Position numbers and translations under genes: made by a program
DNA from: a virus
Virus record (IMG/VR): IMGVR_UViG_3300049846_002561
Coordinates: 1 to 64,000 of that record
Direction: 5' to 3' (one strand)
DNA length: 64,000 nt
Part shown: positions 1 to 64,000 of the stretch, piece after piece
How positions within the stretch are numbered: the first letter of the stretch is position 1
Layout of the letters: each line of letters begins with the position of its first letter
The notes under the pieces: model-generated
What the model saw: only the letters and a program-made list of their open reading frames with translations
Told to the model about the DNA's origin: nothing
Database searches by the model: none

Positions 1-75
1 GCGAAGTTGCCCTTGCAGATACTTCAAATTAAGCACAAAGTTGATGGGCAATTTTGCAAATACCTTGTTACCTGC
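1..75 (+). other. attC-like site 1 (left part cut by window edge)
   Basis: An imperfect inverted repeat (1-12 against 46-57) ends in GTTACCTGC at 67-75. The inner sequence resembles the attC at 1121-1216: both have a GCGAAGT..GCC left arm and a GGCA.TTTTGC right arm. In an integron the bases after the G of GTT belong to the next cassette. That prediction holds, because GTTACCTGC is the exact reverse complement of GCAGGTAAC at 868-876, the R'' box of the downstream cassette. The R'' box of this site lies outside the window. Confidence 0.75.
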
Positions 76-140
76 TGGTGCGGTTTATTTAGCAGGATTT
101 TGATTTGAAAACGAAAAGAAAATTTAAAAAGTTTTAGAGT

Positions 141-848
141 ATGAAATATATGGGAAGTAAAAATCGGATAGCAAATGAAATACTACCAATAATGTTAAAA
201 GAACGAGGGCAAAGAACTTGGGTTGAACCTTTTGTTGGCGGTGGAAATATGATTGATAAGGTGGAAGGCAAAAGAATAGGTGCAGACATTAACCACTATT
301 TAATTGATGCTTTAATTGCCATTAGAGATTGTGTGTCGGACTTGCCAAAAAACAACAAAGAATTTACTGAAGAAGATTATAAGTCTTTAAGAAAAAGTGA
401 TGATTATAAATACAAAGGTTATGCAGGATTTGCGTTTTCTTATAGTGGTAAGTGGCTTGGCGGATGGCGTAGAGATGGTAAAAACAAACGTGATTATGTA
501 AACGAAGCATATAAAAACGCAGTAAATCAAAGCCCACTATTGCAAGGTGTGAGATTAGTAAATGAAAGTTATTTGGATTTACAAGTGCCTGATAACAGCT
601 TGATTTATTGCGACCCACCTTATGAGGGAACAACCAAATATAAAGACGACTTTAATCACGTTGTTTTTTGGCAATGGTGCAGAGATATGGCAAGTAAAGG
701 ACATATCATATTTGTATCTGAATATAATGCACCTAATGATTTTGAGTGCGTTTGGCAAAAGGAAATAGTAAGTTCTTTGACCCAAGATACAGGTAGTAAG
801 AAAGCGGTGGAAAAACTTTTTAAATTTTCTCCCACAAATGTTCAATAG
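141..848 (+). CDS. Dam-like DNA N6-adenine methyltransferase (D12 class), cassette gene
   Basis: This 235-aa protein would transfer a methyl group from SAM to the N6 of adenine in duplex DNA. The SAM-binding motif FVGGG is at residues 31-35 and the catalytic DPPY motif at 158-161, the order and spacing of the D12/Dam family, and the length is normal for it. The gene is AT-rich, unlike the phage genes from 3 kb onward. It fills a cassette bounded by attC-like sites; its stop lies 19 nt before the next R'' box. No obvious Bacteroidota promoter was found, so it may be read from further left. A likely role is protecting DNA from restriction. The target site cannot be read from the sequence. Confidence 0.88.
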   Translation: MKYMGSKNRIANEILPIMLKERGQRTWVEPFVGGGNMIDKVEGKRIGADINHYLIDALIAIRDCVSDLPKNNKEFTEEDYKSLRKSDDYKYKGYAGFAFSYSGKWLGGWRRDGKNKRDYVNEAYKNAVNQSPLLQGVRLVNESYLDLQVPDNSLIYCDPPYEGTTKYKDDFNHVVFWQWCRDMASKGHIIFVSEYNAPNDFECVWQKEIVSSLTQDTGSKKAVEKLFKFSPTNVQ

Positions 849-867
849 TAGCAGTATCGTAGCACTT

Positions 868-925
868 GCAGGTAACGACCGACAATTTGAGCCGTTTTCA
901 ATGGCTTCAAATTGTATGTTATGCT
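868..925 (+). other. attC-like recombination site 2
   Basis: The site is 58 bp, the classic minimal attC size. R'' is GCAGGTAAC (868-876). The arms 882-893 and 903-915 pair except for one extra base on the right arm, the unpaired extrahelical base typical of attC. R' is GTTATGCT (918-925). R'' does not match its neighbouring R' beyond AAC/GTT, but matches the R' at 67-75 that starts the same cassette. This is the expected signature of integrase-inserted cassettes. Confidence 0.85.
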
Positions 926-989
926 TAGTTTTTTGAACGATTTGTCGAACTAAGAAAATTTTTACGGAATAGACATTAAAACCAATAAT

Positions 990-1121
990 ATGACAACAAT
1001 AGAAAAAGCAAAACAACTGACTAACGAAGGTCATAAAATTTTCGTAATCGAAGCTAACGCAATTTGGTATCACGACAAATTTGATGGTAAATTGAGGTGT
1101 ATTTATCTCTCAAAAAATTGA
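990..1121 (+). CDS. Small cassette-encoded protein, 43 aa, unknown function
   Basis: This short open frame starts with ATG at 990 and ends with TGA at 1119-1121, so its stop touches the R'' box of the next attC-like site. That tight packing is typical of integron cassettes and is the main reason to call it a gene. The product starts MTTIEKAKQL and looks globular and slightly basic, with no signal peptide or membrane segment. I recognise no family. It is the only good frame in this cassette, on the strand and in the orientation expected relative to attC. Confidence 0.6.
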   Translation: MTTIEKAKQLTNEGHKIFVIEANAIWYHDKFDGKLRCIYLSKN

Positions 1122-1216
1122 GCATAACGTTTTCGGGCTTGGCGAAGTGCCGCTACTCGAAACTTAAAATTTAGCACTAACTGTCCTGCGGCATTTTGCC
1201 AAACCCGTGTTATGGG
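1121..1216 (+). other. attC-like recombination site 3
   Basis: R'' AGCATAAC (1121-1128) is the reverse complement of the R' at 918-925 that opens the same cassette. Long arms 1134-1153 and 1188-1207 pair at 16 of 20 positions. R' GTTATGGG (1209-1216) opens the next cassette and pairs with CCCATAAC at 1966-1973. The inner sequence is related to site 1, so both may belong to one attC family. Confidence 0.85.
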
Positions 1217-1264
1217 ATAGTTTTAAAAACCTTTTAGGGTGGGCATTAAAAAACGATAAATAAA

Positions 1265-1960
1265 ATGAGAATAATAGCATTAGGAGATACACATGGCAGA
1301 ACTGATTGGAAACAAATTACTGCCAATGAAAAATTTGACAAGGTTGTTTTTATAGGCGACTATTTTGATACACATGAAGATATTTCGCCTGAACAACAAA
1401 AGGAAAACTTCAAGGATATTGTCGCTTATAAAAAAGCGAATATGGATAAGGTTGTGTTACTATTTGGCAACCACGATTTCCATTATTTAAGAAGCGTAAA
1501 TGAAACTTATAGCGGTTATCAGCAATGGCAAAAAACAGATATACAGGAATTGTTGCATCCTGCTATTGATGCAGAATTATTACAGATGTGTTTTGTTTGG
1601 CAGAATATGCTTTTTTGCCACGCTGGGGTAACGCAAACTTGGTGCGACAACAACCTTGTGCAAAAACAATTTATTGAGCAATCAATTAACGACCTTTTTA
1701 AATTTAAACCAAATTCGTTCAGATTTACAAGTGGCAGAAATCACAGCCCTTACGGAGATGATGTTGAGCAATCACCAATTTGGGTAAGACCAAACAGTTT
1801 GTTAAGGGATAGAATTGAAGGATTTGTTCAAGTAGTTGGACATACTACTCAAAACAAATTAGTGATTACCGATGATGTGATTTTGATTGATACGCTTGGA
1901 ACATCTGGGGAGTATTTAATTTGGGATAACTTTCAACTGAGCGTGGGGGAAGGTTTTTAA
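1265..1960 (+). CDS. Calcineurin-like metallophosphoesterase, cassette gene
   Basis: This 231-aa protein has the di-metal phosphoesterase signature: GDTHG (7-11), GDYFD (31-35) and GNHD (68-71), followed by a CHAG motif and a VGHTT motif near the C-terminus. The arrangement suits a PPP or ApaH/PrpE-type phosphatase acting on phosphoproteins, dinucleoside polyphosphates or a nucleic-acid end. The substrate is not readable. The gene is AT-rich like the other two cassette genes. It stops 5 nt before the R'' box at 1966, so it is the third cassette in the array. Confidence 0.85.
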   Translation: MRIIALGDTHGRTDWKQITANEKFDKVVFIGDYFDTHEDISPEQQKENFKDIVAYKKANMDKVVLLFGNHDFHYLRSVNETYSGYQQWQKTDIQELLHPAIDAELLQMCFVWQNMLFCHAGVTQTWCDNNLVQKQFIEQSINDLFKFKPNSFRFTSGRNHSPYGDDVEQSPIWVRPNSLLRDRIEGFVQVVGHTTQNKLVITDDVILIDTLGTSGEYLIWDNFQLSVGEGF

Positions 1961-1965
1961 AATTT

Positions 1966-1973
1966 CCCATAAC
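1966..1973 (+). other. Lone attC R'' box; junction of cassette array with phage genes
   Basis: CCCATAAC (with the preceding T, nine bases) is the reverse complement of the R' at 1209-1217, so it closes the phosphatase cassette. The spacer TACTG follows, but no matching right arm or GTTRRRY-type R' box is visible within the following few hundred bases. The site is therefore truncated between about 1974 and 2009, and phage-type genes start at 2010. Confidence 0.65.
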
Positions 1974-2009
1974 TACTGTATACCCGCCATACCTCAAATT
2001 CAATAAGAT

Positions 2010-2261
2010 ATGAATACAGATGTAACCAACTTTGAACATTCGAATGTAGATCTCTTCAAAAAGACGTACAATGAGATCCTCAAGACTTGCATTGAAACAA
2101 GGAAGGAAGCAGGGTTCACTCAGGAGTTCATGGCTGACTGGCTGAATACAACAAGACGATCAATCATAGACTTGGAGTCCGGAAAGATAAAAGTAGGACT
2201 TCTTCTGAACTACGCTGATAAATTGAGCATACGAGTAAAGGTGAAATTTGAAATATATTAA
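2010..2261 (+). CDS. XRE-type helix-turn-helix protein
   Basis: This 83-aa protein resembles a Cro/CI-type DNA-binding domain. The segment around residues 33-60 (AGFTQEFMADWLNTTRRSI, followed by DLESGK) fits the two helices of an XRE helix-turn-helix. It has no oligomerisation domain beyond that. It is the first gene after the cassette array and lies 16 nt upstream of a coiled-coil protein gene. A role as a small phage repressor, or as the antitoxin-like member of a pair, is possible. Nothing here decides between them. Confidence 0.65.
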   Translation: MNTDVTNFEHSNVDLFKKTYNEILKTCIETRKEAGFTQEFMADWLNTTRRSIIDLESGKIKVGLLLNYADKLSIRVKVKFEIY

Positions 2262-2276
2262 CATAAACAAAACAAC

Positions 2277-2873
2277 ATGAACGAATCGAATAAAATGAGT
2301 GCGGAGGAAAAAACCGAATTTGATAGAAAACAATTTAAGAAGTTAACACTTCCAGTTCTTTACAAACTCGGAGAGGGAGTGTCTGCTGTAAAATTTATAA
2401 CACCGAGTGGTACGGACTATACAGAGTATGTTGCCGACCAGCTTTATAATTCCATTGAAAGCTTTTTAATCTCCCTCCAAAAGCAGATTGAGGAGAGGGA
2501 TGAAGTTATTAAACATTACGAAAAAACCATTTTAAATCAAAGCGAAACACATTCTTCTTTATGGAAAGATTTCGACTCCTTAAAAGAAGTTATTTCACAA
2601 AAAAATAAAGAGATCGAGGATCTGAAATTTCATAAATCAGTGTATATGGCAAATAACTTTGTCCATGATTATATTGTGAATTGTGAAAAATCACAGAAAA
2701 AAATAGAAGAGCTTGATAATGAAATGGCATCGTTAAAATCCCAACTCTCACAGAAGGATGAGATGCTTGAGAGGATGGCTGATTGGCTGAGTAGGTACAA
2801 GGTGATAATGCCTGAAAGCCAAGAGGAGCAAGTAGACAAACTTTTAACCCAATACAAAAACAGTAAGAAATGA
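2277..2873 (+). CDS. Coiled-coil protein, unknown function
   Basis: The 198-aa product is rich in Lys, Glu, Ser and Gln. Long heptad-like stretches occupy most of residues 60-185, for example LISLQKQIEERDEVIKHYEK and EIEDLKFHKS. It has no signal peptide or membrane segment. The leader is A-rich (AACATAAACAAAACAACATG), a typical Bacteroidota start. Its stop overlaps the next start as ATGA. The function is unknown; many phages carry similar coiled-coil proteins in early regions. Confidence 0.6.
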   Translation: MNESNKMSAEEKTEFDRKQFKKLTLPVLYKLGEGVSAVKFITPSGTDYTEYVADQLYNSIESFLISLQKQIEERDEVIKHYEKTILNQSETHSSLWKDFDSLKEVISQKNKEIEDLKFHKSVYMANNFVHDYIVNCEKSQKKIEELDNEMASLKSQLSQKDEMLERMADWLSRYKVIMPESQEEQVDKLLTQYKNSKK

Positions 2874-3016
2874 TAAAAATTCAGGACGGAAAGGGCAATT
2901 TTTTGCGAGAAGAATCTATATTGGCAACAATAAAGCAATTCCTGTGTATTCATAAATGGATGCCAGTTGGATTTACTTACGAGTGTCCTAAATGTATGTC
3001 AGTAAAAAAACAGTAA
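2870..3016 (+). CDS. Small Cys/His protein, possible zinc-binding, 48 aa
   Basis: The ATG at 2870 overlaps the upstream stop as ATGA, indicating translational coupling, and the frame runs to TAA at 3014-3016. The product (start MIKIQDGKGN) carries C26, H28 and a CPKC pair at 39-42, which together could bind one zinc ion. It resembles the small zinc-ribbon proteins common in Bacteroidota phages. No specific family is recognised. Confidence 0.55.
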   Translation: MIKIQDGKGNFLREESILATIKQFLCIHKWMPVGFTYECPKCMSVKKQ

Positions 3017-3019
3017 GAA

Positions 3020-3172
3020 ATGACCTTAAAGGATGTAGTATTTTTGATTGCCGGTGTGGCAATTCTTCTTATAGCCCTGCGGGCGATCATGTCGTCCAAC
3101 GATCAACAGGCGGAAGACCTAGGCCCACGCCCCGGCCCACCACCAGATAACGAAATAAAAGACAAGAAATGA
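3020..3172 (+). CDS. Small single-pass membrane protein, 50 aa
   Basis: ATG at 3020 lies 3 nt after the previous stop, and TGA at 3170-3172 overlaps the next ATG at 3169. Residues 6-24 form one hydrophobic segment (VVFLIAGVAILLIALRAIM). A Pro/Gly-rich hydrophilic tail with charged end follows. It is probably inserted in the inner membrane. The function is unknown. Confidence 0.55.
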   Translation: MTLKDVVFLIAGVAILLIALRAIMSSNDQQAEDLGPRPGPPPDNEIKDKK

Positions 3173-3408
3173 AAGTAGCAAGGATAAAGGCCGGTATCTC
3201 CATCTCCGGGGACCTGGTAAATTTTGATGCACGCGCCCTCAAGCCCTCCGCCCAAAGGGTGCTCTATGCCGGTAAGATCGGGCCATACGACATTACCAAT
3301 GATCACGTAATGAGCGAGTACAGGAAGGCCCTAAAGAAAAAGCAAGACATGGGATACCACATCGTATTCCTACACAACAATGCACGTAAGCTAGTACTCA
3401 TAAGATGA
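3169..3408 (+). CDS. Hypothetical small basic protein
   Basis: The 79-aa product is basic (start MKVARIKAGI) and probably globular. It has no recognised motif. Its start overlaps the upstream stop (ATGA) and its own stop overlaps the next start (ATGATAA), so the genes from 2870 to 3599 form one coupled run. From here the base composition becomes that of the rest of the phage, richer in G and C than the cassette genes. Confidence 0.55.
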   Translation: MKVARIKAGISISGDLVNFDARALKPSAQRVLYAGKIGPYDITNDHVMSEYRKALKKKQDMGYHIVFLHNNARKLVLIR

Positions 3409-3599
3409 TAAAAGATCCAGTGACAATAACCGTCATGAACTCCTACAGCCTCAAGGACTGGTCCCGCGCCGTGGCCCTCTCCTGCATAAAGGATAACCCC
3501 GACTCCACCATGACGGAGATCTCCCAAAGGCTGGGAATAAACCCAAGAACACTACGGTCATTAACGAAAAAAAAGAATGAACGCAACAATAGAAAGTAA
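3405..3599 (+). CDS. Small helix-turn-helix protein
   Basis: The 64-aa protein ends in a likely DNA-binding helix-turn-helix: STMTEISQRLGINPRTLRSL at about residues 35-54, followed by a Lys/Arg/Asn-rich tail. The pattern resembles Fis-type or sigma-54-activator C-terminal helices. It overlaps the upstream gene by 4 nt and the downstream gene by 23 nt. It may act as a small transcription factor of the phage. No target can be assigned. Confidence 0.55.
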   Translation: MIKDPVTITVMNSYSLKDWSRAVALSCIKDNPDSTMTEISQRLGINPRTLRSLTKKKNERNNRK

Positions 3600-3762
3600 G
3601 CTGTCCTCAATAATGGACAACATCTCCAAAATAAAGGAAATCAACTCCGTAGAGTTCTTCCGCCTGGAAGCCGCCCTGGAAAAATGGAACAAAGAAAACC
3701 CATCCCCACAGTACGATAAGGCCACGGAAATAATTAGCGCGCTGAAAGCAAAAAATTGCTAA
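3577..3762 (+). CDS. Hypothetical small helical protein
   Basis: This 61-aa, probably all-helical protein (start MNATIESKLS) is charged and lacks Cys. It overlaps the preceding gene by 23 nt in another frame. It is the last gene before the fibre gene; the fibre GTG lies 9 nt after its stop. No family is recognised. Confidence 0.45.
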   Translation: MNATIESKLSSIMDNISKIKEINSVEFFRLEAALEKWNKENPSPQYDKATEIISALKAKNC

Positions 3763-3771
3763 CTTTAGGGC

Positions 3772-6678
3772 GTGGTAGAGAATCCATATTGGTTCCCGCA
3801 AGGGGGGTCCGGGGGATCCGGAAGCGTAACGTCAGCGAACTTCGTTTCACTGCAGGCAAAGGTAGACGCCGTAAGCAACGCCGTCTCCATCGTGTCCGCC
3901 GCAACTGCCTCCGTAGACGCTAGGATAGATTCCGTTTCCAACGCCGTATCCACGGAAGTCGCAAGTCGCACGAGCGCCGATAATGCCCTTAGCGCAGCGA
4001 TCGCCGCCCTGAGCAACTCCCTCTCTTTAGTACACGATGGACTAATACTCAACGAAGTGTCCGCGGACACCTCAGCAGCACCAACGAGTGCCGTAAAAAT
4101 ATACGCCACCGACGAAAATGGAATATCACGGACATTCATCGTCGATGCAGACGGAAGACGAATACAAATATCCAGAGATCAAACGCTCGTAGTCCGAAAC
4201 GGAAACGCAGGCAACATCGTGGCTGGACAAGCCGTATACCTGGCAAGCGCAACAGGTGGATTCATAAAGGTAGACCTCGCCAAGGCAGACTCCCTTTCCG
4301 CCATGGCCGCCATCGGCATAGTGCGCGATGCCGTGATCTCCGCAAATGCCTTCGGTGTTATAATAACAGAAGGTGTACTCAGCATCAATACCGCAACATA
4401 CACGGATGGCGATAAACTATACGTGGATACCTCCTCAGCAGGGGGGCTCACAAACGTAAAGCCCACATACCCAAACTACCCACAGCAAGTAGGAACGGTA
4501 ATGAACGCCGGAGTAAACGGAGGCCTGTTCGTACACATAGAGGAGGTCGATATCCTAGACAACATCTCCGCCCTAAGCAACTCTATAAGCGTACTCAACC
4601 AACAAGTGTCAGCGCTGTCAGCAAGGGTGGACGCCAACTCCGCGCAAATGGCATCGGCCAACGACGCTATAAGCAACGCCGTGTCGATCGTTTCCGTTGC
4701 CGCCGCCAATGCTCTATCAAATGTCAACGCCGTAAGCCAGGCTCTATCCGTGGAAACAGCAAGTAGGGTCTCAGCAGTCAATATAGTAAGTAATGCGGTT
4801 TCTATTGTCAGTGTAGCAGCTGCCAATGCCCTCTCCGTAGCGAACGCAGCATCGAACGCCGTGAGCGTGGAAACAGCTAACCGGATAAGTGCCGTAAATG
4901 TAGTTTCTAATTCACTGAGCGTAGAAATAGCCAACAGGATAAGTGCCGTTAACGCTGTGTCAAACGCCGTTTCCATTGTTTCTGTAGTGGCAGCTAATGC
5001 CACTAGCATTGCTAATGCCGCTAGCAATGCAGCGTCTATTGTAAGTGCGGCAGTCGTTTCTGTAAGCGCTGCCCTTGAAAGTCATATTAACACGGTTTCA
5101 AATGCCGTATCGCTAGTGTCTGTCGTCGCTGCAAACGCCCTTTCGGTGGCTAACGCGGCTTCTAACGCAGCATCGGTAGTAAGTGCCGCCCAGGCTGCCA
5201 CAAGCGCCGCCGTAACGTCAGTGAACAATAGGATATCAGCGGTAAGCACAGACCTTACGTCTTTTAAAGCCTCCCTAGACAATTTCGGAGATGTCTCCGC
5301 TACCGGAGCAACAAGCGGACAGGTACTTACCTTTATCAGTGGGCAGTGGACAGCCCAAACACCAACCGCCGGGTCTGGATCGGTAACTTCAGCGGAACTA
5401 AGCGCCGCCGTGGCCGCACTCTCCAACTCTATAAGCGTAGTGAGTGCCGCCACCGCACTTAAAAATCCAATCGTCACCGTTCAGGAAGAAGGCTCTAATG
5501 TCGCAAGTAGCCCAACAATCATTAACTTCAGGGGTCCCGGAGTAAGCGTAAAAACAAGCGCCGGCGTAGTGATCGTAAGCGTAGCAACGGGCGGAGGCGG
5601 CGGATCCGTTACCTCGGCCAACTTCGCCTCCCTACAAAGTGTAGTGCAGGCAAATAGCGCGCAGATGACATCCGCAGACAATGCGATAAGTAATGCCGTC
5701 TCCATCGTCAGCGTCGCCCAGGCCGCCACATCCGCGGCAGTGACAAGCGTAAATAACAGGGTGTCCGCAATAAGCACAGACGTTACATCTATTCATGACA
5801 CCCTTAGCGATGTTGTATCTGACCTAGCCGTTTTGTCTGTAAATGTTTCCGCGTTATCCACGCGCTTATCAGCATTATCATCTCAGGTAAATACAAATTC
5901 GGCGCAGATGACCTCCGCAGACAACGCAATAAGCAACGCCGTGAGCGTTCTGTCAGTGGTCGTTTCAAATGAGATCTCCGCCAGGACTGCCGCGAGCGCC
6001 GCGCTAGAATCTCACATCAATACCGTATCAAACGCCGTGAGCGTGCTCAGTGCCGCCTTTAGCAATCAGCTGTCTATAATATCTGTTGCCATTGACGGTT
6101 TAAGCAACAGGGTATCCGTTCTCTCCGTTAACGTTGACACGTTAAGCAATAACGTTTCCGCACTAAGCGCGGCCATTGTCGTTCTGTCAAACCAAGTGTC
6201 TGCCGCTGGAGGTTTTCAACAGAAAGTGGTTCAGGGAACTCAGTCTATATCAACTTCGGCACTCACTCAGATAAGCGGACTTAGCGTGTCTGTAGCTGCT
6301 AATGGAGCATACAAGATAGAGGCATACTTGATTTACAACGTATCTGCTATATCAGCTTCCGGATATAACCTTGCCCTCGTTGCTTCCGGATTAACTCAAC
6401 AAACGGCGAATGGAAATTGGCAATTTACCTCAGCGCAACCTGTATCAACGGGCGGAACAGCCATTGCCCTAGTAAATCAACCATTCAACGGACTTAGTGG
6501 CGCTGCCATTTCCGTAACTTCTGCCGGAACAGCTCAACTAACATTTTCAAAGCTAGAAGCCATAGTGGTCGCAAGTACAACGGGTGGAACGCTCGTTATA
6601 CAAGGAAAGACAACGGTTGCATCAAACTCCCTCTACATATACAAGGGATCCTACATTAAAGCCTTCAAAATAATTTAA
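3772..6678 (+). CDS. Long repetitive fibre protein (Ser/Ala/Val-rich shaft)
   Basis: The 968-aa product looks like a trimeric virion fibre. A short Gly/Ser start (GGSGGSGSVTSANF) leads into alternating shaft segments made of variants of NAVSIVSVAAANALS. Globular inserts lie at about 80-260 (KIYATDENGISRTFIVDADG region) and near 505-530 and 580-610. A beta-rich C-terminal head covers roughly the last 160 residues. Serine is extremely frequent in the shaft. The start is GTG at 3772, preceded by TAACTTTA (3760-3767) with TTAG 22 nt upstream, a plausible leaderless promoter. It lies directly upstream of the glycosyltransferase block. It could be a receptor-binding tail fibre or a head fibre; position alone does not decide. 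Confidence 0.75.
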   Translation: MVENPYWFPQGGSGGSGSVTSANFVSLQAKVDAVSNAVSIVSAATASVDARIDSVSNAVSTEVASRTSADNALSAAIAALSNSLSLVHDGLILNEVSADTSAAPTSAVKIYATDENGISRTFIVDADGRRIQISRDQTLVVRNGNAGNIVAGQAVYLASATGGFIKVDLAKADSLSAMAAIGIVRDAVISANAFGVIITEGVLSINTATYTDGDKLYVDTSSAGGLTNVKPTYPNYPQQVGTVMNAGVNGGLFVHIEEVDILDNISALSNSISVLNQQVSALSARVDANSAQMASANDAISNAVSIVSVAAANALSNVNAVSQALSVETASRVSAVNIVSNAVSIVSVAAANALSVANAASNAVSVETANRISAVNVVSNSLSVEIANRISAVNAVSNAVSIVSVVAANATSIANAASNAASIVSAAVVSVSAALESHINTVSNAVSLVSVVAANALSVANAASNAASVVSAAQAATSAAVTSVNNRISAVSTDLTSFKASLDNFGDVSATGATSGQVLTFISGQWTAQTPTAGSGSVTSAELSAAVAALSNSISVVSAATALKNPIVTVQEEGSNVASSPTIINFRGPGVSVKTSAGVVIVSVATGGGGGSVTSANFASLQSVVQANSAQMTSADNAISNAVSIVSVAQAATSAAVTSVNNRVSAISTDVTSIHDTLSDVVSDLAVLSVNVSALSTRLSALSSQVNTNSAQMTSADNAISNAVSVLSVVVSNEISARTAASAALESHINTVSNAVSVLSAAFSNQLSIISVAIDGLSNRVSVLSVNVDTLSNNVSALSAAIVVLSNQVSAAGGFQQKVVQGTQSISTSALTQISGLSVSVAANGAYKIEAYLIYNVSAISASGYNLALVASGLTQQTANGNWQFTSAQPVSTGGTAIALVNQPFNGLSGAAISVTSAGTAQLTFSKLEAIVVASTTGGTLVIQGKTTVASNSLYIYKGSYIKAFKII

Positions 6679-6710
6679 TTTGCTTGTTTAAAGTTTAGTG
6701 CCTATATTTG
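6679..6710 (+). promoter_or_regulatory. Bacteroidota-type promoter (TTTG-N20-TATATTTG)
   Basis: TTTG at 6679-6682 and TATATTTG at 6703-6710 are separated by 20 nt, a perfect match to the Bacteroidota -33/-7 consensus. The ATG of the next gene is at 6718, 8 nt after the -7 box, so the transcript would be leaderless or nearly so. Confidence 0.75.
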
Positions 6711-6717
6711 TCATCAA

Positions 6718-6888
6718 ATGGCAAAAGTAGGCAAAAAAGATCTTCGCATCGTAGACCCTCCTGACGACGTTTGGAATTACGTTATTGCTAGATCTAAGAA
6801 GAGTCTTAGATCTCTACCAAATGAATTAATAATCATAATCAGAGAACATCAAGAGCAAGAATGGAAGAAAAAGAAAAGAAGCACCTGA
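6718..6888 (+). CDS. Small ribbon-helix-helix-like protein, 56 aa
   Basis: The frame runs from ATG at 6718 to TGA at 6886-6888 and overlaps the next gene by 28 nt. It is supported mainly by the consensus promoter 8 nt upstream. The order is a short strand (KDLRIV), a Pro-Pro turn, a helix with VWNYVIARSK, then a Ser and a second helix (LPNELIIIIREHQEQ). This resembles the Arc/MetJ ribbon-helix-helix fold. It would be a small DNA-binding regulator, perhaps of this transcription unit. The fold call is by eye only. Confidence 0.5.
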   Translation: MAKVGKKDLRIVDPPDDVWNYVIARSKKSLRSLPNELIIIIREHQEQEWKKKKRST

Positions 6889-9518
6889 ACATTGAAGAGA
6901 ACATGAAGATCTCTTACTGCATCCCGGTAGAGCTCCGCGATGAGCAGATAAAAATAAACATCGGTAAAGTAAAGGAGCGACTATCTCCATCTACTGAACT
7001 GATAAAGGAGCCAATCGCATTAGTTAGCTTTGGCCCTTCTTTAAACGATACGTGGAGGGAGCTCAAGAAGTTCAATCACATCATCACCTGCTCTGGAGCG
7101 CACAAGTTCCTTCTTGACAAAGGCCTCTCCCCAAATAATTTCAAGCACTGGTATCACGCCGACCTAGATCCAAGGGAGTATAAAATAAAGATACTCGGAG
7201 AGCCAAGGCACGGCATCGAGTACCTTATCGCCTCAACAATTCACCCGAAGTATTTAGATGCCCTAAAAGGCTACGACGTTAAGCTGTGGCATATATTTGC
7301 TACCGACGATGAGGCAGAGAGGGTTCTTCCCAGAGGAGAGTGGAAGTTTACCGGTGGATCATCCGTTGGATTGAGAACGTTTACACTGGCAAGGGCACTA
7401 GGATATACCGACTTCCACGTGTTTGGAATGGATGGTAGCATGAGGCCAAATGAGACTCATACCACAGAGCACCCAAATCCACCACCTCAATCTGCGGAGA
7501 CAGAGTATAAGGGGAAGAAATATATCACTACGCCATCAATGCTCCACGTAGCCAAGGAAACCTTTAAGGAAATGGATCAGCTCCCTGACTGTAAGTTTAA
7601 GTTCTACGGAGAAGGACTCGTTCAGGATATGGCAAAGGACTACGTTCCAAATGTAAAAAGAGGCTCTAGTCTTGCTTTTGTGTCCGAGGAAACGATTTCT
7701 AAGGAGTATATTGAACTCAATAGGAAGTTACACGAGGACAACCCCTCCTACGGAATGGGAGGTAGCAAGTACGTGAATACGGTTCTTGAGCTCTCTAAAG
7801 CAAATAAGACTACTAGCATCCTTGATTATGGATGCGGAAAGGGAATGCTCGCAAAAGGACTTCCTTTCCCTATATGGGAGTATGATCCCGCCGTTCTGGG
7901 TAAAACAACGGTTCCCAAACCAGCAGATATAGTTGTGTGTACGGATGTTCTTGAGCATATAGAACAGGACAAACTGATGATCGTGCTTCAGGATTTGAAG
8001 AGGTGTGTGAAGCAGGTTGGATACTTTGTGATAAGCACAAGGAAGGCCGTGAAGACCTATGCCAATGGCGAAAATGCTCACCTCATTGTTCAGGGCAAAG
8101 ATTGGTGGGAAAAGAAACTCAAGAAGTATTTTGAAGTTGGAACAGTAATTGAAAAAGAAAAGGAATGTGAGCTTCACGTTATTGTTGGCCCAAAGAAAGA
8201 GGTTCAGCCGGAGATAACCACTATTGAAAAAGGTGGACTGAAGTTTAAGTTCTACACTCCAAATGATACTACAAGGTGGAGGGCAAACACGCTGTTCATA
8301 AAAGAGCCGACAACGATAGATTGGCTAGACTCAATAAAGCATGGGGAGGTGTTGTATGATGTTGGCGCTAACGTTGGATCTTATACCGTGTATGCCGGGG
8401 TGCGAGGGGTAAAGGTATACGCATTTGAACCGGAGGCAGAGAACTATGCCATGCTCGTGAGAAACATGAGGTTAAATGGGCTAGATCCTACAGCCTACTG
8501 CGTTGCGTGTTCTGATAAGCAGAGAACCGTTAGCCTGTCTGATTATAAGTTTGAATTTGGAATGCTCAATTTAAGTATGCCGGGCGCTGGAGGATCGTGT
8601 CATAGCTTTAATGAAAAGGAAAGCAACATTAAACAGGGATGCTTTTCGACTTGCATAGACAACATTGCGGGGAAACTGTTTTGTCTTCCAAAGCCCGATC
8701 ACATTAAAATTGACGTGGATGGAATAGAGCATTGCGTAGTGTTTGGAGCTGCGAACACCCTGAAAGATGTGAAGTCGATCATTGTGGAGATTGATCCAAA
8801 TTCAGAAAATCATAAGAAGATGATTTTAGAACTAGAAAGACTTGGGTTTTACTATGACCAAGCTCAAGTTGATAGGGCAACAAGAAAAGAAGGGAATTTC
8901 AAAGGATATGCAGAATATGTATTCAGAAAAAATGTCTTAAAGACGTCGGCTCATGTTTATCCGTTTTTTGTTTTAGATAATGTGTTTACAGAAAACTACG
9001 ATAAGATAGTTGAAGTTTCACGAAATTTAAAGTATCAATCCCTTGAAGAGGCAAGGGGCACAAAGGGATATCCAGAGAGATATGTAGCCGGCGTTGATGA
9101 AAAATCTTTTTTACTGATAAAAAACGGCATCAATCAGCTAAAAAAAGAAATCTGTGAAGAGTTCAATCTTAACGCTGAAGACTATGATACAGACCTTCTG
9201 TTCATAAACGATAAGCCAGGATACAAGATAGGAGTCCACAGAGACAGGCTAGACAAAGTAGTAACGGCTTTGATATACCTTCCTGAAAACACAAACAATA
9301 GTCATGCCGGGACGTCCATCTATAAACCAAAGAAAGAAGGATTTTCTTGCCCTGTCGGTAAACACTATGGATTTGATGATTTTGATAAGGTTGAAACTAT
9401 TGGGTACGTGCCAAACAGGGCGTTTGTATTCCTCAACACAGATCACTCCTTCCATGGCGTAGAGCCTTGTGATGTGGAAAGACATGTTTTGCTAATGAAT
9501 TTAAACAAGAAAAAATGA
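6861..9518 (+). CDS. Four-domain glycan-modifying protein: DUF115 / methyltransferase / FkbM / 2OG-Fe(II) oxygenase
   Basis: Four domains can be read in the 885 aa. Residues about 45-270 resemble the DUF115/MptE-like Rossmann domain (VSFGPSLND at 55-63). Residues about 290-445 are a class I SAM methyltransferase (ILDYGCGKG at 320-328). Residues about 465-695 are an FkbM-type methyltransferase (DVGANVGS at 500-507, KIDVDG at 616-621). Residues about 715-885 resemble a 2-oxoglutarate/Fe(II) oxygenase, with H793 and D795 (HRD), H865 and R874 placed as metal and 2OG ligands. FkbM enzymes O-methylate sugars, which fits the surrounding glycosyltransferases. Whether the target is a virion glycan or a host surface sugar is unknown. 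It overlaps its neighbours on both sides. Confidence 0.75.
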   Translation: MEEKEKKHLNIEENMKISYCIPVELRDEQIKINIGKVKERLSPSTELIKEPIALVSFGPSLNDTWRELKKFNHIITCSGAHKFLLDKGLSPNNFKHWYHADLDPREYKIKILGEPRHGIEYLIASTIHPKYLDALKGYDVKLWHIFATDDEAERVLPRGEWKFTGGSSVGLRTFTLARALGYTDFHVFGMDGSMRPNETHTTEHPNPPPQSAETEYKGKKYITTPSMLHVAKETFKEMDQLPDCKFKFYGEGLVQDMAKDYVPNVKRGSSLAFVSEETISKEYIELNRKLHEDNPSYGMGGSKYVNTVLELSKANKTTSILDYGCGKGMLAKGLPFPIWEYDPAVLGKTTVPKPADIVVCTDVLEHIEQDKLMIVLQDLKRCVKQVGYFVISTRKAVKTYANGENAHLIVQGKDWWEKKLKKYFEVGTVIEKEKECELHVIVGPKKEVQPEITTIEKGGLKFKFYTPNDTTRWRANTLFIKEPTTIDWLDSIKHGEVLYDVGANVGSYTVYAGVRGVKVYAFEPEAENYAMLVRNMRLNGLDPTAYCVACSDKQRTVSLSDYKFEFGMLNLSMPGAGGSCHSFNEKESNIKQGCFSTCIDNIAGKLFCLPKPDHIKIDVDGIEHCVVFGAANTLKDVKSIIVEIDPNSENHKKMILELERLGFYYDQAQVDRATRKEGNFKGYAEYVFRKNVLKTSAHVYPFFVLDNVFTENYDKIVEVSRNLKYQSLEEARGTKGYPERYVAGVDEKSFLLIKNGINQLKKEICEEFNLNAEDYDTDLLFINDKPGYKIGVHRDRLDKVVTALIYLPENTNNSHAGTSIYKPKKEGFSCPVGKHYGFDDFDKVETIGYVPNRAFVFLNTDHSFHGVEPCDVERHVLLMNLNKKK

Positions 9519-10222
9519 ATACGGTATACATAGGGTACGATTACCGGGAGGCTTTAGCGTACAACGTAGCTGAGCACTCCATTAAAAGCAGATCTGTTGG
9601 TGTCAGAGTGCAAATGTTGAGGCTTCAGGATTTAAGGTCACTGATATACAGGAAAGTAGAGATGCGCGGAAATCAGATGTGGTGTCCTATAAGTGAGGCT
9701 CCCGTTGGAACAGAGTTTACGTTCAGCAGGTTCTTGATACCAAAGATGGATTCCGGGTGGTCGATATTCATGGACTGCGATATCGTGTGCGTATCAGATA
9801 TAAGGGAGCTGTTTGAGTTCATAAACGCTCCGGAAAACCAAAAGTATGCCGCCATGTGCGTAAAACACAATTATGTTCCAAAGGAAAAGATACACATGGT
9901 AGATCAGATACAGACTGTTTATGACAGGAAAAACTGGGCATCCGTAATTGCTTTTAATTGCGATCACGAGGCGCACAGAAGGCTTTCCTTTGAGGACATA
10001 AACACGTGGCCCGGAAGGGACCTGCACGCTCTTAAATGGATGAAGGACGAGGAAATAGGAGAGCTGCCCGCTGAGTGGAACCACCTTGTTGACGTGAACG
10101 ACCCTAATCCAGGCGCCAAGATACTACATTATACCCTCGGTGGGCCATGGATACCGGGGTGGCAGCCAAAAGAAAGCGATAACGCATGGATTGAAGAATA
10201 CAATAAATTTATATCTTTGTAG
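9515..10222 (+). CDS. Glycosyltransferase, GT8-like (GT-A fold)
   Basis: The 235-aa protein starts YIGYDYREALAYNVAEHSI, a start seen in GT8-like phage and bacterial transferases. A DxD metal/nucleotide-sugar motif (FMDCD, D87-C-D89) is followed by a WNHLVD segment and an HYTLGGPW segment near the C-terminus, as in GT-A enzymes. It starts 4 nt before the end of the upstream fusion gene (ATGA overlap), so they are cotranslated. Donor and acceptor cannot be deduced. Confidence 0.75.
   Translation: MNTVYIGYDYREALAYNVAEHSIKSRSVGVRVQMLRLQDLRSLIYRKVEMRGNQMWCPISEAPVGTEFTFSRFLIPKMDSGWSIFMDCDIVCVSDIRELFEFINAPENQKYAAMCVKHNYVPKEKIHMVDQIQTVYDRKNWASVIAFNCDHEAHRRLSFEDINTWPGRDLHALKWMKDEEIGELPAEWNHLVDVNDPNPGAKILHYTLGGPWIPGWQPKESDNAWIEEYNKFISL
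10190..10219 (+). promoter_or_regulatory. Bacteroidota-type promoter, leaderless
   Basis: ATTG at 10190-10193 and TATCTTTG at 10212-10219 are 18 nt apart. The ATG of the following gene is at 10225, 6 nt after the -7 box. The promoter lies inside the end of the glycosyltransferase gene. Confidence 0.6.
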
Positions 10223-10224
10223 TC

Positions 10225-10641
10225 ATGTCTTCAAGTCCCGGAGCTACATTCAGAGATTTCTATGCGCATAGCGCACCGTGGCCTATCCCCGACTGGTTTA
10301 CTCCAAACGGGGTGGGTCCCCGCCCCGCGGACATAACGCCCCCAGATGAGTACTTCGTATATGATCCGGATAATGCCGCAACGGCTCAGTACGGACTGTA
10401 CAAATTTTACGATCGTGATACCAACTACTGGGATGATGACGAGGCGGCCATCGAGACCGGTGAGGCCGTGCCACACGCCTTTAAGAATGAGGTGAGTGAG
10501 TACTGGGCGGCATACGACTACCGCGTGGCGGAAATAAACGTATGGCAGCGTGACTACGACAAGGAAAGATACTTTCAGTGGCGCTGGTACTACGCCGATG
10601 AGATGCTCGTGAAGAGAGAATACGGAAACATATCAAACTAA
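10225..10641 (+). CDS. Hypothetical acidic Trp/Tyr-rich protein
   Basis: The 138-aa protein is strikingly rich in Tyr, Trp, Asp and Pro (for example YFQWRWYYADE near the C-terminus). It has no Cys, signal peptide or membrane segment. The aromatic, acidic composition resembles fibre-adaptor or chaperone-like phage proteins, but no family is recognised. It has its own leaderless promoter, so it may be expressed apart from the flanking glycosyltransferases. Confidence 0.55.
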   Translation: MSSSPGATFRDFYAHSAPWPIPDWFTPNGVGPRPADITPPDEYFVYDPDNAATAQYGLYKFYDRDTNYWDDDEAAIETGEAVPHAFKNEVSEYWAAYDYRVAEINVWQRDYDKERYFQWRWYYADEMLVKREYGNISN

Positions 10642-10654
10642 CAATAACGAAACA

Positions 10655-11401
10655 ATGACAACAGCTACAGAACAGATACCGTTGATAATTCCGGTATTCA
10701 ACCAACTGACATTTACAAAGAAACTGGTGGACTCCTTCCGGAAGTACTATCCAAAGAACAGGATATACATCCTCGACAACGGCTCTACATATCAGCCACT
10801 GAAAGACTGGCTAAAGGCCATAAACGATGGAACGGAAGAGCAAAACGTTGTTGTCTTTCATTCCCCTGAAAATGATTTTCGTGGCAACCTACGCCACTTC
10901 CTTGACGACTACATTCACGTAGGATATCCTTTCTACGCAATTTCCGATCCCGATATCGAGATCCTCGATGGGACACCTGAAGACTTCATGAGCTACTTCA
11001 TGACCGCTATCGAGGTTGGTGGATTGCATCGCGCAGGCTTTGGCCTTAAAACGGATGACATCCCAGATTACTTTGAAGATAAGGCCATGGTGGTGGGCAA
11101 TGAGGCGGAGCTCAAGAAGTCGCCAATGTGGGCAAACAAGGTGCAGGGGTGGATCGCCCCCCTTGACACTACCTTCTGTCTATACAAACGAGACAACGGA
11201 GGGTGGGCATCGCCAATGGATGGCAAAAAGTGGGGTAGCTGCGCGCGTATATTCGAGGCTAAGCACTGGGGTTGGTACATCGATCCAAACAATGTAAGTG
11301 AAGAGATGGACTTCTACTTTAAGACGTGCAATAAATTCATTCCAGGCACTCCCTCTGCCGGAGCAAACAACAATAGACCAAAGAAATATGAAAACAGTTA
11401 A
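10655..11401 (+). CDS. Glycosyltransferase, GT2-like
   Basis: The 248-aa protein has a GT-A start (IPLIIPVFNQLTFTKKLVDS), then YILDNGST, the usual GT2 nucleotide-binding strand. A DPD motif (D98-P-D100) serves as the DxD site. An A-rich leader (ACAATAACGAAACAATG) precedes the start. Its last 14 nt overlap the next gene. Within this cluster it probably adds one sugar to a growing glycan; the specificity is unknown. Confidence 0.75.
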   Translation: MTTATEQIPLIIPVFNQLTFTKKLVDSFRKYYPKNRIYILDNGSTYQPLKDWLKAINDGTEEQNVVVFHSPENDFRGNLRHFLDDYIHVGYPFYAISDPDIEILDGTPEDFMSYFMTAIEVGGLHRAGFGLKTDDIPDYFEDKAMVVGNEAELKKSPMWANKVQGWIAPLDTTFCLYKRDNGGWASPMDGKKWGSCARIFEAKHWGWYIDPNNVSEEMDFYFKTCNKFIPGTPSAGANNNRPKKYENS

Positions 11402-11984
11402 CAGAATACACTACGAAGACGTGGTGAACAACGTTCTCCTTGTGGGGACACTTGATCATAATGTGTTTCAGGGGTTCCTGGAAGATTACAGAACCCTCTC
11501 CTGCTTACTTAAAGAATATAAACCAAATTCTGTATTTGAGGTTGGAACAAACGTGGGCTCTGGTATCAATGTCATGGCTGCAGCGTTGCCCCTAGCTAAG
11601 ATATACAGCCTGGATCTCGACTATGAGACCATGATGCTCAACAGTAAGCAATATCCTATCGGTCCGAACGGAGAGGATCGCGTGGGATCGGCGGCAAGAG
11701 TTCAGTACACACAGCTTCGCGGGGATAGCCTTACGTTTGATTATTCCGCATATCCATGTGAAGCGTACTACGTCGATGGAGAGCATGACTACGATCATCC
11801 GTTCAAAGAGACAAAGGAGATCCTAAAGCAAAAGCCAAAGATCGTCATTTACCATGACGCTGACATTCCAGAAGTATTTAAGGGAATCGTTGATGGCGGT
11901 GCGGAAGATGATGATTACGTTCTATTCCGCGTGGAAGGGACAAGGATCGCCTTTTACCTGCACAAGAATTTCGTGAAATGGTAG
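11388..11984 (+). CDS. Class I SAM-dependent methyltransferase (Methyltransf_24-like)
   Basis: The start ATG at 11388 is chosen because it follows AAAGAAAT and overlaps the upstream stop by 14 nt; in-frame sequence upstream lies inside the previous gene. The 198-aa product has SAM motif I (FEVGTNVGSG), an acidic strand-2 end (SLDLD), and YYVDGEHDYD followed by IYHDAD, as in Methyltransf_24/cephalosporin-hydroxylase-like enzymes that methylate sugars or small molecules. It overlaps the next gene by 7 nt. It probably O-methylates the cluster's glycan. Confidence 0.72.
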   Translation: MKTVNRIHYEDVVNNVLLVGTLDHNVFQGFLEDYRTLSCLLKEYKPNSVFEVGTNVGSGINVMAAALPLAKIYSLDLDYETMMLNSKQYPIGPNGEDRVGSAARVQYTQLRGDSLTFDYSAYPCEAYYVDGEHDYDHPFKETKEILKQKPKIVIYHDADIPEVFKGIVDGGAEDDDYVLFRVEGTRIAFYLHKNFVKW

Positions 11985-12670
11985 GCATTGTAGTTATCGC
12001 CTACAATAAACCCGACTTCATACGCCTGCAGATAGAGAAAATAAGTAAGTACTGCAAGGACGTGCACGAGATCGTTATTGTAGACAACAGCACGGACAGG
12101 GAGATGTCCGCCGCTGTAAAGTATCACTCGGAGGGGCGCAAGTACATAAAAACAAACGCCTCCTCTTCCGGGGGTAGTCAGTCGCATTCCTTTGCTGCCA
12201 ACCTATCGTTCATGCGCCTATGCGGAAAGTATGATTACTTCCTGTACCTCGATCATGACTGCTTCCCTGTAATGGACTTCTCCGTTCCTGAGATATTGGG
12301 TGAAAAAATTATTGCCGGTGTGGGGCAGGTGAAGGGAGAGAAGACGTACCTGTGGCCGGGGTGCCTGATGTGGAAGGGAGAAGCCATCGCCCCAGGTTAT
12401 ATCGACTTCTCTCCAAATGAGGAGCTTGGTCTTGACACCGGCGGTAACCTATACCGAATTGTCGATCACTATGGCCGGGAAAAGGTTTTGTTTCTAAATG
12501 AGGAGCACTGCGAGAACCCGCAATTCAATAAGTCCTTCTATAACTTTTACTGCATGATAAACAATGGTATGTTCATGCACTTTGTAAATGGCAGTGTCTG
12601 GAACAAAACAGTATCCGATGACGAAAGAGTGAACTCCCTTATAAACATACTAACCGAAAAAACGAAATGA
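11978..12670 (+). CDS. Glycosyltransferase, GT2-like
   Basis: The 230-aa protein starts VGIVVIAYNKPDFIRLQIEK, followed by IVIVDNST, the classic GT2 start. A DHD motif (D92-H-D94) in FLYLDHDCF acts as the metal site. It overlaps genes on both sides by a few bases, forming one coupled series with 11388 and 12667. The sugar specificity is unknown. Confidence 0.75.
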   Translation: MVGIVVIAYNKPDFIRLQIEKISKYCKDVHEIVIVDNSTDREMSAAVKYHSEGRKYIKTNASSSGGSQSHSFAANLSFMRLCGKYDYFLYLDHDCFPVMDFSVPEILGEKIIAGVGQVKGEKTYLWPGCLMWKGEAIAPGYIDFSPNEELGLDTGGNLYRIVDHYGREKVLFLNEEHCENPQFNKSFYNFYCMINNGMFMHFVNGSVWNKTVSDDERVNSLINILTEKTK

Positions 12671-15594
12671 AGTGCGCCGTAATTTTTTACCACAAGAATG
12701 CCCTGCAGATATACAGGAGAGAGTGGATAAATGACTGTATCTACACAATAAAAAATCAGACGTTCAAGAACTTTGATGTTTTTGAGCTTAACTACGGCGG
12801 ATCCGAAGATCGCTTTGGTGAGGGCGTTTTTAGTAATTACATATTCATCCAAAAGCAAATGGAGAATCACATAGAGGCCATGAACTATCTATACTCTATG
12901 TTGTTTGCTAATGGATACGACGTGGTATTTAATACCAACCTTGATGACTTTTACTCGGAGCGTAGGTTTGAGGTACAGCTTTCATACATAGAGCAGGGAT
13001 ACGACATCGTTAGCTCAGACTTCAAGTATGTGAACGAGAGGTCCGAGGCATACAAGGACATGGTGATGACTCAAAAGGGTGGTATTGCGGAAAACCTGGC
13101 AAGGAACCACAACGTTATAGCCCATCCATGTGTGGCCATGAGTAAATCCTTCTGGGACGACAACCTACACTATAAAAACATCCTCGGAAGTGAGGATCTA
13201 GACCTATGGAAGAGGGGCGTTGTTGCGGGCAAGAAGTTCTTCATTATCCCTGAGTTCCTGTTGTTCTACAGGATCCACGATACGCAGGTAACCAAGGAAT
13301 TTCGGTCAAAAAAAAAGGTTAACCTAATGGTGATCGCCACAAATAAGTACCGGCACTTTGTGGCGCCATTACTTGACTCTGCAGATAAGTACTTCCTCGA
13401 TGATTGCGACGTAGAGTATTGCGTGTTTACAGACGATATTACGGACATGGAAAAGCGCCTCAATAGGCCGTGCCACATCTTCGAGGTCAAGCATCAGCCG
13501 TGGCCATACATGACCCTCCATCGCTTCCATGTGTTTAGGAAGTACATGAACGACATGCCTACGGCGGACTACTATGCGTACATAGATGCAGACACTCTGT
13601 TTAAGGGTATTATCACCAAGGAAATACTCAGCAACGAAACGGTTGTGCAGCACTGCGGCTTTACAAATCAAAGGGGGCCATACGAGACGAACCCTATGTC
13701 AGAGAGCTTTGTTCCCCCTCAGATGGGAACCCATTACTTCGGAGGTGGATTTTGGCTATTCTCAAAGGAGCGATTCCCGCACATCGTAAACTTGGCCATA
13801 CAGATGATAGACACGGATGCCGGTAGAGGAATAATACCGGTGTGGCATGACGAAAGCGTGTTGAATAAATTAATGGTAATGTCTCCGCCGGAGAAGATAC
13901 TGCCCCCCGCATACCACTATCCTCAGTCCAGGACCGCCCATTACATAAAAAAGTGGGGTCGTAACTACGAGTGTAAAATACTGCTTCTTGACAAAAATCA
14001 CGATGAGTATCGCAAGGAAGATGAAAAGCCAGAGGTCTCAGTGTGGCTAGAGAGATATCCATTTGTTACCATGTCTAACTTCGGTAGCAACGGTCGCCTT
14101 GGGAACATGATGTTTCAGTACGCCTTCCTGATCGGATTATCAAAGAAGTACAACGTGGACATCAAAATGCCAGCGTTCAGGAACATGCCTGACACCAGAC
14201 CGGAGTCCATGGAAAACGTGCTCCCGCGTAAGGAAAGGAGCTTTCACTACACGCCTCAGTACTATGACGAGATGAACTGGCAGCGGTCGTGGGACTTCTC
14301 CGGATACTTCCAAAGCGAAAAGTACTGGTCTCACTGCCGGGAGGCGGTAATATCGGCGCTTGCCTTTAATGACGGCGATCACATGGGCGCTGTTGAGTCC
14401 ATGGGTAATGCCTTCTCCAGGGAGACGATCGCCATCCACATTCGCCGCGGAGACTACGTAAATAACAAAAACTACTATCAGCTCACGGCAAGGTACTACA
14501 TATTGGCCCTTGAGGAGAATTTCCCTAACTGGAGGGACTGTAACCTGGTATTTTTCTCAGATGACATTGAGTATGCCATGATCCACTTTGAGTGTCTCGA
14601 TAACGCATACTTCTCTGAGGGGCATAGCGAGATAGAGGACATGTTCCTAATGTCCAAGTGCGACAATCACATAATAGCCAACTCCACCTTCTCGTGGTGG
14701 GGAGCATACCTCTCAAAAAGTAAGAAGGTAGTTTGCCCGGCAAACGTCTTTGACACCAAGATGAAGGTCACGCACAATACCAAGGACTTCTATCCGGAGG
14801 GGTGGGTAAAGTTCAGTGATGAGGGTAAGAGGATAAACCTACAGAACCTTACTTTTATCATACCGGTAAAGTTTGATCACCGTGACAGGATACAGAACTT
14901 TGAGATATCTACCGCTATGATACGCGAGAATTTCGTGGCTCCGATATATGTTGGTGAGATCGCTAAGGTGGGAACATTCTTTAATAAGAACTGCGATGTA
15001 TACACGGAGTTCAAGATGCACAACTTCCACCGCACAAAGATGATCAACGACATGGTGAAGAAGATAAGCACCCCGTTCTTTGTAAACTATGACTGTGATG
15101 TTCTCCTCGCCCCCATGCAAATCATGGAGGCTGTACGTAAGCTACAACAGGGAAGTGACATGGTATCGCCATACGACTGGAGGTTCTCCAGGGTGCCTCG
15201 CGCATGGGAGCCCGCGCTCAAAAAGAACACCGATGTAGGCATATTCTCCGGTCACAGGAACTCTTTCATAGGGTTCCGTGAAGGGGACAAGGAGAGCTGG
15301 GGGGGAGCTATATTTTTCAACAAGGAATCGTTCATAAAAGGAGGAATGGAAAATGAGAACTTTATATCTTTTGGTCCTGAAGATTCGGAAAGGCTTCAGC
15401 GATTTTCTAAGCTTGGATTTTCGGTATGCAGAGTTAGGGGGCCACTCTATCACCTCGATCACTTTAAAGGAATTGATAGCGGGAAAACTCATGCGTTTTT
15501 TCAGAAAAATAAAGCCGAGTTCAAGAAAATACTCGCCCTGAGCGCTGAAGATCTTAGAAAATATGTAGATTCGTGGTCATGGTTAAAGGCTTAA
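12667..15594 (+). CDS. Four-module glycosyltransferase: GT2-like / GT6 / GT11 / GT7-like
   Basis: This 975-aa protein reads as four joined transferases. Residues 1-215 are GT2-like (DD at 93-94). Residues about 219-455 match GT6, the ABO family: YIDADTLF with DAD at 307-309, GGGFWLF (359-365) and WHDESVLN (393-400). Residues about 466-715 match GT11 alpha-1,2-fucosyltransferases: GRLGNMMFQ (476-484), HIRRGDYV (591-598) and NSTFSWWGAY (672-681). Residues about 727-975 resemble the GT7 galactosyltransferase C-terminal domain: DCD (809-811), GGAIFFNK (879-886) and FGPEDSE. Known GT6 enzymes add alpha-1,3 Gal or GalNAc to acceptors that GT11 enzymes can fucosylate, so the set fits a blood-group-like antigen. 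That product is inferred. Confidence 0.78.
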   Translation: MKCAVIFYHKNALQIYRREWINDCIYTIKNQTFKNFDVFELNYGGSEDRFGEGVFSNYIFIQKQMENHIEAMNYLYSMLFANGYDVVFNTNLDDFYSERRFEVQLSYIEQGYDIVSSDFKYVNERSEAYKDMVMTQKGGIAENLARNHNVIAHPCVAMSKSFWDDNLHYKNILGSEDLDLWKRGVVAGKKFFIIPEFLLFYRIHDTQVTKEFRSKKKVNLMVIATNKYRHFVAPLLDSADKYFLDDCDVEYCVFTDDITDMEKRLNRPCHIFEVKHQPWPYMTLHRFHVFRKYMNDMPTADYYAYIDADTLFKGIITKEILSNETVVQHCGFTNQRGPYETNPMSESFVPPQMGTHYFGGGFWLFSKERFPHIVNLAIQMIDTDAGRGIIPVWHDESVLNKLMVMSPPEKILPPAYHYPQSRTAHYIKKWGRNYECKILLLDKNHDEYRKEDEKPEVSVWLERYPFVTMSNFGSNGRLGNMMFQYAFLIGLSKKYNVDIKMPAFRNMPDTRPESMENVLPRKERSFHYTPQYYDEMNWQRSWDFSGYFQSEKYWSHCREAVISALAFNDGDHMGAVESMGNAFSRETIAIHIRRGDYVNNKNYYQLTARYYILALEENFPNWRDCNLVFFSDDIEYAMIHFECLDNAYFSEGHSEIEDMFLMSKCDNHIIANSTFSWWGAYLSKSKKVVCPANVFDTKMKVTHNTKDFYPEGWVKFSDEGKRINLQNLTFIIPVKFDHRDRIQNFEISTAMIRENFVAPIYVGEIAKVGTFFNKNCDVYTEFKMHNFHRTKMINDMVKKISTPFFVNYDCDVLLAPMQIMEAVRKLQQGSDMVSPYDWRFSRVPRAWEPALKKNTDVGIFSGHRNSFIGFREGDKESWGGAIFFNKESFIKGGMENENFISFGPEDSERLQRFSKLGFSVCRVRGPLYHLDHFKGIDSGKTHAFFQKNKAEFKKILALSAEDLRKYVDSWSWLKA

Positions 15595-15653
15595 TGGTTA
15601 TAGCATGCGTTCTTATTATCTCTGCGATCTGCATCTATGGAGAAAAAAAATGA
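15579..15653 (+). CDS. Possible 24-aa membrane peptide
   Basis: A short frame, ATG 15579 to TGA 15651-15653, bridges the 975-aa glycosyltransferase and the Stealth-type gene and overlaps both. The product, MVKGLMVIACVLIISAICIY plus GEKK, is one hydrophobic helix with a charged end. The overlapping position and membrane character are suggestive. A peptide this short could be chance. Confidence 0.3.
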   Translation: MVKGLMVIACVLIISAICIYGEKK

Positions 15654-16389
15654 TCTTGTATACATTGTAGGTGCCGGATCGCCGTGGCTGAACAACGAGC
15701 TGCGCTACTCCCTGCGAAGCGTAGATAAGTTCCTAAAGAACTACAGGAACGTATTTATATTTGGTGAGTGCCCTATATTTATCAATAGGTCGTCCGTGAT
15801 ACACGTCCCGCACCAGGATACAAGCAGAGATAAGGCAGTGAACATAAAGAATAAGCTTATGTCCGTATGTTGTCATCCCGACGTTAGCGAGGATTTTATG
15901 TTCTTTAACGACGACTATTTCCTGCTAAAGGATGTTGACGCTACCAGCTACCCATATCTGTGGAAGTGCGACCTTGATCACACCCTATCAATAAACAGGT
16001 CCCTGTACCGCCATCACGTTCAATCAACAATAAATGTACTTACAGAGAACGGCCTTCCAACAAAAAACTTTGACACCCACAAGCCGATCATATACAACAA
16101 GCAAAAACTCTGGGACGTTATATTTAAATACAACTGGGAGGGGCGCGCCGGCTATACCATGCGGTCCCTATACTGCAATACCCTCGGCATAGAGGGTGAG
16201 TATCGCCTGGACTGCAAGTTTAACGTGCCCATGCACGATGTCCGCCTGGAGCAGAAGGTTACCGGTGAGGATTGCTTTTCCATTGATGATAGGTGCATAG
16301 GAATGTTCCTCAAGCGCTTCATGGAGAGAACCTACTCGGAACCGTCACGATTTGAACGGGAGATATTACCGGTAAAGGGTACCTCGTAG
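15637..16389 (+). CDS. Stealth-type sugar phosphotransferase
   Basis: The 250-aa protein contains DLVYIVGAGSPWLNNELRYS near its N-terminus and FMFFNDDYFLL with NDD at 91-93. Both match Stealth CR1/CR2 regions of capsular-polysaccharide phosphotransferases, which move hexose-1-phosphate from a nucleotide sugar onto a glycan. It is shorter than cellular Stealth proteins and seems to lack the later conserved regions. It ends the glycan block. It could add sugar-phosphate to a virion or host glycan. Confidence 0.7.
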   Translation: MEKKNDLVYIVGAGSPWLNNELRYSLRSVDKFLKNYRNVFIFGECPIFINRSSVIHVPHQDTSRDKAVNIKNKLMSVCCHPDVSEDFMFFNDDYFLLKDVDATSYPYLWKCDLDHTLSINRSLYRHHVQSTINVLTENGLPTKNFDTHKPIIYNKQKLWDVIFKYNWEGRAGYTMRSLYCNTLGIEGEYRLDCKFNVPMHDVRLEQKVTGEDCFSIDDRCIGMFLKRFMERTYSEPSRFEREILPVKGTS

Positions 16390-16469
16390 CCCTTTCAAGA
16401 GAAAAGTAAGTGAGCTTTATCCTGTTACAGATAATGTCAGAGTCCCGGTGAGCGCGGGATCCGCAGTAG

Positions 16470-17030
16470 TTACATTTCGATTTCTTTGAGGTTGCCATTT
16501 GCAGTTTTCTCTTCTACCTTTATTCCCAGGGAGAAGAACACGGCATAAGCGATCCTGTGGTTGGGGATGATCAGGCTATACTCCTTGAACGAAAGGTCCT
16601 CATTGCGAATGAGTAGATGCCATACACTTGCCTTCTCCTGATCACGGAATAAAGACACCGAGTCATCGTATCTCGATACGTATACCTTTACTGGGTTGTC
16701 GGAGATTTCCTTTGGGCCTACAGCCTTGAGGAATCCAAACTCCTCGGGAATGAACGGGTCGTCGGAGAGCAGGTGTTCCACCTGGCTGTCAGAGACGATC
16801 AGTGCCTCGGCGTAGTCAAATAGCCTGAAGAGTAGGAAGTCGATCACCTTACCCGCAAAAAGGCGTTGTATGAAGTTTGGCCTCTTGAAGTCCGGGAATG
16901 AAGACTTGTCGCAGTCTATTACTACCTTATTGTCTTTATTGAGAACAACGGCGGGCCTGTTCCTGAAGCGCGTCCGTGACATTACCCCGTCGTAGGGGTA
17001 TCCTTTCGTGATGCTGTAATCTGGTTTCAT
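16470..17030 (-). CDS. Hypothetical protein (186 aa)
   Basis: The product is a mixed alpha/beta protein of 186 aa. A hydrophobic patch sits near residues 60-70, and the charged segments lack a recognisable motif. It is the last gene of a leftward group (17832 to 16470) embedded between rightward blocks, and follows the 17465 gene without a gap. The 80-nt space to the rightward glycan block holds no clear terminator; only a weak GC-rich repeat is visible at about 16442-16460. Confidence 0.6.
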   Translation of the reverse strand: MKPDYSITKGYPYDGVMSRTRFRNRPAVVLNKDNKVVIDCDKSSFPDFKRPNFIQRLFAGKVIDFLLFRLFDYAEALIVSDSQVEHLLSDDPFIPEEFGFLKAVGPKEISDNPVKVYVSRYDDSVSLFRDQEKASVWHLLIRNEDLSFKEYSLIIPNHRIAYAVFFSLGIKVEEKTANGNLKEIEM

Positions 17031-17465
17031 TTAGTTTAATGGAGTTACATTTTTAAATAGGCAGTTCAACACCGCGTCGTCCCAATCGGTAAACTCATAC
17101 CCCTCTCTGAAAAATACGCACGACACGTATTCGGTTGTGGTGTTAAAGTCGGCGCGGATCATGCCTTTGTACTTTATCCTGTCCGGCATTGGCTCGTTGA
17201 TGGAGCGATCATCGAGGAGGCGCATCTCCCGGTAAAAGTTCATCATCTTTGAATTGAAAACAGAGTACGGCACGCGTAGGTATGCCACCCTGTCCACAAG
17301 ATACACGCAGGTGCGGAACACTTTATCTTTAAAGCCCTCTCTTTCGTTGTCGCACTCTCCGTAACTACGGACATCAAATAGGTTTATGGTATACGTGTTT
17401 GAGGACAGCGCCCCCAATTCGTTCATCCACTCTTCTTTTACTACGTATGGCCGGAAGGGATTCAT
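17031..17465 (-). CDS. Hypothetical protein (144 aa)
   Basis: The 144-aa protein (start MNPFRPYVVKEEW) shows no recognised domain. It ends directly at the start of the next leftward gene, so the two are probably cotranslated. A consensus promoter (TTTG-N20-TAATTTTA) lies 6 nt upstream of its start, which would give a nearly leaderless message. Confidence 0.6.
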   Translation of the reverse strand: MNPFRPYVVKEEWMNELGALSSNTYTINLFDVRSYGECDNEREGFKDKVFRTCVYLVDRVAYLRVPYSVFNSKMMNFYREMRLLDDRSINEPMPDRIKYKGMIRADFNTTTEYVSCVFFREGYEFTDWDDAVLNCLFKNVTPLN

Positions 17466-17471
17466 GATTTG

Positions 17472-17503
17472 TAAAATTAAAAAAAGGGACGGTACATACC
17501 AAA
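17472..17503 (-). promoter_or_regulatory. Bacteroidota-type promoter for the 17465 gene
   Basis: On the minus strand TTTG (17503-17500) and TAATTTTA (17479-17472) are 20 nt apart. The start codon is at 17465-17463. The spacing is exact; the -7 box differs from TAnnTTTG at its last base. Confidence 0.6.
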
Positions 17504-17559
17504 CAGTGTTGATATCTCATAGCCCCTTCTTTTTATGCCCCCCGCTTAACGGGAAACAA

Positions 17560-17832
17560 TTACGCTACAGCAGTTGACGCTGTTGAGGTGTAGTTCGTGA
17601 AGCTCGTATCGCGAAGGTTGGCCGTCGCAAACGGGATCTCGATTCTCCTCAGAGCAGCGTTCGCGGCATCCTTAATGGTAAACACGATCAAGAACTTTGC
17701 AGTGCTTGACGGGCCATTTACGTTTGCCGGAAGATCGATTTTCTCTGCTGTGATCACATCTTCAACGGGAACCTTGATGGTTGGTTTCAAGGAGTTAGTG
17801 AAGTGGACCATTGGTTTTGAAATGCCTGACAT
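17560..17832 (-). CDS. Small Thr/Ala-rich protein, possibly virion-associated
   Basis: The 90-aa product has alternating hydrophobic strands (AKFLIVFTIKDAANAALRRI) and ends in a Thr/Ser/Ala-rich tail. This suggests a small beta-rich particle protein, but no family is recognised. It has a TATATTTG promoter about 30 nt upstream and lies just downstream of the tmRNA terminator. About 95 nt separate it from the next leftward gene, including a weak CCCG/CGGG hairpin. Confidence 0.5.
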   Translation of the reverse strand: MSGISKPMVHFTNSLKPTIKVPVEDVITAEKIDLPANVNGPSSTAKFLIVFTIKDAANAALRRIEIPFATANLRDTSFTNYTSTASTAVA

Positions 17833-17861
17833 GGTGTTTTGTTTTTTGAGATTAAGATTTA

Positions 17862-17869
17862 CAAATATA
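17862..17869 (-). promoter_or_regulatory. -7 box TATATTTG upstream of the 17832 gene
   Basis: TATATTTG reads 17869 to 17862 on the minus strand, about 30 nt before the ATG at 17832. The -33 position falls in the T-rich end of the tmRNA terminator, where only a weak match (GCTT) is seen. Confidence 0.5.
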
Positions 17870-17885
17870 CAAATTTTTAATTAAA

Positions 17886-17906
17886 AAAGCCCCGAAGGGC
17901 TCTTTT
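17886..17906 (-). terminator. Intrinsic terminator of the tmRNA transcript
   Basis: On the minus strand AGCCC, a TTCG loop and GGGCT are followed by TTTTTT, placed immediately after the tag stop codon. The plus strand also reads A-rich, stem, T-rich, so the terminator may work in both directions. Confidence 0.8.
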
Positions 17907-18258
17907 TTAGGCTGCAAGTTTTGCAGTGTGACTAGCGCCTTCCTGGAAGAGGCTGATCACCTTTGTTTTTTTGTCGTTTAGTACTTCCCGAAGATATCTC
18001 TTCTTCTCGGCTCACTGATCAAAACCGGTCGGACCCATGTCGGAACAGTGCTCTCAGCCAGGGCGCTTTGAACCGTTGGCCAATGGAAGATGTTCCGTTT
18101 GTTCGGCGAAGAACATTTCTTTAGTTGCCTTTCCGGCAGGACTGTCCTGCATCTCTTTGTTATCAGTCCTTCTTCAACTATCATGACAACAACCGCTTTA
18201 ATTAAGCTACGGTAGGGTGGATCCGGAGGGATTCGAACCCTCGTCTCAATGAACGGCG
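17907..18258 (-). ncRNA. ssrA: Circularly permuted (two-piece) tmRNA
   Basis: On the minus strand the 3' half comes first. P2 strand GTTCATTGA (18254-18246), then GAC, a 5-bp T-stem with TTCGAAT loop (18242-18226), acceptor strand CGGATCC (18225-18219), A73, and CC. About 180 nt later comes the 5' half. Acceptor GGGTCCG (18036-18030) pairs 7/7 with the 3' strand and contains G3-U70, the alanine identity pair. Next are CGGTTTTGA, a tmRNA D-loop match, and TCAGTGAGC (18018-18010), which pairs 9/9 with the P2 strand including two G-U pairs. A reading frame then ends HTAKLAA-stop (17930-17907), a typical degradation-tag end. Rescue of stalled ribosomes is the known role. The resume codon, pseudoknot and processing sites are uncertain. 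Confidence 0.85.
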
Positions 18259-18259
18259 A

Positions 18260-18267
18260 TAAAGGTA
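18260..18267 (-). promoter_or_regulatory. Possible -7 box for the tmRNA
   Basis: TACCTTTA on the minus strand (18267-18260) would start transcription about where the first tmRNA helix begins (18254). The -33 region is poor. It interlocks with the divergent promoter at 18277-18308. Confidence 0.4.
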
Positions 18268-18276
18268 ATAAAAAAA

Positions 18277-18308
18277 TTTGGTGGTTCGGAAAATAGTGCC
18301 TAATTTTG
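18277..18308 (+). promoter_or_regulatory. Bacteroidota-type promoter of a small RNA (TTTG-N20-TAATTTTG)
   Basis: TTTG at 18277-18280 and TAATTTTG at 18301-18308 are 20 nt apart, a full consensus match. No protein gene of normal size follows before the terminator at 18392-18428. Confidence 0.75.
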
Positions 18309-18313
18309 TGTCA

Positions 18314-18428
18314 ATCTTTGCTGCCGTAAACAGGAAGGAGGTTTGAAAGACATTATGCTTTTTGCTGGTAGAAAGCAAAAAAGCTAAAAACAAACCCTCT
18401 GATTTTACGGGTCAGAGGGTTTTGTTTT
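18314..18428 (+). ncRNA. Candidate small RNA of about 115 nt
   Basis: This short unit lies between a consensus promoter and a strong intrinsic terminator, with no long frame. It contains AAGGAGG (18335-18341) and a hairpin formed by GCTTTTTGCT (18357-18366) and AGCAAAAAAGC (18374-18384), then the terminator stem. A 10-codon frame (ATG 18355, TAA 18385-18387) could be a minigene; it is 13 nt from the Shine-Dalgarno-like run. It diverges from the tmRNA. The function is unknown; a regulatory RNA is the simplest reading. Confidence 0.6.
18392..18428 (+). terminator. Strong intrinsic terminator
   Basis: The 11-bp perfect stem AAACCCTCTGA (18392-18402) and TCAGAGGGTTT (18412-18422) has a 9-nt loop and is followed by TGTTTTTG. 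The A-rich left flank may also let it act on the minus strand. Confidence 0.85.
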
Positions 18429-18525
18429 TGTGGGCGGGACAACCATTTGCGCAAAAATTAATAAGTGTTACAAAGAGGATCGACCAAAGCACAATCATCG
18501 CCACGGAAGGAGAGAGATGAGGTCG

Positions 18526-18660
18526 AATCACGATGGAGTGATTAAGTTGTCTCCGACTACAGAGTTCCATTGACACCTGTAGGCACTCGAAAGTCCCCGA
18601 CAACTCAAGGATTTCGATGCAAGTGCAAGCCCCTTCTGGGTAAGGGGCCCACTATGCACT
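18526..18660. ncRNA. Highly structured non-coding segment, strand undecided
   Basis: Four exact stems occur in 135 nt: AATCAC/GTGATT (18526-18531 with 18538-18543); AGTTGTC/GACAACT (18545-18551 with 18599-18605), enclosing CTACAG/CTGTAG (18557-18562 with 18577-18582); and AGTGCA/TGCACT (18622-18627 with 18655-18660), enclosing GCCCCTT/AAGGGGC (18629-18635 with 18642-18648). No gene covers it. It could be a structured RNA or a leader. No promoter is clear on either strand. Confidence 0.45.
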
Positions 18661-18720
18661 CTCAAGAGCCCCTCCAATCTAAGGATTTCGGAAAGTAGTA
18701 CATTCAAGGCGGATTTTTTT

Positions 18721-18728
18721 TATATTTG
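18721..18728 (+). promoter_or_regulatory. -7 box TATATTTG, leaderless start
   Basis: TATATTTG lies 4 nt before the GTG at 18733, and the T-run before it is typical. No clear -33 box is visible. The GTG start is supported by this spacing. Confidence 0.6.
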
Positions 18729-18732
18729 CATC

Positions 18733-18996
18733 GTGTCAGTTATTCGAAAGCTAAGGGCGATAGTGTCGGCATATAAAAACTACGCTTTCCCCAACGAAGA
18801 AATTGAACAGATGGCCATTGGAAGAGCAAAGATCTGCGCAAAGTGCGATCACGCAAACCCAGACCATCCATTCAAATTATTGCTTGACGATAACAGAACA
18901 AAGGACATAAAGGGGTTGGGCTGCGATATCTGTCACTGCCCAATATCAGCCAAGATAAGGCAGATATACACCGGTTGTCCGGAAAAGAAATGGTAA
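18733..18996 (+). CDS. Small Cys-rich, probably zinc-binding protein
   Basis: The 87-aa protein has CAKC at about residues 34-37, then C-D-I-C-H-C and a final Cys near the C-terminus. This spacing could build one or two zinc sites. The start is GTG, 4 nt after the promoter -7 box. It lies between the RNA island and the packaging genes. No role is known; similar small zinc proteins are frequent in Bacteroidota phages. Confidence 0.6.
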   Translation: MSVIRKLRAIVSAYKNYAFPNEEIEQMAIGRAKICAKCDHANPDHPFKLLLDDNRTKDIKGLGCDICHCPISAKIRQIYTGCPEKKW

Positions 18997-19029
18997 AAAC
19001 TTATAAACAAATTATAAACACAAAACAAA

Positions 19030-19599
19030 ATGGGAAAAAAAACAGCATCACAGATACTAAGGGACTGCGAGGAAAGAGCAAAATTCCTTGATAAGCTCGC
19101 TCAAACAGTAAACACCTTCATCTCTCCAAAAAATGGAGACCGCTTTGACTACGCGACAAAAGACTCCATCAACGATGAGGTGGTAAGTGCCATAAACAAC
19201 CTCAAGACCATCGAAGAAGAGCTCATGGGTAGACTCGGACTGAGCTACACCAACACCCCCTACACTCGCTTCGACTACATCGTGAAGTCACCGGGAAGAC
19301 AGTTCAATACTCTAACAGAGATCCAGTCATACTACTCACCACTCATTGCCAGAATGCGCATGAGCATGGAAGAGGAGAATGCCGTTGATGGCTTCATCAA
19401 TGACGGACTCGGGCAGGGAACAAATGAGGTGGTGCCACCATCCACAAACCCACGCCCCGTTGGTAGCGGAAGCCGCGAGATCACAGACAAAGCCGATGCC
19501 ATGGGCGGCACCAACTGGGCAGATGCCGAGGCAGCCATCATCGCCTCCCTGGACACCATCAACTCAGCACTAATGGGTGACATTCCAAACATCAGCTAA
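19030..19599 (+). CDS. Hypothetical protein, paralogue of the next gene
   Basis: The 189-aa protein is mostly helical. The segment INNLKTIEEELMGRLGLSYT, with NTPYTRFDYI and later EIQSYYSPLIARM, aligns with ALRSIEEQIHIALGYSYTRS and VKEYYIERMNEI of the downstream protein, so the two are tandem paralogues. The leader is A-rich (AACACAAAACAAAATG). Its position just before the terminase suggests a packaging or head role, possibly small-terminase-like, but no helix-turn-helix is evident. Confidence 0.6.
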   Translation: MGKKTASQILRDCEERAKFLDKLAQTVNTFISPKNGDRFDYATKDSINDEVVSAINNLKTIEEELMGRLGLSYTNTPYTRFDYIVKSPGRQFNTLTEIQSYYSPLIARMRMSMEEENAVDGFINDGLGQGTNEVVPPSTNPRPVGSGSREITDKADAMGGTNWADAEAAIIASLDTINSALMGDIPNIS

Positions 19600-20075
19600 T
19601 GAAAAAGACAGTAGACCAACTACTTCTCCTGTCAAGGGAATGGCAGCTCGCCATAGACTCAATGCTCCACTCCGCCGTAGAGCAGGAAATGGATCCTACA
19701 ACCAAGGATGCCCTATTCGTAAGCGGAGCGGATGCTGTAAATGCCCTTCGATCAATAGAAGAACAGATTCATATAGCCCTTGGGTATTCATACACAAGGA
19801 GCACCTATGATCCAACTATCTCTTTCGAGAAAAGGGTAGGCCTACCGCAGATCGAGCACGCAGGAGATGTAAAAGAGTACTACATCGAAAGGATGAACGA
19901 AATACTCGACGCCATAACCGATGAGATCGCTAACGACTCATACCTCGGCGATGCCGCGCACGCAAACCAGCGATTCGAGAAAAATCCAACCCACACCTCA
20001 AAGGAAGGGGATTTTCAGACGGCTATATCTGACATCATCTCAACCCTCGAGGCAGACGTAGTAGATAACTCCTGA
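19599..20075 (+). CDS. Hypothetical protein, paralogue of the previous gene
   Basis: The 158-aa protein starts at the last base of the upstream stop (TAATG), so the pair is coupled. It shares the central helix-loop-helix block of its neighbour and is shorter at the C-terminus. Both lack Cys-rich or membrane parts. The gene duplication and constant position before the large terminase suggest that the two products form a hetero-oligomer. This is inference. Confidence 0.6.
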   Translation: MKKTVDQLLLLSREWQLAIDSMLHSAVEQEMDPTTKDALFVSGADAVNALRSIEEQIHIALGYSYTRSTYDPTISFEKRVGLPQIEHAGDVKEYYIERMNEILDAITDEIANDSYLGDAAHANQRFEKNPTHTSKEGDFQTAISDIISTLEADVVDNS

Positions 20076-20104
20076 GCGGAAACGAAAATATAGAAAAGCG
20101 CAAG

Positions 20105-22441
20105 GTGGTCCGTGAGAACCACCTTGACTTTTTATTTGAGTTATATTCACAGGGAGTAGAGCTCACACTCGAGCAAAAAGCACAGCTATACGAAAGTAAG
20201 CGTATAGCCGAGAATCCAATAAAAAGAAACGAGAACGATCTACCGGACAACATCTCCGAAAAGAAACTCCTTTCCAAGGAGGCCCTTGCAATAGATCAGA
20301 ACGTTGACATCGTAACAGAGGCCGGGCCACTGGTAATAGCAGACGACGACCTAGAAGAAAGAAGGAAGAAAGGTAAGTACATATTCGAGGGAAGGAAGTT
20401 CGATATCACCAAAGACGAGTGGATGCCCAAGTCCACGATCGACCACGAGCCCGACTTTGTAAGGTGGGTGGACTCTATACTCGATATGGGATTCGAAAAC
20501 AGAGTAAACTACAGAAAAATAAACCTATACGTTCAACAGGCATATACCTGGCTAGCTCAAAAAGACACCTACCTCGACTTCCCAAATGCAGAGGAAAGGA
20601 AAGAGTTCATGCTCGAAGAAACGCGTAGGTGCGACGAAAACACGCTTTACTTCCTCAATAAATACGTTTACTACCAAGAGGGAGACGCCGACACCGGAAA
20701 GTTCAAGTACACCGCATCCCCAGCACACGAGGTAATGGCATACCTCAACGACTGCGGTTACTCAGCGTGCTACGTAAAGGGACGTCAGATAGCGGCAACA
20801 ACAACCCTCATGGCGTGCGACGTTAAAGACATGATATTCAAGAAGAACCACTTCATGAAGTTCATAACCGAAGATCAGGAAAAGGCAGAGGAGATCTTCG
20901 AAGATAAACTCAAGTACTGCTTCTCCCAGCTGCCAGACTGGATGAAGCCCGACGTACAGAACGAAAGGGACAACTACTTCAAGCTAGGTAAAAAAGAGGG
21001 TAAAGGAAACCGAAACGGAGTGAACTCCAGGATACGCGTAGTGCCGCCAAAGAAAACAGCGATCGCCGGTGGAGCGCCACAGAAAGTAAAGATAGACGAG
21101 GCCGGAAACATAGGACTTCTGACCGTAATGATCAACAATGCACGTCCAACGATGTTCATGTATGACCCCGCAACAAAATCAATGAAGATGAAGCGTCAGC
21201 TCATTTTCTGGGGGACAGGGGGCGAGATGGAAAAAGGAGGAATGGCATTCCAGGTGGAGTTCATGTCACTGCTAAAGCAATGGAAGGAGCGTAACTTCAA
21301 GTCAGGCATTATCCCTATCTTCTTTAACTGGACGTGTCGCCCGGGAGCTACGCAGGAGCTGTACGACGCTGAGAAATCCGTGGCCTACTCAAAGGAAGGG
21401 CCAGACCTCAAAAAGTCAATAATAGAGTTCCACCAATCATGGCCAAAGTCACTGGCCGATGTATTCATGACCTCAGAGAAAACACTCGTGAGCCACGAAT
21501 ACATAGAAAAGCAGATAAGCAGGATAAAAGCAGCAAACGTAAAGTTCAAGCATAAGCTCGTTGAACGAGGGTTCTTTGAGCCGATATATGACTTTACATC
21601 ACCGGCACCAGAGGCCTCCGACGTTCCATATAAGATCATAGGAGCCAACTTCGTGCCTTGTGACTCCATAGACCCAAGGGCCTCAGTGGTTATCTTCTCT
21701 CATCCAAAGAGAGGGTGGGAGCACCGCTACTTCCAGGGAACCGACCCTATATCAACAGACACCGGGCTCTCAAACTTCTCAAGCGCCGTTTGGGACAAGC
21801 ACTTCAAGACATTCGCTGCAATGCTCGACTTTAGGACAAAGGACTACAGAGCCACATTCCTTCAATCCGTACTGCTCGGGCTTTACTACGATACCAGGCC
21901 AAACCCAAGGGGTATAAAGGAACTCGTGGAGGCAAACATCGGTCAGTCTTACACCCAGTACAAGGAAAATAAAGGCTTTGGAGACTCATTGGTGCTCAAC
22001 TACGAGCTACCTCCATACCTACAAAACAAAACGACCATAAATGAAGGTATTGGCATAGACAACAAAGGAGCAAGGAATACCGTGATCGTAAATAGACTTC
22101 ACGAGCTGATTCAGGCATACGGCGACAATCTATTTATAGAGATATTCTGGGAGCAGCTAAAAACATTCGTGTGTGAGGTAACCGACGGAGGTAAAGAGTC
22201 CTGGGGGCCATCCAACAGAAAGTTCTTCCGAGATGACACCCTTTTTGGAGGAAATTATTCTTATATTTGTGCTGAGCTGTGCTACCCTGAACTAAACCCG
22301 GTAGACAACGAAACAACAAACAAAAAGACAGAAATCGTTAAGTACGAGCTGACCTACGACGAGAACTATAACCTCGTAAGAATGCCAGTGAGATACATAA
22401 ATGGAAAACGTGCAAATACTTTTCAAGCCAAAAGAAGGTAA
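20105..22441 (+). CDS. terL: Terminase large subunit
   Basis: The 778-aa product is the packaging motor, with ATPase and nuclease halves. A P-loop-like segment VKGRQIAATTT (224-234) sits where TerL Walker A lies, but the usual G-K of RQxGKS is A-A; K225 may supply the lysine, as in other terminases with an early Lys. Walker B is VKIDEAG (328-334). In the nuclease half, D547 (QGTDP) and RDD (709-711) are candidate metal ligands. The start is GTG at 20105, 30 nt after the previous stop. It overlaps the next gene by 41 nt. The product drives DNA into the prohead through the portal encoded downstream. Confidence 0.88.
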   Translation: MVRENHLDFLFELYSQGVELTLEQKAQLYESKRIAENPIKRNENDLPDNISEKKLLSKEALAIDQNVDIVTEAGPLVIADDDLEERRKKGKYIFEGRKFDITKDEWMPKSTIDHEPDFVRWVDSILDMGFENRVNYRKINLYVQQAYTWLAQKDTYLDFPNAEERKEFMLEETRRCDENTLYFLNKYVYYQEGDADTGKFKYTASPAHEVMAYLNDCGYSACYVKGRQIAATTTLMACDVKDMIFKKNHFMKFITEDQEKAEEIFEDKLKYCFSQLPDWMKPDVQNERDNYFKLGKKEGKGNRNGVNSRIRVVPPKKTAIAGGAPQKVKIDEAGNIGLLTVMINNARPTMFMYDPATKSMKMKRQLIFWGTGGEMEKGGMAFQVEFMSLLKQWKERNFKSGIIPIFFNWTCRPGATQELYDAEKSVAYSKEGPDLKKSIIEFHQSWPKSLADVFMTSEKTLVSHEYIEKQISRIKAANVKFKHKLVERGFFEPIYDFTSPAPEASDVPYKIIGANFVPCDSIDPRASVVIFSHPKRGWEHRYFQGTDPISTDTGLSNFSSAVWDKHFKTFAAMLDFRTKDYRATFLQSVLLGLYYDTRPNPRGIKELVEANIGQSYTQYKENKGFGDSLVLNYELPPYLQNKTTINEGIGIDNKGARNTVIVNRLHELIQAYGDNLFIEIFWEQLKTFVCEVTDGGKESWGPSNRKFFRDDTLFGGNYSYICAELCYPELNPVDNETTNKKTEIVKYELTYDENYNLVRMPVRYINGKRANTFQAKRR

Positions 22442-22988
22442 GCTAAAGCAGATGTACCCTGAGCTTAACTCCAACAAGAAGTTCAAGGATCTGTCCGGGG
22501 AAGAACTTCTTTTTGTTTGGTACTATGCATGTAAGTCCAGTCCCATAGACCCTTCATTGCCAGATGCTTTAAGGGCAAATACTGCCGCCGCAGAATCAAT
22601 AAAAAGGGACAAAGCCAAAAGAGAGAAGTTCTCAAACCTAGATTTCCCCGAGCGCATAAAAGAGGCTATAGAGGAAATGGAGAAGTACAATCCAGACGTC
22701 AGGATGGTAGCTAAAAGGATCATTCAGAACAGCTTCAACATGCTCGAAAAAATGTCAAACACCTCGATCGATCAGTTTGAAACAGTTGAAGACGACGGCA
22801 AGGGGAACTCCATAAAAAAAATAGACTGGTCCGGAAGGAAACAGTTCGTTGATACCGTAGCGAAAATAGCAGACACCATGCCCGCTCTGATCGCTCAAAT
22901 GGAACAGGGATATGGCATTGTTGACGAAAAGGGAGAAAACGCATCAGAAAAAATTATTGACATATACCACTCAAGAAAAGAAGAATGA
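22401..22988 (+). CDS. Hypothetical protein between terminase and portal
   Basis: The 195-aa protein begins 41 nt inside the terminase gene and ends with ATGA overlap to the portal gene. It is charged and helical (FPERIKEAIEEMEKYNPDVR, then RIIQNSFNMLEKM). It has no recognised motif. The fixed position between TerL and portal suggests a packaging or portal accessory role. Confidence 0.6.
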   Translation: MENVQILFKPKEGKLKQMYPELNSNKKFKDLSGEELLFVWYYACKSSPIDPSLPDALRANTAAAESIKRDKAKREKFSNLDFPERIKEAIEEMEKYNPDVRMVAKRIIQNSFNMLEKMSNTSIDQFETVEDDGKGNSIKKIDWSGRKQFVDTVAKIADTMPALIAQMEQGYGIVDEKGENASEKIIDIYHSRKEE

Positions 22989-25258
22989 TATTTTTAATAG
23001 ACACCTCAGAGTCCAGGCCAGACATGCTGGAAGGATCCAAAGATGAAAAGTATCATCTTTCAATGGCAAGGTACGCCGTTGGGCAAGCAAACACCCAGAA
23101 ACACCTGGAATTTGTGTCAAACATTGAGAGGAACAGACGCTTCTACGCCGGAGATCAATGGTACCTTCAGGAAGACACCGAGACTTTTTTTAAAGACGAG
23201 AACAACCAAGAAAGGAACAGGATAAAGGTTATAAACAATACCATCCGTCCAATGGTTGAGAACTACAGGGGTAACGCCATAAGGATGCAAATAAACGCCA
23301 ACGCAAAAAGCATCTCACCACTGGCTATATCTAGAAGGCAAAAGATCCTCTCAAAGATGCTTTTCTTCACAGACATAGCAAACGAAGAAGGCAACCCATT
23401 TAAGCAAGATCTCCAAAAAAGACTGCCCATAGGTAATAGTCAATCTGAAACTGAAGACACTTTTAATAATCTTTATACCGACAGGTATGTAGAAACGATC
23501 AACGACCTTCTGTCGTTTGTTTCAGATAAAAATAAATTTCAGTCAAGGCAGGTGCGAGCAGCCGAAGACCTGGCTTTATGTGGCCTTGCGGTAATGAAAG
23601 ATTTTGAATCAGGAGGGCACCAATACTTTGACCTCGTTCCGCCAGAGCACTTTATATGGGATCGATCGTGCAAGGAAAGCGACCTTTCAGATTCTGAGTT
23701 CATGGGAGAGCTCAAGTACATGACCCTTTCTGATATAAATGAAGAGGCGCCTAATTTAACGGCGGATGAAAGGAAATCTATACAAGCGTACATCGCTTCA
23801 GGTTCAAACACAAATGCCAATGGAAGCACCCTTGAGGCCGGCGTAGAAACGAAATATACATACGGCGGAAGGTGCCCCGTTTTCTACATGGTATGGAAGG
23901 ATACAGAGAAGCATGAATATGGATACGTGAAGGATCCGTTTGGATATCCATACTTTACAAGGATAAATCACAAAGAGGACTGGGAAGATGCGCCTAAATA
24001 CACCGACAAGGACCTTATTGAAGTTGACTCCGTAAGGTCAAGGAGATTACTGAAGGGTAAACTCAAGGCCTCCGTGTACACAGACGTAATAAGATACTGC
24101 AACTTTATTCCAAGGGAAGTTCTTTTAAGCCCAACGAATGCCGACAAAGAAAAGATTCACGACGTAATACTAGAGTGGGGACTCCTTCCTTATCAGGAAA
24201 CAGAAAACCTTGATGTTAGCAACGTCAACTATCCATACAAATGCTGCACGTGGGCATACGTGGATGGACAGGTGCTATCGCCCGTTGATGACGCCATAAG
24301 CCCTCAGAGGATGATAAATAGGGTTCTATCTGTTGCCGAAAATCAAATCAATAACTCACGGGGATCGGGAACGTTCTACGACAAGTCAATGGTAGATCCG
24401 CAGGATGGAGAGGCAGAGATGCTGAGGAACATGAACCAGTCTAAACCGGTTGGAATAAACGCAAAGGGAAGGGGCATCCAAAACGCCGTTAGCCAATACG
24501 ATACAACGGTAAAGAACGGAACAATGACGCTCTTTAACATCGTTTCACTGATGTCTGACTACACCCAAAAGATGACAGGCATAAACGAGGCTATCAAAGG
24601 AGAGTCTACTGGCTCAGACCAGCTTGTGGGCGTTACCCAGCTAATGATCCAAAGGGGATCTTTAATGCAAGAACCGTTCTATAACGCGATCACGAGCCTA
24701 TACCTTCAGTGTTATCAGTCAATAGCCTCTAGGGGCGTGAAAATATATGCCGACAACGAAAGGGAACTCACCATTGCCGTTGGAGACGTGGGGGCTAAGA
24801 TTGTAAACATAACAAAAGACATGAAGCTCGAAGACTTCAGGGTCTTTGTGAAGAGAGATAATCCAGACGATGTACTCGTTCAATCAGGAAATCAAATGCT
24901 TACCTTCTTGCTACAAATGCAACTCATAAACAATGAGGACTTCGCTCTTATGTATGGAAGGTTCACCCCAGACATGATCACCGCGTCACTCAGAAAGAAA
25001 GCCCTGGAGAACAAAGAGCTAGGAAAGATGCAAGCCCAACAGGAACAGCAGCAGTCCGAAGCCGCAATGATGGAAGCTCAAAAGGCACAGGCTCAGCAAG
25101 AGATGATGTACAACGAGGCCGTGGCAAGGGACGACATCAAAGACCTACAAAACAAAAAGCACGAAGAGAGATTGCAGGCCATGAAAAATCTAGGCTCTAT
25201 TGCCAAGAACAGTCCAATGGCCCAAAGAAAAATACTGGAAGACTCAAAAAATTTGTAG
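22985..25258 (+). CDS. Portal protein
   Basis: The 757-aa protein forms the dodecameric gate of the capsid by family inference. Supporting features are its position after TerL, its length, the N-terminal segment RNRRFYAGDQWY typical of portals (small domain contacting substrate), and the conserved portal-like helix region MTGINEAIKGESTGSDQLVG. A Gln/Ala-rich helical C-terminus (QQEQQQSEAAMMEAQKAQAQ) resembles the barrel/crown of podovirus portals. It overlaps the upstream gene by 4 nt. Confidence 0.82.
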   Translation: MIFLIDTSESRPDMLEGSKDEKYHLSMARYAVGQANTQKHLEFVSNIERNRRFYAGDQWYLQEDTETFFKDENNQERNRIKVINNTIRPMVENYRGNAIRMQINANAKSISPLAISRRQKILSKMLFFTDIANEEGNPFKQDLQKRLPIGNSQSETEDTFNNLYTDRYVETINDLLSFVSDKNKFQSRQVRAAEDLALCGLAVMKDFESGGHQYFDLVPPEHFIWDRSCKESDLSDSEFMGELKYMTLSDINEEAPNLTADERKSIQAYIASGSNTNANGSTLEAGVETKYTYGGRCPVFYMVWKDTEKHEYGYVKDPFGYPYFTRINHKEDWEDAPKYTDKDLIEVDSVRSRRLLKGKLKASVYTDVIRYCNFIPREVLLSPTNADKEKIHDVILEWGLLPYQETENLDVSNVNYPYKCCTWAYVDGQVLSPVDDAISPQRMINRVLSVAENQINNSRGSGTFYDKSMVDPQDGEAEMLRNMNQSKPVGINAKGRGIQNAVSQYDTTVKNGTMTLFNIVSLMSDYTQKMTGINEAIKGESTGSDQLVGVTQLMIQRGSLMQEPFYNAITSLYLQCYQSIASRGVKIYADNERELTIAVGDVGAKIVNITKDMKLEDFRVFVKRDNPDDVLVQSGNQMLTFLLQMQLINNEDFALMYGRFTPDMITASLRKKALENKELGKMQAQQEQQQSEAAMMEAQKAQAQQEMMYNEAVARDDIKDLQNKKHEERLQAMKNLGSIAKNSPMAQRKILEDSKNL

Positions 25259-25283
25259 GAAATGTCGGAAATTCATATATTTG
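25252..25283 (+). promoter_or_regulatory. Bacteroidota-type promoter for scaffold and capsid genes
   Basis: TTTG at 25252-25255 and TATATTTG at 25276-25283 are 20 nt apart, a perfect consensus overlapping the portal stop. The scaffold ATG lies 40 nt downstream after an A-rich leader. Confidence 0.75.
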
Positions 25284-25323
25284 CGTCAGTTCTTTTTAAT
25301 TAGTCTAAATAAAAATACGAAAA

Positions 25324-26583
25324 ATGGATACAGGAAAAAAAGAAGAAGCCCCGAAAAGCAACGTCATAGACATACTTGGGGGATTAGCTGACCCAAAAGT
25401 TCTAGGAGAAGTTGTGGCATTGGAGAAGAAAAAGACGGAAGAGGGGACCGGAAATAAAAATGAGGCGCCTAATCTGGAAAACGGAAACGGTGAATCTCAA
25501 GAAGAAGGAGAGCAGGAGGGTGAAAAAACGGTAAAGAAAAACAATGCTACCGATAAAAACGAAACCTCAACAGTAAATGAGACGGAGGAAGAGGAAGGTG
25601 GCGCAAACGAAGAGGAGCAAGAGGAAGAAGAGGGGCAAGAAGAAGAAATTGAAATACCGGATAATAAGTTTGGTTTCAAGAAGAAAAAGAAAGAGGTAAA
25701 GAAAGAAATCAAAATTGAAAAATTCGACGATATCCCTTCGGTGATAAAGTCGAAATATGGCCAGGACATTAAAGATCCAAAGGTGCTGGCCAAGTTCTTT
25801 GAAAAGTCAGTAGACAAGTGGAGAGCCGATTCCCAGAACCTTGAAAAGGTTTCTAAAGAGCTTAACGAAGTGAAAGCTCAAAAGGATAACGCCATCTCTT
25901 TGTTTGAGAACATGCCTTCAGACCTGTTGGAAGCCACAAAAGCGCACTACAGGGGTGAAGACTATAAAAAGTATCTCAACCAAGGATCGCTTGATTTTAC
26001 TAAAGAGAAACACAGTACAAAAGCTCTCGTAAATCACTATTTTAAAGGTGAATTTACGGACGATGATTTTGAAGCGGAAGAGAAGTCAAAAGCTCTCATT
26101 ATCGCTGAAAAAGAGTCGATTGCTAAATATGAGGCAGAGAAGAAGGACCGAGAACAACGTGCTAAACTACATGTGGAGCAGGCTGAGAAAAAAACAAAAG
26201 CCTACGCCGCGTCAGTAAAAAGTTCCGTTGAGGCTCTAAAAAAAGACTTCCCTGATATGGCTGCAGATGTTATAGAAGACATCAATAGCACCCTTTCAAG
26301 TGGTCAACTGTTGTCCAAATTCTTCAACTCCGACGGAACGCTCAAGCCAACTGCCGCTAAAATGCTTGCGCTTGCCGAACACGGAGAGTCCTTTATTGCG
26401 CAGCTGATGGAAGTAGCGGAAAGACAAGGTGAATCCCAAGCGAATGAACGCTTTGTTGACAGGGCAAGAAAAAAACCCGTAGCAAGCAAAAAGCACGGAG
26501 CCACCGAAAAAGTACGAAAAGAAGTTGCTGAAAAGATCGAAGAACTCATACCCTCTCAGATAGTAGGGAAGAGAACGTTTTAA
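25324..26583 (+). CDS. Scaffold protein
   Basis: The 419-aa protein is very acidic in its first third (runs of Glu around residues 90-118). It then becomes Lys-rich and strongly coiled-coil (about 230-310, EEKSKALIIAEKESIAKYEA), with a basic C-terminus (RARKKPVASKKH). This composition, the absence of enzyme motifs and the position immediately before the major capsid gene identify an assembly scaffold. It would fill the prohead and be released or degraded. It has its own promoter at 25252-25283. Confidence 0.78.
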   Translation: MDTGKKEEAPKSNVIDILGGLADPKVLGEVVALEKKKTEEGTGNKNEAPNLENGNGESQEEGEQEGEKTVKKNNATDKNETSTVNETEEEEGGANEEEQEEEEGQEEEIEIPDNKFGFKKKKKEVKKEIKIEKFDDIPSVIKSKYGQDIKDPKVLAKFFEKSVDKWRADSQNLEKVSKELNEVKAQKDNAISLFENMPSDLLEATKAHYRGEDYKKYLNQGSLDFTKEKHSTKALVNHYFKGEFTDDDFEAEEKSKALIIAEKESIAKYEAEKKDREQRAKLHVEQAEKKTKAYAASVKSSVEALKKDFPDMAADVIEDINSTLSSGQLLSKFFNSDGTLKPTAAKMLALAEHGESFIAQLMEVAERQGESQANERFVDRARKKPVASKKHGATEKVRKEVAEKIEELIPSQIVGKRTF

Positions 26584-26601
26584 TCTTAAACAAAAAGCAA
26601 T

Positions 26602-27876
26602 ATGTCACAAAAAGCATACACTCCCGGGATCGGAAACAGCATCTTCGGGATGTTGACAGCAAACCCTCAGTCGTCAAACTATGGCACTGAATCAGGTTAT
26701 TCTCCAACGGAGACCAACCTTATCGCAAAGGCGATTAAAAATGCAATCTTTGACTCTGCCCCTGAGCAGTTCAACGCTTTGCGCCTCATCTTCGAAAAGC
26801 CGATGGAAGAAAAGCTCGGTCGCGAATTTGAGTACCTCGAGAAAACATTCGGACGTAGCGCCCTGGAAGCTACTGCAGGTGTAGCGGCTCAGCCAGCAGT
26901 GGTTGGTGTCCCTCAGACGCAGGTGATTCCTATGACCGCGAACTCCGTGAGCCGTATCACCCCGGACCTCATCATTGTTTACCCAAATAACGCAAAGGCT
27001 GTGATCAAGTCGATCGCCGGTCTTAACGTTACCGTTGAGTCTCAAACAAGTGACGGCCTGCCTGCGGTTTCAAATGGAGACGTGTTCTCTATTATGTCTA
27101 CCATCCAGGCAGATGGAATGGACTACTTCTCGAACTACGAGAGGATGGAGACCATCACCCGCTACAACTACATTCAGGAGTTCCTGCGCGCTCGTCGTTG
27201 GACCAGAATGGAGCTTGCCCAATTCGAGAACCTCGGCACAACCGACTACCTCGTAAAGGACAAGGCGGAGACCATCCGTCAGCTTCGCGTTGACTTGTTC
27301 AATGCGTTCTTCAACGGACAGCGCGGTGAGTTCCAAATCAGCAACAACTACGTGACAACCGCCATGGGAGGAATCTTCCCTACAATGGTTGACGCTGGTT
27401 CTGCTAACGCGAACCCAACCCTCGCCGGATTGATCCCTGTGTTCAAGTCCCTTGCCTTCAATACCAACTTCAAGGCAGAAGGTGGAACCCGTTTCATCTA
27501 CGGAACTCAGGAGATCCTTCATGAGTTGAGCGGAGTGTTCAAAGAGCCAGGCTTGCGCTATGCTCCAAACGACACCATCGCGTCCATGGACCTCAAGAAG
27601 TACAATTTCGGTGGAATGAACTTCGTTCCGGTTCCTTGTGAGCTGTTCCGCGAAGTGTCTTGCTTCCCTGCCGATTGGGCTCGCAGGATCCTCGTTCTCG
27701 ATCAGGAAACGATCTCCCCTGTAAGGATGAAAGGTATTCCTTACATGAGCGTAGGTCAAACCCTTGATCGTGGAGCCAACGGTACTCGCGAGAACTTCAA
27801 GGACTTCTACATCGAAGCAAACCTGTCACTCCAATTCCACAACCCACTTGGGTCGTTCTGGATCGACATCCAATAA
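26602..27876 (+). CDS. Major capsid protein (HK97-fold)
   Basis: The 424-aa protein follows the scaffold gene, has a phage MCP-like length and composition, and reads like HK97-fold capsids: an N-arm, a long helix (ALRLIFEKPMEEKLGREFEY), a strand-rich P/A domain (SRITPDLIIVYPNNAKAVIK), and a C-terminal segment ending LGSFWIDIQ. Codon use is strongly biased to C/G-ending forms compared with its neighbours, consistent with very high expression. A strong terminator follows immediately. An A-rich leader replaces a Shine-Dalgarno. Confidence 0.85.
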   Translation: MSQKAYTPGIGNSIFGMLTANPQSSNYGTESGYSPTETNLIAKAIKNAIFDSAPEQFNALRLIFEKPMEEKLGREFEYLEKTFGRSALEATAGVAAQPAVVGVPQTQVIPMTANSVSRITPDLIIVYPNNAKAVIKSIAGLNVTVESQTSDGLPAVSNGDVFSIMSTIQADGMDYFSNYERMETITRYNYIQEFLRARRWTRMELAQFENLGTTDYLVKDKAETIRQLRVDLFNAFFNGQRGEFQISNNYVTTAMGGIFPTMVDAGSANANPTLAGLIPVFKSLAFNTNFKAEGGTRFIYGTQEILHELSGVFKEPGLRYAPNDTIASMDLKKYNFGGMNFVPVPCELFREVSCFPADWARRILVLDQETISPVRMKGIPYMSVGQTLDRGANGTRENFKDFYIEANLSLQFHNPLGSFWIDIQ

Positions 27877-27883
27877 TCCAATC

Positions 27884-27918
27884 GGGGAGCAGTGACGCAA
27901 TCATTGCTCCCCTTTTAT
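27884..27918 (+). terminator. Strong terminator or attenuator after the capsid gene
   Basis: A 12-bp stem with one G-T pair (27884-27895 with 27901-27912), loop CGCAA, is followed by TTTTATT. Partial read-through would lower expression of downstream head genes relative to the capsid gene. Confidence 0.85.
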
Positions 27919-27939
27919 TAAAACAAAAAAACACGAAAC

Positions 27940-28701
27940 ATGTCATTAGAAAAAGGATCAGAAAAACAAAAAGAGAACACAGACCTCAACACCCAGGCTC
28001 TACTGGAAATCGTAAGAGATCTACAAAAAGAGATCAAAACTCTCAAAGAAGAAAGGTCAACAAACACAGCTGGAATAGACCCATCTCTGATGGCTGAAAT
28101 TTTTGCGAAAGCAAACGTTGCAGCCGAAAAGCAAAGAACCCTTGACTTTTCAAAAGGGATAAAGGAAGAGGAGATTCCTGCGGATGACTATCTAAAAGAG
28201 GGCGTAGTTTTTTGCGCTCCGTTTACCATGTACGCCATTGCAGACGACCGCAGAAAAGGCCACGTGGTTAGGCTTCCTTACAACAAGGAGTCTATATTTT
28301 TTAAGTACCAGGGAACAAGAAAGAACGTTTCTGGTAAGCAAACCTCCCTCGCATCATTTTCTACATACACCTCATACAGCAAGAAGGAAGCTGAGTGGTT
28401 AAGAAACCACACCATGTTTAATGTCATGTTTTACGAGTCAAGCAACCAAGCTATTAGCGTAGACGTTGTGAGGGCTCAGAAACTGGCAAGGATCATGACC
28501 TCCCTGGCAGCATTTGAGATGCCAAGCATCCTTAGCAGATGTAAGGAGAATGACGTTCCTATCGGAACCGATATCGGAGTAATGAAGGCTGCCCTTGCCC
28601 AGAAGATGCTCGAAAGAGAAATGGCATCAGAAAGGACAAGTATCCAAAACCGACTTGCCGAGATCGAAAAAGAAAAGGCCCTATTGATGGGTAATCAATA
28701 A
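27940..28701 (+). CDS. Hypothetical head-region protein
   Basis: The 253-aa protein has a helical, Lys/Glu-rich N-terminus (LEIVRDLQKEIKTLKEE), a central beta-rich part (VVFCAPFTMYAIADDRRKGH) and a helical C-terminus. It follows the capsid gene after the terminator, with an A-rich leader. It could be a head decoration, a minor capsid or a neck protein. No family is recognised. Confidence 0.6.
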   Translation: MSLEKGSEKQKENTDLNTQALLEIVRDLQKEIKTLKEERSTNTAGIDPSLMAEIFAKANVAAEKQRTLDFSKGIKEEEIPADDYLKEGVVFCAPFTMYAIADDRRKGHVVRLPYNKESIFFKYQGTRKNVSGKQTSLASFSTYTSYSKKEAEWLRNHTMFNVMFYESSNQAISVDVVRAQKLARIMTSLAAFEMPSILSRCKENDVPIGTDIGVMKAALAQKMLEREMASERTSIQNRLAEIEKEKALLMGNQ

Positions 28702-28715
28702 AATTGCTATATTTG
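28683..28715 (+). promoter_or_regulatory. Bacteroidota-type promoter, leaderless
   Basis: ATTG at 28683-28686 and TATATTTG at 28708-28715 are 21 nt apart. The chosen ATG is at 28719, 4 nt after the -7 box. An in-frame TTG further upstream lies inside the -7 region and is rejected as a start. Confidence 0.65.
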
Positions 28716-28718
28716 TGC

Positions 28719-29483
28719 ATGCCCATTTCGGTCTTAGCATTGCACAATCAAATTCTAGCAGAGCTTGACGCTGAAGGTTCTGATCGATATACGTTTGATC
28801 AGGATACCAAGTACGCTATTAATGCAGCTCAAGACATTGTTGTGGCGCTTTTCAACGAGGCGTTTGCTCAAAATAAGTTATCCCCGGAACAGTTAAGGGA
28901 TCTTACCAAAACAAAGGTATGGCAAGCGAATCAATACTCAAGGGTTGCATTTAAAGAGTCTGAGACAGGACATTCGTTGTGGTCGGTCATAGCGGTATAT
29001 CCGAAACCCCTGTGCAATAAGGGCGTCTCGTCTTCTCCTCAAGACGACAAATCAAAGTCGTTACTGAGGAGTGATATTTCGTTCATCAGTGCAGAGCACT
29101 CAGCAAAGAGGCTTTCTCTCGAAGAGTGGAGTGACAACAAAAAGAATGCCTTCATGCCGGGAAACACCGTTCTCTCCGGTGGACTTGCGGAATACGGGTA
29201 TCTTGATTTCTCGGACTACTCATCGTCTTCATATTCTGGAAACTCAGGTGAGCCGGAACTAGAAGTGCGACCAGCGATACCCGGACAACTAGTGGCAATA
29301 TCTTATTTAAAACACCCGAATAGGATATCAACAACAAGCGACTCTATAGAATTTCCATCTTCCATGTTTCAGCTTTTTGTTGACATGGCCCTTAATACTA
29401 TTGCCGTTAAGCAGGGCGATGGAACGAACTTGTGGTCTGTTACGTCAGTAAACATTCAAAAACTTGTTAACGCATTATTGTAA
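28719..29483 (+). CDS. Putative neck/ring protein 1
   Basis: The 254-aa protein (start MPISVLALHNQ) is the first of three similar-sized proteins (254, 237 and 266 aa) between capsid and the giant tail protein. Phage connectors and tail-hub rings usually lie here. The helix ALHNQILAELDAEG and later TKYAINAAQDIVVALFNEA recall adaptor (gp6-like) proteins. It ends one base into the next gene. The function is inferred from position and size. Confidence 0.55.
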   Translation: MPISVLALHNQILAELDAEGSDRYTFDQDTKYAINAAQDIVVALFNEAFAQNKLSPEQLRDLTKTKVWQANQYSRVAFKESETGHSLWSVIAVYPKPLCNKGVSSSPQDDKSKSLLRSDISFISAEHSAKRLSLEEWSDNKKNAFMPGNTVLSGGLAEYGYLDFSDYSSSSYSGNSGEPELEVRPAIPGQLVAISYLKHPNRISTTSDSIEFPSSMFQLFVDMALNTIAVKQGDGTNLWSVTSVNIQKLVNALL

Positions 29484-30196
29484 TGGATTCACTAAGGGTA
29501 CATATTGACGAAACGCTGACCACGATCAAGCAGACATTTGATGACAGGACCGTTTCCCGCGCTCAGGTAGCCTATTGCTACATTGTCGCAGCGAATGACT
29601 TGCTATCAAAGCATATCCTTAAAAGGAGATCTGGAGCGTACCTCACGGTATTTGATGATGTCCCCGTAATATCAGCTGAAGCGAGTGAAGTTAAAAACGT
29701 TGTAAAGGACAGGAAATACATCGAGCTTCCGGCAACGATATTTGATTACGATAAGGATGGAGGCATAGAGCTCGTGGCATATACCTCTGACGGAGGTCCA
29801 GGCCAGCCGCCAAGATTTACTAGGGTTCCTTTTACAAGGACTTCCGTTAGCGAGGCTTCGTGGCTTTACCTGCACCCTCAAACGACACCATCCCCAAAAA
29901 CACCATACTATTATCGCGTCGGCAATCTAGTATATTTTTTAGGGGTAGAAAAGGTGCCTCTTAGCGCAGTAGAGATTGGGTTATATGTATCTGTTGATCC
30001 ATTGACGAAGATCGATATAGACGCTCCATTTGACTTCCCTCAAGAGCTCATGCAAACACTCAAGAGGTTAGTGATAGATCTCATCAGGTATAATTGGTTC
30101 TTCCCTAAAGAGAGCGGAAAGAACGAGGGAACAGACGACTCCGGAAAAGCAGCAGTGCCAAAAGTTATTTCAGTAAACGATAGAGAAACTCAATGA
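29483..30196 (+). CDS. Putative neck/ring protein 2
   Basis: The 237-aa protein starts at the last base of the upstream gene (TAATG) and overlaps the next by 4 nt. A helical N-terminus (RAQVAYCYIVAANDLLSKHI) leads to a beta-rich middle and a C-terminal helix pair (MQTLKRLVIDLIRYNWFFP). The architecture and location suit a connector or tail-adaptor ring. No specific family is recognised. Confidence 0.55.
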   Translation: MDSLRVHIDETLTTIKQTFDDRTVSRAQVAYCYIVAANDLLSKHILKRRSGAYLTVFDDVPVISAEASEVKNVVKDRKYIELPATIFDYDKDGGIELVAYTSDGGPGQPPRFTRVPFTRTSVSEASWLYLHPQTTPSPKTPYYYRVGNLVYFLGVEKVPLSAVEIGLYVSVDPLTKIDIDAPFDFPQELMQTLKRLVIDLIRYNWFFPKESGKNEGTDDSGKAAVPKVISVNDRETQ

Positions 30197-30993
30197 ACAC
30201 AGGTTCGTACATAAAGCCGGAGATCATCATATCCAAAGTTGCCATAATGGTTGGAGATACTGAATTTAATTCATTGCCGCGACCGTTCTACAATTCACTC
30301 GTTCAGCAGGCATTTGAAAAATTGGCCTTGGCAACATTCTTTGATGAAAAGAGGGCTGACATAGACCTCAACGGATCACTAGTTCATGACTTGCCGAAAG
30401 ATTGCTTCAATGTGATCAACGTATACATATACAGCGGAACGTCTTGCGATATTACGAAGAGTCATAAAGTGTGGTGGAAGAGAAATTATTACACCAGGGG
30501 CAATGGGTACATTGCAAATCACAAGGGTAACAACGCTGGAGATCCATTCTTTGATAACAGCAATTCATTTCATAGATACGGTCAAGCGTTAGAGGCTAGG
30601 GGCGTTGGAATAGCGCATCAAAACCTTTTGTACTATAATTTCCAGAACGGAAACATAATGCTTAGCTCGTCTTGCCTTTCATCTGGAAACAAACTTCACA
30701 TACACTACCATGGCACCGGATGCGCCGTAGACGAAGCTCCGATCATTCCCATCTTTTTAAGGGAGGCCATGGAGGATTACGTGATAACCCAGGCTTTACT
30801 TGCGCGTATCGCCAATGATAACGGGGATGTAAGAAAGTGGCAAGCCCTTTACCAAATACACGACGCCAAGCTAAGCCACCCTTTTACCGGATCGTGGGTA
30901 CGTGCAGAGGAAGCTGTTAAATCAATGAATAGCTCTCAACGAAGTGAACTCAAAGATTACCTAAGCAAGGCTGCTTGGGCAAATGATCTTTAA
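30193..30993 (+). CDS. Putative neck/ring protein 3
   Basis: The 266-aa protein has an N-terminal helix (YNSLVQQAFEKLALATFFDE), a beta-rich centre with several His/Tyr residues (KLHIHYHG) and a C-terminal helical region (AMEDYVITQALLARI). Size and order match the previous two genes, and it is coupled to the second by ATGA. It probably forms part of the head-tail interface. Confidence 0.55.
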   Translation: MNTGSYIKPEIIISKVAIMVGDTEFNSLPRPFYNSLVQQAFEKLALATFFDEKRADIDLNGSLVHDLPKDCFNVINVYIYSGTSCDITKSHKVWWKRNYYTRGNGYIANHKGNNAGDPFFDNSNSFHRYGQALEARGVGIAHQNLLYYNFQNGNIMLSSSCLSSGNKLHIHYHGTGCAVDEAPIIPIFLREAMEDYVITQALLARIANDNGDVRKWQALYQIHDAKLSHPFTGSWVRAEEAVKSMNSSQRSELKDYLSKAAWANDL

Positions 30994-30995
30994 TT

Positions 30996-33900
30996 ATGGC
31001 TGAAACTCAACCTATACATATAAGCACCCTTAATGTGGGTATCGATCAGGACACTAATCCTGAATTGACGGGATCTCAGACTAACGGAAAATACCTTGAC
31101 GCAAACAACATGCGCCCGGTATCAACAATAGGGTCTTCTGAGTCGCAGCAGAAGTTTCAGGGAGAGGAGATTCTTTACCCAAACAACAAGGGAGTAACTG
31201 GATACAAGTGTATCGGAACGGCAAAACTGAACGACTATATTATAGAGATATTTGCTAAAAATGGCGATCCTGGCATCATTTGCGTGAACGGAACCATTGT
31301 CCTTCAGTCTTCCTTATTTGACGCTAGGGAGGATAAGCCGTTTCAGATAAGCGTTAATGAATCGGAGATAAATCAGGAGATACTGATCACCGATTATTAC
31401 CAGGTACCTTACATTTTCAATGTAAAGGACATGGTGGATTCGCTGATTTCTGATCCAAATAAATACTTTTCAGCATTTGATCCGCTATTGTATCAGATCA
31501 ATTTACAGTCACCGCTTGATCGTCTAGAGTTCATTGAACTAGTAAACGTTGGCGGGGGCGGAGGCCTCCCTGTAGGGCAGTACGAGTATCAGATGAGGTA
31601 TGGGAACGAGGAAGGTGACAGAACGGGATGGTCCGTAGGAACTCCATTAATTCCGGTAATGCAGAACTTGTCTAACGACAGCAGATGCTATCCTTGGACA
31701 AAAACATACGGAGGGCCTCCAAACCCATCAAGCGTAACGTCGCTTGCTCCAAGGTTAAAGTTTAGGGTTACCAACATCTACAATTACGAGTTCATTGAAA
31801 TAAGAAGGATAGAGTACAACAAAGGTGCTGGAATTGATTTTGTTCCACTTGGAAAGATTGTCGCAAGAATACCGATAGAGAAACAGGAAATTTCAGTAAA
31901 AGACTACATCGATCCTTCAGATGCTAATTTGAACATTGACATTTCTCGTGCCGAAGCGTCAATTCAGTTGGCTGAGGTAAACAGAGCCAAGTCTATACAG
32001 TACTTTGACAGAAGGGCTGTTCTTTTCAACGTGGAGCTTGCCTCAAAAGAGTCTAGCCTTGAATTTGAGGAGGTGAACGGAAGAAAGGGCTTCCCGGTAA
32101 TAGATAACCTTGGATGGGAAGGACACAAAGATCCATGGAACCACGTCAACAGACGGGCTTTAATGGGCGGAGAGAAGTACGGCTGGGGCGTAAATCTATT
32201 TGATGGCGTTGGCACTTCTGGATTTGTAACGAAAATCCCTACACTCGAAAACTATGAGTATCCTAATCGAAGGGATCCGGTTCCTGCTGAGACTGAAAAC
32301 TATTCCTATCAAGGAACTGTAAGGGCAGCCAATAGCAGTATAAACACCGTTTCTAGTACCCACGAAGTTTTTGACCTAGCTGACGCGGCTGAAAAAACAG
32401 ACATCTGCAGTTTTAAAAATATACTCAAGCCAGGAAAGACAGCCGGACTTACTGGAACCAGATCTACAACGAAGGTAAAAGAAGATTGTAATGAGGATAA
32501 TGGAGAGATAGAGAATCATGGGGCCAACGTTAGTGGTGGATCCCTTGTCTCTGCAGCATATCATCCGTTCCATCCAACAAAGCAGAATGACACTGACGTT
32601 ACCGGTCACGAGTACATGGTAAACACAAAAGTTTACACTCAAGCGAACGGCACTACTTGTTCTGTAATTGAAGACAACACTTTCAGTTATAGCCCGGCTG
32701 GGTTTGCTCCAAGATACTTTGCCCATGGCATGATGATCGCTGGAGTGTCAAACTTCCCTAAATGGGCAAAGGCCTTTTCTGTCGTAAGAACAAAAGCGGC
32801 GGGAAGAGTGGTTTGCCAAGGTCTTGGATTTTATTCATTGACAAAGGCCAAGTATAAGGTAGTTGGTAACCAGGAGCTTGCTGGGAAAGAGCAGGATAAA
32901 TTTTGGTTTTACTCTCCAGACATTGAGCACGGTATAGTTCCAAGCGACACCCTCAATGACATCATTGATAATCCACAAAACTACAGGCTTCAGTTTGTTT
33001 CTCCGCTTGGATTCTTTTCTGAGGTATATTCGTTTGAAGACAGCACCGTTGCCTGTAACAGGGACCGTATTGTTGATATGATATCCTATGTAAGGATGAT
33101 CAGAGAGGAAAATGGAAGACCCATAAATCCAGGGGAGGATGCGGCAATGGGCATAAGTGACGGAGGGCACAAATACGTTACATACGATAAGTACAGAAAC
33201 ACTAATCAAAACCCAAATGTGTTTGGCAGTGATCCTAATGTTGGGAATAAGCTTTTTACCATAGACTCTGTAAAAAGGAAGTCAGAGGGAAGGGGCAATT
33301 TCCTTGAGATAAAATCTCAGCAGGGAGTGTATGGGAAAGCGAGTGTGGGAGGCGTTTCCGGAAGACACTTTGCTGATCAGGGGTTAAAGGACTTCACCGA
33401 GCCGATGTATATCATCAACATTATCCGTGAAGGAGCGAATGTTGGAACGTCAGACGTGGAGGGCTATAAGCCAACAAATCACTATCAAAAGCTTGAATCG
33501 ATAATAGGTCGATCGAACGGAGTGCTCGGACAGGATTTTGAGCTTGTAGATGAGAGGTGGGAAGATTGTATTCCTGCTCCCGCCAGCACAATGTACGGGG
33601 CGTCCACTGAAAGATATATTTACATTAAGAAGTTGGACGGTACTGTAGAGAAGTATGTCAACGTAACGTACAAGACACCAGCTCAAATTGTTGCAATTAA
33701 AAATGCTATATCCATAAACGGATCGTATACCGGCGGAGTTACCGGTATATTTACGCACTATAACATAGGATCAAAGTACAGGCGCTTTGGCGTTTCATTC
33801 AATGATCCAGACTACATTCCCCCAGTAGATTCACTTATCCTCGTGAGGTATGATAATACTGCCCCTATAAGGGTTTATGGTGGAGATACCTATGTTGGAG

Positions 33901-35477
33901 AAACCATTTTCGCTCCAATAGACTCTCAGGCAAACGCAAAAAGCGACAAGGCAGAAACTCAGTTTCCATTTGGTATTGGATTCCCTTACTTCAAGTGGAA
34001 AACCAATCCTCGTTACTACACAATAAGAGACGCTTCCGCAAATGTAAACCTGGTGCAGGACGAGCTGCAGCTACAGCTCGGGTACATCAGGCAGATGTGC
34101 GCGATGTTTACCGTTGAGTCAAGGATCGCATGTCACCTCGCTCACAATCTTGAGTACCCTAACCAGTTCTTCCCGGCAATACACTATGTCATAAGGCCTA
34201 ATCGATGGGATAACGAAAGCGGATCTGTCAATTACTCTGCCAATAAGGTGTATGATGACTACGCAGACGACTACGGCGATGAGATGACTCAATGGAAGTG
34301 GGGGGGATTCAGGTTCCTGCAACAGATAAATCCAGATTACTCGTGTGAGTTGCCTATACGATACTTCTCTAAACCCGAGTCAGGATTTGTGGAGCAGACG
34401 GAGTTTAAAACAGGCATCATGTGGTCACTGCCAAGGGCCATAAACGTTCAAAACTCTCCTGGGCTAAGAACGTTCCCTGTAAACAACTTCTTCTCCATAG
34501 ACGATAATTGTGGGGAGATAAAGTACGGTTATAATGATACGACTAGCAAAGGTGAAAACCTTTACGCGATCACTAATTCAGGTATCTGTCTACTGATCAC
34601 AAAAAAATCGATTCTATCCGACTTTAACAGTGGAGAGGTGGGATACATGGCGGCGGATGGATTTATACTTGCTCAGTATTGGTTGAATAAGCAAGTGGGA
34701 ATGAATGACGAGATGTGGAGAAGCGCCGTGTCTGCATACGTCCCTTTCCCGGGTCAGGATGGAGCGGAGCAAAGCATGAAAGCGCTCTTTTTCGCCAACA
34801 ACAGATCTGTTTATCGTTTTGCTGGAAACGAAGTGGTTGATATCGGTAAAGATGGATACTACAGAAAAGTGTATCACAACGGATTAAAGAATATCGCCAC
34901 AGGCTTTACCTCTCACGTAACGGCTGCGTATAATCAGATATTTAATGAGTACATGCTTCGTATCCATAGCTCCGAAGACAATACGTGCCTGGTATTTAGT
35001 CAAAAGAAAGGAAAGTGGATCGGCACAACAGACTTTAAATTTGAGCGCTTTACCTCAAAGGGAAATCTACTATACGGGACAAGAGATCTTGAAACGTATG
35101 AGCTCAATAAGGGATATGTCATGAATGGTGAGCCGGTAAGGGGTCGTATACTTGGCGTTTCCTCTCCGGAGCAAGTGCACGAAAAGGAGTGGATATACAT
35201 AAGTGTAAATTCTATACAGAAACCAACTCAGATCGAGTTTTACAAGGTGCTGGGGGGCGCCCCGCAATGCGTTCTAAGTCAGTCAAATCAAGGGTCCCTG
35301 TACCTCAAAAAGTACAGCGGATGGAGGCAGTTCATCCCTAGGATCTTTGCTTCCGTTTCAGCGAATAGACCTAGACTTCAGGGAAGGATGGTTATATGGC
35401 ACGTTGAGCACTATGAAGAAACAGACTTTATTGTTGTTGATGTTTCTGTTCAGTATAAGATTCTCAAATTAAAATAA
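30996..35477 (+). CDS. Giant tail-associated virion protein (1493 aa)
   Basis: This large, beta-rich, Tyr/Asn-rich protein lacks membrane segments and coiled coils. It starts MAETQPIHISTLNVGIDQDT and contains many VRAANSS- and YEYQMRYG-type strands. Its C-terminus has repeated Trp/Tyr strands (EWIYISVNSIQKPTQIEFYK). Podoviruses of Bacteroidota, including crAss-like phages, carry a comparably sized nozzle or stabilisation protein after the ring proteins and before the ejection proteins, so that role is proposed. It starts 2 nt after the previous stop. Its specific family was not confirmed. Confidence 0.6.
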   Translation: MAETQPIHISTLNVGIDQDTNPELTGSQTNGKYLDANNMRPVSTIGSSESQQKFQGEEILYPNNKGVTGYKCIGTAKLNDYIIEIFAKNGDPGIICVNGTIVLQSSLFDAREDKPFQISVNESEINQEILITDYYQVPYIFNVKDMVDSLISDPNKYFSAFDPLLYQINLQSPLDRLEFIELVNVGGGGGLPVGQYEYQMRYGNEEGDRTGWSVGTPLIPVMQNLSNDSRCYPWTKTYGGPPNPSSVTSLAPRLKFRVTNIYNYEFIEIRRIEYNKGAGIDFVPLGKIVARIPIEKQEISVKDYIDPSDANLNIDISRAEASIQLAEVNRAKSIQYFDRRAVLFNVELASKESSLEFEEVNGRKGFPVIDNLGWEGHKDPWNHVNRRALMGGEKYGWGVNLFDGVGTSGFVTKIPTLENYEYPNRRDPVPAETENYSYQGTVRAANSSINTVSSTHEVFDLADAAEKTDICSFKNILKPGKTAGLTGTRSTTKVKEDCNEDNGEIENHGANVSGGSLVSAAYHPFHPTKQNDTDVTGHEYMVNTKVYTQANGTTCSVIEDNTFSYSPAGFAPRYFAHGMMIAGVSNFPKWAKAFSVVRTKAAGRVVCQGLGFYSLTKAKYKVVGNQELAGKEQDKFWFYSPDIEHGIVPSDTLNDIIDNPQNYRLQFVSPLGFFSEVYSFEDSTVACNRDRIVDMISYVRMIREENGRPINPGEDAAMGISDGGHKYVTYDKYRNTNQNPNVFGSDPNVGNKLFTIDSVKRKSEGRGNFLEIKSQQGVYGKASVGGVSGRHFADQGLKDFTEPMYIINIIREGANVGTSDVEGYKPTNHYQKLESIIGRSNGVLGQDFELVDERWEDCIPAPASTMYGASTERYIYIKKLDGTVEKYVNVTYKTPAQIVAIKNAISINGSYTGGVTGIFTHYNIGSKYRRFGVSFNDPDYIPPVDSLILVRYDNTAPIRVYGGDTYVGETIFAPIDSQANAKSDKAETQFPFGIGFPYFKWKTNPRYYTIRDASANVNLVQDELQLQLGYIRQMCAMFTVESRIACHLAHNLEYPNQFFPAIHYVIRPNRWDNESGSVNYSANKVYDDYADDYGDEMTQWKWGGFRFLQQINPDYSCELPIRYFSKPESGFVEQTEFKTGIMWSLPRAINVQNSPGLRTFPVNNFFSIDDNCGEIKYGYNDTTSKGENLYAITNSGICLLITKKSILSDFNSGEVGYMAADGFILAQYWLNKQVGMNDEMWRSAVSAYVPFPGQDGAEQSMKALFFANNRSVYRFAGNEVVDIGKDGYYRKVYHNGLKNIATGFTSHVTAAYNQIFNEYMLRIHSSEDNTCLVFSQKKGKWIGTTDFKFERFTSKGNLLYGTRDLETYELNKGYVMNGEPVRGRILGVSSPEQVHEKEWIYISVNSIQKPTQIEFYKVLGGAPQCVLSQSNQGSLYLKKYSGWRQFIPRIFASVSANRPRLQGRMVIWHVEHYEETDFIVVDVSVQYKILKLK

Positions 35478-35495
35478 TTTTATTACTTTTACGTC

Positions 35496-36221
35496 ATGGA
35501 TCCAACACAAATAGCAACCACTGCGATAAGTCTTGGTTCAGGCCTTATTCAGAACATTAAGGCAAATAAATTGAAGAAGCAGGCGGACGCCGCGATGCCT
35601 GGAAACGTTGATCCCAGCCAAGCAGCATTTTTATCGGAGCTTAATCAAAAAAGAAAAGCTATGGATACCGGCGCTGAGTTTGCTGGGGCAATGCAGAACA
35701 TTGATGCCACAAACGCGGGTACAAGGCAGGGCATTCTTTCCGCTTCAGGTGGAAACACCGGATCTGCAATACAAGGCCTTCTTGCTGCCCAAGCAGGAGC
35801 AGATGCAGCTAAAGGAAACGTTATCGCCCAAGGTCAGTCAAAGCAGTTGATGCTTAATCAAATGTATAATGACCTAAACAATCAAATTTCTGCTAGATCT
35901 TTGCAGTTGGATTTGTTGAGGTCTCAACAAAAGAGAGCTGAGTGGGCACAAAAGAAGCAAGCCGCAAACCAAAACATGATGGCCGGAATGACCGGTATAG
36001 CAGCTATTGGAGCCGGTCTTGCCGGAAAGGCAATGCCAGGCGGTATTGGCGGTGGTGGCGATATGTCGGCAATAGCTCCACAGCCGACAATTCCTTCGGA
36101 TGCGGATATGAACATGGAGGCTCCTGGGGCCGGTGCTACCGGAGAGCCTGTAGCTGGAGCGTTAGAGGGCGGAATGCCAGACGCTTCTATTCTGGAAGGG
36201 TTAGGAGGTCTAGGCGGATAA
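35496..36221 (+). CDS. Putative internal virion (ejection) protein, small
   Basis: The 241-aa product is Ala/Gln/Gly-rich and helical. An N-terminal segment TQIATTAISLGSGLIQNIKA resembles the start of T7 gp14-like internal proteins, and a long helix follows (NQISARSLQLDLLRSQQKR). A Gly-rich hydrophobic stretch follows (MTGIAAIGAGLAGKAMPGG), possibly membrane-active, and then a Pro/Gly tail. A weak -7-like element (TACTTTTA, 35484-35491) precedes the ATG. It is followed at once by two larger proteins, forming an ejection set. Confidence 0.6.
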   Translation: MDPTQIATTAISLGSGLIQNIKANKLKKQADAAMPGNVDPSQAAFLSELNQKRKAMDTGAEFAGAMQNIDATNAGTRQGILSASGGNTGSAIQGLLAAQAGADAAKGNVIAQGQSKQLMLNQMYNDLNNQISARSLQLDLLRSQQKRAEWAQKKQAANQNMMAGMTGIAAIGAGLAGKAMPGGIGGGGDMSAIAPQPTIPSDADMNMEAPGAGATGEPVAGALEGGMPDASILEGLGGLGG

Positions 36222-36222
36222 A

Positions 36223-37878
36223 ATGGGACTCAACGACGCAAGCATACTGGATTCCATTTCCCCAAAGGGAGAAGATTTTAATGTAAACGATATTTCGTCT
36301 TACACTCCCTCTGACATGTCTCCTCAGCAGAAGGAGTCGTTCAACAACATGTACTCGCCATCTACGGGACCACTACCCGTTTCGACCTATTACCCGGGCA
36401 TTAATCACAACATTGGAGTTGGTACTTATTCTGGAAGCCAGATCGGAAGCGCTACCCTATTTGCCCCTGGCGGAGACCTGGTTCCGTTAGGCCTTCTTGA
36501 CGCAAGGGATCTTGCGATGAAGCAGGCCGCAATGAAAAAGGCGAAGGACCTTGAAGATTTTAATAAGCAATATCAGTCCCCCACAACAAAGCACACGGCT
36601 GTACAGAAAAGTCTTACTGACTCTTATTTTGATGGGCTTAATAAATGGATAGGCAATGCTACCCAAAAAGCTGGTGGTGATCAAGCGACTGCTATAAACA
36701 TGCTGAAGAACGACGTTGGATTTCAAAGATGGAATAAGGGCATGCAGGATCGTGCAAAGATGCAAGATCAAGGTGTTGAGATTGCAGCGCAGCTTCAGTC
36801 TGCTGAGAAGGATGAGAACTTTGTTTTAAGTCCAGAGACCAGGAATGCCATGAAGTCCTTCCTTTCCGGGGAATATGCTGGAGCAGATCCATTCAGTAAA
36901 GAGGGTACTCAGTTTACAAAGAACTTCATTTCCATGAAGGCCAATTACGACCTTGACAAGGCAGTGAATGACTCCTTGACAAAGGCCATACCTAATTTAG
37001 AGCAACTTCCACCTACATTTCAAGGAAGAGGTAAAAATGAATTAGCTACATTCCTTGAAAAAGAATACTTCACTCCAGAGCAAAAGAAATCTATTGCCCA
37101 TGACATATTCATGGAGAAGTTTCAGGGAACTGGGATTACGGAAGATCAGGTTTTAAAAAACCTTGAAGCTAAAACTGGCGAGAAAATCAAAAGACACGTT
37201 CAGCATTATGACAAGTGGTTTAAGCCGGACACTTCCGGAAATGAAACCGATTACACTAATGCAGCCCCTCAGAGTGAGACTTCATTCAATGTATCGGTTC
37301 CTTCATCAACGCCCGGACAAAAATCAAAGACACTTGAAATATACGGCGCCAATTCATTCAAGACATCTGCCGATGACGAGAAAAAGGAAATAAGCATCAC
37401 CGCCGGACCAAACACTGTTGACCTTCAGGGTAAAAAGATTCACGAAAAGGCCGGTCAGCTAAAGGGAACAGTGTCTCAGATATTTACAGGTTATTACGAT
37501 AAGGCAAGAAAAAGATGGCTCAGCCCTCAAGAAACGAAAGACTTTAAGGAGGGCAAGATGGGATCTGCAAATGACATTATCGCTAAGCCTGCAGTTATGT
37601 TCAATATAAAGAAAGAAGAGGGAGATAAAGGTCCGGGTAACGCACTTATTCTTGACGTTAACGACGTTAAAGGTAAGTACCCAAAGAAGGGTAACCAGAA
37701 AAAGAGCTTTGACGATCTTATTTCTGATTTAGAGGTTGCAACTGAAACTGAAAATAAAGAAGGACGACTTGGTACCGGATGGAAGCAGGGCTTAAAAACA
37801 GGACCTAAAACAGGTGCAAAAGGTGAATCTACGAAGACAAACAACGCTGATAATTTAAGAAAAAAGTATAATTACTGA
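36223..37878 (+). CDS. Putative internal virion (ejection) protein, medium
   Basis: The 551-aa protein is hydrophilic, rich in Lys, Gln and Gly, with helical stretches (LGLLDARDLAMKQAAMKKAK) and a basic C-terminus (GLKTGPKTGAKGESTKTNNA). The order small-medium-giant after the tail genes mirrors T7 gp14-15-16 and crAss-like cargo proteins. It starts 1 nt after the upstream stop and overlaps the next start as TGATG. The role is inferred from order and composition. Confidence 0.55.
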   Translation: MGLNDASILDSISPKGEDFNVNDISSYTPSDMSPQQKESFNNMYSPSTGPLPVSTYYPGINHNIGVGTYSGSQIGSATLFAPGGDLVPLGLLDARDLAMKQAAMKKAKDLEDFNKQYQSPTTKHTAVQKSLTDSYFDGLNKWIGNATQKAGGDQATAINMLKNDVGFQRWNKGMQDRAKMQDQGVEIAAQLQSAEKDENFVLSPETRNAMKSFLSGEYAGADPFSKEGTQFTKNFISMKANYDLDKAVNDSLTKAIPNLEQLPPTFQGRGKNELATFLEKEYFTPEQKKSIAHDIFMEKFQGTGITEDQVLKNLEAKTGEKIKRHVQHYDKWFKPDTSGNETDYTNAAPQSETSFNVSVPSSTPGQKSKTLEIYGANSFKTSADDEKKEISITAGPNTVDLQGKKIHEKAGQLKGTVSQIFTGYYDKARKRWLSPQETKDFKEGKMGSANDIIAKPAVMFNIKKEEGDKGPGNALILDVNDVKGKYPKKGNQKKSFDDLISDLEVATETENKEGRLGTGWKQGLKTGPKTGAKGESTKTNNADNLRKKYNY

Positions 37879-40800
37879 TGCCTGGAGACGAGAAAATACT
37901 GTCTGACGCTGATCGCGCAAGACTCGATGGAATTGTCAATAAGATGATTGAGAACAACGAAAAGGATGAAGACATCCAATTTGTTGTCAATGATTTTAAA
38001 GATAAGTATGGCTTAAAAAAAAAAGAGTCTACCACTTCTCCTTTGGCATCTACTTCAACGGATCTATCTACAAGTGCACCGTCGGTATCGGAAGGTGGCA
38101 CATCAGGATTGGCAAGTACGCCATCGGTCTCTACAGGGCCTACAATGACGATGAAGGACGGGAAACCGTTCCTGAATCTTAATCAACAGGTAACGCCCGT
38201 AGATCAGACACTGAAGGCCGCAACCACTCAGGCCGACATCACGCCAAAGAGCAACGTATACGCTCCACTTGAAAAAGTTCAGATAAAGAACGAGGATCAG
38301 GGTACCGGCATTGGAACCGCCGTGGCTAGAGGGACTGCAAGGATGGTGAACTCAGTACTGAAGTCTCCAAAATTCGTGTATGATATTTCCGTAGCTCAGC
38401 AAAACCCAATAGTAAAGGCAACCCTGGATAAGCTGAACATGGGATCTGCCGAACAGCTTGCGGGGAAGTTAGGGATATGGGACCCTACTAAAGAGATAGA
38501 CGCCGCCATACAGGCCAACGAGCAGGAAATGGCTCAAAAGTATGATCAGTCGATAAATGATTATTTCTTTGGCGAAAAGCCAGATGTCAAAAAGGGATTA
38601 TCTCTGTTAGCGAACAGGGTAGCGGAGGCTTTACCTACAACGATGGCTCTCATGATGACCGGTGCTATGTCTTCCGCTGAAGGTATTGCTGGCTCAACGA
38701 TCGCCTTTGGGGCGGAAAAGAAATCTCAACTTGACGCTAACAACCCGGACATGTCCGAGGATGATAAAACGGCAAACGCCCTAATCTCGGGGGCACTTGA
38801 AACCGTAACAGAATACTTGCCAACAAATGCGTTGGTTGGTCTCGCCGAAAGAGCGCTTATGAAAACGGGAGTAGAATCTGCTAAGAAGGTAGCGAAAGAA
38901 GGATTTAAGGCCGTCGTTGGAAAAGCGTTAAAAGAATACGGAGGAGCGTTCATGTCTGATGCTGTTGGTGAAATGGCAAATCAGTTTGGAGAAAACGTTA
39001 CTGACAAGCTTACCGGTGCAGATCCAAACAAAAATCCGTGGGACGGAGTTATGGATGCTATGTGGATTTCTTTAGGATCTACCGGAGCTATGACGGCGCC
39101 TATTGCAGCTATTGACGTTGTTAAGACAGCTTCTGGACTGAAAAAAGCAACTGAGCTGGAAAAAAACAAAGAGTCTTTGACTCAGGACCTACAGTCACCG
39201 GAGGTATCCCCAGAAACGAAGTCTATAATATCTGAGAAGATAAAGAACATAAACGACGAAGAGGCTACGCTCGCCCAACAGGAAAAGGAAAGATATGCTG
39301 CCCTCCCACAGGAAGGCAAAACTGAAGTTGACAGGTTGCTTGGTGAAATAAAGAAGGTTACCGACGTGCTTTCTGATCCCGCCGTTTCTGATGATACGAG
39401 AAAGGCCCTTCAAAAGGAAGTTGACGACTTCAATAAGCAGATAGAAGACGTCTACGACCTTTCAGAGCAGGGCATTGAAAAGGAAGACTTCATGGCTGAG
39501 TTCCAAAAGTCCCTCGCCGAGGAGCAACCAGGAACAAAAACAGAACCGGCTACTATACAGAAAGATCAGGCCGTCACAACAGATGAGCAAGCTCAGCAAT
39601 CGGCTGAACAAAAGAAGCCTGAAGCTAAAGAAGTAGAACTTCCAGGTGTAGATGTTGGTGGGGTAAAGGGCCTCCCTAGAAAAATGGTTTTTGACGAATC
39701 TGATCAGAAGTGGAAGCAGAGCGTTGGTGGAGAGCTTACAAACGTATCCGATCAAGCTCAGCAGGAAGCTCAAGGCATTTACGAAGAGGCTTTAAACAAA
39801 AAAAGGGAAGAGTTACAAAGATCAGACGTTATTTCTTCGTCAATAAACGTGGCGCCATTATTCAGTCAGAAGATAAAGAATATGGATGAAGCTAATCAAC
39901 TTCACGCCACCAGGTTTTACAAAAAATACAAGCAGGACGTTAGGGATGTAGCAAAAGAGTTTAATGTAACAATAGACGCGGAAGAGGATGGAATAGGTGG
40001 ATTTGCAGATTTAAGTGAGGCGACTACCGTTTTCAAAGTTACCGGTGACTTTAACGATATCGTAAAATTGGCAGCAGCCGTGGGGGGCTTGACACCTGAA
40101 GTTCAGGAATCTACAATAGCTTCAATGTACGTTCAGGATGGTGACAAAAACCACAATGCTGATCAGACCGAAGTGGGCATAGACAACCCAGAAGCGGCAA
40201 TAAAGGCTGCCAGAGATGCTGGATTCGAATCAACTGGTTATACGCTAGTTGGAAATAAAATTAACTTTTTAGAGATTTTTGACTATCCGGATGCGAATTT
40301 TAAAGAAAAAATCATTACCTTTATTAACAAGTATAATGAATATGGAGGCAGAATTGAATCAACAGAAAAACGAGCAGTTAGATCAGAATACATCGATCAT
40401 GTCAGAAGGGGAGAAATTTTATCAGAAATTGAAAAGTCTTCCTTACAACAACGACAGGGTGGGTCAAGGCTTCGTGACATATCACGGAAAGCCAAACAAC
40501 GAACCGACAGTTATCGGAAGTGGAAAGAAATAGATTCCACAAAAGAGGCTAAAAGATATCGTGAGCTTCGTAAAAAGCAGATAGACCTATCTGCTGAAGG
40601 TAAAAAACTATCCAAGGAAGAGAAAGCTGAAATTTCCAAGCTAGAGAAGTTTTTAGCTGAACCATTAGCTTCAATCATAGCAAGCGATAAAGAGCTATAC
40701 GAAGAAGCTAAAAAAGACATTGACGCAATAACAAACCAAGTGTCATCTATTGTAGATGATGGATTTTCTTTAAAGCCAGAGATCAAGAGGCCGTCAAGGG

Positions 40801-43800
40801 CTGCCGAGAAAGTAATTCGGTGGTATGATATTCAGCCAAACTTGTTGAATGACGGAGCTAGAGCAACTATTATCGTAAACAACGATAGTGACGCAGACTT
40901 TGTTTTCAATAGGATGACTGAAATGTACAGCGTGCCCGGAATGAGAGCTCCGGTTAACGAGAAAACGTTTTTAGGGTTTAGAAAAAGACTCTTAGAAATA
41001 AGAGCTGAAAATGGAAAGATAGTTGAAGTGCAGGTCACAACTCCGGCAGTTTATTTAGCTAAAGAGGGATTAAGTCACTTCCTTCCTGAAAACAGAAAGG
41101 CAGCAGAAGATGCATTAAAAGAGGTGCGAAAAAAGGTCGGATTCGATATTCCGGAAGGAGGAGGTCACTTCTTTTATGAGATATCAAGAGATGAAAATGT
41201 TCAGGACGAATTAAGAGACAAGGCAAACGATTTAAGTAAAAAATACTACGATCTATTCTTTAGTGAAACCTTCTCCATGAGCAAGGAGGATTTCACTAAA
41301 GAGCTTTCCGACTTCGTGAAGGCTGTAGATAGCGCGGATAAATCAGAGTGGGACCCAAGTAATAAGGGTAATGTACCTACTCCAATAAGAGAATTTATTA
41401 ACCAAAAACCAAAAACCAATGCCACTAAAAAAGGGAACATCACAGAAGGTGATCAGCAGCAACATCAAAAAAGAGATGAAAGCGGGGAAACCGCAAAAAC
41501 AAGCGATCGCGATCGCAATGTCGAAAGCGGGAAAAAGCAAGAAGAAGAAGTAACTAAAGAGGAGCCTGTTTCTAAAAAGAAAGAGGCTCCTTCTAAAGAG
41601 CTCGTAGACGAGGAAGAGGAGGCGGATAAGGAGCTGAAAGAGGATCAGGAAACCATCGATAAGATGGACAAGGACCTCGCCGCAGCAAAGGCTATAAACA
41701 AGAATGATAAGGATGCTGTAAAAAAAGCTGAGGATAAATTCAAGGGAGCCATCTACAGGGCATTTATTGCAAAGGACCAAAAGAAAATAAAGAAGACCAC
41801 CTATACTGCGTTCAGGAATGCAATGCAGCAGATAATAGGGCCAAAGCTTAATGCTAACGCAGAAGAAAGCAAAGCAAGACTGGAGCAATTAAAGGAAGTA
41901 ATAAAGCAAAGACTTTTAGGGGAAGGTTATAAGAAGATACTTCTTTCCGCTCCCGGTTTTGGTCCCGCTCAGGTAGCCGCATTGATTGACTTTACTATTG
42001 AGGCAGCAAAGAAAGCGATTGACGCCGGTTACTCGATAAAAGACGCCGCAGAGAGGGCGATAGCATTCGCTAAGGGGCAGCCAATCTATGCCAAGCTAGT
42101 TGAGAAGAAGCATCTCGACGAAAAGGAATTTGAAAGTGCTGTTAGGGATACGTTCAACCCAAAAGAAGAAAAGAAAGAAGAAAAGAAAAAGGAGGAGCCA
42201 AAGGTAGAGAAGAAAGAGGAGACAAAGGAGCGCAAGACCTCGCAGCGTGTGATGGAGTCCAATTTCGTTGATCCCGGCATAAAGGATGCCCTTGCGGAAG
42301 AGGGATTCAAGTATGTTCCTCGCGGAATAAATATGGCGCAGAGTGATGCCAGGAAAATTGTAAAGCACTTCCTTGAAAACGATAAAATAGACGACCTCAT
42401 TGAGACTGTTACCACTAACTCTGAAATGAGCAGGGTGGAGAAGAACTCAATGGCCGCTACTATATTTGAGGCGCTGAATAAGGAGATTGGTAAGACTTCT
42501 GATGAGGACACAAAAAACGAACTCAGAAAGAAGGCTGTAAAAATGCATCAATTCCTTGCCAAGAACTTAACGGAGAGTGCTCAGGATCTCAGGCTGAACG
42601 GAACGATCAATAAGTCAATAGCTGAGGGTGACCCTGATGTTGCCATTACTTTGTTGAAGGAACAAGCCCAAAAGAATATCGAGAAAAATCTCGGAACAAA
42701 GGAGCAGGACAAGAAGATTAACGATACTGTAAATTCCCTTAACAACATTGAGGAGGAAGTTTCCAGGAGAGTGAAGGAAAACCTTACTGAAGAGGTTGAG
42801 AAGGAGATTGAGAAAAGAATACTTAAAGTTGTCCCAAAGGAAACTATAGATAAGCTGAACAAGTTTTTTGATGGGTTGCTGATAAAGCCAGGCGGGAAGT
42901 TATTTGCTGACGTTACCGGACTCGGGGGACTTACCGTATTGGTGTGGAATGGAGCCGTTTCAACAGTAAAGGGCGCAGTTTATCTTGGATTAACAGCGTA
43001 CAATGGAGTTGCCAATAGTCAAATGATCAATAACGCCGTTCAGGCTGGCGTTGACTACATAAAAGAAAATCATAAGGGTGAATTTGACGAAAAGAACTTC
43101 AGGGATAAGGTAACTGAAGAAATTACAAAAGGTCTTAAAGATAACGGAATAGAGATCCGTGAAAGGAAAGAACGTAAGAAGGATCTCGAAAAGATGGTTG
43201 ATGATGTTGTCAATGAAATGAAGGAGGGGAAGAAACCAAAACCGCAATCAGAGAAAAAGACCGAGAAGAATGCCGATGTAGAAAAGGTCAAAGCAGTAAT
43301 GGAGCAAGCCATAGGAAAGCTTGAGATGTCTGATTATGCGAAAAAGAAGTTGACCGTAGACGTAATTGATCACCTTGAGAATAACGACGGTAAAATAAGT
43401 AAAAAGAAGTTCAAGGAGCTTTACGCAGAGGCTCTAGGATATGATTTTGTCACTCCTGAAATAGAGGCAGACATTAAAGCTAATTTTGAGGAAATTAAAA
43501 AAGCGACTGACCTTCAGGATAAAATAAACGACAAGCTAGACGAGGCTGTGTCTGCCGAAAATTCATATAAGGCAAAGGGCCAAAAGATGCCATCCGAAGA
43601 AAGGTCTAAGTTCATAAAAGAAATCAACGCACTCAGAAAGGAGCATAATACACAAACGCTAAAAGCCCAGAAGGCCAACGATAAGATTTCTGGACACTTT
43701 AGGGAAGGTAAAAACTTCTACAGAATGCTTGGAGCCGTACTTCAAGGAAACCTACTCACTCCAATGTCGCAGGTATTCAATATAACCGGATACCTCTATA

Positions 43801-45644
43801 CGCTTCCTGTAAGGTTTGTTGGCGGCCTCGCTGGTACGGCATTGGACTTAGTTGAGTCTGGGTTAGCTAGGACGAAACTCTTTGGTGATCGCCTTGATAA
43901 AAATCTTCAAACAAACATTTTTGCAGAGACTGCTTATGGACTGAAGTACGGAGTTGCTCCAGGAGTTCAAGAGGCTTTATTCAAACTGAAGACCGGACAG
44001 TTAAGCGAAGACACCGCACTACGTGATGTGAGTCAAAAGTTTAACGCTTTTGATTCGTTCTATGACTTCTTTTCAGGTAAACTAAAGGGCAAGGATTTTG
44101 AAACAAAAGTTACCTCTTTGTTTGAGGGAACATTTGGATTACCTGCCGAGATCATGTTCCGCCTTCTAGGTCCTGCAGACATCATGGTGAGAAAAGGCAA
44201 GGAGTATGGCCGTCTTGCCGAGCTAGCAAAGGCACAAGGCCTTGAGGGATTTGAGTTCATGCGTGAAATACTAAATCCGGCAACTGAGCTTAAAGAACAG
44301 GCGCAACAGGAATCACTTAGAGCTTCCTATCAAAATGAGAACGTTCCTACCAAGACTATTAAGTTCATGGAAAAAGGGATGGAGGACTGGATAAATAAGA
44401 TCGCCGGAGAAAAGCTTGGCTATCATCTCAATGGAATGCTTAGCCTGGCAAAGACAGCCGTTATTCCTTTTACGAAAACACCTATTAACGTGGTGAGCGA
44501 ATTGCTTCAGTACTCGTTCCCTCCTATATCATTTGCTAAAGCGCTTGTAGCTGCAAAGCACGGAGATAGAAGGGCATTTAACGTATCCATGGGAAAGGCA
44601 ATGGTTGGAGCTGGCCTGTCTTACATAGCATATCAGCTGATCATGAACGGGCTCATGACCGGGGCTCCAGATGATGAGGATAAGGACAAGGAAAAGAGAG
44701 CAATGTATGAGGGCATAGGGTATAAGAAAATGAACTACTCCGCCCTTCAGAGATTCATTGCCGGAGATCCTAATTGGAATAAGATAAAGGATAATGACAA
44801 CTGGGTTAACTACGAGAAGATGGGCCTTCCTGGCATGGTAATGGCTACGTGGGCTGCATACTACAAAGATCGCACCCCTGAAGAAATGCGTGACCAGAAC
44901 CTTGCCGGTGATATGTTTGCCGGAATACAAGCCACCCTAAAGGCTTCTTTAGAGCAATCATTCCTTAAAGGAACATCAGACGCGTTGACCTCTTTGATGA
45001 ACCCATCCGGCAAGAAGGCTCAATACTTCTACGTGAACTACCTGGGGTCCATGGCTAGTATCGTGTATCCTAATACTCTAGCTTCAATAAGTAGGTCGTC
45101 GGATCCATTAGTGAGAGACAAAAGAACAGACGAGGGCTTTACCAAAATGCTGGTAAATGACTTCAAGGTAAAGATGTTTATGGGCGATCAGCTTCCTAGC
45201 CGCGTGACTCTTTGGGGTGAAGACGCCAAAAAGGTTCCGGAAGGAACTAACCCATACGTCTACTACCTGCTTGATCCTATAAAGTCAAATTCAGTGAGCA
45301 CGAAAACATTTGGATATAAGATATTTGACTTTTGGAGGAACGTTTCGGAAAGCAATAAAGACCTGAAAAACAAGATATTACCTTCCATTCCTCAGAAGTC
45401 TTTGAGGATGAATGGACAGGACATCCCTCTTACTGATTCAGAATATAACACGTTCCAGAAGTTAGTAGGAAAGAGTCGTGCCCAGGGGGCGGAGGCATAC
45501 GTGTTATATGGTGACTTTGACACCGATGATCCGCAGACAAAGGCGGAAACCCTTCAGCGTATTTATTCGTCATCGTATTCATTGGCCAAGGATGAAATGA
45601 TAAACAACACTCCAAGGTTACAAGAAATTATGATGGCAGATTAG
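37878..45644 (+). CDS. Giant polyvalent-type ejection protein (2588 aa)
   Basis: This is the largest gene in the window. N-terminal 120 aa are Ser/Thr-rich. A membrane-prone region follows at about 240-430. Charged coiled-coil linkers alternate with compact domains. Residues about 970-1070 carry [10 protein letters not shown] and later [18 protein letters not shown], which recall RelA/SpoT-fold domains. A second hydrophobic segment ([20 protein letters not shown]) lies near residue 1690, and the last 640 aa are helical and partly hydrophobic. Large phage proteins of this mosaic type (polyvalent proteins) are known to be packaged and injected. Injection here is inferred from its place after the tail genes. 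Confidence 0.6.
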
Positions 45645-45671
45645 AATGATTATAAATAATTCATATATTTG
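45641..45671 (+). promoter_or_regulatory. Bacteroidota-type promoter for the fibre and lysis genes
   Basis: TTAG (45641-45644) overlaps the stop of the giant gene, and TATATTTG (45664-45671) follows 19 nt later. The ATG at 45678 is 6 nt after the -7 box, again leaderless. Confidence 0.65.
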
Positions 45672-45677
45672 CACACA

Positions 45678-46238
45678 ATGGCTCTTCAGCTCAAAATAAA
45701 CATCGAGGAGAAGGAAAACTCCTTTGTTGTAGTTGATCTAACTGGTAAGTATAGATACGATAATTTGACGGGTTGGGGGCCAGCTACCGCCGAGGTAAAA
45801 AATATCTCGAAGGCTACTCTCTCAATATGGAAACCGGGAGCAACGCAGCCGAAAGACGTTGACGTTACTGGTGACTTCCCAAATAAAGAATGTATCGATA
45901 TTGAGATCCTTCCATATATGGCGGGCCTCACCGGAAGTGTACTTGTAAGTGGAAAATATAAAGTTAAGCTCACTGTTGAGGGGACTGACTGCAAAGGAGC
46001 CACTTACTCAAAGTCAGCGACGGTAGAAAAGGTATTCGTGAACGATGTCACTTGCTGCCTTGACAAGCTTCAAAAAAGGGTAAATAGGGATGCTTACCAA
46101 GAGAAGTTACAGCAAAACATAATCATTTTAAGTAATTTGCTTGAATCTGCAAATTACGCTATTTGCAAAGGATTAACGGAACAGGCTTCAGAAATTGTTG
46201 AGTTGCTTAAATCTCAGTGTTCATGCGTGGATTGCTGA
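45678..46238 (+). CDS. Hypothetical protein with Cys-rich C-terminus
   Basis: The start ATG at 45678 is chosen because it lies 6 nt after the promoter; an in-frame TTG upstream falls inside the -7 box. The 186-aa product has a beta-sandwich-like N-terminal half (Ig-like strands, KVKLTVEGTDCKGATYSKSA), then a helix after DVTCCLDKLQKRVNR and a C-terminal CSCVDC. Such beta-domain plus helix proteins are common near phage fibres. It opens the run of Cys-rich genes. Confidence 0.6.
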   Translation: MALQLKINIEEKENSFVVVDLTGKYRYDNLTGWGPATAEVKNISKATLSIWKPGATQPKDVDVTGDFPNKECIDIEILPYMAGLTGSVLVSGKYKVKLTVEGTDCKGATYSKSATVEKVFVNDVTCCLDKLQKRVNRDAYQEKLQQNIIILSNLLESANYAICKGLTEQASEIVELLKSQCSCVDC

Positions 46239-46252
46239 TAAAAATATAAACA

Positions 46253-46789
46253 ATGGCTTGTTCAAAGTGTAAATCAAATAAATGCTGCTGCCCAAAGGTG
46301 ATCACAAAGATCGGCCCTCGTGGCCCGAAAGGTCCTCCCGGCCCGAAAGGTCGTGATGGCCAGGATGGTCTCAGGGGACCGCAAGGCCCGGCATTCGTTC
46401 CCGACGTTAACTTCATCGAAAGGGAAACGTTTCAATTCATAAACGTAGGATCTCCAACGGCCAATGACTCTGACCTTATAGTGTCTGGTCTTGCCGCCGG
46501 TACCTATATGGTTTTTGTTGAGGTTGACACCATTTTCAACAGGGATACTAACGTTGCAGAAAACGGATCGATCTCTATTTTCTTGAACGGAACCCTCAAT
46601 GAGAGAAACATAAACTTTGACAACCCAGGTGTCCAGAAGAGAGGCTTTAAGCTTGTCCTTAATGCCGTTGTGGTGCTTGCCGCTCCCGGAAACATATCGG
46701 TGAACTACTCAATGACGTCGTTCCCGTTGAACCCAACCACTTCTTTCACATTCCTTAAAGGATCAATAACCACATTAAAAGTATCGTAA
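46253..46789 (+). CDS. Collagen-like fibre protein
   Basis: The 178-aa product has a Cys-rich start (MACSKCKSNKCCC), a short collagen-like stretch with about ten Gly-X-Y triplets (RGPKGPPGPKGRDGQDGLRG), and a beta-rich C-terminal domain like TNF/C1q heads (ETFQFINVGSP onward). A short Gly-X-Y segment trimerises and carries a globular tip. It is probably a head or tail fibre. It overlaps the next gene by one base. Confidence 0.75.
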   Translation: MACSKCKSNKCCCPKVITKIGPRGPKGPPGPKGRDGQDGLRGPQGPAFVPDVNFIERETFQFINVGSPTANDSDLIVSGLAAGTYMVFVEVDTIFNRDTNVAENGSISIFLNGTLNERNINFDNPGVQKRGFKLVLNAVVVLAAPGNISVNYSMTSFPLNPTTSFTFLKGSITTLKVS

Positions 46790-47544
46790 TGAGCTGTAAG
46801 TCAGAATCAGAAAAACAGATGGAGGCCAAGATAGCTGAGCTATCTGATGCTGTAGAAGCCATAAACAAGAGCGCAAAGTTTTTGCTTGAGGGTCACCCTA
46901 TCTTACTCATTCAGCACGTTGACGACATCGCTCAGTTCGATTTCAATTCCGGAGAGGGTACCGGAGCGTGGTACGGGTGGGCAATGTGCACTGGAAATCA
47001 GTACACCAATCCATCAACAAAGAAAAAGATATCAACGCCAAACTTCGTTGATCGGTTCATCGTTATGGCCACTGGCAATTACGAGGTGGGTGACGTTGGC
47101 GGCGCAGATGAGGTGACACTCACTGAGGCTCAGATGCCTAGTCACAATCACACGCTTACCGATCCCGGACACGGACACTCTCTTAGTGACCCGGGTCACG
47201 ATCATGCGGTGACGGACCCAGGCCATGGTCACACGTCTGATCCGCATGCCCATAACTTTGAGGATACAAAAACTGAAGCTAACTCAGGTAGCCCATTTGC
47301 TATTCCTACATCCGGAACCGGGGCAGGCGTTCTCCTTGGAGACACTAATACCACAAAGCAGACAGACCCAGCCACCGACACTCTTCAAGATAACGTGACA
47401 GGCCTTACCGTAAATAACGCGTTTACCGGAATTGGAGTACAAGAGGCTGAAGCTGGAATCACCATTGAGTCTGCCGGTAGCGGAGAGGCTCATGAAAATA
47501 GACCTCCTTATTACGCCGCCATTTATGTAATGAAACTGTGGTAG
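46789..47544 (+). CDS. Tail collar-type fibre with His-rich repeats
   Basis: The 251-aa protein contains a phage tail-collar domain: GTGAWYGWAMCTGNQYTNPS, then NFVDRFIVMATG, and the typical end ENRPPYYAAIYVMKLW. Between them are four DPGHxH/DPHxH repeats (DPGHGHSLSDPGHDHAVTDP). In T4 gp12-type fibres HxH motifs bind iron or zinc along the trimer axis, so metal binding is likely here. A helix precedes the collar. It follows the collagen-like gene directly and probably belongs to the host-recognition apparatus. Confidence 0.8.
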   Translation: MSCKSESEKQMEAKIAELSDAVEAINKSAKFLLEGHPILLIQHVDDIAQFDFNSGEGTGAWYGWAMCTGNQYTNPSTKKKISTPNFVDRFIVMATGNYEVGDVGGADEVTLTEAQMPSHNHTLTDPGHGHSLSDPGHDHAVTDPGHGHTSDPHAHNFEDTKTEANSGSPFAIPTSGTGAGVLLGDTNTTKQTDPATDTLQDNVTGLTVNNAFTGIGVQEAEAGITIESAGSGEAHENRPPYYAAIYVMKLW

Positions 47545-47906
47545 AGCTTGAAGACATAATCTGCTCTGCTCAGGAGTGCTCAGCAAAGCTGGGCGCAAAG
47601 TACGCTCATGCCTTTAAAAACGGAGAAGACACGGATCAGCTGAAGTGGGATTTCTTGAAGTTAAACTCTTTCATAAGAACACTTTGCCGAAACCAGGTGA
47701 AGGTTGTTTACAAGAAAGAGAGATTTTTATTGAAAACAGTGCCCATCAGCTCTTTGACGAAACATAATTCTTTCCTATCTTTGAAGAACGGTTACAAGAC
47801 CGTATGTACTAGAACGGAAATAGAGCCCTGTCTTCCTGAATCTGAAATCAATCACATTGTAGAACAAGTAAAACTGTTGTGCCAAGGGTGCGACTGTAAT
47901 TTATAA
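47538..47906 (+). CDS. Hypothetical small protein with C-terminal Cys cluster
   Basis: The GTG at 47538 overlaps the upstream stop by 7 nt. The 122-aa protein is helical and basic (VKVVYKKERFLLK) and ends LCQGCDCNL. Cys residues also lie near the start (ICSAQEC). It sits inside the Cys-rich fibre cluster. It may be a fibre-associated or chaperone protein; no family is recognised. Confidence 0.5.
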   Translation: MVELEDIICSAQECSAKLGAKYAHAFKNGEDTDQLKWDFLKLNSFIRTLCRNQVKVVYKKERFLLKTVPISSLTKHNSFLSLKNGYKTVCTRTEIEPCLPESEINHIVEQVKLLCQGCDCNL

Positions 47907-47911
47907 TAAAG

Positions 47912-48499
47912 ATGACAGCAACAACTTATACAGAGCAGAGGGATTACCTCAAGCATGCTAAAAAAGAAAGTGAATGCGGATGCGGATCCAAAAACGAAGG
48001 ATGCGGATGCGAAAAAAAATGCGATGATTGCGGATGCTGCCCTCCGGGCCTAGTGGCAATCTATGATGATCAAGGTCATCACCTCGCGTGCCTCACCCCC
48101 AACGATGCTGAGCTCTACAAGAAAAACATTGTTATCTGCCAAGACGGATATGTGAAGTTGTTTAAGGATAGCACCGGTGAGTTCCTTGGTTGCGTTAGTG
48201 AGGATTCCTATGAGAACCTCAATAACAACGTCAACAACGCATCGATTGATCCTGAAGGTCTGTCGATCATCCCTACAACAAACACAATGAGCGTGGGCGG
48301 AACCCTTCAGTTGTATCCAAGGTTCACACCTACCAACACAACCGACCAAGGCGTTACATGGTCTTCAAGCAATGCTGCCGCTGCCTCTGTTGATGCGAGC
48401 GGTTTGGTTGAGGCTCTTGGCGCCGGTACAACAACAATCACCGCCACATCTGATGCGGATGGAGCAATAGTAGCAACAAGAACAATAACAATTTCATAA
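47912..48499 (+). CDS. Cys-rich protein with C-terminal Ig-like (BIG2) domain
   Basis: The 195-aa protein has 12 Cys in residues 20-50 (runs such as CGCGSKNEGCGCEKKCDDCG). A middle region follows, then a C-terminal BIG2-like fold from about residue 115 (IIPTTNTMSVGGTLQLYPRF, then TWSSSNAAAASVDASG). BIG2 domains on phage particles bind surface carbohydrates weakly. The Cys block could form metal sites or disulphides after release. It is probably a decoration or fibre protein. Confidence 0.7.
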   Translation: MTATTYTEQRDYLKHAKKESECGCGSKNEGCGCEKKCDDCGCCPPGLVAIYDDQGHHLACLTPNDAELYKKNIVICQDGYVKLFKDSTGEFLGCVSEDSYENLNNNVNNASIDPEGLSIIPTTNTMSVGGTLQLYPRFTPTNTTDQGVTWSSSNAAAASVDASGLVEALGAGTTTITATSDADGAIVATRTITIS

Positions 48500-48500
48500 A

Positions 48501-48833
48501 ATGGATGTACAAGTAATTGCGGCGTCTAACTTGACGCCTCCATCATCGGGATATAAAACTCTCTTCATTAACACTGAAGATAGCAACATTCTGTCGTGGA
48601 TGGACAGCTCTGGAACAGTAACGCGATTCACTGAAGGTGATGCCGACTGCTGTTGCGAGATCGCAAAGGAATATGCCGATGGCATTCTTTGCGCCCTGAA
48701 TAAGGGAATGCTAAGTCCTTCGGAGTTCAAGTCACTCGTTGATGCAGGGTTCACTATCAACTCTTCGTCTACAGACGACGGCGCTGGAAACAAAACATGC
48801 ACAGTAACATTTGGATCAGTAAACGTGTCTTAA
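48501..48833 (+). CDS. Hypothetical virion-like protein with CCC motif
   Basis: The 110-aa protein begins with a pattern common in phage fibre modules (LTPPSSGYKTLFINTEDSNI, then SWMDSSGTVTRFTEG) and carries DADCCCEIAKEYADG at about residues 49-63. It starts one base after the previous stop. It shares the Cys-cluster habit with four neighbours and may contact them. Confidence 0.55.
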   Translation: MDVQVIAASNLTPPSSGYKTLFINTEDSNILSWMDSSGTVTRFTEGDADCCCEIAKEYADGILCALNKGMLSPSEFKSLVDAGFTINSSSTDDGAGNKTCTVTFGSVNVS

Positions 48834-48837
48834 TTTT

Positions 48838-49137
48838 ATGTCCGAGTTAGGGAAAACTCTTATCTCCGTAGAAAACACAGTGAAACTGGTGGTTTTATTA
48901 TCCGGCTTATCCGGTGTTATCTGGACCATAAAAATGGACAACCAAGCCCTGCGCACAGAAGTCATGCTTGCCGTTCAGGGATATAAGGCGGCAGACGAAA
49001 AAATTGAACTAAAGATCGAGAGCTTATCCAAAAACGACGATAGGCAGGATAAAGACATTGATTTCTTGACAACAAGTTTCTTTGCCCTTAATCCCGATCA
49101 ACCAAGAATAATGAAGAGAAGATATGAAAGTAAGTGA
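48838..49137 (+). CDS. Small membrane protein in lysis region
   Basis: The 99-aa protein has one N-terminal hydrophobic segment at about residues 10-28 (TVKLVVLLSGLSGVIWTI). A charged, helical remainder follows (KAADEKIELKIESLSKNDDR). The layout (membrane anchor plus coiled coil) and the position directly before the peptidase resemble spanin or holin-accessory proteins. It overlaps the endolysin gene by 14 nt. Its exact lysis role is not shown. Confidence 0.6.
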   Translation: MSELGKTLISVENTVKLVVLLSGLSGVIWTIKMDNQALRTEVMLAVQGYKAADEKIELKIESLSKNDDRQDKDIDFLTTSFFALNPDQPRIMKRRYESK

Positions 49138-49570
49138 ACACTTCGTAGTACAGGAATTTGTATCTCCAGAGATATTCAATACTCCTGGCATAAATCCAAA
49201 GTGGTTTGTTAGCAGATGGCAGATCAGCGTAGCGGAGGCTTTAAAGAAGTACTTCTCTGCCATTGCCGGAAAAGAGGTGTTTATAACCATAAACAACTGG
49301 CACACCGGAGGCCCTCTTCAAAATAGAGGAACGCGTCACCCAAACACCTCAACCGGAGGAACCCTTTCTCAGCACAAGCTGATGAACGGCTTTGACTTCA
49401 ATGTTTCTGGGATGACATCCGATCAGGTTTATGATCATATCATGCAAAACCAAAAGGTGTTTATGGACATGGGAATTACCACCGTTGAAGATAAAACCAT
49501 GACAAAAGGGTGGACGCATATCGATGGAAGGATAACAGAACTTGATCATTTATTTATTGTAAAGCCGTAA
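49124..49570 (+). CDS. Endolysin, M15-family peptidase
   Basis: The 148-aa protein has the zinc site of M15 (D-Ala-D-Ala carboxypeptidase/VanY-like) enzymes: H84 in SQHKLMNGFDFN, D91 in the same motif and H132 in GWTHID. It lacks a signal peptide, so it would need the holin to reach peptidoglycan, where it would cut stem peptides. It lies between two membrane-protein genes, completing a lysis cassette. Confidence 0.85.
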   Translation: MKVSEHFVVQEFVSPEIFNTPGINPKWFVSRWQISVAEALKKYFSAIAGKEVFITINNWHTGGPLQNRGTRHPNTSTGGTLSQHKLMNGFDFNVSGMTSDQVYDHIMQNQKVFMDMGITTVEDKTMTKGWTHIDGRITELDHLFIVKP

Positions 49571-49572
49571 TA

Positions 49573-50097
49573 ATGGGATTTCCAAGTATAGCAAATTTAT
49601 TCAAGAAGTCAGCCGAGGGAGCTACCGGAGGGATACTTAAAGGTGCCGCCGATATCATCGGTAAGTTCGTTGCCGATCCAACCGAAAAAGCCAAGGCTCT
49701 AGCTGAGCTTGAGCAAGCCAAAATAAAGCACGAAGAAGAGATGGCAAAGATCGGCGTTGACATCGAGAGGCTTGAGCTTGAGAAAGATAAGGCCTACCTT
49801 GCGGACATGGACTCTGCAAGGAAGATGCAAGCCGCTGCCCTTCAGCAGGGGGATGTATTCTCGCGTAGGTTCATCTACTACTTTACCATTGGCCTTACTC
49901 TGGCAACAATGATATACGACTTCTGCTTCTTCTTTGTAAGTTACCCGGAAAGAAATCACGACGTTGTGAATATGATCGCCGGTGTACTGAATACCGGATG
50001 CTTAGTGTCTATCATTAACTTCTTCTACGGAAGCTCAAAGAGCTCTGAGAAAAAGCAGGACATGATAGAGAGAATGAATTTTTCAAACAAATCATAA
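49573..50097 (+). CDS. Holin (3TM-like)
   Basis: The 174-aa protein has an amphipathic, charged N-terminal half (a helix with many Glu/Lys). It carries two clear hydrophobic segments, RFIYYFTIGLTLATMIYDFC with FFFVSY, and VVNMIAGVLNTGCLVSIINF. The end is FYGSSKSSEKKQDMIERM, as in the phage/GTA-type 3TM holin family. It starts 2 nt after the endolysin stop. It would open the inner membrane so the M15 enzyme can act. Confidence 0.75.
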   Translation: MGFPSIANLFKKSAEGATGGILKGAADIIGKFVADPTEKAKALAELEQAKIKHEEEMAKIGVDIERLELEKDKAYLADMDSARKMQAAALQQGDVFSRRFIYYFTIGLTLATMIYDFCFFFVSYPERNHDVVNMIAGVLNTGCLVSIINFFYGSSKSSEKKQDMIERMNFSNKS

Positions 50098-50120
50098 GAA
50101 TTAAAAAATAGCAATACGCC

Positions 50121-50927
50121 ATGCAACTATTAAAGCTCACCGTTAGGTCAAGAAATGGAAAGATCCTTCCAACTCCAGAGGAGATGATTTTTGACATCGA
50201 CAACATAAAGTCGGTTATTTTCAGAAACGGGGAGCCTTACTTCGGTTTCCTTACCTTGGCGGAAAAAGGGTCCAAGATATTGAACTCGTATACCGTTATT
50301 GAAGATCCTTATCAGATCGCTGCTCAGAGCCAGAACTTACTTGTTCTAAGGGTTGTTTCGATAAAAGGAAGGGCTATTTCTGATACCAGGATCTTTGATG
50401 CCAGAAAGATCGTTGATACAATAACCGTTGACGATGATGGTAATTCGAAATTCCTATACCAGGAGAGTGATAATCCAAACCTCATAGAGTACGTTGTTTC
50501 GGATACCCTCACTGAGATATATGATCAGAATGCTGTTACTGGCGGTCAGGCTGGTGGCGGACAGGACCTTATATCCTTTGCTGTTTCCGATGAAACAACC
50601 GGAATTGTTACCGCCAATGACCTGATAAAGACACACGCCCCGTTCGATTTCACGCTTGACGATCTCTTCGCAGGCCTTACCACTGTCATTCAAGGTGGAG
50701 CTGCCGATCCTCTTGAGGTGGACATAAAGAAGAATGGAGTTTCCATCTTTGGCACCACAAAGCTTATGATCGATCCAGGAGAGGAGACATCTCTTACTGC
50801 AGCCTCGCAGCCTAGCATTGCCACAACTTCATTCGTGAAGGGTGATGCCATCACCGTTGATGTCCTTGACGGGTCTGACAATACAGCAACGGGCCTAAAG
50901 ATATACATGAACGTAACAAGAGTGTAA
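50121..50927 (+). CDS. Hypothetical virion protein (268 aa)
   Basis: The protein is beta-rich with a Gly hinge (TGGQAGGGQ) near residue 150. N-terminal strands (LKLTVRSRNGKILPTPEE) and a C-terminal jelly-roll-like half (FDFTLDDLFAGLTTVIQGG) suggest two domains. The C-terminal domain resembles repeating fibre heads. It has no signal peptide. It may be a further fibre or decoration protein. Confidence 0.5.
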   Translation: MQLLKLTVRSRNGKILPTPEEMIFDIDNIKSVIFRNGEPYFGFLTLAEKGSKILNSYTVIEDPYQIAAQSQNLLVLRVVSIKGRAISDTRIFDARKIVDTITVDDDGNSKFLYQESDNPNLIEYVVSDTLTEIYDQNAVTGGQAGGGQDLISFAVSDETTGIVTANDLIKTHAPFDFTLDDLFAGLTTVIQGGAADPLEVDIKKNGVSIFGTTKLMIDPGEETSLTAASQPSIATTSFVKGDAITVDVLDGSDNTATGLKIYMNVTRV

Positions 50928-50930
50928 TAG

Positions 50931-51716
50931 ATGGTTATAAATCCATATACGTACTCTCTGGAGGATCCGGATGCTGACCTTTACTTTAGTCAGCTTACCG
51001 GAACGGTGAGTGATCAGTTCAAGCACGATGTAAAGGTTCTTGTCCACAAGCTCAAGAAGCAGAATATGTGGAACAAGCTAGATCGCTTATGGCTTCTCGC
51101 TACAGAGAATCAACAGAACTCAACAATATCGTTGGTTAACCCGCTGTCTACACCGTTAACCGAGTATAATAACCCTACATGGACCGCTAATCAAGGTTAC
51201 ACCGGTAATAGCGGGGCTAGCTCGTATATTGATACAAATTACAACTGTAGCATAGATGGCGTTGCCTTTCAGCAGGACAGTGGTTGTTTATTCATGTACT
51301 CAAGAACAAATTTAGATGGTGTGGTTAATGATATAGGCGTTGTTACCCAATTCCCTCAAAACATAAACTGCCTTACGCTCAGGAACTCAAACTTAATGGA
51401 TCCGTATCTGAATAGTCCATCTCAAAACACTCAGATACCATGTACAGATAGTAGGGGATTCTTTGTGTGTAACAGGAACAGCCCTACGCTTATTGAAGTC
51501 TACAAGAATGGGACGCTGTTTGGGTCTACACCAGGCAACAGCACGGCTGTACCTTTCTTGAACAACTTCTTGCTTTGCATAAACTATCTAGGAAATCCAG
51601 GATTCTATTCCGACAGACAGCTTGCCGTTGCCGGATTTGGGGGTGGAGACCTTAATCAAACTCTCTTTAATGCTGCAATACAGGAATTTGCCGTAGCCAG
51701 AGGGTTCAACATATAG
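50931..51716 (+). CDS. Hypothetical fibre-like protein, possible LamG/concanavalin fold
   Basis: The 261-aa protein has an N-terminal helical piece (QFKHDVKVLVHKLKKQNMW) and a beta-rich remainder rich in Asn, Ser and Gly. Its C-terminus (FGGGDLNQTLFNAAIQEFAV) is a recurrent end of concanavalin-like proteins in Bacteroidota phages. It might bind sugars. It follows the previous gene by 3 nt. No direct family proof. Confidence 0.55.
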   Translation: MVINPYTYSLEDPDADLYFSQLTGTVSDQFKHDVKVLVHKLKKQNMWNKLDRLWLLATENQQNSTISLVNPLSTPLTEYNNPTWTANQGYTGNSGASSYIDTNYNCSIDGVAFQQDSGCLFMYSRTNLDGVVNDIGVVTQFPQNINCLTLRNSNLMDPYLNSPSQNTQIPCTDSRGFFVCNRNSPTLIEVYKNGTLFGSTPGNSTAVPFLNNFLLCINYLGNPGFYSDRQLAVAGFGGGDLNQTLFNAAIQEFAVARGFNI

Positions 51717-51739
51717 TCGCGTTTTTACATTAAAATGAT

Positions 51740-51747
51740 TAAATTTG
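51740..51747 (+). promoter_or_regulatory. -7 box TAAATTTG, leaderless start
   Basis: TAAATTTG lies 4 nt before the ATG at 51752. The -33 region shows only a T-run (51722-51726) at a poor distance, so confidence is moderate. Confidence 0.5.
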
Positions 51748-51751
51748 TATC

Positions 51752-52069
51752 ATGCCAAAGACATCATCAATATCACTACTAGCCAATGCAATGACTGTGA
51801 CCAGAGATCCGGTTGCCGACAACATTGCTGAGGTGTACCCTAAAAGTCAAATCGTTGACGTGCAGGGCGCTTTCATGCAAAAGCCCATTAACGCTCAAGA
51901 GGGCGAGTGGCATTACAAGTACGACACCATGACCATGCTTTGCCTAAGACTCAGCAATGGTGTGGAGCAGCGCATTGAACTGCAAGAGGTGTCTAATCAG
52001 GCTACGTGGAATACAGGATTATTAACCGGTCTGCAGCAAGCTGTTGCAGACATTCAAACTTGGCTATAA
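51752..52069 (+). CDS. Hypothetical protein (105 aa)
   Basis: The small protein (start MPKTSSISLLANAMT) combines short strands and a C-terminal helix. Its stop overlaps the next start (TAATG), so the two are coupled. Its start is fixed by the -7 box at 51740-51747. No family is recognised. Confidence 0.5.
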   Translation: MPKTSSISLLANAMTVTRDPVADNIAEVYPKSQIVDVQGAFMQKPINAQEGEWHYKYDTMTMLCLRLSNGVEQRIELQEVSNQATWNTGLLTGLQQAVADIQTWL

Positions 52070-52329
52070 TGGGACAAAAAATTTGCGACGTAAGTATTCG
52101 TACCGCCGATAATGGCGTGATCATCAATTACACATTAAAAACAAAGAGGTCTGGATCGGGTCCATACGATGACTACAGCCACGACTACAAAACTGAAGTG
52201 TTTGATTGTGATGAAGAGGAAGATCTAATGGAGGCTCTTGAGCGATTCAAGTCTCTATTCATTCAATCAATGAAGGATAATTCATCCAAGATGATGATGC
52301 CTTCACTTCACGAAAAATCGGAAGAGTAA
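52069..52329 (+). CDS. Hypothetical acidic protein (86 aa)
   Basis: The ATG at 52069 overlaps the upstream stop (TAATG) and is chosen over an in-frame upstream ATG at 52006 that lies inside the previous gene. The product (start MGQKICDVSI) has an alternating-strand N-terminus and an acidic helix (FDCDEEEDLMEALERFKSLF). It is the last rightward gene before the convergent terminator. Its function is unknown. Confidence 0.5.
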   Translation: MGQKICDVSIRTADNGVIINYTLKTKRSGSGPYDDYSHDYKTEVFDCDEEEDLMEALERFKSLFIQSMKDNSSKMMMPSLHEKSEE

Positions 52330-52341
52330 TTTTAGTTAAAC

Positions 52342-52378
52342 AAAAAAGCCAGGCATTCAATATCCTGGCTTTTTTGTT
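52342..52378. terminator. Bidirectional terminator between convergent gene blocks
   Basis: The perfect 12-bp stem AAAAAAGCCAGG (52342-52353) and CCTGGCTTTTTT (52364-52375) surrounds a 10-nt loop. A-rich and T-rich flanks work in both directions. It separates rightward late genes from leftward early genes. Confidence 0.9.
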
Positions 52379-52738
52379 TTAGAAGTCTGGAAGATCGTCT
52401 TCTTTTGGTTTCTCTAAAGAGGGCTCTTTTCTATTGAGGATCACGTCCCTCATGTCTTTCTCCTCGACCGGCTCCTCGTTTAACACCTCTTCCGGAGGGG
52501 TATCCTTCATTTCCATCTCGTAGGTTACCTTGAGTTCAACGCCCATCTTACTTGACGATATGAGCTCGCATAGATCGCGAAGGGTAACCTTGTGCACCTT
52601 CGCTACACTTGCCGATACGCCTGTCATTTTTGAGATAACATCAATGCGACTTGTTTTCATCACCTTGCATATCTCATCAAACATGGCGGAGATATCCCCG
52701 TTGCTTAACGAGGATATCTTTATGTAGTTCTTTGCCAT
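52379..52738 (-). CDS. Hypothetical protein with SSB-like acidic tip
   Basis: The 119-aa protein has a helical N-terminal half with a possible helix-turn-helix (TSRIDVISKMTGVSASVAKV). A strand pair (GVELKVTYEMEM) and an acidic, Pro-rich tail follow, ending KEDDLPDF. The last residues imitate the SSB C-terminal tip that recruits repair proteins. It is the last gene of the leftward operon, directly after the SSB-like protein. Confidence 0.55.
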   Translation of the reverse strand: MAKNYIKISSLSNGDISAMFDEICKVMKTSRIDVISKMTGVSASVAKVHKVTLRDLCELISSSKMGVELKVTYEMEMKDTPPEEVLNEEPVEEKDMRDVILNRKEPSLEKPKEDDLPDF

Positions 52739-52747
52739 GTCTTAACC

Positions 52748-53284
52748 TTAGAATGGTAGATCGTCGTCGTCCTCTGGATATGTGCTCGCCGAAGTCTTTG
52801 TGGTGCTTTGAGACGCGTCCTGAGTAGATTGAGATGTTCCCGCAGGAGTCTCTTTCTTTGTCGTTCCTCCAAGGGAAGCATACGATACAGCGTCACCGTC
52901 AACAAACAGATCCCAGATGTGATATGAGTTTGTTTGCGAGTACGGGGTTTTGGTGTCATATCCTTGCTTGTGTTTGCGCCCCTTGTACTGAATGCCTACG
53001 TAGGCTCCGATGGCTACCTCGTCAAACTTTTTGTCAAGGACAACTCCTCCCGAAACGTCCCACTTTTCTCCAAGGGTGCCGTCATCATTGATCTTGTGAA
53101 TGGTGTGAATGACGAAGTTACCGTCTTTCCCTTTTTGCTCGCGGCTACCCATGTAATAGCCTTCCATGAAGTTGTCGGACTTCTTGTCACTCATCTTGAA
53201 GCCATTCTTTTCCGTCATCTGTGGCTTCCACTGATTTTCGTTCGATTCTGAAACCTTGTTCCAGTTCCTTTTTGTCTGTGTCAT
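52748..53284 (-). CDS. Single-stranded-DNA-binding-like protein
   Basis: The 178-aa protein has a central beta-rich domain (about 35-135, KGRKHKQGYDTKTPYSQTNS and SYHIWDLFVDGDAV) that could be an OB fold. A Ser/Thr/Gln-rich linker and an end EDDDDLPF follow, like the acidic C-terminal peptide of bacterial SSBs. It lies with replication genes. The first 30 residues overlap the upstream gene, so the true start might be MSDKKSDNF at residue 31. It would coat ssDNA during replication or recombination. Confidence 0.6.
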   Translation of the reverse strand: MTQTKRNWNKVSESNENQWKPQMTEKNGFKMSDKKSDNFMEGYYMGSREQKGKDGNFVIHTIHKINDDGTLGEKWDVSGGVVLDKKFDEVAIGAYVGIQYKGRKHKQGYDTKTPYSQTNSYHIWDLFVDGDAVSYASLGGTTKKETPAGTSQSTQDASQSTTKTSASTYPEDDDDLPF

Positions 53285-53534
53285 CTTTTCTTTTTTGTTT
53301 TTGGTTATACTTATTTGTTGCTATCTCCTCCCTTATGGAGTCAATGTATTGATATAATTGTTTGAACTCGCCTTCCCGGAGATTCATGAGGTCTCGCTTC
53401 AGCCTCCTCACAGATTCCCAGTTGTCGTTGTACTCTAAGTTAGCGGCATCCTTACTCATTTCAACAAGCCTGGAAATGACATTGTTTATGTGAGGAAGGA
53501 CCAGTCGCTTCTTAGTGATTCTTGTTGTATTCAT
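53187..53534 (-). CDS. Hypothetical helical protein (115 aa)
   Basis: The product is helical and charged (NWESVRRLKRDLMNLREGEF, QYIDSIREEIATNKYNQKQK). Its last 98 nt overlap the SSB-like gene in a different frame. Its start overlaps the upstream gene by 23 nt. No motif is recognised; a small replication accessory role is possible. Confidence 0.5.
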   Translation of the reverse strand: MNTTRITKKRLVLPHINNVISRLVEMSKDAANLEYNDNWESVRRLKRDLMNLREGEFKQLYQYIDSIREEIATNKYNQKQKRKDDTDKKELEQGFRIERKSVEATDDGKEWLQDE

Positions 53535-53814
53535 CCTCTAGATCTGCTTTTACTTTCTTTGCGTCGAAGTCACTCTTAACCACAAACTGAACCCGAGGCT
53601 CTATCCCTAATAAATCCAGCATTTTCTCGAATTGCTCTTTTGTTATTTCGCAGTTACTTGCATTCACGGAGTTTATGTATGAAGACATAAAGCTGTGGTA
53701 ATTATACTTTATGTGGTTACACACGTGCCTCAAGGGAATACTGTTCTCGGTCACTCTTTTTATTATGACCTTCTTTAACTCGTTACTACCGAGGTATGTC
53801 TTTAGTATGTTCAC
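53512..53814 (-). CDS. Hypothetical protein (100 aa)
   Basis: The product is basic and helical. VTENSIPLRHVCNHIKYNYH and later ITKEQFEKMLDLLGIEPRVQ suggest a helix-turn-helix-like DNA-binding domain of the lambda-repressor type. It overlaps the upstream gene by 4 nt. No family is confirmed. Confidence 0.5.
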   Translation of the reverse strand: MNILKTYLGSNELKKVIIKRVTENSIPLRHVCNHIKYNYHSFMSSYINSVNASNCEITKEQFEKMLDLLGIEPRVQFVVKSDFDAKKVKADLEDEYNKNH

Positions 53815-54101
53815 TTTTTCGCTCCGACAATGATCACGCGGCCACTAAGCCTATCGCGTAGATCCTCATACTTTTCAGAAATAAGCATGGTGTCAGATTC
53901 AACTTCCTCGGATGGATCCTTGCCGGTCATCTTTTTCTTTGAGAATAAGACGATCAGCGTTGCGTCTCCATCGAAGTCATCCTTGGCAGTTTTATGCCAT
54001 GGGCGAAATGTCTTTATTTCGCTTACTTGAAGAACTTCCGGTACCAGTACCTTAATTCCGTTTCTGTTTGTAACTACTCTAGTTAGTTCAATGAAATCCA
54101 T
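53811..54101 (-). CDS. Hypothetical small beta protein (96 aa)
   Basis: Two to three beta strands (TRVVTNRNGIKVLVPEVLQV, DATLIVLFSKKK) are followed by a charged loop and the end GRVIIVGAKK. The type is common in Bacteroidota phages near replication genes. It has its own leaderless promoter (-7 box 5 nt upstream). Its function is unknown. Confidence 0.5.
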   Translation of the reverse strand: MDFIELTRVVTNRNGIKVLVPEVLQVSEIKTFRPWHKTAKDDFDGDATLIVLFSKKKMTGKDPSEEVESDTMLISEKYEDLRDRLSGRVIIVGAKK

Positions 54102-54105
54102 ATCA

Positions 54106-54113
54106 CAAATATA
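54106..54113 (-). promoter_or_regulatory. -7 box TATATTTG, leaderless leftward start
   Basis: TATATTTG reads 54113-54106 on the minus strand, and the start codon lies at 54101-54099. A partial -33 (ATTG, 22 nt upstream) falls at the end of the nuclease gene. Confidence 0.6.
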
Positions 54114-54118
54114 TGGTT

Positions 54119-54532
54119 TTAACCCAAATACTCATCAATAATTTTTACAGCCTCATTGAACCCACATGCAAATACAGCCTTGTAGCCCTCCTCTTCAAGG
54201 GCTTGAAGGACCTCGTACTGCTCCTCCAGGTGCTTCCCCGCCCTCACGGCTTTACCCCCTTTCTTGAATACAGCAAAACCCTCGCGCTTCAATTCTATGA
54301 ATAGGCCGTTGTACCTTTTGTATGCCTTTCCGGTCTCATCGCTCTTTACGGATGCTTTTGCAATGAACAGGTCCGGCAACCCTCTTGACGACCTCATGCG
54401 CTTGTGCATTGCCGCAACATGAATCCTTAGTTTCATGCCGCTGGCTAGATCACATGTGAATATGGTGTTTGGATACTTTCTGCGTATGTAATCACATACG
54501 GCGAGCTGAACTTTCTCTTCTTTCTTTTGCAT
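54119..54532 (-). CDS. VRR-NUC-type nuclease
   Basis: The 137-aa protein matches the small phage VRR-NUC family (PD-(D/E)XK fold). GLPDLFIA supplies the acidic metal ligand, LFIELKREG supplies the E-x-K, and HLEEQYEVLQALEEEGYKAV is the conserved final helix-strand. Standalone VRR-NUC proteins act on branched DNA in recombination or replication. It overlaps the primase-helicase gene by one base, supporting a replication role. Confidence 0.78.
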   Translation of the reverse strand: MQKKEEKVQLAVCDYIRRKYPNTIFTCDLASGMKLRIHVAAMHKRMRSSRGLPDLFIAKASVKSDETGKAYKRYNGLFIELKREGFAVFKKGGKAVRAGKHLEEQYEVLQALEEEGYKAVFACGFNEAVKIIDEYLG

Positions 54533-56529
54533 TATTGTAGTTTTACTTCGTACTTATACGCTTCGTAACTCTCTACCCTTAACCTCAAGGTGTCGTCCAC
54601 CTCAATGATCGCATCGACAACCCCTCCGTTACCCCTTTTATCTACGAATTTAAGGTAAAATTTCTTTTCGGTATAGATGATGTCGTCGCTTATTTTGTCC
54701 GGGGATAGGTTTTCCATACTCGCTAACAGAGATGTTGAGAAGTACCCGTCCATGTTAGCCACTGTCTTCACCCCTCCACGACATACGGGGCCGCTATCCC
54801 TCTTCAGCTTGTCTGGCTGGCCGGATATGTGGAGCAATCCAATCACGCATACATCACCCTTCTTGGCTATCTCCTTGCAGGCACGTGTATTCTCAATGGT
54901 AGCGCGTATCTCGTCCATGCCGTATTGGTCCATTTGCGTTACGCCATCGATATACACCTCTTCGATCTTCTTTCCGGTCTTTGCTTCAATGTGCTTTATT
55001 GTGGCAATCACGTTCTCTTCATTGAAGCCGGACCCGTTAACGAACAGCAGGTTGTTGTCAAGAACTTTGTTCATTTCTTTTATGAAATCACCCATGTTGT
55101 CCTTTGATATCTGACCGGTTTTTATTGCCTGCTGTAGGTTTATTGCCATTGCCAGCAATGATAGCCTTTCGTACCACTGCATTGTTGACATCTCTCCGTT
55201 AAGGTACAGCACCGGCTTGCCATTCAGGGCGGACACAAAGGCAAGGAACTGGGAAAGCACAGACTTGAACGTTCCTCCCACGCCGATAACGCCGTAGAAG
55301 TTACCCCTCTTCTTACCACCACCCATGGCTATATCGATATTCTCAAAAGTGGTAGGGTTTCCGGATAGGTCGGAACCAATGATGCTCGCCAGGATATCCT
55401 CGGCATTCACGTAGTTCAGTTTTACGTCGTTAAGACCGTCGGCCTCCTTCTTCTTGTATAGCTCTACTGCCTCGTTCATGATCTTACCTAGGCTTTTGCC
55501 CTTGAACGATATAAAGCCCTTGGCCTGATAAAAGGCGCCGATCTTCTTCATGATATTGTATGATTCCTCGTTGGATACGCCATGGGCGTACAGCAACGAT
55601 GTCATCCTCATTATATCATCAAGCACAACGTCATCGGAGAAGTTCTGGTTGTATGCCGGAGGCATAAACTCCTTGGATCCTATGTCCTTAACCTCAACCG
55701 ATCCATGCTCGTGCACGTTGTGGTAATATGCGTTCTTTACGCACTGCGTCGTCTCTTCAACTGTAAGGTCCGTAAATTTGTTGGCGCATAGCGAAAGCGT
55801 TGTTTCCTGCACCACCCCGCACCTATTCATAGCGCATGCAAGGGCATGAACATACCGATTCCTTGACCCTTCAGCATATACCATCGTCCTATTCACCCAT
55901 GATTCGCATAGCCTGAATATCTTCTCTGAGTCCTTTGTAGACGCTACGTTCTCTAGGGCTGCTGGCTGAACATACGACTTAACCTCTCCATACCTTATGT
56001 CCACCTCAAACACGCTGCTACCTTCGTTGAGGTACATGTTTGGATCAAAGGACACGAAGCATAGCCGGCACACGTCCTTCCCACTGTCATCGATCTTCAT
56101 GCAGTACTTATCTTCAAACACCTTCTGCAGGTGCAGGAATGCTGACTTATGGTGCTCAGGTCCATTATTTACTTTCACGAGTATCTTTATCCCCTTTCCA
56201 GAAGGAGACGTGAAGGCAGCGTATACGTATGGATCCTCTTTGAACTGGCTCTTGAGCTTCATTATCACCACCTCATCGATGTTATCGATGTCTAGGATTA
56301 CCATCCCCGAATACTTGATGATCTTTGAAGCCAGCCTCTCTGAAAATGTTCCCGAGAAGGTAACTGCAGGAAGGTTCTTTTTAGCCTCCTTGTATTCCTC
56401 CTTGCTCATCCCTCTCAGAGACATTATCTTCCCAGACCACTTACCGTCCTGTATCCTCTTTAAGATCGTATCGTGAGATACATCTGCGGGAACAGTGTGC
56501 GTGGCCGTCTTAAACATTGATACCATCAT
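54532..56529 (-). CDS. Primase-helicase (BT4734-like N-terminus, RecA-fold C-terminus)
   Basis: The 665-aa protein starts with a domain seen in Bacteroidota primases: VTFSGTFSERLASKIIKYSG, VILDIDNID as the metal site, and SPSGKGIKILVKV. A PriCT-like helical middle follows (about 210-290). The RecA/DnaB-type ATPase has Walker A GVGGTFKS near residues 414-421, VYIDGVTQMD as Walker B and a later IGLLHISGQPDKLKRDSGP. It would prime and unwind DNA at the fork. Overlaps with clamp and nuclease genes place it in the replication operon. Confidence 0.8.
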   Translation of the reverse strand: MMVSMFKTATHTVPADVSHDTILKRIQDGKWSGKIMSLRGMSKEEYKEAKKNLPAVTFSGTFSERLASKIIKYSGMVILDIDNIDEVVIMKLKSQFKEDPYVYAAFTSPSGKGIKILVKVNNGPEHHKSAFLHLQKVFEDKYCMKIDDSGKDVCRLCFVSFDPNMYLNEGSSVFEVDIRYGEVKSYVQPAALENVASTKDSEKIFRLCESWVNRTMVYAEGSRNRYVHALACAMNRCGVVQETTLSLCANKFTDLTVEETTQCVKNAYYHNVHEHGSVEVKDIGSKEFMPPAYNQNFSDDVVLDDIMRMTSLLYAHGVSNEESYNIMKKIGAFYQAKGFISFKGKSLGKIMNEAVELYKKKEADGLNDVKLNYVNAEDILASIIGSDLSGNPTTFENIDIAMGGGKKRGNFYGVIGVGGTFKSVLSQFLAFVSALNGKPVLYLNGEMSTMQWYERLSLLAMAINLQQAIKTGQISKDNMGDFIKEMNKVLDNNLLFVNGSGFNEENVIATIKHIEAKTGKKIEEVYIDGVTQMDQYGMDEIRATIENTRACKEIAKKGDVCVIGLLHISGQPDKLKRDSGPVCRGGVKTVANMDGYFSTSLLASMENLSPDKISDDIIYTEKKFYLKFVDKRGNGGVVDAIIEVDDTLRLRVESYEAYKYEVKLQ

Positions 56530-57662
56530 ACCTTAACGCTTTGCGCCAGAAAACAAAATTGATCCTCACCGACAGGCTTTATGAACACCGGAATCTTCGC
56601 ATCTGCGGAGAAGTGAATGGACATCTCATCCGCATATATGCAGGAAAGAATGTTCAGAATGTTGTCGGAGTCAAAACCTCTACTTAGAGCCTCTAGTCCG
56701 GAGTTCTTTACGGTGATCACTTCCTCTCCATCCTTTTGATAGGCGGAGTTGCTTGAGGTCATGGTCACCGTTTCATTGCCGTCAAAAGACATGGAGAACA
56801 GCTTAATAGACCCATCCTCAGAGTATAGCTTTAGCCTTTTTATGGCATTCCTGAACTCAGAGGTGTTTAGGATTATACACTCGTCCTTCTTTTTTCTGAA
56901 CAGCATCTCGCTGTCGGGGAAGGCAGTGGTCATTGATGTTGTGATGATCTCGAACTTCTCCACGGTGTCATCCGTAAAAAGTATCATCTTATCCTTTCCG
57001 TGGCAGATCACAATCTCACCGGTGTCATTGAGTAGGCTAGCGATCTTATTGGCGCTATCCTTTGGAAGGATGAAGTTATTGAACCACGCGCCTATGCTTA
57101 CCGGTGAGGTCTCCGTCCTTCCCATTGACTTTCTGTCAAGGGCGGTGAATATGATCTTATTGTTGATATTGTTGATGTTGATGCCCTGGTTGGATACGTT
57201 AGTGTCCATGTTGTCGATGAACTTCTTGGACATGCGTATGCCGGTACGAAGGTCATGCTGGTACATTATGAACTCACTCTCATCTGACAACCTCGCCATC
57301 GGCATCATCGGGTAGTCTTCGGCCTTACACCACGACGAAATGTTGTATTTACTCTTTCCGCTTTTGATCTCTATCTTATCCTCTCCCTTTAGGGTGAAGG
57401 TGAGCTCATTCTCCACTAGAAGGTCTATGGTCTTCATGAGCAGAGTTGCCGGAAGACAAAAGGAAATGTCCTCGGAACTTTTAACCTTGCAGAACATCTT
57501 TATCTGACATTGAGCGTCACCACCCACCATCTCCATCTCCTCTCCCTTTACTGTGAACTTTATGTTCTCTTGGGCGGGGATCACCGTGTTTGATGGGATG
57601 AACTTATACACCTTCTTTATCTTGTCGAGCAGGTATTCCCTGTCAAATTTTAGTTTTTTCAT
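56526..57662 (-). CDS. DNA polymerase sliding clamp (DnaN-like)
   Basis: At 378 aa the protein has the bacterial beta-clamp length. It shows three repeated alpha-beta units. The C-terminal SIHFSADAKIPVFIKPVGED followed by FCFLAQSV matches the PVLI-P-x-x-D ending of DnaN clamps. It would encircle DNA and hold a polymerase; no polymerase gene is in this window. It overlaps neighbours at both ends (ATGA and 20 nt). Confidence 0.75.
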   Translation of the reverse strand: MKKLKFDREYLLDKIKKVYKFIPSNTVIPAQENIKFTVKGEEMEMVGGDAQCQIKMFCKVKSSEDISFCLPATLLMKTIDLLVENELTFTLKGEDKIEIKSGKSKYNISSWCKAEDYPMMPMARLSDESEFIMYQHDLRTGIRMSKKFIDNMDTNVSNQGININNINNKIIFTALDRKSMGRTETSPVSIGAWFNNFILPKDSANKIASLLNDTGEIVICHGKDKMILFTDDTVEKFEIITTSMTTAFPDSEMLFRKKKDECIILNTSEFRNAIKRLKLYSEDGSIKLFSMSFDGNETVTMTSSNSAYQKDGEEVITVKNSGLEALSRGFDSDNILNILSCIYADEMSIHFSADAKIPVFIKPVGEDQFCFLAQSVKV

Positions 57663-58008
57663 GTTTTACCAGTTGGTCTTTAATTTTGAAGTACAGTTGC
57701 TTTTTCCTTATCAGAAGGGATATCAGGGAGTCGTAACTCTCCCTGTAGTTGTTGAAGTCCTCATCTTCATTGATAAAAATGTCGTGATCCTTCAGGTGAG
57801 GATGATTGAACACTTTGATACGTCCTCTTTCTAGGCGCGGACGGATGACGAAATAACCCAAGTACTCCACGAGGGACCCGTTGATCGATATTGCGTACAA
57901 TATACGTCCCATAACGACGACATTCTTTCTGTTTGCGGGAGTTACTAACGTATAATCTTTCAACTCCTGGGGTTTGATCTTCCATCCCGGCGTATTGTAA
58001 TTGCTCAT
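57643..58008 (-). CDS. Hypothetical protein (121 aa)
   Basis: The basic 121-aa protein (start MSNYNTPGWK) has an N-terminal beta region and a C-terminal helix (SLISLLIRKKQLYFKIKDQL). It overlaps the helicase gene by 4 nt and the clamp gene by 20 nt. Nothing identifies its job beyond operon position. Confidence 0.5.
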   Translation of the reverse strand: MSNYNTPGWKIKPQELKDYTLVTPANRKNVVVMGRILYAISINGSLVEYLGYFVIRPRLERGRIKVFNHPHLKDHDIFINEDEDFNNYRESYDSLISLLIRKKQLYFKIKDQLVKHEKTKI

Positions 58009-59642
58009 GCTTCATTGAGATCTTTCTTTAGTAGTTTGGACATTAACATTTCAACAAAGTCATCCTTTGTCATTACCTCTTTGCCTTTATCTATTAGGGC
58101 ATTGATATCCTTTTCCTTGTCTATGATGATATCATAGATGTAGTCATCGATGCTATCCTCGCAGAAGGTATAGTGAACATTCACTGATGACTTCTGGCCA
58201 ATCCTATGCAACCTGTCTATAGCCTGATATAAGTCAGCTGGAGCGAATGGAAAGTCGGCGAATATCACGTCCTGTGCATTTGTGAGGTTTAACCCCACCC
58301 CGGCGGCGATCATGTTACCAACAAAAACATGACATCCCTCATCATTGTGGAACCGCTGAACGTTGAGGTCGCGCGTGTAAGAGTCCACCGACCCGGTGAT
58401 CTTAACGCATCGATCCCCAAAGTGACCACATATACGATCGATGGGTTCATTGTATCCAGAAAAGATAACCACCTTCTTTCCCTGCTCAATGATGTTTTCA
58501 GCAAGCTCAATGATGCCCGGCACCTTGGCGGCGCTCGTTATCTTATTGAGAGTGTGTAGGTTTCCGTTTAAGTTGGTGAGGTCCTTGCGTTCCTTGAGCT
58601 CCTTGATCACCGCATCGTATTGGTCCCTGTAATCATCGAGGCTGTACTTGTAGTTGAAGAATATCTTCTCCGGTAAGTCAAGGCAGTTTTCCTTGAGCTT
58701 GCGGATCATGAAGTTCGACATCTTTACGAATAGCTCTTGCAGGTTTTTGCCACCCGTCACGCGGGTTTTATTGCGCATGATCGTCTTCACCGTATACTCC
58801 TCGAGGAACTTCTTATAGTTGTCACCAAGGGGGTGCCTTATAAGCTTCATGTACGCAAATATGTCGTCAACCCTATTCTTGACCGGTGTTCCGGAAAGGA
58901 ACGTAATGCGAGCATTGGGGTACATGTCCATGAGCTTCTTAACCTCTTTGTATCTTTTTGAGGTGTGGTTTTTGAGCATGTGGCTCTCGTCAAGGATAAA
59001 GTGATCCACCTCGCCTGTAGATATCTCCCTGGCATAGTTACCAACTATATCGTAGTTGATGATAACGAAGCGCTCAAGGAATGCCTTTACGGTTCTTGAC
59101 TTCCGTGAGTCTAGGATGGTGAAGTATAGTTCATTGAATCCGAACTTCACAAGGTCACGCATCCAGTTCCACTTGACTGCAGCCGGGCATATTATCACCG
59201 TCCTTTTGCACTTGTGTAGTCGTGAAAGAGAAGCGGAAATAAGGGTCTTCCCAAGTCCCATGTCAAGGGCCAGAAAGTTGTACTTTTTGTAATAGCTCTC
59301 GCGGAAAGTTTCCCACTGGTGGTTGTACAGCTTGTCGTGGTACGGCAGGGTCTTAGCTACCTCATTGTCAACAAATGAAAATAGCTTTGCGTAGATTTCA
59401 TTTAGCCTACCAAAGAATGCGTTCCTTTTATCCTCCTCAAGGGGGCTCTCATTGAACGTGCGGAAGGCCAGGCGTATAAACTCATACAGCGATCGCTTTG
59501 ATGTCAGGCTTATGTCCGCTTCTATTTCCATTGTGTCGGAGTACACCGTAAACCCAAAGCACTTGGCAAGGAGTATCTCCCCCTCATGGAATAGAAGTTT
59601 TTTGAAGCGTACCTTCTCGTCTCTTATGATCTCAATGTTCAT
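58005..59642 (-). CDS. SNF2-family DNA helicase/translocase
   Basis: The 545-aa superfamily 2 enzyme has motif I DMGLGKT (127-133), the DEAH-type box DESH (218-221), motif III SGTPVKN, and motif VI in QAIDRLHRIGQKSSVNVHYT near residues 490-510. Domains I and II are both complete, with no extra chromatin-type domains. Phage SNF2 proteins translocate on duplex DNA and may clear bound proteins or help recombination or replication start. It sits between the ATPase and clamp genes. Confidence 0.85.
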   Translation of the reverse strand: MNIEIIRDEKVRFKKLLFHEGEILLAKCFGFTVYSDTMEIEADISLTSKRSLYEFIRLAFRTFNESPLEEDKRNAFFGRLNEIYAKLFSFVDNEVAKTLPYHDKLYNHQWETFRESYYKKYNFLALDMGLGKTLISASLSRLHKCKRTVIICPAAVKWNWMRDLVKFGFNELYFTILDSRKSRTVKAFLERFVIINYDIVGNYAREISTGEVDHFILDESHMLKNHTSKRYKEVKKLMDMYPNARITFLSGTPVKNRVDDIFAYMKLIRHPLGDNYKKFLEEYTVKTIMRNKTRVTGGKNLQELFVKMSNFMIRKLKENCLDLPEKIFFNYKYSLDDYRDQYDAVIKELKERKDLTNLNGNLHTLNKITSAAKVPGIIELAENIIEQGKKVVIFSGYNEPIDRICGHFGDRCVKITGSVDSYTRDLNVQRFHNDEGCHVFVGNMIAAGVGLNLTNAQDVIFADFPFAPADLYQAIDRLHRIGQKSSVNVHYTFCEDSIDDYIYDIIIDKEKDINALIDKGKEVMTKDDFVEMLMSKLLKKDLNEA

Positions 59643-60924
59643 GGAACTTTATTTCTAGGTCGTTGTTGTCGCTTACCTTCTCCGCAATCACCTGATAGCC
59701 CTTTTTCTCAGCCTTGGAGAGAACCATCTCTAGGTTCTTTGTATCGAATAGGGAGGCGTCGTGAAGGAGTATCACCTTTAGGTTTGGATTTAAGGCCATG
59801 GACACGTCAACGCCAATGTCAAAAAGGGCGGCTGTATTCTGCTGGCCCTCCTCTAGCGGAAGTCCATTGATGAATATCTCGTCTTCCGTAAATTCAAGAC
59901 CCTCGATGGGCAGCTGTGAGCTCTTGATAATGTCCGCTCTCTTACGTTGCAGCTTCTCGATGTTGGCATCGCAGGCATTTATGGACTCCTTGCACTTGAG
60001 CATTTCCTTCTGCTGCCCGGCGAGCTTCATGACGGAGTTGTGCTTCTCGTTGTGTTTTACGGCACTCGTCATGCGGGCATTTATCTCCTCAACGTCGGGT
60101 CGCTTAGTCTTTGCCAGCCATGAGTTGCCCTTTTCGTGAGCGAAGTACTGATCCTCTGCTTTCTTTCTGAGGTCATCGATTTCCTTTTGAAGCTCTTCGA
60201 TCCTCTTCATGTGGCTGTCGGCAGCTTCCTTAGCTTCTCTGGTGCCCTTCACGATGCGATCGTAGGTCATGCTCTTTTCAGAAGCCTGCATCAACTCCGT
60301 TTGTATGGCATCTACATCAACGGGGGAAGAGTATTTCTCGATCTCATCAGGCGTTAGGCCATGGTTCTTGAGTATAGCTTCCATTTCCTCCGCTTTCTCC
60401 TTGTTTACCTTGCGGCGCACCATCTCCTCCTTTATCTCCGTCGAGCACCTGTCAATGTCAGCCTCACAACCGGTGAGCTTCTTGAGCATCTTTAGCTTGT
60501 TGTCCTTGGTGTCGTTCATCCATGAGGTAATGTCAAAGGAGAATGATCCAAGCAATGACTTCAGGAATGTGGCGGGGGCGGGGATAACACTTCCATCCTC
60601 ATTGTAGAGGACGAGCCTTCCCTTTTGATTGCCCTTGGTGAAGTGTAGGTCCATGATGTACTTCACTTGCTTGCCGGCGACAATGCCGCCGAGGACCACC
60701 TCTACCTTTGCGCGCTCCTCGCCCTTCTTTATGACTTGGGAGGGTAGTATCTTTGAGTTGAGTGGCGATACGATGGCCTGTATCAGCGATGACTTGCCGG
60801 ATCCGTTGGGGCCCACGATCTCAAATGAGCGACCCAGTATTTCCACTTCTTTCTTTGTGAAGTTCTTGAAGTTTTCAAGCTTCACGCTAAGGAACTTCAG
60901 TCCCTCCTGATTGTCATTTTCCAT
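59632..60924 (-). CDS. SMC/RecF-like ABC ATPase
   Basis: The 430-aa protein has an N-terminal ABC half with Walker A GPNGSGKSS (38-46), a coiled-coil middle (about 155-330), and a C-terminal half with LKVILLHDASLF as Walker B-like. It is like a short SbcC/RecF. Its coiled coil is much shorter than in SbcC. It overlaps the SNF2 gene by 11 nt and follows the Cas4/RecB-like nuclease by 13 nt, suggesting they act together on DNA ends. Confidence 0.78.
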   Translation of the reverse strand: MENDNQEGLKFLSVKLENFKNFTKKEVEILGRSFEIVGPNGSGKSSLIQAIVSPLNSKILPSQVIKKGEERAKVEVVLGGIVAGKQVKYIMDLHFTKGNQKGRLVLYNEDGSVIPAPATFLKSLLGSFSFDITSWMNDTKDNKLKMLKKLTGCEADIDRCSTEIKEEMVRRKVNKEKAEEMEAILKNHGLTPDEIEKYSSPVDVDAIQTELMQASEKSMTYDRIVKGTREAKEAADSHMKRIEELQKEIDDLRKKAEDQYFAHEKGNSWLAKTKRPDVEEINARMTSAVKHNEKHNSVMKLAGQQKEMLKCKESINACDANIEKLQRKRADIIKSSQLPIEGLEFTEDEIFINGLPLEEGQQNTAALFDIGVDVSMALNPNLKVILLHDASLFDTKNLEMVLSKAEKKGYQVIAEKVSDNNDLEIKFHEH

Positions 60925-60937
60925 GTTTCGTTTTTAG

Positions 60938-61972
60938 TTAGTTGTCGTCAGAATTTCGCCTTCTCTCTTCTCTCTCTGATTTGTATTGATCACAGAAGTC
61001 CTTTACCGGACAGAAGCGCTCACATCGCGTGGACTCCCCCGCTCTGAACTCAAGGAACATGCCACTGTACATTGGGGCATTCTGCAGCATGAACATCTCG
61101 GCTTCCTCCTTTGAGGCAAATACACGAAGGGCCCTCTTTGTGCCTTTTGTTTTTACGGCCCATTGATCAGCCTTTGCCCATCGTTCCTTGCCGGTGCAGA
61201 ATGGAAGCTCTCCGGTATCCTCTGCCTTTTTATGTAGCTCCACCCTTCTACCTATGTAATTGGCCATCTCCGTTGTTGGAACCTTCTTTACATCTATCTC
61301 CATTATCTGAGAGGGTGGGTAATCCACGCTCCTGCGCATGGCTGTACCGCTCCAGTCCCTAAAAAAGGCAACCACCACGATTCTCTTTACCGGAAATCCA
61401 AGGGCTTCAAGCATGTATGCGTATACGTTGGTTTGAGCTTCCCACTTCTGTCTCGCTTCCCTGAATGTATACATGTACGTTGAGCAGAACTTATAGTCGT
61501 AGAGGGTCTCTTCCTTCTTGTCGTACATGTCAAACGTTCCGTACAGAACGGTATCCCCGATATCCACGCGCATGGTGTGCTCCACCAGGTACCTGTCGTT
61601 GTCGGTGGGGAAGAAGAACTTAGTGGCCTTTTTTATGTATGAGGATACGCGATCCATTGCCGAGCGCTTCTCTTCGTCCTTAACCTCGGGGATCGTGCGA
61701 TCCAGCTTATCAGATACAAGCTCAAATGCCCTGCGGTACACGCCGTCCATGTTACCCCTCTCGATGACGTGGTGCAGGGCGGTACCCATTAGCATGTAAA
61801 GCCTCTCGGAAACGTCCTCCTCGTAGTGGTTTGTGCGCTTTAGCCTTATTACCCTTGGGCTTTCAATGATCTGGCTTACGCTGATATCCCCGGCAACGCG
61901 GTGGGTATCGTATTTAACGGCCTTGACGATCGTCTCAGGCAGGTTTAGTCTATTTGTTAGTACTGATGGCAT
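60938..61972 (-). CDS. RecB/Cas4-like PD-(D/E)XK nuclease with possible Fe-S cluster
   Basis: The 344-aa protein has the RecB/PDDEXK_1 order: H67/H68, E131, GTFDMYD with D148, YDYKF (D159, K161) and QTNVYAYM (180-187). Four cysteines (C259, C317, C321, C327) are placed like those holding a 4Fe-4S cluster in Cas4 and AddB, though the spacing C-x3-C-x5-C differs by one residue. It probably resects DNA ends in recombination. It follows a 300-nt structured leader. Confidence 0.78.
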   Translation of the reverse strand: MPSVLTNRLNLPETIVKAVKYDTHRVAGDISVSQIIESPRVIRLKRTNHYEEDVSERLYMLMGTALHHVIERGNMDGVYRRAFELVSDKLDRTIPEVKDEEKRSAMDRVSSYIKKATKFFFPTDNDRYLVEHTMRVDIGDTVLYGTFDMYDKKEETLYDYKFCSTYMYTFREARQKWEAQTNVYAYMLEALGFPVKRIVVVAFFRDWSGTAMRRSVDYPPSQIMEIDVKKVPTTEMANYIGRRVELHKKAEDTGELPFCTGKERWAKADQWAVKTKGTKRALRVFASKEEAEMFMLQNAPMYSGMFLEFRAGESTRCERFCPVKDFCDQYKSEREERRRNSDDN

Positions 61973-62216
61973 GGTCTTCTTTTCATTAAAACCCCGTTAA
62001 AGTAGGGGCGCCTGCATTGCAGGAAGAACTTCCGAAGAAGGACAACTCCCATTTCTGGGGCGGAGTTACCGATATCCGCTACCCTCACAACGGTATGATT
62101 GGTTTACCAGACAAGGCATTTTCCAACCACTGAGGTATTTTATGCGGCCACACACGTTCACAATCCCCCACACACATTTAAAGAGATTGCGCTTTCAAGT
62201 GACTGCATAGTTGCCA
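61973..62216 (-). ncRNA. Structured leader or small RNA upstream of the nuclease gene
   Basis: No gene fits this stretch. On the minus strand it has AACTCC/GGAGTT (62067-62062 with 62049-62044), CTTC-TTCG-GAAG (62040-62029, a C-UUCG-G tetraloop), CCTGC/GCAGG (62023-62011) and CCCC/GGGG (62008-62005 with 61995-61992) followed by TTTTA. The last could be a terminator or attenuator just before the nuclease start. The tetraloop orientation favours minus-strand transcription. Confidence 0.5.
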
Positions 62217-62249
62217 CAAATGTACGATTGTTTTCTTGCAAAAAGCAAT
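62217..62249 (-). promoter_or_regulatory. Bacteroidota-type promoter of the structured leader
   Basis: On the minus strand ATTG (62249-62246) and TACATTTG (62224-62217) are 21 nt apart. Transcription would begin near 62210, giving a leader of about 235 nt before the gene at 61972. Confidence 0.55.
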
Positions 62250-62284
62250 AGTTTTACGTAAAAAAAACGATATTTAGAATCTTT

Positions 62285-62464
62285 CTAAATAGTATCGTCG
62301 CACCATATCGGCGTTAGCTCACCGACGTATGATCCGGATACGTTGAAGTCGAAGTGCTCCAGTGCCTCCTCCTCGCCTTCAAAGTTACTAACTATGCGGT
62401 CAAGGCGCGTCGGCACCCGGCGGATCAGAATCACCATTTTGCTTTTTTTCTTCTTCTTACTCAT
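62285..62464 (-). CDS. Small protein, 59 aa, unknown function
   Basis: The frame runs from ATG (62464-62462) to TAG (62287-62285) and overlaps the stop of the upstream gene by 8 nt, typical of this operon. The product has a Lys-rich start (MSKKKKKSKM), a strand VILIRRVPTR, and an acidic helix EGEEEALEHFDF, ending WCDDTI. No family is recognised. Confidence 0.55.
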   Translation of the reverse strand: MSKKKKKSKMVILIRRVPTRLDRIVSNFEGEEEALEHFDFNVSGSYVGELTPIWCDDTI

Positions 62465-62921
62465 TTTTTACTGTTTTAAAGTTTCTTCCTGATATTAGTT
62501 TGGCTTTCCATTCCTGCGCGTCTGGCACCTCTTCTCCGAGCTCCAGCTCCAGGAATAGGAGGACGTCGTTTATGAACTTGAGGAGTCTCTTTTTGTTCAT
62601 CCCGGATATGGACTCTGTGTACTGGGTGATCTTTCCACTCTTTGAGTTCATGACCTCGGCTTTACAGAACATGGCTTCCAATATGTACCTTGCCTTTACC
62701 TTATCCACTCCATCGTACCCTGCCTTTGTAAGGCCCTTTACCGCGCAGAACATCACCGGCCCAAAGAGGTACGCATACATGCGCATCTTCTCACTTGTCT
62801 TGGCAGTGTCTCTCAGGGATATCGTTTGGCACACTCCGTCCTTTTCCATGAGGTACCTGTACAGGTCCTCATAGTAGGGTAGCTTACCCTTTACCGGTGT
62901 TATATTGAATATAGCTTCCAT
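62457..62921 (-). CDS. Hypothetical protein (154 aa)
   Basis: The protein is mixed alpha/beta. KTSEKMRMYAYLFGPVMFCA and the C-terminal helix MNKKRLLKFINDVLLFLELE recall the general build of NinB-like phage recombination proteins, but the match is too weak to name. It overlaps genes on both sides (1 nt and 8 nt) in the replication operon. Confidence 0.5.
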   Translation of the reverse strand: MEAIFNITPVKGKLPYYEDLYRYLMEKDGVCQTISLRDTAKTSEKMRMYAYLFGPVMFCAVKGLTKAGYDGVDKVKARYILEAMFCKAEVMNSKSGKITQYTESISGMNKKRLLKFINDVLLFLELELGEEVPDAQEWKAKLISGRNFKTVKNE

Positions 62922-63286
62922 TACATCCAGAAAAAGCGATCAAAGGATAGGATCATGGCTAGCGCATTTACTGTACACTCCACGATCGATATGGCGAGGA
63001 ACACGTCTGGCCGGTGCCGGTGGTAGTACATATCCGCAAAGCGACCCATAGGCCACTCTACGGCAAAGTGAATGACTGCCACCGTTAATGGCCACGCCCA
63101 CGCCAGCTGATTTATGCCCGTTATCCGCCACGATACCATGCCCATGATGAATATCATGGCCGTGTATGATAGCACGTGAACGAGCATCATTCCCGTTGAT
63201 TCATTTTTTGATCGCTGAACGGACCTTAACTGTAAAACTTGGTCGGCAATAACGTGTATCACCAGTAGGTAGATTGCTGTTTTCAT
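62921..63286 (-). CDS. DUF3307-type membrane protein
   Basis: The 121-aa protein has three or four membrane helices: IYLLVIHVIADQVLQL, LVHVLSYTAMIFIMGMVSWR, LAWAWPLTVAVIHFAVEW and VFLAISIVECTVNALAMIL. The His-x4-Asp pair (HVIADQ) followed by conserved Lys and HVLSYT fits DUF3307, a family found in phages and some bacteria. Its role is unknown. Its first 86 nt overlap the end of the RNase H gene in another frame. Confidence 0.65.
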   Translation of the reverse strand: MKTAIYLLVIHVIADQVLQLRSVQRSKNESTGMMLVHVLSYTAMIFIMGMVSWRITGINQLAWAWPLTVAVIHFAVEWPMGRFADMYYHRHRPDVFLAISIVECTVNALAMILSFDRFFWM

Positions 63287-63755
63287 GTAATTTAGATATA
63301 TGTTTTTTTGCTTTTTGGTCCAGCTGATCGTTGACGTAGTTCCTTGGCGTATCGGTATGCTGGTGTGCCTTTACGTGGTAAAAATTAATCTTTATTCCCT
63401 TGGCGTGGTCGCGCATCATGTTACTGAACAGGTTGCAGATACGCATTTGTTCTTTATGATGCTTGAGGTTGTACTTCTCTATGTTCTTCTTATCCTTTGT
63501 GAGTAGGTGTATGGCGTTCATGCAGTCGGTGTTCACGTATATGACGCTCACCTCCTCCATCCATCCGCTCTTGAATATAAGGTGGTATACGGCATTGTAG
63601 ATGGCCTTGATCTCCGCCACCAGGGCATGCTTGGTATCCCCCCTCAACATGCCGTCCCTACTGATCGTGCCCTTATCGCTCTTTATGTAAAAGGCATACG
63701 ATCCCTTGCGGTGCACCCGAGAGAAGGATGCGTCAGTCATTATTGTTACGTTCAT
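63201..63755 (-). CDS. RNase H-like nuclease
   Basis: The start is ATG at 63755 (MNVTIMTDAS); in-frame sequence upstream overlaps the neighbouring gene. The 184-aa product shows the RNase HI catalytic set: D8 (TDAS), E48 (AEIKAIYNAV), D77 (VNTDCMNA) and D143/D146 after the VKAHQH segment. It would remove RNA primers during phage replication. It overlaps the upstream gene by 23 nt. Confidence 0.82.
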   Translation of the reverse strand: MNVTIMTDASFSRVHRKGSYAFYIKSDKGTISRDGMLRGDTKHALVAEIKAIYNAVYHLIFKSGWMEEVSVIYVNTDCMNAIHLLTKDKKNIEKYNLKHHKEQMRICNLFSNMMRDHAKGIKINFYHVKAHQHTDTPRNYVNDQLDQKAKKHISKLHENSNLPTGDTRYCRPSFTVKVRSAIKK

Positions 63756-64000
63756 GGTTGTTTTTTTTCTCAGAAATAGGATAAAGACCCTGAAATGTTC
63801 TGCCCTTGCTTGGTATACTTTTAGAGAAATCAAACATGTCAGACTCCATCTTTTTAAGAAGAGCTATATGTTTTCTTTGGACGTAATCAACCATCGCATC
63901 TTCCATGGAAAAATCACTGTAATCAAATCGATACCAAAACAAGATCTCACCGGATAGCCTTTCAAGCAATCGAATGTCTTTTATTTCCTGCTCGGTTAGT
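63733..64000 (-). CDS. Hypothetical protein, start beyond the window (partial)
   Basis: The frame is open to the window edge (its first visible residues are LTEQEIKDIRLLERLSGEIL), so the start lies to the right. The visible 88 residues are helical and charged (EDAMVDYVQRKHIALLKKME). It ends in an Asn/Lys-rich tail overlapping the RNase H start. No family is recognised. It shows that the leftward operon continues beyond 64000. Confidence 0.6.
   Translation of the reverse strand, partial: LTEQEIKDIRLLERLSGEILFWYRFDYSDFSMEDAMVDYVQRKHIALLKKMESDMFDFSKSIPSKGRTFQGLYPISEKKNNHERNNND

Follow-up and report, generated by a model that had tools for sequence, protein, structure and literature searches.

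A circularly permuted tmRNA gene in a phage of Bacteroidota type and its relatives in other viruses

Introduction

A locus in a viral genome with Bacteroidota-type features reads as a gene for tmRNA, the RNA that rescues stalled ribosomes, in which the 3′ half stands ahead of the 5′ half. Is this a real permuted tmRNA gene, does it work, and where did it come from? Existing descriptions place the rise of permuted tmRNA in three cellular lineages. That phages in general can carry the permuted form was published in 2022 (PMC9004378), with a tally of 53 called by ARAGORN, of which 50 came from marine or aquatic samples. The Rfam model for this form, RF04321 (tmRNA_permuted), is a merger of the alpha (RF01849), beta (RF01850) and cyano (RF01851) models and was built from genes of these three groups (PMC11915505, whose tmRNA database holds only 79 phage sequences). 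The DNA analysed here (the window) is a stretch of 64 kb from a 73.5-kb IMG/VR record. We conclude that the locus is a real permuted tmRNA gene, and that it is part of a large group in viruses of Bacteroidota, most of which has gone unrecognised.

Results

Architecture of the gene

The gene occupies 17883-18267 (−) of the window, with the acceptor half ahead of the coding half; this follows from reading the minus strand, on which all features of the gene lie, and from ARAGORN and Rfam. The 3′ (acceptor) piece (18219..18260; sequence, ARAGORN tmRNA* call and RF04321 alignment) consists of the P2 3′ strand (18254-18246), a GAC (18245-18243), the T-arm GAGGG-TTCGAAT-CCCTC (18242-18226) and the acceptor 3′ strand CGGATCC (18225-18219), each evident in the sequence, as are the discriminator A73 (18218) and an encoded CC (18217-18216) that follow; CCA itself is not encoded. 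An intervening sequence of 179 nt (18037..18215), whose removal is predicted, separates the two pieces. It exceeds that of most relatives (47-181 nt by the script's count in 43 unique genes, mostly 47-105 nt), and the Rfam scan gave no convincing RNA family match within it. The 5′ (coding) piece starts with the acceptor 5′ strand GGGTCCG (18036-18030), which pairs with CGGATCC at 7 of 7 positions, G3-U70 among them. The D-loop GGTTTTGA (18026-18019), common to related viral genes, leads into the P2 5′ strand (18018-18010), which forms nine contiguous pairs with 18254-18246, G-U counted in.

By its sequence context, a UAAAC element (17976..17980) abuts the resume codon GAC (17975-17973), where the tag DKKTKVISLFQEGASHTAKLAA begins; the same context is found in relatives. 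The tag reading frame (17907..17975) was assigned from ARAGORN, from this context and from the tag family in relatives, and closes with a TAA stop (17909-17907). It is followed by an intrinsic terminator (17883..17901; sequence and fold), whose hairpin, AGCCC-TTCG-GGGCT (17901-17888), leads into a T-run. A possible Bacteroidota-type −7 box lies in the TACCTTTA region (18259..18266); it reads TAnnTTTR, one off TAnnTTTG. Folding of the whole gene recovered the three helices (acceptor, T and P2) and showed that the intervening sequence they surround is itself structured. The half order, the acceptor pairing with G3-U70, the D-loop with its 9-bp P2 and the KLAA-stop frame ahead of a terminator had all been proposed in a sequence-only reading of this DNA, and each is borne out. 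Its tag, ND..HTAKLAA, holds at the KLAA end; the first residue, N, is part of the upstream element, and DKKTKVISLFQEGASHTAKLAA is the better reading.

Detection and controls

ARAGORN, which that reading had advised, made a single call in the 64 kb of the window, namely a permuted tmRNA (tmRNA*), and called none in 150 dinucleotide-shuffled versions of the window (9.6 Mb). RF04321 matched with 42.5 bits (E=7.6e-7 when 1.2 kb were scanned, E=1.1e-8 for the 73.5-kb record). This is below the gathering cut-off of 47 bits, which is a curator's threshold and not a biological feature. In the search with permuted Rfam models advised at the same time, the merged model found the gene, under its cut-off, and the window was absent among the matches listed for the alpha, beta and cyano models. 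Genes related to it scored 28-46 bits with RF01850 (cut-off 84); relatives compared with both models had 33-43 bits with the beta and 26 bits with the alpha model, each below its cut-off. The standard tmRNA model RF00023 (one piece, 5′ half first) does not describe the locus, giving only 20 bits over 42 nt.

The virus and its host

Genes near the tmRNA encode the large terminase subunit (terL, 20105-22441), a P22-type portal (22985-25258) and a candidate capsid protein (26602-27876); other neighbours are a BT4734-like primase-helicase and a beta clamp. A Shine-Dalgarno-like site is present in only one of 53 genes, and 14 TTG-N-TAnnTTTG promoters were counted where 5.7 are expected; both features fit a Bacteroidota host. 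The contig of a capsid relative was located in a MAG of Kordia (Flavobacteriaceae). We infer that the window virus itself infects Bacteroidota. INPHARED held no match to the window at the level of DNA, capsid protein or portal, and IMG/VR yielded no relatives with the window TerL or portal as query; the major capsid protein (MCP) query did find them. A block of glycosyltransferase-like genes also lies in the window (9515-16389), with domains of families 2, 6, 7C, 8 and 11 and including a 975-aa multi-domain protein (12667-15594).

Relatives by capsid protein

The capsid relatives in IMG/VR are 58-76% identical to the window in that protein, and four distinct lineages of the phage group have a permuted tmRNA: the window, G006, G008 and G009-G011. 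The gene of G006 reached 55.2 bits with RF04321, over the cut-off, and was also called tmRNA* by ARAGORN; those of G008 (43.6 bits) and G009-G011 (46.5 bits) fell just under 47. A related phage whose MCP is 64% identical thus has its own permuted tmRNA above cut-off. The acceptor strands are GGGTCCG/CGGATCC in the window, GGGCCTA/TAGGTCC in G006, GGGGATA/TATCTCC in G008 and GGGGCCG/CGGCTCC in G009-G011, all fully paired through compensatory changes, with G3-U70 kept in each. As evidence against itself, the sequence-only reading had named the lack of a significant tmRNA-model score together with acceptor and P2 pairings that change without compensation in related phages; for the acceptor, these relatives display the opposite. 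In all four lineages the gene lies upstream of terL at a distance of no more than about 5 kb, although strand and exact place vary, and in G009-G011 it adjoins tRNA-Pro and tRNA-Gln.

Rfam found no tmRNA in the closest capsid relative (MCP 76% identical, 75-kb contig), which indicates that the gene is dispensable. This contig is one of three other capsid-relative contigs, possibly incomplete, in which no permuted tmRNA was found; a 16-bit match in G003 was rejected, as it had neither acceptor nor T-arm. The window tmRNA is nearer to the tmRNAs of other viruses (L076, 64%; L043; L088) than to those of its capsid relatives (45-53%), so that the gene appears to have been exchanged among phages.

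A wider set of viral genes

IMG/VR was scanned with a pattern that fixed the T-loop, part of the T-stem and of the acceptor 3′ strand, and GGTTTTGA, and left the acceptor 5′ strand free. It matched 57 contigs, 53 of which allow 7/7 acceptor pairing (best of six offsets). Three or four matches are probably due to chance; L063, L093 and L073 were dropped as chance tRNA or misregistered matches. A match in G646 was not counted either, since it resembles the 3′ end of a standard tmRNA and has no matching 5′ half downstream. A narrower pattern led to L003 and L004; the L003 contig has a compact one-piece tmRNA, and the L004 record gave no RF04321 match.

The covariation analysis covered 43 unique genes, all of which had been selected as fully paired. 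Pair 5-68 occurs as A-U, G-C, U-A and C-G, and both sides change at pairs 4, 6 and 7 and at T pair 50-64. Pair 3-70 is G-U in all 43, where the pattern had fixed U70 and left G3 free. When acceptor strands were exchanged between genes, full 7/7 pairing occurred in 21%; P2 has a mean of 7.0 pairs, compared with 4.6 for exchanged strands. The exact −7 box TAnnTTTG stands directly upstream in 13 of the 43 genes (2.1 expected). The D-loop GGTTTTGA in these relatives was imposed by the search pattern, except in L022 and L025, which were found by Rfam.

One further IMG/VR record has a compact, 134-nt one-piece tmRNA of standard order that ARAGORN missed (L010:1425-1558, IMGVR_UViG_3300027980_000259). 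It has the acceptor GGGCCTG/CAGGTCC with G3-U70, the D-loop GGTTTTGA and a T-arm; its frame, UAAAU|GCU... AQAKDYGYSSSG*, has no LAA end.

Tag peptides and resume codons

In nearly all unique viral genes a tag frame is present and UAANN precedes its resume codon, which usually starts with G. Their tags end in, for example, RAVA, RLAA, MKMAA or AAA, and fall into recurring families: GKVI...PLRAVA, GN..VTDYT.. and D(K)x(T/A)KV(V/I)SL...RLAA/KLAA. The window tag DKKTKVISLFQEGASHTAKLAA, long at 22 aa and ending in KLAA, belongs to the last of these. Conservation of such families (GKVI..PLRAVA, GN..VTDYT.., DKxKVVSL..RLAA) suggests that selection acts on the tag. In six genes (L026, L065, L083, L053, L084 and L042) the resume codon sits within a loop of 7 nt, and the pairs that close it, UAAC/GUUA or CAAC/GUUG (e.g. 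UAAC-NGGCAAA-GUUA), appear to covary; this hairpin is absent from the window gene.

Bacteroidota cells, a prophage and named phages

Only one of 396 genomes from the phylum of the Kordia MAG (G245) has a permuted gene over the cut-off, and there it lies in a prophage. This gene (L026; G245:C1:986035-986308; tag GKVIQMNNAPVRLAA) is on a 1.6-Mb Flavobacteriales contig, next to a tyrosine integrase, a family A DNA polymerase, a primase and a dNMP kinase, with ordinary metabolic genes beyond. The cell's own tmRNA is of the standard one-piece type, with the tag GEDNYALAA. G245 and the Kordia MAG belong to one order, as judged by two order searches that shared most genomes. Weak RF04321 matches in three further Bacteroidota genomes (L027-L029) were set aside because they are the standard tmRNAs of these genomes.

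Permuted tmRNAs were also found in named phages: the isolate Chryseobacterium phage MA9V-3 (RF04321, 64.7 bits) and the metagenomic Crassvirales cr50_1, cr10_1 and cr124_1, all over the cut-off, and cr125_1 (46.3 bits). Cellulophaga phage Calle_1 has a standard tmRNA; thus phages of Bacteroidota use both forms. The GenBank records of MA9V-3 and the crAss-like phages label the feature only 'tmRNA', and a passage in PMC13120357 mentions that of MA9V-3 as a tmRNA, with no comment there on its form. The initial claim that no permuted tmRNA was known for Bacteroidota therefore needs qualification: these records already contained them, although in the literature accessible without subscription, supplements aside, we found no paper that describes permuted tmRNA in Bacteroidota phages. 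The underlying claim, a permuted tmRNA encoded by a Bacteroidota-type phage, is supported by ARAGORN, Rfam, covariation in relatives and the host evidence. In three of the Crassvirales (cr50_1, cr10_1, cr125_1; L097, L098, L101), RAGATH-22 and RAGATH-9 RNAs over their Rfam cut-offs lie no more than ~1.2 kb upstream of the permuted tmRNA.

Discussion

We are confident that the window locus encodes a functional two-piece phage tmRNA that is used in trans-translation with host factors. Processing, charging, tagging, proteolysis and a benefit to the phage are inferred for it by homology to characterised two-piece tmRNAs. A single transcript, acceptor half leading, would fold and thereby unite its two halves in the tRNA-like domain. 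RNase P would cleave before G18036 and the 3′ end would be trimmed after 18216-18218, with A76 presumably added by the host CCA enzyme to complete CCA. The product would be two RNAs joined by the acceptor stem and P2, which host AlaRS could charge with alanine via G3-U70. The phage records searched yielded no SmpB, which the host would therefore have to supply; with host SmpB and EF-Tu, the charged tmRNA would enter ribosomes stalled on broken mRNAs during infection. Stalled proteins would receive Ala plus DKKTKVISLFQEGASHTAKLAA, whose ...KLAA end would direct the tagged product to host ClpXP/ClpAP.

The RNA might instead compete with host trans-translation, as a decoy or a modified tmRNA, and not carry it out, or its special tag might route products elsewhere. 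Such a role would agree with phage tags that differ from the host GEDNYALAA and form conserved phage families; according to a passage in PMC11915505, the tag-less tmRNA of phage DS6A inhibits endogenous tmRNA. However, DS6A has no tag frame, whereas the window frame is open, with a standard resume context and a KLAA end like a protease tag, and we consider a decoy role improbable. Less probable still, and in our estimate very unlikely, is a functionless relic of integration or transduction, that is, a decaying or passively carried fragment of a host tmRNA. The RF04321 score under the cut-off, the missing gene in the nearest relative and the long intervening sequence are what such a fragment might show, but the pairings, resume context, tag and terminator are all intact, the gene recurs in phages and its stems covary. 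Moreover, the Bacteroidota cells checked (G245, L027-L029) have one-piece tmRNA, so a host relic would have the standard order. Chance pairing of a tRNA-like T-arm with unrelated downstream sequence, which probably explains three or four of the 57 pattern matches (L063, L093, L073), is already refuted for the window by covariation and by the 9.6 Mb of shuffles with no tmRNA*, every element fitting there.

The working two-piece tmRNA favoured here shares with the RF04321 genes an acceptor half that comes first, G3-U70, the T-arm, the GG-TTTGA/TTCGA D-loop, P2, a tag frame, UAANN before the resume codon and an xAA end. It differs from them in its 42.5 bits (cut-off 47), in being virus-borne and in having hosts with one-piece tmRNA. 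Methylophilales phage Melnitz and other marine phages likewise encode a permuted tmRNA (PMC9004378). The authors tied these to alphaproteobacterial, gammaproteobacterial or cyanobacterial tmRNAs, whereas the host phylum of the window virus has a one-piece tmRNA of its own; unlike in Melnitz-type phages, no glutamine riboswitch was found in the window, where no Rfam match exceeds its cut-off. The tmRNAs of cr50_1, cr10_1, cr125_1, cr124_1 and MA9V-3 are permuted by ARAGORN and RF04321 and have G3-U70 and the same resume context as the window gene, but their tags are of other families (GN..VTDYT..; GNVIDINKYVAKLEVAA).

We tentatively suggest, as a possibility short of an even chance, that Bacteroidota phages hold a fourth, virus-borne lineage of two-piece tmRNA. 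It would stem from its own permutation event, separate from the alphaproteobacterial, betaproteobacterial and cyanobacterial ones, would be exchanged independently of capsid genes and, with host SmpB, would mark stalled proteins with phage-specific tags where the cell itself has one-piece tmRNA. A tree of such short genes is too weakly resolved to settle whether the origin was independent. Phages were already known to carry two-piece tmRNAs; what draws interest is that a large set of them is virus-borne in a phylum where the cells sampled have the one-piece form. Dozens of distinct viral permuted genes make the origin of two-piece tmRNA a testable question, as they do the question of why a phage brings a rescue RNA and tag when its host has both. 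In crAss-like and flavobacterial phages, annotation has either missed the permuted form or recorded it just as tmRNA; many of these genes can be recovered with a simple sequence pattern.

A phage from outside this set, Alcaligenes phage vB_Af_QDWS595 (L103), also has a permuted tmRNA (L103:1486-1739), which, unlike that of the window, is clearly of beta type (RF04321, 111 bits; RF01850, 93.8 bits, over the cut-off). The phage also has a tRNA cluster, in which one predicted tRNA has the anticodon tta (UAA suppressor-like); both are left unannotated in the record stretch examined.
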